Of a stretch of 32,315 nt of DNA, positions 1 through 32,315 are shown piece after piece. The notes under the pieces are model-generated. The model was not told the DNA's origin and did not search any database. It saw only the letters and a program-made list of their open reading frames with translations. The position numbers and the translations under genes were made by a program. This DNA comes from Gammaproteobacteria bacterium (GTDB lineage Bacteria; Pseudomonadota; Gammaproteobacteria; GRL18). Where the stretch lies: the NCBI GenBank assembly GCA_015231865.1, contig JADGAU010000021.1, forward strand, positions 1 to 32,315, written 5' to 3'. Position 1 is the stretch's first letter, and each line of letters opens with the position of its first letter.

Positions 1-53
1 CCCCAGCGCGACTCGAACGCACATCGGAACCTTAGGAGGGATCTGTTCTATCC
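1..53 (-). repeat. Distal att site: duplicated 3' portion of tRNA-Arg(CCT)
   Basis: 53 nt identical to 9049-9101 inside the intact tRNA; sequence diverges at position 54. The repeat may extend left of the window. Confidence 0.9.
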
Positions 54-159
54 TACAGTAGTATGTGTAAAAAAACAAATTCATTAAATTCAATATGTTA
101 TGTAACCTTGTTTTTTCCTGAATTGTTAAAAATGCAGTAAAAGGCATTGTTTCTAGGTG

Positions 160-187
160 AAAAAAGACCCTATAAAGACCCTAGAAA
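160..187. repeat. 28-bp direct repeat copy 1 (AAAAAAGACCCTATAAAGACCCTAGAAA), possible integrase arm-type site
   Basis: Identical to 8974-9001; contains two GACCCTA units 11 bp apart; lies just upstream of the likely int start. Confidence 0.75.
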
Positions 188-579
188 TGAACTACTATAA
201 CTTAACTAACAAATTCATTGATAAACTCCAAGTTATTGATAAAGAGAAAGAATATACTGACTCACATATCAAATCTTTAAAGCTTCGAGTTCCTAAACTT
301 ACCAAAAAAGACTCTGAAAATATAAAAAAGGTATTTTACCTGTATTACACTTTTCATGGGAAAAGGAATAAATGCAAGATAGGTCGATTTGGTGAAATTG
401 GAATAACTGAAGCTAGACAATCAGCAGAAAAGCTTTTAGCTCAGATTTCCTTGGGTCATGATCCACTAGCTGAAAAAGTTTCTTTGAGAAAAGAATTTGA
501 GAAGAAAAACTCTAATACTCTCAGAAAATTTCTCGATAATAAATATTATCCGTATGCTAATCAAGGTTTGATTTTATAA
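187..579 (+). pseudogene. Tyrosine recombinase/integrase, N-terminal arm-binding (DUF4102-like) fragment; catalytic domain missing
   Basis: KVFYLYYTFHGKRNKCKIGRFGEIGITEARQSAEKLLAQISLGHDPLAEK resembles the N-terminal domain of P4-type integrases; ORF ends after ~130 aa. ATG at 187 preferred over GTG at 157. Confidence 0.8.
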
Positions 580-776
580 TACTAAAGGTGTGCATCAGAA
601 TTTGACGGTTTAGTGCAATTAGTTTTATTTATATAAAATCTGGGGCTTGAAGGGCTATTTAATTAAGTCCTTATCTATTTAACTATATTGAGTAGTATCT
701 ATCAGATATAATGTTACACTACAAAAAATGCTTTTTTTTGATCTAAGAGTTCAAGTACGACAATAAGAAACACATT

Positions 777-950
777 ATGATGACAGCAAAAGAATATTTA
801 GGGGATATTAACGGTGGTAGTCTGATGCCCAAAGAGACACAGATGATTGCTAATCTCTTACTACAGGATTTATCTAAAGACAATTGGAATCATAAACTTG
901 TAGAAGATAATGTACATCAACGAAACACACCTAAAATCAGAATCAAGTGA
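777..950 (+). pseudogene. BrxA-like (DUF1819, BREX) N-terminal remnant
   Basis: MMTAKEYLGDINGGSLMPKETQMIANLLLQDLSKDNWNHKLVEDNVHQRNTP resembles the BrxA N-terminus (GGSL..E...IA.LLL...W......NVLQ); truncated to 57 aa. Not in the ORF track. Confidence 0.65.
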
Positions 951-975
951 TTAGTGGACAGTGGTTTGTGGACAG
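951..975 (+). repeat. Degenerate TTAGTGG-type heptamer repeats
   Basis: TTAGTGG ACAGTGG TTTGTGG ACAG directly after the BrxA-remnant stop codon. Confidence 0.6.
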
Positions 976-1031
976 ATTTTAGTCTACTATTGAACCAGAA
1001 AGTCGAACAAGAATTTATAAAGGATTATTTT

Positions 1032-1289
1032 ATGCAACCCATACAAATAATACTTGATGATGCACCAGCACACATTAATGTTCCAGACTCATTGCAGCAT
1101 CATAAAGTTGAAGTCACGTTTAAAGTTTTGGATGACAATAAAAAGGATACGCCATTACATAGTGAAGAATATATCAATAGTATTTGCGGTATTCTTCAAT
1201 CACCCAAATCAATGAGTCTAAAACAAATGGATGATGCGATAAAGCAAAGAGGTGGGAACCTCAGGGCGAGATCATTTAAAAGAACTTGA
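1032..1289 (+). CDS. Antitoxin-like protein of a PIN-toxin module, C-terminus altered by IS insertion
   Basis: MQPIQIILDDAPAHINVPDSLQHHKVEVTFKVLDD...MDDAIKQRGGNL; followed, when the IS is removed, by a PIN start overlapping its stop codon. Confidence 0.55.
   Translation: MQPIQIILDDAPAHINVPDSLQHHKVEVTFKVLDDNKKDTPLHSEEYINSICGILQSPKSMSLKQMDDAIKQRGGNLRARSFKRT
1252..1261. repeat. Target-site duplication of the IS (GTGGGAACCT), left
   Basis: Identical 10 bp at 2474-2483. Confidence 0.9.
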
Positions 1290-2473
1290 CATCAATAACT
1301 TATGTTGATCTAATTCCGAATTTCAATATTCGGAAATACAAATGAATGCCAGTTTAGTCGAGCACTTTTCAACGTTAAATGATTATAGAGTTAACAGAAG
1401 AAAAAGACACGAATTAATCGATATTATTGTTTTAAGCATAAGTGCTGTCATCAGTGGAGCAGAAGGATGGAAAGATATTGTTGATTTTGGTCATGATAAA
1501 TTAGATTGGTTAAGAAAGTTTGTTCCCTTACAAAATGGAATTCCCTCAGATGATACGGTAGCCCGAATTATATCGGGGTTATCGACAAAGGGTTTTCAGA
1601 GCTGTTTTCAAAGTTGGATACAGTCTGTTTTTGAAGTAACTGATGGAGAGATTATCTCCATTGATGGCAAGACGCATCGGCGTTCACATGATAAAAAGTC
1701 AAATAAAAAAGCCTTACATATGGTTAGTGCTTGGGCCAGTGAAAATAATATGGTTTTAGGACAAGTAAAGACAAGAGAAAAATCGAATGAAATTACAGCG
1801 ATTCCTGAGTTGTTAAGTGTTTTGGAATTAAAAGGCTGTATTGTCACGATTGATGCAATGGGATGTCAGGAAGCCATCGTTAAAGAAATCGTTGATAAAA
1901 AAGGTGACTATGCGATTGCAGTTAAAGGAAATCAAGGGAATTTGCATGATTCCATTATTGATTTTTTTGACACTGCAGAGGAGAAATCCTTTAAAAATAT
2001 TAACTATCATTATGATGAAACAGTCGATAAAGATCATGGTCGACTGGAGATTAGACGCTACTGGATCAGTGATAATTTAGACAGTATCCATAAACCTGAC
2101 AAATGGAAAGGCTTATCAGCCATTGGTATGGTTGAGGCAGAACGTCATGAAGGTGGAAAAGTCAGTATCGAAAAGCGTTACTATATTTTATCTTTTTTTG
2201 AAATTGGCTTATTTATTAAAGCAGTGCGTTCTCATTGGGGCATTGAAAATAAAGTGCATTGGGTATTGGATGTGACATTTCGAGAAGATGAAAGTCGTAT
2301 TCGCCGTGGTAACTCCACACATAACATGGGAGTCATTCGACATATGGCATTAAATTTATTGAAAAAAGAAAAAACCAAACGAAGTATTGCTGGAAAACGC
2401 CTTCGCTCTGCTTTAAATGATGACTTTAGAGCTAAGGTGTTGTGCTCTATATGATTTTAATGATTTTGCCCTG
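1262..2473 (+). mobile_element. ISAs1-family insertion sequence, 1212 bp
   Basis: Terminal inverted repeats CAGGGCGAGATCATTTAAAA / CAGGGCAAAATCATTAAAAT (revcomp); 10-bp TSD; intact transposase. Confidence 0.92.
1342..2454 (+). CDS. ISAs1 family transposase
   Basis: IDGKTHRRSHD, VTIDAMGCQ, YAIAVKGNQ, SHWGIENKVHWVLDVTFREDESRIRRG motifs. Confidence 0.95.
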   Translation: MNASLVEHFSTLNDYRVNRRKRHELIDIIVLSISAVISGAEGWKDIVDFGHDKLDWLRKFVPLQNGIPSDDTVARIISGLSTKGFQSCFQSWIQSVFEVTDGEIISIDGKTHRRSHDKKSNKKALHMVSAWASENNMVLGQVKTREKSNEITAIPELLSVLELKGCIVTIDAMGCQEAIVKEIVDKKGDYAIAVKGNQGNLHDSIIDFFDTAEEKSFKNINYHYDETVDKDHGRLEIRRYWISDNLDSIHKPDKWKGLSAIGMVEAERHEGGKVSIEKRYYILSFFEIGLFIKAVRSHWGIENKVHWVLDVTFREDESRIRRGNSTHNMGVIRHMALNLLKKEKTKRSIAGKRLRSALNDDFRAKVLCSI

Positions 2474-2483
2474 GTGGGAACCT

Positions 2484-2642
2484 TTGATTGCTCTTGATAC
2501 TAATGTCATTGTGCGATTATTGGTAAATTCAACATATGAGTTTTGCCAAGATATTATACGAGAATACTTATTAAAAAGATTAAACTTTCATGGTTCATAT
2601 TTAATTTACAGCCAAAGAAATACAGTTGTTAAGAGTTTGTAG
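2484..2642 (+). pseudogene. PIN-domain (VapC-like) toxin, 5' remnant
   Basis: TTG-initiated (M)IALDTNVIVRLLVN typical of the PIN N-terminus, then loss of homology and an early stop. Confidence 0.65.
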
Positions 2643-2659
2643 TGCAGAGATTATATCTT

Positions 2660-4150
2660 ATGAACCAATCAATATTACAACTCCTACAACAGTCAGAAGG
2701 CAAACAGTTAGAGTTTAAGCATGACTTATCATCACCTAAACCTATTATGAAAACCCTGACTGCTTTTGCTAATACGGCAGGTGGAACTTTAATTATCGGT
2801 ATTACTGACTCAGGTGAAGTTACCGGTGTTGAGAACCCACTCGATGAAGAAGAACGTCTATGCAGCTTAATTGCTGATTCTATTGCACCTAGAATAGTGC
2901 CTACTATTGAAATGGTCACTGTTGAGGGGAAAACTTTATTAATGATTGAGGTCTTTTTAAGCGGCACTCGTCCCCATTTTATAAAAAGCATCGGTCATGA
3001 AAATGGGACTTATGTTCGTTTAGGCTCTACTAATCGTCAGGCTGATAATGATTTAATTGGTGAGTTACAACGAGGGCTTTCAAGAGTTAGTTTTGACTCT
3101 ATGCCTATGCCGCACTTATCTCAGGATGATCTTGATATTAATGCAATAGCTGAGGACTTTAGCAATAAACAAATTAATGATAAGTCATTACAGAGCTTAC
3201 GAATATTAACTACAGCTCAAGGAAAACTTGTCCCTACTCAGGGTGGTATTCTTCTATACGCTAAAGACCGTCGTTTTCATTTTGATGATGCCTGGATTCA
3301 ATGTGGTCGATTTATCGGTAATGATAAAGCCGATATCTTTGACCAGATAGATATAGTCGACCCATTACCTAAAGCGGTTGATAGCATTATGCTATTTCTG
3401 AAAAAACATGCTATGAGAGGAGCTGACTTTTCTGAAATACGTCGTAAAGATATTTGGAGTATTCCTATTGAGATTATGCGTGAAGTAGTTGTTAATGCGT
3501 TAGTTCATGCGGATTATTCTCACCGAGGGACACCGATACGAATAGCCTTTTTTGATAATCGTATCGAAGTTGAAAGTCCAGGTATTCTATTACCAGGGTT
3601 AACTATCGACGATATGAAGCAAGGTGTTTCTCAAATCCGAAACCCTGTTATTGCCAGAATATTTAAAGAACTAGATTTAATAGAACAATGGGGAAGCGGA
3701 ATCCCTGGTATATTTAAAAAAGCACAAGAAGATAAACTCCCCGAACCAGTTATTAAAGAAATCGGGATGAGGGTTAGATTTACAGTAAAACTAAAACCGA
3801 TTGCCCCCTTGACTAAAGAACAGTCTCGAAAAGGAAGTTCAAATACAGGAGCTTCAAATACAGGAGCAGAGTCAGTGACCCAGTCAGATTTACAGCTAGA
3901 GTCACGGCTAGAGTCACGGCTAGAGTCAAAATTAGCGGCTAGAGTTATAGTCGTATTACAACAAGGTGAATTAGGTAAATCTGAATTAGCTGAGTCCCTT
4001 AGGCATAAAAGTGTTTCAGGCGAACTTAATAAACAAGTCAAAGAATTATTAGCTAAAGAACTGATTGAAAGAACTATACCCGACAAGCCTAATAGCCGAC
4101 TACAAAAATATAGACTAACCCAAAAGGGAAAATTAGTGGTTAGTGGTTAG
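2660..4150 (+). CDS. AlbA_2 / HATPase-like ATP-binding protein (COG2865-type putative regulator)
   Basis: QSEGKQLEFKHDL..., FANTAGGTLIIGITDSGEVTGV, REVVVNALVHADYSHRGTPIRIAFFDNRIEVESPG motifs; C-terminal wHTH. Confidence 0.88.
   Translation: MNQSILQLLQQSEGKQLEFKHDLSSPKPIMKTLTAFANTAGGTLIIGITDSGEVTGVENPLDEEERLCSLIADSIAPRIVPTIEMVTVEGKTLLMIEVFLSGTRPHFIKSIGHENGTYVRLGSTNRQADNDLIGELQRGLSRVSFDSMPMPHLSQDDLDINAIAEDFSNKQINDKSLQSLRILTTAQGKLVPTQGGILLYAKDRRFHFDDAWIQCGRFIGNDKADIFDQIDIVDPLPKAVDSIMLFLKKHAMRGADFSEIRRKDIWSIPIEIMREVVVNALVHADYSHRGTPIRIAFFDNRIEVESPGILLPGLTIDDMKQGVSQIRNPVIARIFKELDLIEQWGSGIPGIFKKAQEDKLPEPVIKEIGMRVRFTVKLKPIAPLTKEQSRKGSSNTGASNTGAESVTQSDLQLESRLESRLESKLAARVIVVLQQGELGKSELAESLRHKSVSGELNKQVKELLAKELIERTIPDKPNSRLQKYRLTQKGKLVVSG
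3896..3928 (+). repeat. 12-bp in-frame tandem repeat CTAGAGTCACGG x ~2.8 (LESR)
   Basis: Direct reading: LESRLESRLESKL. Confidence 0.85.
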
Positions 4151-4165
4151 TGGTTAGTGGTTAGT
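4133..4165 (+). repeat. TTAGTGG heptanucleotide tandem repeat x ~4.7
   Basis: Direct reading; overlaps the stop codon of the AlbA_2 gene. Confidence 0.97.
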
Positions 4166-4201
4166 AAAAAGAAAAAGAAAAAGAAAAAGAAAAAGAAAAA
4201 G
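4166..4201 (+). repeat. (AAAAAG)6 hexanucleotide microsatellite
   Basis: Direct reading; lies just upstream of the RBS/ATG of the next small ORF. Confidence 0.97.
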
Positions 4202-4209
4202 ACAGGAGA

Positions 4210-4365
4210 ATGATTTTGAAAACGGAAGAATTAATAAAGGAAATTGACCTTTTATGTTTGTCAGAAAAGTTATTATTAGTTGAAGATATACGGGATAAAA
4301 TCGCAAGTAATAATGAAGATATACCAATGCCACAATGGCATAAACTCTTTCCTGTTCTAAAATGA
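4210..4365 (+). CDS. Small antitoxin-like ORF (addiction-module component family-like), 51 aa, possibly truncated
   Basis: MILKTEELIKEIDLLCLSEKLLLVEDIRDKIASNNEDIPMPQWHKLFPVLK; AGGAG RBS; stop overlaps the next start (ATGA). Confidence 0.55.
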   Translation: MILKTEELIKEIDLLCLSEKLLLVEDIRDKIASNNEDIPMPQWHKLFPVLK

Positions 4366-5420
4366 ATACAAAGCAGATTGAAGATGCTTCACATTTATTT
4401 TCTGAGCATTATGGGACTTATAGTGAAACTTCCAAAATTTGCCCCGGAGGAAAAATAAAATTAGGTTTCAACTTTTACAAAAAATTATGTGCCGAAAAAA
4501 ATTGCTTTGTTTCTATGGCGTATATTAATGACACCTTGATTGGTCAGGCTTTTTATATGCTCATGGATACCCCTGGGGGGATTATATCCTGGGTATTGCA
4601 ATTGGTTGTTCATACAGAGCATAGAAGAAAAAGGATTGCGGATCGATTATTGTATTCTGTTTGGGGTTTTTCTAATTATAGAGCGTGGGGCTTGGCAACG
4701 GCTAATCCGCTTACAATTAAAACTTTGGAAGCAGCAACCTTTAGAAAAGTAAAACCTGCTGAGATTTTAAAACATCCTGATGTTATTCAATCTATTGCTC
4801 AGTCTATAGGTTATGTTGGTCTTGAAAAGATTAAGATTAACGAGTCCTTATCGGTTGTTGATAGTAATTTTTGTTCTGATCATAAAGGTTTAGAAAATCT
4901 TAAACGGGCATACAATGCTGAATGGTTTTTAGGAGATTGTCCTGAATGTCATGAATGGTTTGCGGTAATCTTTAGAGAGCAAGATTTTGAAAATATTAAG
5001 CCTGAAAGACTGGAAGCATTGATCACCCACTCTGAAGATACTTTAAATGAGGCTTACTCCAGGATGGGTATAGCTTCACACTCCTGGGCAAAACATACAG
5101 ATTCTGAGGTTCAATATCTTTTGAAGCAAATAGCTTTAAATAAAAATGCCTTTATAGCTGATTTTGGCTGTGGTGCAGGCAGACACCTGAAAGCGTTTAA
5201 GCAGCATGGTTTTGAAAATAAACGCTACAGAAAGGATGAGATTATTCAATTATTAGAAAAGGCAGGATTGGAAGTTTTAGACAGCCGGTATGTTCAGGCA
5301 GGTAAATGGGATAATGCTTTACAGGCAACCGATAAACGTGCAAAAGAAATTTTATTATTTGCCAGCCCCCTAACCACTAACCACTATCCCCCAAAATATG
5401 AATATAGAACAATTAATTAA
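4362..5420 (+). CDS. GNAT acetyltransferase fused to a SAM-methyltransferase fragment (MTase core internally deleted)
   Basis: GNAT-like N-terminus (LQLVVHTEHRRKRIADRLL); FGCGAGRHLKAF motif I followed directly by the MTase C-terminal segment RKDEIIQLLEKAGLEVLDSRYVQAGKWDNALQATDKRAKEI. Confidence 0.7.
   Translation: MNTKQIEDASHLFSEHYGTYSETSKICPGGKIKLGFNFYKKLCAEKNCFVSMAYINDTLIGQAFYMLMDTPGGIISWVLQLVVHTEHRRKRIADRLLYSVWGFSNYRAWGLATANPLTIKTLEAATFRKVKPAEILKHPDVIQSIAQSIGYVGLEKIKINESLSVVDSNFCSDHKGLENLKRAYNAEWFLGDCPECHEWFAVIFREQDFENIKPERLEALITHSEDTLNEAYSRMGIASHSWAKHTDSEVQYLLKQIALNKNAFIADFGCGAGRHLKAFKQHGFENKRYRKDEIIQLLEKAGLEVLDSRYVQAGKWDNALQATDKRAKEILLFASPLTTNHYPPKYEYRTIN
5370..5390 (-). repeat. Inverted-orientation heptamer repeats (CTAACCA CTAACCA CTATCCC)
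   Basis: Reverse complement of the TTAGTGG unit; lies between the GNAT-MTase and the PglZ-like remnant. Confidence 0.8.
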
Positions 5421-5757
5421 AGGCATTAACAGTAAGTTTACGGAATACCGTATTTTATTTTGGTATGACTCAGAACATAGCTTTCAAGAAACTTGGTTTG
5501 CAGATAAATATGAACAAGGTGAAGATTGGAGAAGTTTAGCTTGGTGGATTCATGATCATTTACCACATTGTGGAATGTACTTTTTCCCTAAACTTGCAGC
5601 ATTTAATATTAATTGGAATGAAAAAAATAAAGACAAAAACATCAAAAGCATCAAAAGCTATATTAATCCTAAAGGCACTCTGACTAAACCTGGAATGGAT
5701 AACTATGATGGTGATCATTCCAAATGGTATGAGAGCTTTCCTAAATTAAAAACGTAA
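5398..5757 (+). CDS. Chimeric ORF: PglZ-like (BREX) N-terminal ~30 aa joined to an unassigned segment
   Basis: MNIEQLIKGINSKFTEYRILFWYDSEHSFQET resembles the PglZ N-terminus (RIVFWYD...F); the remainder (DHLPHCGMYFFPKLAAFNINWNE...) does not. Confidence 0.5.
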   Translation: MNIEQLIKGINSKFTEYRILFWYDSEHSFQETWFADKYEQGEDWRSLAWWIHDHLPHCGMYFFPKLAAFNINWNEKNKDKNIKSIKSYINPKGTLTKPGMDNYDGDHSKWYESFPKLKT

Positions 5758-5835
5758 TAAGAATTATAATCTGGTTGATGAAAAATATAACTAATTAGTT
5801 AGAATCAAAAATAATCATAATCATTCAAATTAGAG

Positions 5836-8757
5836 ATGGAAATGTCAATTAATGAAACATACCCTATGAACTTAACTTTTACTGATGAACAGGTTAAAGG
5901 TTTATCCATTATCCCTATATCAATGTCTGGTTTAAATATTCGTGTTATTAATGCACTAGAAAAACATGAAAAGAACTCTCTTTACTCAGCTATAGTAGAA
6001 ATAAAATCTGGGCTTAATTCGATTAAAGGAATTGGAACAAAATCAATTGAGGAAAGTAAAGTCGTAGTAGAACAAATTATATCTAGATTAAAGTCATTTC
6101 CTCCTGAAGAAGAAAGTGACCTAGATTATCGGCTTGCCTTATTTGATGGTTTATTTCCTGACAAAGAAGTTAGAAAAGCACTTGAAAGCTTACCAATAAG
6201 TATGATTGGTTTAAGTAATAGAGCGATTAATACTATAGAAAAAAAACATATTTCCAATATATACGAAGCTGTCATCGAAATCAAAACTGGCTTTCAAACA
6301 ACAGAAGGGATAGGAAAAAAAACTATCAATGAAAGCATTCAAATAATAGATGCAATGCTACTAAAGTTAAAAGGTGTTGCCCCTCATTTGATTGACAGTG
6401 TCATCGACCCCAGGACACTTTACTTTAAAGAAGCTGAAGGTAATTTTCTAGCAATATTAAATGAAATAGTTGATATATATTTTGAAAAACAAGTAAAACA
6501 AAACAAAAAAAGAAATAAAAATGTCCTGATAAAAAGGTTTAATCTAGATGGAAGTGGTATTTATAGGCTTGAAGAAATTGGTACATATTATGATGTTTCC
6601 AGAGAAAGAATAAGACAAATTGAAGAAAAAACACTGAAAGAAATAGAATTGTTACTTACAGGGCAGTTAAAAACAAAAGAATGGTATTTAGATAAAAAAA
6701 TCATCAACAATTATAATCAGTTGAAACATATATTATATTCTAAAGATTTTATTATATTGCATTCTGAGCTTCTTGATATCATTGATGGGCAATCTCAAAA
6801 TCAGTTTAATGACTTATACTTACCTCTTTTAATGGAGTTGCTTGGTTTTTTTCGTTTAGCCAAAACCTACACTAATTTTCGAGGTACTATATACGATAGT
6901 TGGTGTAGAACAGATCATTTTAATCCTCCTGATATAGAGTCTTTATTTGTAGCCCTGAATGTTGTCTTTGAAAACCCTGAACCTATTAGTTTATTTGATT
7001 TAATAGTGAAAGTTAAAAAGAAATCACGTAAAAAATTCACAAATGATGTTATACATTTAGCTTTAAAAGTATGTCCTGAAATTGAAATTAATGATGATGA
7101 GCTATACGTTAAACCAGAATTTACTAAATCAACAACTGATAAAGCATATAAAATTTTAGCAATTAATAATGATAAGATGCACTATTCTGAGATATTAAGA
7201 GAAATTAATTCATTAGGTAATAATAAAACGTATACTAGACTAAATTTAACTAATCAATTAGCTGCAGATGATAGGTTTATTTCAATTGGTAAAAGTGGAT
7301 ATTGGGGACTAAAAAAATGGGGAACAATTAATAATATTAGTATTGTCAAAGTAATGGAGAATCTTTTACACAGAATATCAAAACCTGTTTCTTATCATCA
7401 AATATTACAAGAAACACAAAAGATAAGACCAGATGCTAAAGAAAAATCTATTAAAATTTACTTAGATACTAAACCAGATATATTTGCTCGTGTTGATAAA
7501 GATCATTATGCTTTAACAGTTTGGAATTTGGTGTCTTACCAAGGGCAGCGTTCCCAAGCAAGATTAACAAATTCAGAATTTTATGAAAAAACTCTTCAAG
7601 TCCTGCAGAACAAAAACCCAATAAATTTTTCTGACTTTATTAGACAAATGATGAAACTGACTAATTCAAAAAATTCAACTATAAGACAAAGAGTTTTAAA
7701 ATCCCCATTACTTACCGCCCGATTTATAAACTCAAGAGAGAAAGAGATATATTGTGATAATTTAGACAAATTAAAAAATTATAAAGATAAAGATTCAACA
7801 CTTAGATATGAAATACAGAACCGTATAGTAGATTTATTAAAAGGAGAAGACAAACCCATTACTAAGGGGGATTTATATAAAAAACTATCGAAAAATTTTA
7901 CATGTGTAAAACAAACATTTTATAGATATTTAAGTGAAATGAATGGAATCAGGCAGTTTATCGAAAATAATAATTCATATGTAGAGGTAATAGATAAAAA
8001 ACAAAGAAATGAAAAATATATAACCGTTGATGAGTTTAAAAAACTTAGAAATGATATATTTAAACTATCTAGTGATTTAACTGATCTAAAAGTATCATCC
8101 GAATCTAAAAACGAACAAATCGATGAAATATACAAGCTATTAGATAAAGAAAGTGAAAATGCTGATATATCAAAATATCAAAATAATGTAATTATAGAAT
8201 TCCCTAAATATAATCTTTTAGAAAATAATTCGTTAAAATTCTTAGAATCTTCTTACTATCTTTATGATAAATTAAAAGAAGTACAAGGAGATGATTACTC
8301 TCCTTATGTATTGCAATTTTCCCGTGTCATAGAAAATGAGTTGCTTCATAAGTTTTTCATACCTTTTAATAGAAAATTCAATTTATATGAAGATAAGAAT
8401 GAAATTCTAGAAAAAGAAATGAATAACTTTAATACTAAAATATTTGCAAAATTTTTGTATAAAAATAATGAAAAATATACTCTGGGGTCAATGCAAACGA
8501 TTATTGGATTCATATATAAAAGTAATGGAAATACATTACAAAAATCTACTTTATTACAGGTTTTCAGAAAATATGTAATAACCTTAATTAATCCAGACTT
8601 TTTATCTAAAGACAATGTGGATTTACTGTCAACCTTAACTAGTAAATATAGAAACAAAGCTGCTCATACTGAAATAATAACATTTGAGGATGCCAATGAA
8701 TTTTCAAGTGTTACAAAAAGTCTGATTACCTTGTTATTAAACTCTTATAAGTTGTAG
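5836..8757 (+). CDS. 973-aa multidomain protein: 2x RNAP alpha-CTD-like HhH, sigma-70 region 4 HTH, multiple HARE/winged-helix-like repeats, coiled coil, C-terminal HEPN-like domain
   Basis: LPISMIGLSNRAINTIEKKHISNIYEAVIEIKTGFQTTEGIGKKTINES (alpha-CTD-like, duplicated); LIKRFNLDGSGIYRLEEIGTYYDVSRERIRQIEEKTLKEI (sigma4); MHYSEILREIN...RFISIGKSGYWGLKKW (HARE-like); RNKAAH (HEPN-like motif). Confidence 0.85.
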   Translation: MEMSINETYPMNLTFTDEQVKGLSIIPISMSGLNIRVINALEKHEKNSLYSAIVEIKSGLNSIKGIGTKSIEESKVVVEQIISRLKSFPPEEESDLDYRLALFDGLFPDKEVRKALESLPISMIGLSNRAINTIEKKHISNIYEAVIEIKTGFQTTEGIGKKTINESIQIIDAMLLKLKGVAPHLIDSVIDPRTLYFKEAEGNFLAILNEIVDIYFEKQVKQNKKRNKNVLIKRFNLDGSGIYRLEEIGTYYDVSRERIRQIEEKTLKEIELLLTGQLKTKEWYLDKKIINNYNQLKHILYSKDFIILHSELLDIIDGQSQNQFNDLYLPLLMELLGFFRLAKTYTNFRGTIYDSWCRTDHFNPPDIESLFVALNVVFENPEPISLFDLIVKVKKKSRKKFTNDVIHLALKVCPEIEINDDELYVKPEFTKSTTDKAYKILAINNDKMHYSEILREINSLGNNKTYTRLNLTNQLAADDRFISIGKSGYWGLKKWGTINNISIVKVMENLLHRISKPVSYHQILQETQKIRPDAKEKSIKIYLDTKPDIFARVDKDHYALTVWNLVSYQGQRSQARLTNSEFYEKTLQVLQNKNPINFSDFIRQMMKLTNSKNSTIRQRVLKSPLLTARFINSREKEIYCDNLDKLKNYKDKDSTLRYEIQNRIVDLLKGEDKPITKGDLYKKLSKNFTCVKQTFYRYLSEMNGIRQFIENNNSYVEVIDKKQRNEKYITVDEFKKLRNDIFKLSSDLTDLKVSSESKNEQIDEIYKLLDKESENADISKYQNNVIIEFPKYNLLENNSLKFLESSYYLYDKLKEVQGDDYSPYVLQFSRVIENELLHKFFIPFNRKFNLYEDKNEILEKEMNNFNTKIFAKFLYKNNEKYTLGSMQTIIGFIYKSNGNTLQKSTLLQVFRKYVITLINPDFLSKDNVDLLSTLTSKYRNKAAHTEIITFEDANEFSSVTKSLITLLLNSYKL

Positions 8758-8973
8758 GAATAGACACAAATATGCTATCTGCTTTAGCCTGACATGTTTC
8801 TAAATAATATAATTCTCTTTCATAATGATAAAATCAACATTGTATTTATTAATTGTCTCGAAATCTATGCTACGAGCATGGAACTCAAAAACTTAAATAT
8901 CCATTAAAAACAGTAATATAGTAGATAGATAAAATGCGGTTATACTATATTAGTAAACTTAGATTGGATTATT

Positions 8974-9001
8974 AAAAAAGACCCTATAAAGACCCTAGAA
9001 A
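8974..9001. repeat. 28-bp direct repeat copy 2, possible integrase arm-type site
   Basis: Identical to 160-187. Confidence 0.75.
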
Positions 9002-9045
9002 ACATTTTGAGAAATGCTACAAACATAACTTATTGATTTTACAAG

Positions 9046-9118
9046 TCTCCCCAGCGCGACTCGAACGCACATCGGAACCTTAGGAGGGATCTGTTCTATC
9101 CGGTTGAACTATGGGGAG
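9046..9118 (-). tRNA. tRNA-Arg (anticodon CCT), CCA not encoded
   Basis: Cloverleaf readable by eye on minus strand: CTCCCCA..TGGGGAG acceptor, D arm GTTC/GAAC, anticodon loop CTCCTAA, T arm GTGCG-TTCGAGT-CGCGC. One U-U mismatch in the anticodon stem. Confidence 0.9.
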
Positions 9119-9314
9119 ATATGACAATTATAGCAGATGAAAAAGTCTGTTGTATGTAGACTTAAGCAATATTCCTTATTATATTTCTATTTAATTTTGC
9201 ACAGCGAATAGGCTTGCTATATGATTAGCTTTAATTACTCGAATGTTCGAATATTGCCATTTTAGTTTTACAGCATTTTTAAGCGATTATTTTTTTCTCA
9301 ATGACGAACAAAAG

Positions 9315-12293
9315 ATGATGAACAAAATAAGTAACCAGATAATTTTTGCACTCCTAATTATTTTGATTATTACCACATCTATGTTTATGTGGCTTTCAAA
9401 AAACTCAATGATTAACTTAAACCAAACAGTTTCCTCAACCTATGAAAACACTATTGATGAACAGATAAAAAACTTCTTAAGTCACCTTGTTGCAGACAAA
9501 AGTAGACGTTATGATGCCAGATTCAATCAATATTTACTAAAAGTTAAGTTACAGGCTAAATTACTCAGCGATTATTACAATCTCGGTCCTAAGTTTTCAG
9601 AAACTGACTTTCCTGTTGATAGTAAACTCAAACAAAGAAAAGACAATAACATGTTTAGTAACTCTGAAAATGAGTTAGTTTCCAGTGTCTACTTTGGTTC
9701 TTCAAGCATTAGTCCTGAAATAATAAAAGAACTCAATATTACATCTGCCTTAAGTAATTTTTTACACGAATCTGCAGTCAATGACCCACTCATTACCGCC
9801 ACCTGGATAATTACCAAATCAGGTTTAGCCAGATATACACCTAATATTGATCCTGCCCAATATTTTACAAAAGACTTTGATCTTAGAAATCCTGAGCATG
9901 ACCCATCCTATTCTGTGGCGGCACCAAAATTTAACCCCGATAAAAAAATACGCTATGGTGGTTTATATTTAGATGCAGTTGATAATGGTATTATGATCTC
10001 AGCCATCGCTCCCGTATATGATGCAAATAATAATTTTAAAGCTGCGACCGGCATAGATATTTCAATTCAGGATATGAAAAATGAAATTTTAAAATTTCAG
10101 GGCTTATATTCCGATAATAAATCTGACAGTTTTGCCTTTATTATCGATAGCAAAGGCATGGCTATTGCCTTTCCGCCCTCTAAAATTAAATTATTAGGTT
10201 TATCAGATACACTGGAATTACTTCAATTTAATTTAACCGAAACAATTAATAACGATTTTAACCGTGTCATCAAAAATTTAATTCGTGATAAACATGATAA
10301 TTTTCAGATACACCAACTAAATTTATCTCAGTCATCCTACTATTTGGCTCATTCAAAGATGGCTACAACTAACTGGCATTTAGGTATTCTCTACCCTGAA
10401 AATGAACTGCAATCGGTATCAAATTTAGCAAAACAAAAAATGTTTGAGGCGATAGAAAAATCCAGGAATGAAATACTATTTTTAACCTTGGCAATGTTAT
10501 TGTTAGTTAGCCTGGCTATCAATATTTTTCTTAGAAAAAAATTATTACTCCCATTAAGTCACTTGTGTAAATTGATGCAAAAAGTAATTCTGGGTGATTT
10601 TGAGAAACCAATCCAAGTTAAAGGTCATGACGAAATAAGTGAACTAACTCGATATTTTTCATTAATGCAACAATCATTATGTTCACAAATGTCTAATTTA
10701 AGAAACACTGAAAAACGCCTTAAAGACATCATTAATAATGGTTCATCGGTTATTTTTGTTAAAGACCTCTCTGGTAAATATCTACTGATGAATGAACATT
10801 ATGAAAGGACATTCAAAATATCAAGTAAAGAGTGTATGGGAAAAACTGATTTTGAAATTTTTCCAGCCAATGTCGCTCAAAAACTAAGAGAAAACGATTT
10901 AGAATGCCTGCAAACTGGAACGATTATAGAGTTTGAAGAATCACTCCCTTTGGATGACGGAATCCATATTTATATGTCACACAAGTTTCCTCTTAAAGAT
11001 GAAAATAATAAAGTTTATGGTGTCTGCGGTATTTCATCCGATATTACTGAACATAAAAATTTAAATAAAGAGCTGCAGATACATCGCCACAATCTGGAAA
11101 GTTTAGTTGAAGAACGAACCAGAGAGTTAGAAATAGCTAAATTTAATGCAGAGCAAGCAAATCGTGCTAAAAGCGACTTCCTTGCAATTATGAGCCATGA
11201 ATTAAGAACACCTCTAAATGGTATTATTGGTCTTAGCCAGATTCTGGAACAACAAAAATTTGACCCAAAGTTATCAGATATTGTCAGTAAACTTTCCGGT
11301 TCTTCTTTATTATTAAAGCAGTTAATTAATGATGTTTTAGATCTATCCAAGATTGAATCGAATAAGTTTGAACTATCTCCTGGCCCTTTCAATATAATAA
11401 ATAGTATTGAAGAAGTGTTATATATTTTAAGTTTTCGATTTAATAAAAAAAGCATTTTACTAAGCAAAGAATTTGATAAGTCATTACCCAAAGTGGTCAT
11501 TGGAGATGAGCAGCGATTTAAACAAATCTTTCTAAATATTGTTGGAAATGCTCTGAAATTTACTGATGAGGGAGAGATATCCATTACCATCAAACCAGTA
11601 AGAAAACTGGAGCAATCGATTCTCGTTGGCTTTATTATTAAAGATACTGGTATTGGCATTAGTGAAGAAAATCAGCAGAAAATTTTTAACCGTTTTACCC
11701 AGGCTGATAGCAGTGTTAGTCGCCAATTTGGTGGCACTGGGCTAGGTTTAAGCATATGTCAGCAACTAGTGAAATTAATGGGTGGTAGTATTACCTTAGA
11801 AAGTCACCTTGGTAAAGGAAGCACTTTTTATTACACATTAGCTTTTGATACCACTACAGACTCAGACACTAAAAATCAACCAAACCATCTAAGCTATCAG
11901 AAAACAGATGGCCATGTTTTAATTGTAGATGATGATGAAACGAATCGTTTTATTGCCCATAATACATTAACCGAATTAGGATTTAAGGTGACTCTTGCTG
12001 ATAGTGGGGAGCGAGCATTAAAACTTATCGAAACAATGAAATTTGATATTATTTTAATGGATATTCATATGCCTGGATTAAATGGCTGGGAAACGACAAA
12101 ACAAATTCGTCAGTCTGATAAGCCTGAAATTTCATCCATTCCTATTATCGGTTTTACTGCTGATGTACTTAAGCACAGCCATGAAAAGTGTAATAAAGCG
12201 GGAATGAACAATATTATTTCTAAACCTTATACTGCTAATGAACTTAAATCAACAATTCTACAGCAGCTTAATAGTTTAGCTTCAAAAGGATAA
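9315..12293 (+). CDS. Hybrid sensor histidine kinase (TM, Cache-like sensor, HAMP, PAS, HisKA, HATPase_c, REC)
   Basis: SDFLAIMSHELRTPLNGIIGLSQ, GTGLGLSICQQLVKLMGG, VLIVDDDETNRFIA...ILMDIHMPGLNGWE. Confidence 0.95.
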   Translation: MMNKISNQIIFALLIILIITTSMFMWLSKNSMINLNQTVSSTYENTIDEQIKNFLSHLVADKSRRYDARFNQYLLKVKLQAKLLSDYYNLGPKFSETDFPVDSKLKQRKDNNMFSNSENELVSSVYFGSSSISPEIIKELNITSALSNFLHESAVNDPLITATWIITKSGLARYTPNIDPAQYFTKDFDLRNPEHDPSYSVAAPKFNPDKKIRYGGLYLDAVDNGIMISAIAPVYDANNNFKAATGIDISIQDMKNEILKFQGLYSDNKSDSFAFIIDSKGMAIAFPPSKIKLLGLSDTLELLQFNLTETINNDFNRVIKNLIRDKHDNFQIHQLNLSQSSYYLAHSKMATTNWHLGILYPENELQSVSNLAKQKMFEAIEKSRNEILFLTLAMLLLVSLAINIFLRKKLLLPLSHLCKLMQKVILGDFEKPIQVKGHDEISELTRYFSLMQQSLCSQMSNLRNTEKRLKDIINNGSSVIFVKDLSGKYLLMNEHYERTFKISSKECMGKTDFEIFPANVAQKLRENDLECLQTGTIIEFEESLPLDDGIHIYMSHKFPLKDENNKVYGVCGISSDITEHKNLNKELQIHRHNLESLVEERTRELEIAKFNAEQANRAKSDFLAIMSHELRTPLNGIIGLSQILEQQKFDPKLSDIVSKLSGSSLLLKQLINDVLDLSKIESNKFELSPGPFNIINSIEEVLYILSFRFNKKSILLSKEFDKSLPKVVIGDEQRFKQIFLNIVGNALKFTDEGEISITIKPVRKLEQSILVGFIIKDTGIGISEENQQKIFNRFTQADSSVSRQFGGTGLGLSICQQLVKLMGGSITLESHLGKGSTFYYTLAFDTTTDSDTKNQPNHLSYQKTDGHVLIVDDDETNRFIAHNTLTELGFKVTLADSGERALKLIETMKFDIILMDIHMPGLNGWETTKQIRQSDKPEISSIPIIGFTADVLKHSHEKCNKAGMNNIISKPYTANELKSTILQQLNSLASKG

Positions 12294-12296
12294 GCA

Positions 12297-13658
12297 ATGA
12301 AAAAAACATTATTAATTGCAACATTTTCTGTTCTGTTATTGAGTCAATCATTAGTGTCTGCCAGTGATAAACAATCCAATAACTCTTTGATTGTCTACAA
12401 TAGTGATATCGGCCTGGTTCATGAAAATAAAGAGATTTCTATTGCTGAAGGTTATCAGTCTATTGTTTATGAAGATGTTGCCCATACGGTGCAAACAGAT
12501 AGTGTTAATGTCAAGTTTCCACAGGGTGTTAAGGTTTTTTCACAACAATATCGTTTTGATAATATTACCCTGGGCAAATTATTAACGGCACATATTGGCG
12601 AAACAGTAAAAGTTAACCTGGCAAAAGATGGCGAACCTGCACGGCATATCTTTGCAAGCTTACTTGCTGTTGATGATAAGCAATGTATTGTTAAAAATGA
12701 AAACGAAGATATTTTTGCTGTTGATGCATCAAAAATTATTTTTGCCAAGATTCCCAAAAGCTTAATCACAAAACCTTCCCTGGTCTGGAATATTCACGCT
12801 GAGCAAAGTAGCAAGCCAATTATTACACTGGATTATTTGATTAAAAGAATTAACTGGCAAAGTAATTATGTTTTAAATCTTAATCAAAACATCATCGACC
12901 TTAGCGGCTGGATCACCATTGATAATCATTCCGGTAAACAATTTGATGATATTAAACTGCATGTTTTAGCTGGCGATATTAATCGTGTCAATAAGGTGAT
13001 GCCAAGAGCAATGTATAGAGCAGCAATGACAGTGGAAAATGATGTTGTTTCTCGCCAGGCTCATGAAGGCTATCATTTTTATAGTATTCCATTCCCTGTT
13101 ACTTTAGCTAATAACGAAAAGACCCAGATAAAGTTTATCGACTTAAAAAATATCCCGGTTCAACGTCGTTATCAAGCACAATTAAATCATCCCAATGATG
13201 TACAGGCAGCAAATCATCATAAAGTAAATCAATATCTGGATATTTTATCACTCGACATTCCTTTGCCAGCAGGTATTGTTCGTAGTTATTCTAACAGTCA
13301 GAGCACTAGCCTATTGTTAGCAGAAAACCAGATTCAACATACGCCGAAGCATGAAAAAATTTCTCTGCGTTTAGGAACTAATTTTGACTTAAAAGTCACT
13401 GAAACTTTGCTGCAGCAAAATGATGATAAGTATTATTTTGAAAGACTGATTAATTATAAGGTAAAAAACCCCAGCAATAGTGACAAAACAGTCGACTTGA
13501 TTGTACCGTATTTTAATAATATTCATCGCAGTGAAGCAATTATAGAAACTTCACAAGCCTATCAATGGAAAAACGGCAATCAGCTGTTATTTACATTAAC
13601 GCTGAATGCCGGTGGAAGTGCGAATTTTGATGTTCAATATAGAAATAAAAAGAATTAA
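12297..13658 (+). CDS. Exported DUF4139-like protein
   Basis: Signal peptide; LIVYNSDIGLVHENKEISIAEGYQSIVYEDVAHTVQTDSVNV resembles DUF4139-family proteins. Confidence 0.65.
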   Translation: MKKTLLIATFSVLLLSQSLVSASDKQSNNSLIVYNSDIGLVHENKEISIAEGYQSIVYEDVAHTVQTDSVNVKFPQGVKVFSQQYRFDNITLGKLLTAHIGETVKVNLAKDGEPARHIFASLLAVDDKQCIVKNENEDIFAVDASKIIFAKIPKSLITKPSLVWNIHAEQSSKPIITLDYLIKRINWQSNYVLNLNQNIIDLSGWITIDNHSGKQFDDIKLHVLAGDINRVNKVMPRAMYRAAMTVENDVVSRQAHEGYHFYSIPFPVTLANNEKTQIKFIDLKNIPVQRRYQAQLNHPNDVQAANHHKVNQYLDILSLDIPLPAGIVRSYSNSQSTSLLLAENQIQHTPKHEKISLRLGTNFDLKVTETLLQQNDDKYYFERLINYKVKNPSNSDKTVDLIVPYFNNIHRSEAIIETSQAYQWKNGNQLLFTLTLNAGGSANFDVQYRNKKN

Positions 13659-13670
13659 TCTAGAAAAATG

Positions 13671-14153
13671 CTAAACGGCAAAACTTAGCCCTGTTCTTAC
13701 CGAAGTATCCTTGCGTCCAGTTGCACTATAGGTGTTATTGGAAACATGTCTATTGCCCAATAATATCTTTAGAATATTCTCATTGGTATTTCGACGCATA
13801 TTGATTAATCGCCCATTGACTTCATTATGAAGTTTGACTTCTTCTAATTGTTGCTTCACTAAATCCCAACGAGCATCTAGTTCCGGACTATTGATGGCTA
13901 AAAGTAAATCGGTAAAAGCCTCAACCGTTGGCGCTAAGCCATGACATATCATCACATGATTACGTTGTTGCTCTAACTGCTGCAAGTGAGTAATATAGGG
14001 TTCTTTCAACAATAAATGTTGTTGTAATGATTCTTGGTTTGAATTCTTAATTGCCAGATGCTCTTTACTTAACAACTCATCTAACTTAGATAAGCAAACT
14101 AATTCCTGAGAGACCAATTGTTCAATCTCTGGAGCAATTTCAGTAACATCCAT
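13671..14153 (-). CDS. flgN: FlgN-like flagellar export chaperone
   Basis: Size, coiled-coil character, RRNTNENILKILLGN C-terminus, position next to flgM. Confidence 0.75.
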   Translation of the reverse strand: MDVTEIAPEIEQLVSQELVCLSKLDELLSKEHLAIKNSNQESLQQHLLLKEPYITHLQQLEQQRNHVMICHGLAPTVEAFTDLLLAINSPELDARWDLVKQQLEEVKLHNEVNGRLINMRRNTNENILKILLGNRHVSNNTYSATGRKDTSVRTGLSFAV

Positions 14154-14450
14154 AATTTTCTCCTGCTAAAGTAAAACGAATGCAAAATGCACTTCAAATT
14201 TAACTTTAATAAAGCAGGAAGCGTGCCTGAAATTTCACACTTCTGATTTTTTTCAATAATCTTTACAAAAATAAAAAAAGCAGTGATATGAAAGCTTATT
14301 TTTAAAATTTAAATCTAAAAACGGAAGTTGGAACGTAGCGAAAATGAGTAAAGTGAAGAAAGAAATTAAAAATATTTTCGTTTACTGAAACAATACGAGA
14401 TAAATCAGCGCGCTATAGCAATAATACGACGCCTGAAATTTAATAGTTTG

Positions 14451-14777
14451 CTATTTGCCAAAAAGAGCAAATTCCATTTCAATTAACTTAGACGCTATTC
14501 TGTCAGGATCAATTTGGTAGGTGCCTTCTTTAATTGATCTTTGCACGTCTTCTACCTTTTTGGTATCAACGATAGGAAGTTTGGCGATACTTTCTTCTAA
14601 TTTTTTTAAGTTGACAGCTGAAGAAGTTAAAGTCACATCATCAGAAACCCGGCTAGCCTTAGACTCTTTTTCGGCAACTTTATTAACAGACGTAACATTA
14701 TTTACAGCAGGCTTTATATTCGCCTGTGTTTTATGTGCCTGATTTGGGCTATTTCCGTTAATAGAATTTACTGACAT
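14451..14777 (-). CDS. flgM: FlgM anti-sigma-28 factor
   Basis: MSVNSINGN... DDVTLTSSAVNLKKLEESIAKLPIVDTKKVEDVQRSIKEGTYQIDPDRIASKLIEME; start reset to the ATG at 14777 with an upstream GGAGATA RBS. Confidence 0.88.
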   Translation of the reverse strand: MSVNSINGNSPNQAHKTQANIKPAVNNVTSVNKVAEKESKASRVSDDVTLTSSAVNLKKLEESIAKLPIVDTKKVEDVQRSIKEGTYQIDPDRIASKLIEMEFALFGK

Positions 14778-14948
14778 GCTTATCTCCAATAGTAACAATA
14801 TTATCGTCCCAAAAGTCAGAACCTTTAGCAAATTCTTTTATCAAATTTACTAAATTTGTCTAATATTTCTTAGCGCGATAATTTGCAACACTGCAACCAA
14901 TTATACACTGAATAAATAATCTTTAAAGAGGCTTATGCCTATAATTCT

Positions 14949-15665
14949 CTAAAAATTGACTCTAACTTTTCCAGGTTTAATAATAACGGCCTCAACAATT
15001 TTATTTGAACTGGAATTTCTAACTTTAATGATGTCATTTTTATGTCCATTATTAAGTGCAATTCCTTTCATTTGCACCTGGAATAATTTAGTTTGTGCGA
15101 TTATCATAACTTGTTGTTTTTTCTTAACCAGATAATTCGTTTTTAATTGGCTTGGCCTGATCATATTGCCGGTAGAAATATTCCTTTTTGCAATTTTACC
15201 TACAATATCTTTTAGTGTTGAAATATTCCTAAGATAACTGCCTTTATAGGGTTTAATCTTTTTATCTAAATCATCAACTTCAATCACATCACCTTTTAAA
15301 ATGGTATTATTAGCGACGATAACTTCTGTGTATAAATCGGCTTTAATCGGCACATAAATTTTCCACTGTGGAGAGGCACAGCGAACACCAACAGCGAAAT
15401 GATTATTAGCCCTGAAACTTCCTGTTGTAAAAGCTTCTAAATGAAGGCTACATTTCGGGAATTTGAACTTATCGCTTAATAAGGCTCCATTTATTGATTC
15501 TACAATAATTGTGTCTGGCATCTGCTCACGAGCATAATTAATTGCCACATCAATAATTGAATCCATCGATTGTTGTTCTATACTGGCGAAAATCTTATTG
15601 GCATAAACAATCGTGAATAGAAAAATACTGATTATGGTTACAATTAGGTTATGATGTCTTTTCAT
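14949..15665 (-). CDS. flgA: FlgA flagellar P-ring assembly chaperone
   Basis: Signal peptide plus SAF-like domain (VIVANNTILKGDVIEVDDLD... NISTGNMIRPSQL); next to flgM/flgN. Confidence 0.88.
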   Translation of the reverse strand: MKRHHNLIVTIISIFLFTIVYANKIFASIEQQSMDSIIDVAINYAREQMPDTIIVESINGALLSDKFKFPKCSLHLEAFTTGSFRANNHFAVGVRCASPQWKIYVPIKADLYTEVIVANNTILKGDVIEVDDLDKKIKPYKGSYLRNISTLKDIVGKIAKRNISTGNMIRPSQLKTNYLVKKKQQVMIIAQTKLFQVQMKGIALNNGHKNDIIKVRNSSSNKIVEAVIIKPGKVRVNF

Positions 15666-15734
15666 TTTATACACTGTGTTATTTATAGATGATTTCTTTT
15701 TTAATTTACCTTCACAAGATTTCAAGCAATTAAT

Positions 15735-16373
15735 ATGCCGGAAGACAATTTAATAGCACAACTTAGCGACCACCAAAAACAGTTAAAATCCTGCAAACTC
15801 TGTCCGCAAATGCATGGCCCTGCTGTTCATGGAGGCCCTATTGTTTCTCCAATATTATTGGTAGGGCAAGCTCCCGGGCCCAGAGAAATTGAAATTAACA
15901 GACCATTTGCCTGGACTGCAGGAAAAACTCTATTCTCCTGGTTTGAGACAATCGGGCTTGCGGAAAATGATTTTCGTCATAAAGTTTATATGACTGCTGT
16001 ATGCCGATGCTTCCCGGGCAAAAAAATAAACAAAGGTAAGGTTTTGGCTGGAGATCGGGTCCCGAGTCAAAAAGAAATCGGCATTTGTAGCCAATGGATA
16101 AGCACAGAAGTTGAATTATTAAAACCAAAATTAATCATCTTAGTCGGTAAATTAGCCATCTCTCAGGTACTCCCTGTCAAAAAACTGACTGATGTTATTG
16201 GTCAGTCATTTAATGCCGAATTTCATCAATGGCAGACAGACTTTATTCCATTACCTCATCCTTCAGGCTTATCTACCTGGTATCGAACCGAGCCGGGGAA
16301 AACACTTTTAAAACAGGCACTCAATAAGATTGAAAAACATCAAGCCTGGCAACATATATTAGAAGGTGAATAA
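15735..16373 (+). CDS. Uracil-DNA glycosylase family protein
   Basis: CKLCPQMHG, LLVGQAPGPREIE, FAWTAGKTLFSWF, PLPHPSGLSTW motifs. Confidence 0.88.
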   Translation: MPEDNLIAQLSDHQKQLKSCKLCPQMHGPAVHGGPIVSPILLVGQAPGPREIEINRPFAWTAGKTLFSWFETIGLAENDFRHKVYMTAVCRCFPGKKINKGKVLAGDRVPSQKEIGICSQWISTEVELLKPKLIILVGKLAISQVLPVKKLTDVIGQSFNAEFHQWQTDFIPLPHPSGLSTWYRTEPGKTLLKQALNKIEKHQAWQHILEGE

Positions 16374-16436
16374 TTTATATTCAGTCAAAGCCTGTAAATT
16401 TTGCTAAAATACCTTTCTTTTATTTAAGGATAAACT

Positions 16437-17063
16437 TTGAAAACACGCGTCAAAATGTGTGGTATTACCCGTTTAGTAGATGCACAAGCTGCAATTGAGG
16501 CCGGTGTAGATGCTTTGGGCTTTGTCTTTTATCCGCCTAGTCCTCGCTATATAGAACCTGAAAAGGCTGCTGAGATTATTGCCCAAATACCGGCTTTTAT
16601 TAATTGTGTTGGCTTATTTGTAAATGAACAAGATAAAACCATTGAAAATATTCTTATACAAACTCAATTGGATTTAATTCAATTTCATGGCGATGAAAGT
16701 CATGAATTTTGTAAACAATTCTCTCGTCCTTTTATCAAAGCTATTCGCATGAAGGATGAACAAAATATACAACATTCTATTGAACAATATCCTACTGCAA
16801 AAGGGATTTTATTAGATAGCTATGTCAAAGGAGTCCCTGGAGGAACCGGAGAAATATTCAATTGGGATAAAATTCCAGATAATTTAACTAAGCCGATTAT
16901 TCTGGCCGGGGGCCTTTCAGCAAACAATATTGCCCAGGCCATCAAACAAGTTAATCCCTATGCAGTTGATGTCAGTGGTGGTATTGAAGCGCATCCTGGC
17001 GTAAAATCAGATGATAAAATTAATGAATTTATGAGACAGGTTTATTTAACAAAACTTATATGA
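16437..17063 (+). CDS. trpF: Phosphoribosylanthranilate isomerase (TTG start)
   Basis: VKMCGITRLVDAQAAIEAGVDALGFVFYPPSPRYI; VDVSGGIEAHPGVKS. Confidence 0.95.
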   Translation: MKTRVKMCGITRLVDAQAAIEAGVDALGFVFYPPSPRYIEPEKAAEIIAQIPAFINCVGLFVNEQDKTIENILIQTQLDLIQFHGDESHEFCKQFSRPFIKAIRMKDEQNIQHSIEQYPTAKGILLDSYVKGVPGGTGEIFNWDKIPDNLTKPIILAGGLSANNIAQAIKQVNPYAVDVSGGIEAHPGVKSDDKINEFMRQVYLTKLI

Positions 17064-17122
17064 AACTCAGATTAACATAAACAGATACTATTAATTAAAC
17101 TACCTATTTTGAGCTACTAATT

Positions 17123-18358
17123 ATGTCAAACAACTCACAATCTCCTAACTCACAAGCTGAAGCTGTTTATTCTATGCCGGATGAACGTGGACACTTTGGT
17201 CCCTATGGCGGCCTTTTTGTTGCCGAAACTTTAATGCAACCCTTAGAAGAGTTAAATCAAGCCTATGAACATTATAAAAATGAACCTTCCTTTGTAAAGG
17301 AATTAGATAATGACTTGAGTCAATATGTTGGCAGACCATCTCCTTTATATTTTGCTAAAAACTGGACGACGAAATTAAATGGTGCAAAAATCTATTTAAA
17401 AAGGGAAGATTTAAATCATACCGGTGCACATAAAGTAAACAATACCGTTGGTCAAATATTATTAGCACAACGTATGGGTAAGAAAAGAATCATTGCCGAA
17501 ACCGGTGCAGGACAACATGGTGTTGCAACCGCAACAGTTTGTGCTCGTTTAGGTCTCGAATGTGTTATTTATATGGGCGAAGAAGATATTCAGCGCCAGG
17601 CGCTAAATGTTTATCGTATGCGTTTATTAGGTGCCACTGTGGTTAGTGTCACTTCCGGTTCTAAAACGCTAAAAGATGCTCTCAATGAAGCCATGCGCGA
17701 TTGGGTTACCAATATTGATGATACTTTCTATATTATCGGCACAGCAGCAGGACCTCACCCCTACCCTGCTATGGTCAGAGATTTTCAATCCATTATTGGC
17801 CGTGAAGCAAAACAACAAATTCTTGCTCAAGAAGGTAGATTGCCTGATGCCCTGGTTGCCTGTATTGGTGGTGGTTCCAATGCTATCGGTTTATTTTATC
17901 CTTTTATCGATGATAAATCTGTTAAAATATATGGTGTTGAAGCAGCAGGAAAAGGTCTGGAAACAGGGGAACATGCAGCTCCATTATGTGCGGGCAAGCC
18001 TGGTGTATTACATGGAAATCGTACCTATTTGATGGAAGATAGAAATGGCCAGATTATTCCAACACATTCTGTTTCTGCCGGACTTGATTACCCTGGCGTA
18101 GGTCCTGAGCATGCCTGGTTAAAGGATATAAACCGTGCCAATTATGTTTCTGTTAAAGATCATGAAGCATTAGACGGTTTCCATGAACTGACTCAGGTTG
18201 AAGGTATTATACCGGCATTGGAATCCAGCCATGCCATTGCCTATGTTAGCAAACTTGCTCCAGAGATGGATAAAGACCAAATTATTATTATGAATTTATC
18301 TGGACGTGGCGATAAAGATATCCACACAGTTGCTACGATAGATGGAATAGAGTTTTAA
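17123..18358 (+). CDS. trpB: Tryptophan synthase beta subunit
   Basis: [30 protein letters not shown]. Confidence 0.98.
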
Positions 18359-18376
18359 GGTTAAAAGGAAATTGTG

Positions 18377-19195
18377 ATGAGTAGAATCTCTTCCGTATTT
18401 GAATCACTAAAAAATAACAATCAAAAAGCATTAATCCCTTATATTACTGCTGGCGATCCAAATTTAGACATCACTGTGCCATTGATGCATGAAATGGTTA
18501 AAGCAGGTGCCAATATTATTGAGTTAGGTATTCCCTTTTCAGATCCCATGGCAGATGGTCCGGTCATTCAAAAAGCCAGTGAACGTGCTCTTGTTCACAA
18601 TACCTCTTTAATGGATGTTTTTAATCTGGTTAAGCAATTTAGAGAGGATGATAAAGACACACCAATTATTTTAATGGGTTATTTAAATCCAATTGAAATC
18701 ATGGGTTATCAAAATTTTGTTGACCAGGCGCATGCAGCAGATATTGATGGTGTTCTTATTGTTGATTTTCCACCAGAAGAAAGTCATGAATTTAATATCG
18801 CCATGAAAGAAAAAGAATTAGATACGATATTCTTACTTTCACCAACAACGACAGATAATAGAATCAAACTCATTTGCGATCAGGCTAGTGGCTTTGTTTA
18901 CTATGTCGCCATTAAAGGCGTTACCGGTTCTGCTCAGCTTGATACTGCTGATATCGCTGATAGAATTACTCATATCAAGAATATGACACAACTACCGATT
19001 GGGGTAGGCTTTGGAATTAAAAATGCTGAAACCGCATCAAAACTAGGTGCAGCTGCTGATGCGGTCATTGTTGGCAGTGCAAATGTGCAACTAATTGAAT
19101 CAGGAATAGAGAATAATTTGAATAATCAGGCTATAATGCAAAATATCTTTGATTTGTTATCATCTATGAGAGTCGCATTAAATCAACTTAAATAA
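18377..19195 (+). CDS. trpA: Tryptophan synthase alpha subunit
   Basis: ALIPYITAGDPN; IELGIPFSDPMADGPVIQ; GFGIKNAETA. Confidence 0.97.
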   Translation: MSRISSVFESLKNNNQKALIPYITAGDPNLDITVPLMHEMVKAGANIIELGIPFSDPMADGPVIQKASERALVHNTSLMDVFNLVKQFREDDKDTPIILMGYLNPIEIMGYQNFVDQAHAADIDGVLIVDFPPEESHEFNIAMKEKELDTIFLLSPTTTDNRIKLICDQASGFVYYVAIKGVTGSAQLDTADIADRITHIKNMTQLPIGVGFGIKNAETASKLGAAADAVIVGSANVQLIESGIENNLNNQAIMQNIFDLLSSMRVALNQLK

Positions 19196-19216
19196 AATAA
19201 TTAGAGAAAATAAGTA

Positions 19217-20086
19217 ATGAGCTCTGAAAACGTAAGTAGCTGGTTTCGTAAACTATTACCATCCATTAGCACCGATGGTGCTTCCAAAAAAACAGTTCCA
19301 GAAGGATTATGGGAAAAATGCCCTTCCTGTAGTGCTGTTTTATACCGCGTTGAATTGGAAAAGAATTTAGAGGTTTGTCCAAAATGCGATCATCATCTAC
19401 GCATAACTGCTCGTAAGCGCCTGGAAGCATTTTTTGATGACGATAGCATGAAAGAAATTGCCGAAAAGATAAAACCGGTTGATGCGTTAAAATTTAAAGA
19501 TTCAAAAAAATATAAAGATCGTTTAATAGCTGCACAAAAAGCTTCTGGCGAAAAAGATGCGCTGATTACTTTTCAAGGTCATGTTAATGGTGTCAATCTT
19601 GTCGCCGCAGCATTTGATTTTCGTTTTATGGGCGGCTCTATGGGCTCTGTTGTTGGTGAAAAATTTATCCGTGCGGCAAAAGTTAGTTTAGAAAAAGACA
19701 TTCCACTGGTTTGTTTTTCTTCAAGTGGTGGTGCGCGTATGCAGGAAGCCTTATTCTCTTTAATGCAAATGGCTAAAACTAGTGCCATATTGGGAAGACT
19801 AAGAAAAAGAGGCATTCCTTATATTTCTATTATGACTGATCCGACCATGGGTGGAGTATCTGCCAGTTTAGCAATGCTTGGAGATATTAATGTTGCTGAA
19901 CCGAATGCGCTTGTAGGCTTTGCTGGTCCTCGAGTTATCGAACAAACTGTGCGTGAAAAATTACCAGAAGGTTTTCAACGTAGTGAATTCTTATTGGAGC
20001 ATGGTGCCATTGACATGATCATTCCGCGCCATCAAATGCGTGACAGAATTAGTAATATCTTATCCATGTTAAAAAAGCCCATTTAA
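19217..20086 (+). CDS. accD: Acetyl-CoA carboxylase carboxyltransferase beta subunit
   Basis: Zinc finger CPSC...[30 protein letters not shown]. Confidence 0.97.
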
Positions 20087-20122
20087 CTGTCAAAGCTTTT
20101 TATTAGCAAGATATTTTAGGGT

Positions 20123-20152
20123 AGATTTGTTTTACCGCCTTAAAACAAATCT
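20123..20152. other. Perfect 12-bp inverted repeat with 6-nt loop (AGATTTGTTTTA-CCGCCT-TAAAACAAATCT)
   Basis: Direct reading, between accD and folC. Confidence 0.9.
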
Positions 20153-20226
20153 CCTATTTGGAATATAACTTTTATTCACATACAGACAACTTATCGTCAA
20201 CTTAATAGTTCTACCTTCCATAAAAA

Positions 20227-21546
20227 ATGAAACGAACACTCGCTCAATGGCTTTCCTGGCAGGAAACACTTAACCCTAGTGAAATTGATTTAGGCTTAGA
20301 ACGAGTCAATCAGATACTAGCAAAGCTTCAACCAGGATTTTCACTAGATAAACCCGAACACTCCCTGCCCTTTGTATTAATCACTATTGGTGGTACAAAC
20401 GGTAAGGGGTCTACTATTGAATACCTTCATTCTATTTTAGCTGGTGCAGGTTATAAAACAGGTGTTTACACCTCACCTCATTTTGTTGATTACAATGAAA
20501 GAATTCAAATTAATCATCAACAGATTTCTGATGAGGTGCTCTGTGAGATGTTTGAACAAATTGAATTTGCCAGGGAACAAACCCAACTTACCTATTTTGA
20601 ATTTGGAACACTTGCTGCCATTCAATATTTTACAGAACAATGCTGCGATGTGGTTATTTTAGAGGTTGGTCTTGGTGGAAGGCTAGATGCCGTTAATTGT
20701 TTAGATGCCGATTGCGCACTGGTAACAACGGTCAGTCTGGATCATCAGGATTGGTTAGGTGACAATATTGAGACCATAGCTAAAGAAAAAGCAGGAATAT
20801 ATCGAAACAATAAAATTGCTATTTATGGTGATACTGAAGTTCCCGAAAACATCCTGGACATAACAAAAGATAATCATATAGGCTTATTTAAGTATGAACA
20901 AGATTATTTATATGTAAGAGAAAAAAATGATTCATACTGGAATTGGCAACATAATTCAGCCATAGGAACAAAGTCCATTAAATCGCTGCCCAATTCTCCA
21001 ATAGTCGGTGAAATTCAATATAAAAATATGGCTAATACATTAATGGTAATTAACGCATTAACTGCGAAAAAATTACTTAAGGAAATTTCTCCCGATACTA
21101 TTATAAAAGGCATTATAAATTCACGCCTATCCGGTCGATTACAAATTATTCACAATGATCCATTAACGCTATTGGATGTTGCCCATAATGAACAAGCTGC
21201 ATTAGTTTTAAAAAACTATTTAGTACAAACTAAGGCCAAAAATATATCGGCGATTTTTTCTGTGCTAAAAGATAAAGATTATCAAAAGATCATTAATATT
21301 CTAGCGCCAATTATTTATCATTGGCATGTTTATACCTTAGATTCACCTCGGGCACTCAGTTCAAAAAAAATTGCTCGGGTAATACAGGATTGCGTGGGTG
21401 AAAATTCAGTTACATGTTATAATGAATTTAACGAAGCCTATCAATCTTGCTCCCAAGCTAATAAGACCCAAGCTTCAGCAGATTGTATTATTATTTTTGG
21501 TTCTTTTTTAACTGTTTCAGACGCGAAAATCTATTTTCATGGCTAA
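20227..21546 (+). CDS. folC: Folylpolyglutamate / dihydrofolate synthase
   Basis: ITIGGTNGKGSTIEYLHSIL; EVGLGGRLDAVN; synteny with accD and cvpA. Confidence 0.96.
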   Translation: MKRTLAQWLSWQETLNPSEIDLGLERVNQILAKLQPGFSLDKPEHSLPFVLITIGGTNGKGSTIEYLHSILAGAGYKTGVYTSPHFVDYNERIQINHQQISDEVLCEMFEQIEFAREQTQLTYFEFGTLAAIQYFTEQCCDVVILEVGLGGRLDAVNCLDADCALVTTVSLDHQDWLGDNIETIAKEKAGIYRNNKIAIYGDTEVPENILDITKDNHIGLFKYEQDYLYVREKNDSYWNWQHNSAIGTKSIKSLPNSPIVGEIQYKNMANTLMVINALTAKKLLKEISPDTIIKGIINSRLSGRLQIIHNDPLTLLDVAHNEQAALVLKNYLVQTKAKNISAIFSVLKDKDYQKIINILAPIIYHWHVYTLDSPRALSSKKIARVIQDCVGENSVTCYNEFNEAYQSCSQANKTQASADCIIIFGSFLTVSDAKIYFHG

Positions 21547-22240
21547 AAACAATTCATCTCAAAGTGATTCTTCTAAAAATAAGTCAAACGATGACAATTC
21601 ATCTATGGTTGATGTTAAGCAACGTATTGTAGGGGCAATTGTTATTATTTCACTGGCGGTTATCTTTTTGCCAATGATATTAAATAAAAAATCCTCTAAA
21701 CCCTCAATTGATGAAAACCTTCAAATGCCTGGAATGCCGGATGAGCTTAAATATTCTATTATTACATCCTATAAAAAATTACCAACAGCCCCTAATATGC
21801 CTGAAATTGTAAAACCTGAGGTGTACCCTGTTGATGAACACAATATAAAATTAGTAGAAAAACAGGCAATTAAATTTGAACAACAACTAAGTCAGCAATC
21901 AAGAGCTGAAAATACCTCAACAACTAAAAGCTCATCTGAAACGCTAAAGAAATTAAACGCACAAACTAAAAGACAGCCTATTAAAGAAGAGAATCAAAGC
22001 CCTTATAAAGATGCTTATATTGTTCAGTTAGGTACTTTTAGAAAAATTTCTAATGCACAGGATTTGACCAGGAAGTTAAGAATCAAAGGTTATAAAGCTT
22101 ACCTTGAGTTAATTAAACTATCAGGTAAATCTTATTATCGAGTCAGAGTTGGCCCTTTTATTTTAAAAGATCAAGCTCAAAAGGCACTGGATGGCATCAA
22201 TCAAAAATTTAAAATTAAAGGTCGATTGATTAAGGACTAA
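21539..22240 (+). CDS. dedD: SPOR-domain protein, DedD-like
   Basis: Single TM and C-terminal SPOR domain (YIVQLGTFRKISNAQDLTRKLRIKGYKAYLE...YYRVRVGPF); folC-dedD-cvpA-purF synteny. Confidence 0.85.
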   Translation: MAKNNSSQSDSSKNKSNDDNSSMVDVKQRIVGAIVIISLAVIFLPMILNKKSSKPSIDENLQMPGMPDELKYSIITSYKKLPTAPNMPEIVKPEVYPVDEHNIKLVEKQAIKFEQQLSQQSRAENTSTTKSSSETLKKLNAQTKRQPIKEENQSPYKDAYIVQLGTFRKISNAQDLTRKLRIKGYKAYLELIKLSGKSYYRVRVGPFILKDQAQKALDGINQKFKIKGRLIKD

Positions 22241-22746
22241 TGATGCAGCTTATCTGGATAGATTACTTTATTCTCACCGTAATTGTTATTTCAATGCTCA
22301 TTTCATTATGGCGTGGATTTGTTAAAGAAGCACTATCACTTGTTGGTTGGATATTAGCAGTGTTTATTGGTCTTAAATATATGCAAATTTTAGCAATGAT
22401 TTTGCAGGATAAGTTGCAATCACTACCACCATCAATTAATAGTATTTTAGCCTTTGCAATTTTATTTATACTCACTTTAATTGTTGCAGCTCTAATCAAT
22501 AATTTAGTCAGTAAACTAGTTGAAAAAACTGGCTTAACGGGAACAGATCGGAGCATTGGTATGCTTTTTGGTATTGCCAGAGGCATTGTGTTGATAGGTA
22601 TCTTAGTGTTGTTAGCTGGATTTACAGCAGTGCCACAAGATCCCTGGTGGAAACAATCATTATTGATCTCCCATTTTCAACAAATAGCTGATATCCTAGC
22701 TAGCTTTCTACCTGACGATATCGCAGGTAGGTTAAAATTTATTTAA
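22240..22746 (+). CDS. cvpA: CvpA family membrane protein
   Basis: WIDYFILTVIVISMLISLWRGFVKEALSLVGWI; upstream of purF. Confidence 0.93.
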   Translation: MMQLIWIDYFILTVIVISMLISLWRGFVKEALSLVGWILAVFIGLKYMQILAMILQDKLQSLPPSINSILAFAILFILTLIVAALINNLVSKLVEKTGLTGTDRSIGMLFGIARGIVLIGILVLLAGFTAVPQDPWWKQSLLISHFQQIADILASFLPDDIAGRLKFI

Positions 22747-22764
22747 TTTAACAGGACTCTCATA

Positions 22765-24270
22765 ATGTGCGGTATTATTGGAATTGTTGCCCATGACAAT
22801 GTTAATGAAAGTTTGTATGAAGGCTTAACTGTTTTACAGCATAGGGGACAGGATGCTGCGGGTATTGTTACCTATAAAAGTGGCAGAATGCACCTTCGTA
22901 AAGATAATGGCCTGGTTAAAGAAGTTTTTGGTACCGAACACATGTTCCGATTGCAAGGTAGAATGGGTATAGGTCATGTCCGTTATCCAACTGCTGGAAC
23001 ATCCTCAACGGCAGAAGCACAACCTCTATATGTTAATTCACCCTATGGTGTTGCCATGGCTCATAATGGTAATTTGACCAATGCAGATGAACTGGCACAG
23101 GAAATTCTTTTAAAAGATCATAGACACTTAAATACTGACTCTGATTCCGAAGTATTACTTAATATTTTTGCACATAAATTGCAGGCAAGTGGCCATCAAA
23201 GGATTAATGATGAAGATGTTTTAAACGCAGTAGAAAATGTTCATCAACGCTGTCGAGGTGCTTATGCTGCTGTTGCCATGATAACAGGATATGGCATTGT
23301 TGGTTTTAGAGATCCACTGGGGATCCGTCCTGTCGTTATTGGAGAAAAGAAAACAGATAAAGGAACTGACTATTGTATTGCCTCAGAAAGTGTTGCTTTA
23401 GATGTGCTAGGCTTTAAACTGATAAGAGATATTGCTCCTGGCGAAGCCGTTATTTTACGATATGATGGTAAACTTATTACACGCCAATGTGCAGAAAACC
23501 CACAATATCGTCCCTGTATTTTTGAGCATGTTTATTTTGCCAGACCTGACTCAATTATAGATAATATCTCAGTATACAAAACCCGTTTAAGAATGGGTGA
23601 AACACTGGCACATAAAATCATGCGGATCCGCCCTGATCATCAAATTGATGTGGTCATTCCAATTCCGGACACCAGTCGTGCCTCGGCAATGGAACTGGCT
23701 TTAACGCTCGGTGTTAAATATCGTGAAGGTTTCATAAAGAATCGTTATATCGGTCGAACTTTTATTATGCCCGGACAAAAACAGCGTAAAAAATCTGTGA
23801 AACAAAAACTTAATGCCATGAGTTTAGAGTTTAGAAAAAGAAATGTTTTATTAGTTGATGACTCTATCGTTCGTGGTACGACATCCAAAGAAATCGTAAA
23901 AATGGCACGAGATGCCGGTGCTAGAAATGTCTTTTTTGCTTCTGCTTCTCCTCCGGTTTGTCATCCCAACGTCTATGGAATTGACATGCCATCACCAACT
24001 GAATTTGTTGCCTACAATAAAACTGAAGAAGAGATTGCCAAAGCCATTGGTGTTGACTGGTTAATCTATCAGGATTTGGATGATCTAATTGCCTCTTGTA
24101 TTCGAGGCAACAAAAAAATCACAAAATACGACACTTCTGTCTTTAATGGTGAATATGTTACCGGTGATATTGATGCCGCATATTTAAAGCGTATCAATAA
24201 AAGAAGAAATGATAAATCTAAACAAGCCCGTTTTCATCAAAATGTAGAGATTTTAGGGATCAACAACTAA
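22765..24270 (+). CDS. purF: Amidophosphoribosyltransferase
   Basis: MCGIIGIVAH N-terminal Cys nucleophile; LQHRGQDAAGI; VLLVDDSIVRGTTSKEIV. Confidence 0.98.
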   Translation: MCGIIGIVAHDNVNESLYEGLTVLQHRGQDAAGIVTYKSGRMHLRKDNGLVKEVFGTEHMFRLQGRMGIGHVRYPTAGTSSTAEAQPLYVNSPYGVAMAHNGNLTNADELAQEILLKDHRHLNTDSDSEVLLNIFAHKLQASGHQRINDEDVLNAVENVHQRCRGAYAAVAMITGYGIVGFRDPLGIRPVVIGEKKTDKGTDYCIASESVALDVLGFKLIRDIAPGEAVILRYDGKLITRQCAENPQYRPCIFEHVYFARPDSIIDNISVYKTRLRMGETLAHKIMRIRPDHQIDVVIPIPDTSRASAMELALTLGVKYREGFIKNRYIGRTFIMPGQKQRKKSVKQKLNAMSLEFRKRNVLLVDDSIVRGTTSKEIVKMARDAGARNVFFASASPPVCHPNVYGIDMPSPTEFVAYNKTEEEIAKAIGVDWLIYQDLDDLIASCIRGNKKITKYDTSVFNGEYVTGDIDAAYLKRINKRRNDKSKQARFHQNVEILGINN

Positions 24271-25034
24271 TGTCTAAATTAATTTTATTTACAGCACTAT
24301 CTCTATTAATTGCTGTTAATGCCGATGCAGTTGAATACCAGGCAACTATAAAATATGAAAATACTCTTAAATTGAATAGTCCTGTTACTGGAGTGATTCT
24401 TGAAGTTGCTAAAGAAGGAAAATATTACTCATCTGGCTCAACATTAATAAAATTTGATAATCAAATCATTAACAACAAAGTTAATCTTAACAAAAAACAA
24501 CTTAAACTAGCTCAGTTAAAGCTGGCAGAACAACAAAAAGAAATGGATAGAGCTCAGGAATTATATGATGCCAATAATTTAGCTGATTATGACCTTAAAA
24601 AGACACAAATGAATTTGCTACAATCCCAAGTTGATTTACAACAAATCAGTAATATGCTGATTCAGAACCAATGGCAGCAAAATTTTTATCAGCTTAATGC
24701 CCCAAAAAATGGTTTTTTAGTTGCCGCAGAGGTTTACCAGGGTGAATTTATTAACAATAAACTAACAAGCAAGTCCTTATTAAACTTTGTCCCAGACGAT
24801 AAGATCCTGGCAAAAGTATATTTAGATAAAAATAATTTAACGCAACTCAGTTTAACTTCAGAAAATAAAAAAATTTCTCTAATTTATCAAGAGCAATCAA
24901 TTGCAGGTCAATTAGTTGCAATCCATGACCACGAAAAACAGATTGTATTAGACATTAAACTTATTAAAAGTGACCAACTACCTGTAGATAAAAGTTTAGT
25001 TAAAATACGTTTAAACGATACCCAGGATAAGTAA
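24270..25034 (+). CDS. HlyD-like periplasmic adaptor/membrane fusion protein
   Basis: Signal peptide; biotinyl-lipoyl-like KLNSPVTGVILEVAKEGKYYSSGSTLIKFD and coiled-coil hairpin. Confidence 0.75.
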   Translation: MSKLILFTALSLLIAVNADAVEYQATIKYENTLKLNSPVTGVILEVAKEGKYYSSGSTLIKFDNQIINNKVNLNKKQLKLAQLKLAEQQKEMDRAQELYDANNLADYDLKKTQMNLLQSQVDLQQISNMLIQNQWQQNFYQLNAPKNGFLVAAEVYQGEFINNKLTSKSLLNFVPDDKILAKVYLDKNNLTQLSLTSENKKISLIYQEQSIAGQLVAIHDHEKQIVLDIKLIKSDQLPVDKSLVKIRLNDTQDK

Positions 25035-25078
25035 TATTTCTAAGTTTTAATCTCACTAAGTACATCTAAATTATTGAT

Positions 25079-25312
25079 TTATACACAACCCTGATTTTCT
25101 GAGAATTTATCTATAAATTGCACTCAAAATTAAATATAAAGTCAATAAGAAATAACAGTATAAAACATAAGATATTGTTATTAAATGAATTATTTTTTAG
25201 AAAGGTTTTATTGTATAAGTTTTACACAATCTATATCAAAGCTTTTATTATCAGGCTAATATCAGCTTATGAAATACTTATACACAAAGTTATCCACAAA
25301 ATTTGTGTATAA
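25079..25312. promoter_or_regulatory. Cluster of four perfect DnaA-box 9-mers (TTATNCACA)
   Basis: TTATACACA 25079-25087 (+), TTATACACA 25278-25286 (+), TTATCCACA 25290-25298 (+), TGTGTATAA 25304-25312 (- strand TTATACACA). Confidence 0.75.
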
Positions 25313-25314
25313 CT

Positions 25315-26343
25315 TTAGGTAAGATCCAATAGTTTGCTAACAACTCGATGACAACCTCTGCCATCGACCCAATGACTCGCAATTGCTGATAATTTAGATA
25401 AGTTTTTTAACTCAAGAAAATGATAAAAAGAGGACAATAATTGTTCAATACAAGTGTTTTGCTGACAATCAATAAACTGACACCATTGATAATTTATATT
25501 TGAAGAAATAAAACTTTCCTGATTTTTAGCAACAATGGCAAATACCGATGGTACACCACAGCTTGCCAGTTCATACACTGTCGAACCTGCTGCCGATATT
25601 GCAAGCATAGCCTGACCCAATATTTGATCCATATTATCTATGTTATGCAGGTGAATAAACCCAGCCTGCTGGCATAAATTTTCAATATCAGAGGTATTTT
25701 TAAAAGCAGCTCCAGTGATCACTAGCACCTCAAAATGAATGAGGCGTTTATCCTTCATTAATTGAGATACTAAAGGTACAGTTAAACCATTGACATCAGC
25801 ACCACCAAAACTGACTACGATTTTATTACGCTGTTTAAATAAATATTTTTTAGCTGCATCAGTAAAGTTTGGACGAATCAATGCATACTGATGACCTAAA
25901 CAAAATTGTGCCTTTGGAGCAAACTTTTGGTAGTGTTTCTGAACAAAGCAATCTGCCGGATTGATCACCATATCGGCATATAACGGTCCTCGATTACATT
26001 CATCATCAATAATGATTAGTTTACTATTTTCTATGTCGGACAATTGTTTAAATAAAATACGATCATAACTATAATTATCAATAATAATAAAGTCATACTG
26101 GCTCGCTTTTTCAATAAAATCTTGTTCATCATCAATGATTAACACATGATGTGGAAGAAACTTATTAACCCCCAATGTTTCAACTGTCGACTTTTTCACT
26201 GCAAAAGCACATTGAATTAAAATATCTTTTAGTCTTAATGTCTCTAAAAATGTATCAGCTAATGATTTACAACGATAATAATGCCCCAAACCTATTCCTG
26301 CTCCGGCATCTAGTCGAAAAACTAATAATAACTTGTTATTCAT
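25315..26343 (-). CDS. PseG-like UDP-sugar hydrolase / glycosyltransferase-fold protein
   Basis: FRLDAGAGIGLGHYYRCKSLADTF; IIDDE; VVSFGGADVNGLT; AISAAGSTVYELASCGVPSV. Confidence 0.78.
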   Translation of the reverse strand: MNNKLLLVFRLDAGAGIGLGHYYRCKSLADTFLETLRLKDILIQCAFAVKKSTVETLGVNKFLPHHVLIIDDEQDFIEKASQYDFIIIDNYSYDRILFKQLSDIENSKLIIIDDECNRGPLYADMVINPADCFVQKHYQKFAPKAQFCLGHQYALIRPNFTDAAKKYLFKQRNKIVVSFGGADVNGLTVPLVSQLMKDKRLIHFEVLVITGAAFKNTSDIENLCQQAGFIHLHNIDNMDQILGQAMLAISAAGSTVYELASCGVPSVFAIVAKNQESFISSNINYQWCQFIDCQQNTCIEQLLSSFYHFLELKNLSKLSAIASHWVDGRGCHRVVSKLLDLT

Positions 26344-26380
26344 TACTTACTTATTCGCTATTTTTGTATATAATTTTACA

Positions 26381-27538
26381 ATGCAAAATGATTATAACTT
26401 ATCTGTAAACGCAATCGATACAAATCAATCATCAGGGGCTGTTTGGGCGGTTATTTTTTTCCTGACCACCTTAGGTGCTTTAACCGCTACTTATTGGTTT
26501 TATAAACAAGCAAATAGCAGTCAAATAGAGCAAAAGCACTTTCAACAAAAACAACAAAACCTATCCAATAAAATTGCTCAATTACTATTGCAACTAAACA
26601 ATGAACAAGATAAACAAAAACTTTTTAAACAAGAAAATGACAAAATTAATAAGCAAAATCAAGCGCTAAACCAACAAATTGGTTCGATAAAAGAGCAGCA
26701 TCTCAAAGAAATAGAAAATCAGAAAATTAAAACAAATAAACAAATAGAACAGCTGCAGGAAAAAGTTGCTTTAAATGATCAAAGTACGCAACAACAACTG
26801 CAGCAATTAAAAGATTTTAATCATCAACTTATTGAATCTGTTGATTTAGTGCAATCTTATCAACAAGAGAAAAGTGAATTACAAAATGAGCTAAGTCAAC
26901 TTAAAGAAAAATATCAGACCTTGGCGCTTGAAAAAGAGCAGTTAGCTCAACAATTTAAACAATACCAATTACAACAAAAATCTAAACAGCAAAAGTATTT
27001 AGAACAGTTAAACCTGAGCCAGGAACAAAATGCTAAAGATGCAATGATGTTCAATAAATTATTAACAGATTCGAATCTGCGGATTAATAATTTAAAAAAC
27101 CGTTTTACCGTTATCGAGTTAGGTCAGGATATTATGTATGACCCCGGTGGCGCAGATTTAACTGAGGCAGGTACAACTTCATTAGACAAACTTGCCGATA
27201 TTTTAAAGCAATTTCCGGACAGACAAATTGCGGTGCAGGGTCATAGTGATAACCGTCCGATTGGCAAGACACTTAAAGATAAGTATTTTTCGAATTGGGA
27301 ATTATCATCGGCTCGGGCGGCTTCAGCCATTCGCTATTTACAATACAATTCACTTTTAAAACCTGAAAGACTTATCCTCGTGGCCTATAGTTCTTACCAA
27401 CCCAAAGTTATTTCAAATAACGAACAAGATTTAGCCAGAAACCGCAGAATTGAAATTATTTTATTACCCAAAGAGTTTGTTTTTTTTAAGCAATCACTGC
27501 AAAAAACCAGTGAAACAAATGAACAAAATTTAAATTAA
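26381..27538 (+). CDS. TM plus coiled-coil plus OmpA-like C-terminal domain protein
   Basis: RQIAVQGHSDNRPIG...NWELSSARAASAIRYL...DLARNRRIEIILLP; start reset to the ATG at 26381. Confidence 0.85.
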   Translation: MQNDYNLSVNAIDTNQSSGAVWAVIFFLTTLGALTATYWFYKQANSSQIEQKHFQQKQQNLSNKIAQLLLQLNNEQDKQKLFKQENDKINKQNQALNQQIGSIKEQHLKEIENQKIKTNKQIEQLQEKVALNDQSTQQQLQQLKDFNHQLIESVDLVQSYQQEKSELQNELSQLKEKYQTLALEKEQLAQQFKQYQLQQKSKQQKYLEQLNLSQEQNAKDAMMFNKLLTDSNLRINNLKNRFTVIELGQDIMYDPGGADLTEAGTTSLDKLADILKQFPDRQIAVQGHSDNRPIGKTLKDKYFSNWELSSARAASAIRYLQYNSLLKPERLILVAYSSYQPKVISNNEQDLARNRRIEIILLPKEFVFFKQSLQKTSETNEQNLN

Positions 27539-27552
27539 TTTAAATTTTGTTC
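27521..27552. other. 32-bp perfect palindrome over convergent stop codons
   Basis: GAACAAAATTTAAATT|AATTTAAATTTTGTTC; both genes end ...EQNLN* inside it. Confidence 0.97.
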
Positions 27553-28665
27553 CGCTAACCATGCCATAACCGACTGTTCATCACCGCTATAAATAATACG
27601 TTCCTGTTTTTTGGCTAATTGATAGTCATACATTGGATCATAATAATCAACCATCAATGATTTAATCCATTGCCGATGTAAACCTACCTCATTATTGGCA
27701 AACTGTTCATCTATTGCTTGTTCCATGATGTGTTTAATGTTTCGATAATTCACCCCACCCAAACGTTTTTGTATACGGGAAAGACTATCTAATAAATAAA
27801 CCTTAAACCTTGAACGACCATCTTCCGGATAAGCCTTAAGAAAGTCATTATAATTGGAAATAATATAATCATTTAAGGTGATTTCTACTCTTTGTTCCAC
27901 AGTGCTATCTAATAAAACAATGGCTGATTGCTTCATTTTTTTATACAAGGACTCGGGTAATGCAATTCTTCCAATCAATCGCCCTTCATCTTCTAGTAAA
28001 AACTGTTTGCAATTTTTTTCATGTAATTTTAAATATTGAACAGCCAAATCATTTTCAAAATCAATTTGGCCTGGTTGCGGTGTAACATAATGACCAAAAC
28101 TAGAGCCACGATGATTTGCAATACCTTCTAAGTCTATTGCATGAGTAAACTGGTTTAGTACTTTTGTTTTGCCTGTACCGGTTCTACCAGCCAAGATCAG
28201 TAATTGCTTTTCATTTGAATTATTAACTCTGGGAACGGGCTTTAGATCATCGGCCCATTGTTCTAAAACGTCTAATAAATATCTTCTCATCCGTTTATAA
28301 CCACCCTGAATGAGTTCAATATCTATATCATTTTCATGTAGCCATTTTTGAGTTGTTCTTGATCGCAAACCACCTCGAAAACAATACAGTTTAATATTGG
28401 AGTTAGCACTAATTAATTCTTGCCAATCATCTATTCTTTTTTGCTTGACAGCACCACTAATTAATTCTAAACCTAACTCAATCGCCTTATCCTGACCTTC
28501 ATTTTTATATTTCAAACCAATTTCATGGCGTTGTTGATCATCTAATAATGGAATATTAAAAGCGTTAGGGAAAGCACCTTGTTGAAACTCGATCGGCGCT
28601 CTAACATCAAGAAAAACGGTATCATTGATAAATATTGAATATAGATCATGCTCAGCAATATTCAT
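27535..28665 (-). CDS. mnmH: tRNA 2-selenouridine synthase (rhodanese + P-loop)
   Basis: FLDVRAPIEFQQGAFPNAFNIPLL; KLYCFRGGLRSRTTQKWL; LAGRTGTGKTKVLNQ. Confidence 0.93.
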   Translation of the reverse strand: MNIAEHDLYSIFINDTVFLDVRAPIEFQQGAFPNAFNIPLLDDQQRHEIGLKYKNEGQDKAIELGLELISGAVKQKRIDDWQELISANSNIKLYCFRGGLRSRTTQKWLHENDIDIELIQGGYKRMRRYLLDVLEQWADDLKPVPRVNNSNEKQLLILAGRTGTGKTKVLNQFTHAIDLEGIANHRGSSFGHYVTPQPGQIDFENDLAVQYLKLHEKNCKQFLLEDEGRLIGRIALPESLYKKMKQSAIVLLDSTVEQRVEITLNDYIISNYNDFLKAYPEDGRSRFKVYLLDSLSRIQKRLGGVNYRNIKHIMEQAIDEQFANNEVGLHRQWIKSLMVDYYDPMYDYQLAKKQERIIYSGDEQSVMAWLAEQNLN

Positions 28666-28713
28666 TAAAAAACTCTTTATTCTTAGAAATTAATATTAAA
28701 CCCAGGAACCGGC

Positions 28714-28906
28714 CTAGGAGCTTGTCCGAGAATAGAAATCCTACTGTGAAAACGCTGATTTTGGCCATATTTTTCCATCATTTTCGTTAAATATACCTAT
28801 ATTCGCCTCAAATGCTGAAAAAATCTGACTCAAAACATCGTTTTCTCGCTACGCCCCGCAGGAAGTGCCCTTGGGGTACGGTGTCCATTCTCGGACAGGC
28901 TCCTAG
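28714..28906. mobile_element. MITE-like element (~193 bp) with terminal inverted repeats
   Basis: Left CTAGGAGCTTGTCCGAGAATAGA, right revcomp CTAGGAGCCTGTCCGAGAATGGA; no transposase inside. Confidence 0.8.
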
Positions 28907-29889
28907 AAAAGCTCGATATCATCTTCAACAATCTGCTGATTAATATCTGACTTGATATCTTCATAGAAGGTGATTCGATTTCGGCCATTTTCTTTTGCGT
29001 GATAAAGTGCTTTATCGGCATAGTCAACTAAACTGGTTGGCATAATTGAAGACTCAACTAAGACATAACCAATACTTACGGTAACTTTTCCAACAACTGG
29101 AAAATCATAATTTTCGACCATGTGGCGATAACGTTCCAATGCTTCTTGTGCACCCTCTAGAGTCGAATCGTTAATTAAGACAATAAACTCTTCACCACCA
29201 AAACGAAATAAGTAATCAGAGTATCGAAAGTTAACTTTCATTAATTGAGAGAATTTAAGTAAAACCTCATCACCATAAAGATGGCCATAGGTATCATTAA
29301 CTCGCTTAAAATGGTCAATATCCAATATAGCAACAAATGCTGCCTTACCTGGTTCTAAAACTTGTGAGGCGATTTTAATTAAAGTCTCATCAAAGGTTTG
29401 TCGATTTAAAAGTCCGCTGAGCGCATCTCGTTCTTTCTCATCATAGATATTGATTTGATTTTCATATAATTGAATCAAATGAAGACAGAGAAAACGTTCT
29501 TGAGGATTAATAGATTTACCATCAACGGCAACAACCCGCAAAGGACCGAACTTACTTTTCACTTTAAAAAGTAGTCTCATGCAGCCTTCGCCAAGGTCTA
29601 TTTCAACCTGACGGCGAGAATTAATACATTCCTGTAAACCTGGCTCTCTATTATTTAATCGCTGTTCACCATGTTCTGTGCTCACACGGCGAAATAATAT
29701 ATCTTCTGAATTTACTTTTTTTTCTTGATTTGTTTCAAATACTTCAAAAATTGAAGCATTGGCAATAAAGTCCCAGGAAGTAAGCCAGTTATGCATAAAC
29801 TCACTAACTGCCTGTCCGGACTTTTGACTAGTTAATCCTACAGCAGCAGATAATGCATCACCAATATGTATATCATAATCTATGTTCAT
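28903..29889 (-). CDS. GGDEF-domain diguanylate cyclase
   Basis: DIDHFKRVNDTYGHLYGDEVLLKFSQLM...FRFGGEEFIVL. Confidence 0.92.
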   Translation of the reverse strand: MNIDYDIHIGDALSAAVGLTSQKSGQAVSEFMHNWLTSWDFIANASIFEVFETNQEKKVNSEDILFRRVSTEHGEQRLNNREPGLQECINSRRQVEIDLGEGCMRLLFKVKSKFGPLRVVAVDGKSINPQERFLCLHLIQLYENQINIYDEKERDALSGLLNRQTFDETLIKIASQVLEPGKAAFVAILDIDHFKRVNDTYGHLYGDEVLLKFSQLMKVNFRYSDYLFRFGGEEFIVLINDSTLEGAQEALERYRHMVENYDFPVVGKVTVSIGYVLVESSIMPTSLVDYADKALYHAKENGRNRITFYEDIKSDINQQIVEDDIELF

Positions 29890-29958
29890 AATACCATTGA
29901 ATCAATTAGATACTGAATGTCTATATCCATGATACTTAGCCGAAAGTAGGGCTAATAT

Positions 29959-30324
29959 CTACTTTTGTTGTAAAGATTTCACATATTCACTAATAAAGTA
30001 GACTTTATCAAGACTTAAGGCATCTTTTAATAATGGCATTTTAGTTTCTTTGTAGTCAGACTTATGACGACCAAGAACTGCCTTTAATACTTTGTCTGTC
30101 ACACACATGCCATTTTTAACAAGAATCGTTAAATTGGCTGGCTTAATTTTTAAAAAGTCAACTAAATGACCTTCACCATCAGCGCTTGCTCCGTGGCACT
30201 GCTGACAACGCGCTTCAAATTCTGCACGTCCCTGTGTAACGGCATTATCAACAGAAGCGTGTACCATTGAAGAAAATAAAGTTATTGAAACAGCTAATAA
30301 GATAGTACGATAGTTATGAATCAT
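29959..30324 (-). CDS. Small periplasmic c-type cytochrome
   Basis: Signal peptide; CQQCHGASADGEG (CXXCH). Confidence 0.85.
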   Translation of the reverse strand: MIHNYRTILLAVSITLFSSMVHASVDNAVTQGRAEFEARCQQCHGASADGEGHLVDFLKIKPANLTILVKNGMCVTDKVLKAVLGRHKSDYKETKMPLLKDALSLDKVYFISEYVKSLQQK

Positions 30325-30454
30325 CTGATAAACCTCAAATCAATTTAAAGATAGTATGATTCTATCATAAAGAAAGTAGAATTTATTAATAAAGCAGGTA
30401 AAGCATTAGGGATATAAATTCAAATAATTCAGGTAATTCAAATAATTCAGATGT

Positions 30455-31183
30455 TCAAAGTGGCTTAAGAATATCAACTCGATTGGGCGCTAAAAACTTA
30501 CCATTATTGTCTTTAGTATAAGATAGAAAAGTTCTTTTGACTTTATGAAATAGTTCATCGTCTATATTAAAATTAGTATGTGTCGCGCCAAGAATTCTAT
30601 TTTCAAATTCTTCAAAACTTTCAAACACAACCGGAGAGTAGAAAAACATTTCTTTATGCAGCTTAAAAGCACCTGAGTCAACTGCATCTCTTATTGCTTC
30701 AAAGGCTTGTGTTCTTACCATTTTTTCATCATTAAACAGTTTTATAATTTGATTAAAGTCACCGGCATAAATAGGCTCAGAAATATAAGCAAGACCATCA
30801 CTTTTTAACACACGCCTGATTTCTGAAAGAGCATTAGGCATTAGCGTAACAGGAACATGATGTAATGATTTAAACATAAAAACCGTATCAACACTATTGT
30901 CATCTAAAGGCAGCTCTTGCGCACCTGCCTCAATAAAAGTGACATTGGGCAAATCATCAATTAATAAATTTTTTTCATGTTGGATTTTATCCACTTCGGC
31001 CGCAATAATTTGACGATTTTGCCCGCTTTTGGAAATTAAACGGGTTAAAAATGCAGCACCGCAGCCAAGTTCCAAAATATTATTACCATCTAAAGATAAA
31101 ACAGATTCTAATAAATCATGCTCAGGACAGACACGATGAATTTCTGATGATTTAATTTGCATGTTTTGATTAAAAACACTCAT
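30455..31183 (-). CDS. Class I SAM-dependent methyltransferase
   Basis: NILELGCGAAFLTRLI; VDTVFMFKSLHHVP; EIRRVLKSDGLAYISEP. Confidence 0.9.
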   Translation of the reverse strand: MSVFNQNMQIKSSEIHRVCPEHDLLESVLSLDGNNILELGCGAAFLTRLISKSGQNRQIIAAEVDKIQHEKNLLIDDLPNVTFIEAGAQELPLDDNSVDTVFMFKSLHHVPVTLMPNALSEIRRVLKSDGLAYISEPIYAGDFNQIIKLFNDEKMVRTQAFEAIRDAVDSGAFKLHKEMFFYSPVVFESFEEFENRILGATHTNFNIDDELFHKVKRTFLSYTKDNNGKFLAPNRVDILKPL

Positions 31184-31453
31184 AATTTCCGATATTCCAG
31201 GTTATTAATTAGGACAAAAGCTGTTTTAATGTTTTATCACGAACATTTGTTAGTGGCAAATGTTATTGGAAAAAAACTCAAATTATTAGCTCTGCTTCCC
31301 TTAAATGTTGTTAGTTCTTTGTCCCTTTTAGATAAGTGTAACTAGTTTATCTTCTGCTAGAATTATCTAATTATTGAAAACTAATTGAGACATAATAATT
31401 TAACCCTATATAAATTGATAATTTATATTAATTTAACTAACAGAATTTGTGCC

Positions 31454-32251
31454 ATGATTAAAAAATCAATAGAAACTTTTATTTCGAATAATAACTTTCA
31501 ATATTTTATTACCGGCTTAATCATTTTTAATGGCATTCTCATGGGCCTGGAAACCTCAAAAAGCCTAATAGATTCTTATGGTCAAATGATGCATTTTTTA
31601 GATAATCTAATTGTTGCAATTTTTACCGTCGAAATTATCCTCCGAATCTATGTATATCGATTAAACTTCTTTAAAGATCCCTGGAGTCTGTTTGACTTTT
31701 TTGTGGTTACTATATCATTGATACCGGCCAGTGGTAATTTATCAATTCTTCGGGTATTAAGAGTTTTACGTTTATTTCGACTATTAACCATAGTGCCGCA
31801 AATGCGTATTATTATTGCCGCATTAATTGGCGTTATTCCTGGCATCGCATCGGTATCATTAGTCCTAATACTGTTTTTTTATGTGTTTGCGATTATGTCG
31901 TATAACCTATTTGGAGAAACCTATCCTCAATGGTTTGGTGGATTAGGCGCATCAATGTACACACTTTTTCAGATAATGACTTTGGAAAGCTGGTCGATGG
32001 GCATTGCCAGACCGGTTATGGAAACGCATCCTGGAGCCTGGCTATTTTTTGTTATTTACATTTTGATTGTGACTTTTATTATGGTTAACTTATTTATTGG
32101 TCTCATCGTCGATGCCATTTTCACCATTAAAGGCAATGATAAAGATAATGAAAAAGATAATGAAGATCATGGATTAACAGAAAAAGACCAAATTCTTGCG
32201 CTAAGAAATGAAATCAAAGAATTAAAACAAATTATTTTATCTAAGAAGTAA
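31454..32251 (+). CDS. Voltage-gated sodium channel, BacNav/NaChBac-type
   Basis: S4 [14 protein letters not shown] (Arg every third residue); filter TLESWSM; six-TM ion-transport pattern; C-terminal coiled coil. Confidence 0.9.
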
Positions 32252-32255
32252 ATAA

Positions 32256-32315
32256 TTAATTCAATTCCGTCATAATATCTTCCTCTGCCCACCTGGACTT
32301 AGGTAAGGAAGCATT
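32256..32315 (-). CDS. C-terminus of an unidentified CDS cut by the window end
   Basis: Open minus-strand frame ...NASLPKSRWAEEDIMTELN*; convergent with the channel gene. Confidence 0.35.
   Translation of the reverse strand, partial: NASLPKSRWAEEDIMTELN

Follow-up and report, generated by a model that had tools for sequence, protein, structure and literature searches.

Introduction

Domains known from transcription initiation occur as accessories in components of the BREX, Dnd and MZA systems. In PglW of BREX type 2, wHTH modules come after an alpha-CTD-like domain, and these are tied to an effector (PMC12839542); PglW, BrxL and a DndH variant use the same domain types simply to bind DNA (PMC12839542, PMC10853773). 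PbeABCD is antiviral by experiment (PMC6459918) and has been re-described under the name CxC ABC-ATPase-DndE (PMC10853773). Here we analysed a window of 32,315 nucleotides, positions 1 to 32,315 of contig JADGAU010000021.1 from a Gammaproteobacteria bacterium, which encodes a 973-residue protein combining domains of this kind with a HEPN-like tail. The protein is a real and unusual fusion with both halves from defence-linked lineages, and the place of its relatives in antiviral systems suggests that it may function as a single-gene defence protein.

Results

The N-terminal two thirds of the protein

The reading frame starts with ATG and runs for 973 codons with zero internal stops, so the intact gene described in an earlier note on this DNA was borne out. 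That note had read the N-terminal two thirds as two alpha-CTD units, sigma-70 region 4 (sigma4) and HARE, an order that Pfam and NCBIfam scores and alignments support (Table 1). A full-length AlphaFold model built from the single sequence was unusable (pLDDT 34.5).

The duplication of the alpha-CTD-like unit was confirmed by the alignment of the two copies (z = 25 against shuffled sequence) and by PF03118 (RNA_pol_A_CTD), which passes its cut-off over two stretches of the whole protein (27.4 vs 23.8 bits) and reaches 34.2 bits in the isolated N-terminus. Aligned to the RpoA CTD of the same genome, the units score z = 4.1 and 5.5. In the E. coli alpha-CTD, R265, N268, G296, K298 and S299 make the UP-element DNA contacts and the E261 region contacts sigma4. 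Alignment to the genome's own RpoA showed that the equivalents of these five DNA-contact residues are retained in both copies, S299 being threonine in copy 2; the acidic E261 region is not retained.

Region 4 of sigma-70, proposed earlier as a primary-sigma helix-turn-helix, was likewise upheld: PF04545 (Sigma70_r4) passes its cut-off over residues 226-269 (28.8 vs 24.1 bits), and RERIRQIE is identical in the RpoD of the same genome. By its sequence, the recognition helix is of the primary-sigma type. No Pfam or NCBIfam match was found in the protein to sigma region 2, which binds core polymerase and recognises the -10 element, and an assignment to the sigma-70 family transcription factors was rejected on this feature.

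For HARE, PF05066 falls slightly below its cut-off in the whole protein (E 2.7e-5, 24.9 vs 25.9 bits) and lies above it when the middle segment of 429 aa is scanned alone (27.5 bits); the NCBIfam RNAP-delta model TIGR04567 attains its cut-off in the same place (42.5 vs 42 bits). Several HARE or winged-helix units had been claimed. The unit at residues 431-500 is firm and a family HMM backs that at 502-568 (1.7e-6), while three more (at about 360-430, 576-655 and 655-728) gave no significant match in the repeat test, Pfam or the family HMM. When all five winged helices were compared as internal repeats, only two pairs reached p of about 0.01-0.02, so we claim two units.

Table 1 Coordinates of the 973-residue protein gene, its domains and the island features in the window.
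Feature	Position	Strand	Evidence
973-aa protein gene; alpha-CTD, alpha-CTD, sigma4, winged helix (or helices), HARE, winged helix, coiled coil, HEPN-like	5836..8757	+	Intact ORF and domain matches
Alpha-CTD-like unit 1, residues 24-89	5905..6102	+	Aligns with unit 2 at z = 25; equivalents of R265 and N268 retained; family HMM (trained on unit 1)
Alpha-CTD-like unit 2, residues 117-182	6184..6381	+	Pfam PF03118, best stretch 112-168
Sigma-70 region 4, residues 226-269, recognition helix RERIRQIE	6511..6642	+	PF04545 8.6e-7; PDB RpoD sigma4 1.2e-6; z = 16 vs own RpoD
HARE winged helix, residues 431-500	7126..7335	+	PF05066 4.1e-6, 27.5 bits vs cut-off 25.9 (segment scan); TIGR04567 42.5 bits vs cut-off 42
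Second, weaker winged helix, residues 502-568	7339..7539	+	Family HARE HMM 1.7e-6 among 10 proteins; DUF7669 4.9e-4, below cut-off
All-helical HEPN-like module and the coiled coil before it, residues 730-973	8023..8754	+	40% identity, 4e-38 to RecD-like protein tail; homologues L021, L025, L019, L029
R-N-K-A-A-H motif, residues 939-944	8650..8667	+	RNxAAH invariant in 6/6 homologues
Left 53-bp att-like direct repeat, 3' part of tRNA-Arg	1..53		100% identical to 9049-9101
Right 53-bp att-like repeat, within tRNA-Arg gene	9049..9101		Repeat search and ARAGORN tRNA
tRNA-Arg (CCT), insertion site	9045..9118	-	ARAGORN
28-nt direct repeat near left end, arm-site-like	160..187		100% identical to 8974-9001
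28-nt direct repeat near right end	8974..9001		Pairs with 160-187
Integrase remnant, arm DNA-binding domain alone	157..579	+	PF13356 1.5e-12
119-aa ORF next upstream, probably a remnant; its first 32 aa resemble the start of PglZ	5398..5757	+	PADLOC PglZ 1.3e-4 over residues 1-32

The C-terminal HEPN-like module

A C-terminal RNxxxH motif had been noticed and is present as RNKAAH. Across six homologous tail sequences RNxAAH is invariant, and E-x-E and further positions are conserved too. The conserved polar residue that follows the arginine in the HEPN RX4-6H motif is present, and at the level of sequence the motif fits HEPN RX4H. The module shares with HEPN_Swt1 and other HEPN RNases this motif and an all-helical prediction, whereas neither a profile nor a structural match to them is significant. 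The best Pfam match in a segment scan was a weak one to HEPN_Swt1 (E 0.12). An AlphaFold model of the tail from a three-sequence alignment reached pLDDT 63, and from this low-confidence model Foldseek returned no PDB fold match; a profile search against the PDB found no solved relative of the tail (best E 0.47, chance level). The HEPN membership suggested before is plausible on the invariant motif, the all-helical prediction and the weak HEPN_Swt1 match, if weakly supported, and because the fold evidence is weak we name the tail HEPN-like rather than HEPN.

Some relatives of the tail lie close to defence genes. A plasmid of Chondrinema litorale encodes a RecD-like protein of 1493 aa (WP_284689554.1) whose C-terminus matches residues 730-956 by tblastn (40% identity, 4e-38). 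Its residues 11-1231 correspond to the PADLOC phage-defence candidate PDC-S68 (1426 bits), so the module there is an added tail. This PDC-S68 variant is alike in its C-terminal 230-aa module, which is 40% identical and carries YRNKAAH, but has a RecD-like helicase N-terminus with a further segment and no promoter-reader-like platform. Downstream of its gene a helicase matches type IV restriction, and a cas6 gene is near. Stand-alone homologues of the tail were found on an integrative-element-like contig (L021), in a prophage (L025), on a Bradyrhizobium plasmid and on a Streptomyces plasmid; the prophage copy is separated from Lamassu LmuA/LmuB genes by about 1.2-5 kb. The stretch at 3054-8546 of L025 holds both the LmuA/LmuB-like genes and, a few genes off on the opposite strand, the homologue, which has a zinc-ribbon-like N-terminus.

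Relatives of the platform and the Pbe loci

Searching with the middle region retrieved actinobacterial proteins annotated 'sigma factor-like helix-turn-helix DNA-binding protein'. In the members from Microbacterium and Arthrobacter, a single alpha-CTD, sigma4 and a HARE-like helix follow one another as they do in the 973-residue protein. These proteins (e.g. WP_197491897.1) share with it the alpha-CTD, sigma4, a D-x-W stretch and HARE, colinear over about 300 residues; they differ in having one alpha-CTD rather than two and another C-terminus, without a HEPN-like tail. The Arthrobacter protein (L030, 7296-9494), one of the closest platform relatives, is colinear with residues 212-513 (2e-10, pairwise); PbeA (695 bits), PbeC/DndD and further DndD-like genes come after its gene. 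In Nonomuraea, the sigma4-HARE gene sits after a UvrD-like helicase gene. A second large gene upstream of it (L038, 3449-5719) looks alike by eye in its C-terminal part. On two mycobacterial plasmids, platform relatives had no defence genes as neighbours.

Genome G629, which its Rhizobium matches suggest to be that of an alphaproteobacterium, encodes a 1017-aa sigma4 protein (L051, 2926-5979) with significant likeness to the 973-residue protein at sigma4 only. Its gene shares an overlap with that of PbeA (924 bits); next come a gene for a PbeC-like ATPase and a small one, DndE-like by eye. Homologues of this protein lie directly upstream of a helicase gene on two Rhizobium plasmids (L057, 8590-10836; L058, 8542-10836); after it come a gene with the annotation 'CxC ATPase DNA modification system associated small protein', another of ATPase size and a further small one, and these Pbe loci adjoin dndCDE and a cysteine desulfurase gene. 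A sigma4/winged-helix gene is the first Pbe (CxC-DndE) gene on two Rhizobium plasmids and in one alphaproteobacterial genome, with a more distant type beside PbeA in Arthrobacter, and is possibly a fifth Pbe component. The consulted text of PMC6459918 and PMC10853773 makes no mention of a sigma-like subunit of this kind.

The Rhizobium and G629 first-gene proteins are, like the 973-residue protein, large, with a primary-sigma-type region 4 and a weak alpha-CTD-like segment; they differ in that sigma4 alone is significantly common and the effector is a separate HKD-SF2 helicase, PbeA. No linked PbeA-PbeB-PbeC-PbeD genes are found in the island around the 973-residue gene, the genome has no PbeA-level match, and an assignment to Pbe was rejected on these features. 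PglW resembles it in the alpha-CTD-like domain, the wHTH modules that follow and the attached effector (PMC12839542), but has an N-terminal NERD nuclease and kinases, no sigma4 described, and iSTAND in place of the HEPN-like tail. The protein has no kinase or NERD match and the genome no PglZ domain, and an assignment to PglW of BREX was rejected on these features. MzaA of the MZA system has a C-terminal sigma region 4 in common with the protein and nothing beyond it; the MzaA model NF041931 gave 43 bits, from sigma4 only, against a cut-off of 800, and this identity too was rejected.

Rarity of the full architecture

No other genome among those searched, in evenly drawn samples, contained the full-length architecture. 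Plasmids and phages yielded no full-length relative by tblastn, and a pattern scan of genome contigs gave no confirmed match. Besides the protein's own genome, a whole-protein search of 369 genomes of the class returned sigma-factor-type matches only, and a profile search of 349 genomes of the phylum found no second full platform. The C-terminal module was confined to the own genome in searches of 57 relatives, 399 genomes of the phylum and 340 of the class, as was the HARE region among 143 genomes of the class; viral contigs contained no HARE region. Recurrence of the same domain order in islands or defence loci, which had been set as a test, thus holds for each half separately and not for the whole protein.

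The tRNA-Arg island

Identical 53-bp repeats, the right one within tRNA-Arg(CCT), bound an element of about 9 kb that carries the gene as cargo, which agrees with the island location proposed before. The island also carries an ISAs1-like transposase gene and a Schlafen AlbA_2 gene. Beyond residue 32, the 119-aa ORF upstream of the 973-residue gene has zero Pfam matches; it is probably a chimeric or decayed BREX remnant. The genome was found to lack a PglZ domain and any PbeA-level protein (the best match has 27% identity to a generic helicase), so no partner for the 973-residue protein was found.

Several other features were noted in passing. The ORF at 4213-4365 (MKTEELIKEIDLL...) resembles by eye a small addiction-module antitoxin, with no adjoining toxin. 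Tandem TTAGTGG repeats with an inverted copy, at 4133-4165 and 5367-5394, flank the ORF at 4362-5420, an acetyltransferase/methyltransferase-like chimera. Another contig (C109:1-76, L037) ends in a complete tRNA-Arg sequence, of which window positions 1-53 hold the 3' part, and has a different left flank; this end is ambiguous between the left chromosomal flank and an insertion site that is unoccupied in some of the population.

Discussion

Our leading reading, held tentatively at a probability of roughly 0.45, is that the protein is a stand-alone, single-gene defence against invaders (phage or plasmid) in which a DNA-binding sensor half controls an RNase-like effector tail. We favour it because relatives of both halves sit in defence contexts (PDC-S68, PbeA/PbeC and the Pbe operons). 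The sensor would be the N-terminal half, made up of the two alpha-CTD units, sigma4 and the winged helices, HARE among them, and would bind DNA, probably at promoter-like, modified or foreign sites; the DNA-contact residues of both alpha-CTD copies are retained. The effector would be the HEPN-like module, acting as a dimer with R939 and H944, both within the invariant RNxAAH, as its putative RNase active site. The tail would be kept inactive until the sensor engages, whereupon RNA would be cut and the infection stopped. Dimerisation and RNase activity of the tail are putative, as are the DNA target of the protein, its trigger and its defence phenotype.

The tRNA-inserted island that carries the gene as cargo, together with a PglZ-like fragment, supports the defence reading. 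Against it stand a HEPN assignment that is not significant by any model tried, with a tail model of pLDDT 63 and no PDB match; the mycobacterial plasmid relatives without defence neighbours; the absence of a homologue with the whole architecture among the genomes searched; and rhizobial and alphaproteobacterial proteins that share sigma4 alone at significance. The role in a conflict system suggested by the earlier note is backed by the tail on a PDC-S68 candidate and by the sigma4/winged-helix proteins at Pbe/CxC-DndE loci, of which the Arthrobacter one is a clear relative; the whole architecture occurred in no other genome searched.

The main rival, less probable in our judgement, is a DNA-binding regulator, or an orphan accessory subunit of a Pbe- or BREX-like system that has been lost or is encoded elsewhere, which controls transcription or recruits a nuclease in trans while the tail merely dimerises or binds a partner. 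Relatives with the same platform and no HEPN-like tail adjoin helicase-nuclease genes, the PglZ-like fragment lies directly upstream of the 973-residue gene, the mycobacterial relatives stand alone, and many HEPN-like domains are non-catalytic. This account is countered by a genome with no PglZ domain and no PbeA-level partner (the generic helicase at 27% identity being the best), and by RNxAAH in 6/6 homologues, stand-alone proteins included, which goes beyond what dimerisation needs.

A bolder form of the sensor-effector idea, which we regard as unlikely, is a one-protein immune system in which a rebuilt alpha-CTD pair, sigma4 and HARE read invader promoter DNA or RNA polymerase and fire the fused RNase, within a wider, unnoted family of alpha-CTD/sigma4/winged-helix sensors that also supplies a fifth Pbe component.

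Control of the mobile element itself is improbable. A regulator or maintenance factor for promoter control or the exclusion of related elements, rather than phage defence, would suit a gene on a tRNA-Arg island with relatives on mycobacterial plasmids that lack defence genes. The integrase, however, is down to its arm domain, which leaves nothing for element control to do, and the 973-residue gene is intact all the same; among the relatives, no link to integrases was found. Slightly more improbable still is a protein directed at RNA polymerase, which would use sigma4, alpha-CTD and delta-like HARE to attach to the polymerase of host or phage, or to its promoters, and so silence or redirect transcription, the tail being secondary: the best-known homes of all three N-terminal domain types are polymerase-associated, HARE attains the RNAP-delta cut-off and the sigma4 helix is of primary-sigma type, but the core-binding domains (sigma region 2 and the alpha NTD) are absent from Pfam and NCBIfam scans, the sigma4-contacting alpha-CTD surface around E261 is not conserved, and such domains simply bind DNA in PglW, BrxL and the DndH variant (PMC12839542, PMC10853773).

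A single gene that joins transcription-initiation domains to a candidate effector would let one ask directly if the thing sensed is promoter-like DNA or RNA polymerase. The sigma4/winged-helix genes at the Pbe loci of Rhizobium and the alphaproteobacterium, with the relative beside PbeA in Arthrobacter, offer tractable loci for asking the same.

Follow-up and report, generated by a model that had tools for sequence, protein, structure and literature searches.

The region at positions 25067-25312 of the window, i.e. of the whole 32,315-nucleotide stretch of DNA analysed here, is very probably a DARS-type (DnaA-reactivating sequence) element that would promote the release of ADP from DnaA, a reading to which we assign a probability of roughly 0.87. 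The element occupies an intergenic gap of 280 bp (25035-25314) with a GC content of 22%, bearing out the AT-rich gap between convergent genes that the first-pass annotation had described. The features of the locus are listed below, distances being given relative to the 35-bp core.

24270-25034, plus strand: flanking gene, RND-type periplasmic adaptor-like (TIGR01730, E 7e-18, under the curated cut-off)
25067-25079, minus strand: distal IHF consensus site, TAAATTATTGATT, perfect to TAANNNNTTGATW, at -210
25079-25087, plus strand: distal DnaA box, TTATACACA, abutting the distal IHF site
25168-25180, minus strand: proximal IHF-type site, TAAGATATTGTTA, one mismatch, at -109
25213-25227, plus strand: Fis consensus site, GTATAAGTTTTACAC (GNNYANNNNNTRNNC), at -64
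25220-25228, plus strand: DnaA box overlapping the Fis site, TTTTACACA, perfect to TTWTNCACA
25278-25312, plus strand: candidate DARS-type core of 35 bp, TTATACACA-AAG-TTATCCACA-AAATT-TGTGTATAA
25278-25286, plus strand: DnaA box III of the core, TTATACACA
25290-25298, plus strand: DnaA box II of the core, TTATCCACA, nearly invariant in other copies
25304-25312, minus strand: DnaA box I of the core, TTATACACA, facing box II
25315-26343, minus strand: flanking gene, PseG-type UDP-sugar hydrolase (TIGR03590 PseG, 190.7 bits, cut-off 153.55)

The RND adaptor-like gene and the distal IHF site are separated by 32 bp, and the stop codon of the PseG-type gene is located 2 bp past the core. As anticipated for converging genes, no promoter role emerged, with 7 sigma-70-like matches compared with 3.5 ± 1.9, which is not clearly beyond chance. 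Elsewhere in the window, judged by sequence only, the product of 31385-32251 resembles a bacterial voltage-gated sodium channel of the single-domain type, with the filter TLESWS, the gene at 1342-2454 appears to encode an ISAs1/H-repeat-type IS transposase, and the one at 5836-8757 encodes a protein of 973 amino acids with apparent RNA polymerase alpha-CTD-like helix-hairpin repeats and a sigma-70 region 4-like helix-turn-helix (VSRERIRQIEEK).

All four TTATNCACA boxes named in the first-pass annotation were recovered (25079-25087, 25278-25286 and 25290-25298 on the plus strand, 25304-25312 on the minus strand), and the close packing of three of them was confirmed, their exact span being 35 bp. 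The additional box TTTTACACA was found where it had been placed, at 25220-25228, but its description as a one-mismatch box did not hold, as it matches the usual consensus TTWTNCACA perfectly. The gap hence contains five consensus boxes (four TTATNCACA and TTTTACACA) against a mean expectation of 0.066, and not one of 3000 sequences simulated with a first-order Markov model, which keeps the dinucleotide composition, contained as many. In the whole window TTATNCACA occurs seven times, compared with a shuffle mean of 2.0, and seven was reached in 0 of 100 shuffles. Genome-wide statistics were obtained by pattern searches with reversed-pattern controls in the draft genome (3.54 Mb, 299 contigs). 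The inverted pair TTATNCACA-N(0-30)-TGTGNATAA was detected only at the 25278-25312 cluster, where it forms two nested pairs, and the reversed control pattern gave zero matches in the whole 3.54-Mb genome.

The features common to DARS elements are a core of three DnaA boxes, a spacing that is equal at DARS1 and DARS2, and a box I oriented opposite to boxes II and III (PMC5742627). In the window three perfect boxes lie within 35 bp in the order box III, 3 bp, box II in tandem, 5 bp, inverted box I, with AAG and AAATT as spacers and the strands +, +, -. The cores that we extracted from the genome of E. coli MG1655 read TAATACACA-TGG-TTATCCACA-GGAAT-AGTGGATAA for DARS1 and TTCTTCACA-ACT-CTATCCACA-GAAAA-GGTGAATAA for DARS2, so that orientation and 3/5-bp spacing of the window core are identical to those of both E. 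coli elements; the middle box TTATCCACA is moreover identical to that of DARS1. The element is intergenic and probably lies away from oriC, with dnaA being located on another contig.

The same arrangement bears on whether the locus could instead be datA-like, inactivating DnaA by IHF-dependent hydrolysis of the DnaA-bound ATP. E. coli datA lies near tRNA genes; the only tRNA gene of the window, at 9045-9118, is 16 kb away, and we rejected a tRNA-linked datA. As in datA, an intergenic cluster of DnaA boxes is combined with an IHF site, which abuts a DnaA box at 25067-25087. datA, however, assembles DnaA head-to-tail on boxes on either side of its IHF site (PMC5742627), whereas in the window the only cluster of boxes includes a head-to-head pair spaced as in DARS, and the distal IHF site has no consensus box nearby on its other flank. 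With no head-to-tail box pair around the IHF site, the datA option raised by the first-pass annotation was abandoned, and we regard this function as extremely improbable.

The accessory sites were analysed by aligning the three copies of the element in the organism's own genome on their cores, which revealed the same upstream layout within otherwise diverged sequence. A perfect Fis consensus is located at -64 in all three copies, a perfect IHF consensus at -210, -211 or -212 abuts a DnaA box, and this box lies at -198, -199 or -200, with one mismatch in the third copy. A weaker IHF-like sequence is found near -108, with one mismatch in the window and about two in the sister copies. Among family copies the Fis consensus occurs at -65/-64 in 34 of 38; with near-duplicates removed it is present at -66 to -63 in 21 of 25 (background 0.4%), and in 16 of 42 unrelated copies (background 0.3%). 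An IHF consensus, one mismatch being allowed, lies at -99 to -95 in 31 of 42 unrelated, 12 of 17 uvrB-linked and 6 of 10 priA-linked copies (background 0.2-0.7%), and a DnaA box at -210 to -170 accompanies 27/42, 16/17 and 9/9 copies of these groups, respectively (background 2-6%). The IHF position peaks at -98/-97 in other taxa and at -107/-108 and -97 in the family, where, including the window, the site is often displaced outward by about one helical turn (-107 to -109; 8/25 after removal of near-duplicates). The uvrB-linked copies are without a Fis consensus. Many of the uvrB-linked (DARS1) loci L073-L142 carry the IHF consensus at -98, which is degenerate in E. coli MG1655, and many also have a DnaA box near -196/-176.

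Comparison with the two E. coli prototypes yielded likenesses to each. DARS1, located between bioD and uvrB, shares with the window DnaA-box-like words some 180-200 bp upstream, but the window element does not lie beside uvrB, and DARS1 is without an IHF consensus at about -98, having two mismatches to the consensus kept by many of its relatives, whereas the window has both Fis and IHF sites. DARS2, in the rppH-mutH region, resembles the window in that its IHF sites, Fis sites and additional DnaA boxes all flank the core on the box III side. Fis and IHF sites indeed stand beside the window core (Fis at -64, IHF perfect at -210 and with one mismatch at -109), but in DARS2 the IHF pair is nearer to the core (-86 and -70, the two sites being 3 bp apart, as published) and Fis is further out (-124), while in the window Fis is nearer and IHF further away. 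The DARS2 order core - IHF pair - Fis is thus replaced by core - Fis - IHF, and the neighbours are PseG and the RND adaptor-like gene instead of mutH. Judging from these predicted sites, the accessory order IHF-Fis-core is a layout unlike both E. coli prototypes.

Conservation of the box spacing in relatives, proposed as a check by the first-pass annotation, was borne out, as 20 of 23 other family genomes carry strict copies, one to three each and often two or three, in which the second spacer is always 5 bp although 3-8 bp were allowed. In the own genome the 35-bp unit occurs three times with up to three mismatches (the window, C239:4817-4851 and C270:7804-7838; reversed pattern 0). The family copies lie at ccmA/MOSC-like, STAS/ArsS, NhaA and HD-GYP loci; we looked for synteny shared between the window copy and the other family copies and found none. 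When both spacers were left free (0-30 bp, 961 allowed combinations) in 369 genomes of the class, 22 of 27 matches fell at 3/5, with 0 matches in the control. With up to three mismatches the unit was present in 294 of the 369 genomes and in 223 of 272 genera, the reversed-pattern control giving 2 matches. A phylum-level search returned matches in most members of the class and in a few other families, among them f207, f211, f215 and f228, but no unit in the four large families f213, f216, f219 and f223 (71 genomes). In f207, f211, f215 and f228, which belong to the phylum but not to the class, the unit is often present in several copies.

In a collection of named genomes at least 80 loci were found; among the matches listed all are Gamma- or Betaproteobacteria by title, including Enterobacterales, Alteromonadales, Xanthomonas, Methylococcales, Nitrosomonas, Competibacteraceae and others. 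Again among the matches listed, the direct neighbour is uvrB, the neighbour of E. coli DARS1, at at least 25 loci and priA at at least 11, and many other places occur. In a range of gammaproteobacteria outside the enterics, the priA-linked cores (L045, L072, L075, L097, L098, L101, L102, L110, L114, L117 and L128) are located directly upstream of this gene, which codes for the replication restart helicase; we found no description of this recurrent location in the DARS literature examined.

This distribution also speaks to the idea that the locus is a bidirectional transcription terminator, an inverted repeat with box-like words arising by chance. Such a role would suit the convergent genes and the near-perfect inverted repeat formed by boxes II and I. 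However, no terminator-like site was found, other copies of the 35-bp unit are flanked by genes in tandem or divergent orientation, as in those upstream of priA and of a STAS-domain gene, and conservation of the third box, a direct one, is just as strong. These points leave the explanation with hardly any credibility. Less remote, and still improbable, is that the locus serves DnaA titration only, its boxes soaking up DnaA and setting the free-DnaA level without nucleotide exchange. Five consensus boxes per 280 bp fit this idea, and titration on the E. coli chromosome has been argued for in work from 2025 (PMC12371093). Titration, however, requires neither the exact 3/5 spacing nor the inverted box, both of which are conserved class-wide, and has likewise no need for conserved Fis and IHF positions. 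Of the titration role suggested in the first-pass annotation there thus remains a possible side effect, while the strictly conserved geometry is left unexplained by titration alone. The DARS-like role suggested alongside it is strongly supported by the geometry identical to E. coli, the recurring copies and the fixed positions of the IHF and Fis consensus sites.

The trans-acting factors that a DARS element would use are encoded in the genome. The dnaA gene, on contig C51, is cut by the contig end, and its product is 47% identical to E. coli DnaA over 311 columns; residues matching E. coli D269, R281, R285 and L290 are present, these being general AAA+ residues that are not DARS-specific. Hda is encoded, above the curated cut-off, as are Fis (94 amino acids, 48% identical, E 2.7e-18) and several proteins of the HU/IHF family, an assignment at family level that does not tell IHF subunits apart from HU. 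A DiaA homologue is encoded beside YraN-like and BON-domain-like genes in the order yraN-diaA-BON-like, these names being read from the sequence.

The location of dnaA also bears on the option, raised in the first-pass annotation, of an atypically placed replication origin, which could be the main or a secondary one. A GC content of 22% and DnaA boxes are compatible with an origin, and IHF and Fis sites occur in origins as well. dnaA, however, lies with rpmH/rnpA on contig C51 next to a very AT-rich intergenic region bearing boxes of its own (C51:978 and 1077, and more with one mismatch). Further, the genome has three DARS-type elements, none of the proteins flanking about 120 related cores matches DnaA, and the E. 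coli elements that share this core do not function as origins. We rejected the origin because a dnaA/rpmH region with boxes exists elsewhere and three elements are present per genome, and consider it very unlikely. The local GC skew changes from + to - at the locus, which is uninformative given the convergent genes, and a plasmid search using the locus gave no match.

Returning to the DARS-type element, we infer by analogy that DnaA, IHF and Fis would bind to the region and that ADP would be released by head-to-head DnaA at boxes I and II, for which ADP release from head-to-head DnaA in E. coli serves as model (PMC8682772, PMC5742627). ADP-DnaA would bind to the core, the molecules bound at boxes I and II, which face each other, would meet head-to-head through their AAA+ domains, and ADP would be lost. 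The apo-DnaA would then depart from the core and bind ATP. IHF and Fis may bend the DNA upstream of the core, thereby timing the assembly of the complex to the appropriate stage of growth or of the cell cycle, and the outcome would be ATP-DnaA regenerated for the next initiation at an oriC located elsewhere. Several points argue against the DARS reading, namely the accessory order, which is unlike that of E. coli DARS2, E. coli DARS1 being described as working without IHF and Fis, the imperfect proximal IHF sites and the gene neighbourhood, which is not shared with the family copies.

In the literature examined, conservation of DARS is described only for 'E. coli-proximal' beta and gamma species (PMC5742627 being the source for the common features used above), and we found no wider survey of DARS conservation, of IHF and Fis sites or of other taxa in the openly accessible literature. 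On balance we favour the view that DARS regulation is ancestral to almost the entire class Gammaproteobacteria, the betaproteobacteria among them, and extends beyond the relatives of E. coli. The element would usually be present in one to three copies with the standard layout DnaA box - IHF (about -98) - Fis (about -65) - core that the window displays, E. coli DARS1 having lost the IHF consensus and DARS2 having exchanged the accessory order. So far, DnaA recharging by DARS has been described almost exclusively in E. coli and its close relatives, whereas a simple pattern search recovers the core in about 80% of the class genomes sampled, IHF and Fis sites being placed at set distances from it. 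If this view is true, regeneration of ATP-DnaA would be a general feature of the class, and the uvrB- and priA-linked copies would be ready test objects in other model species. The fixed sites further suggest that control by IHF and Fis may be the ancestral state, which E. coli DARS1 would have lost.
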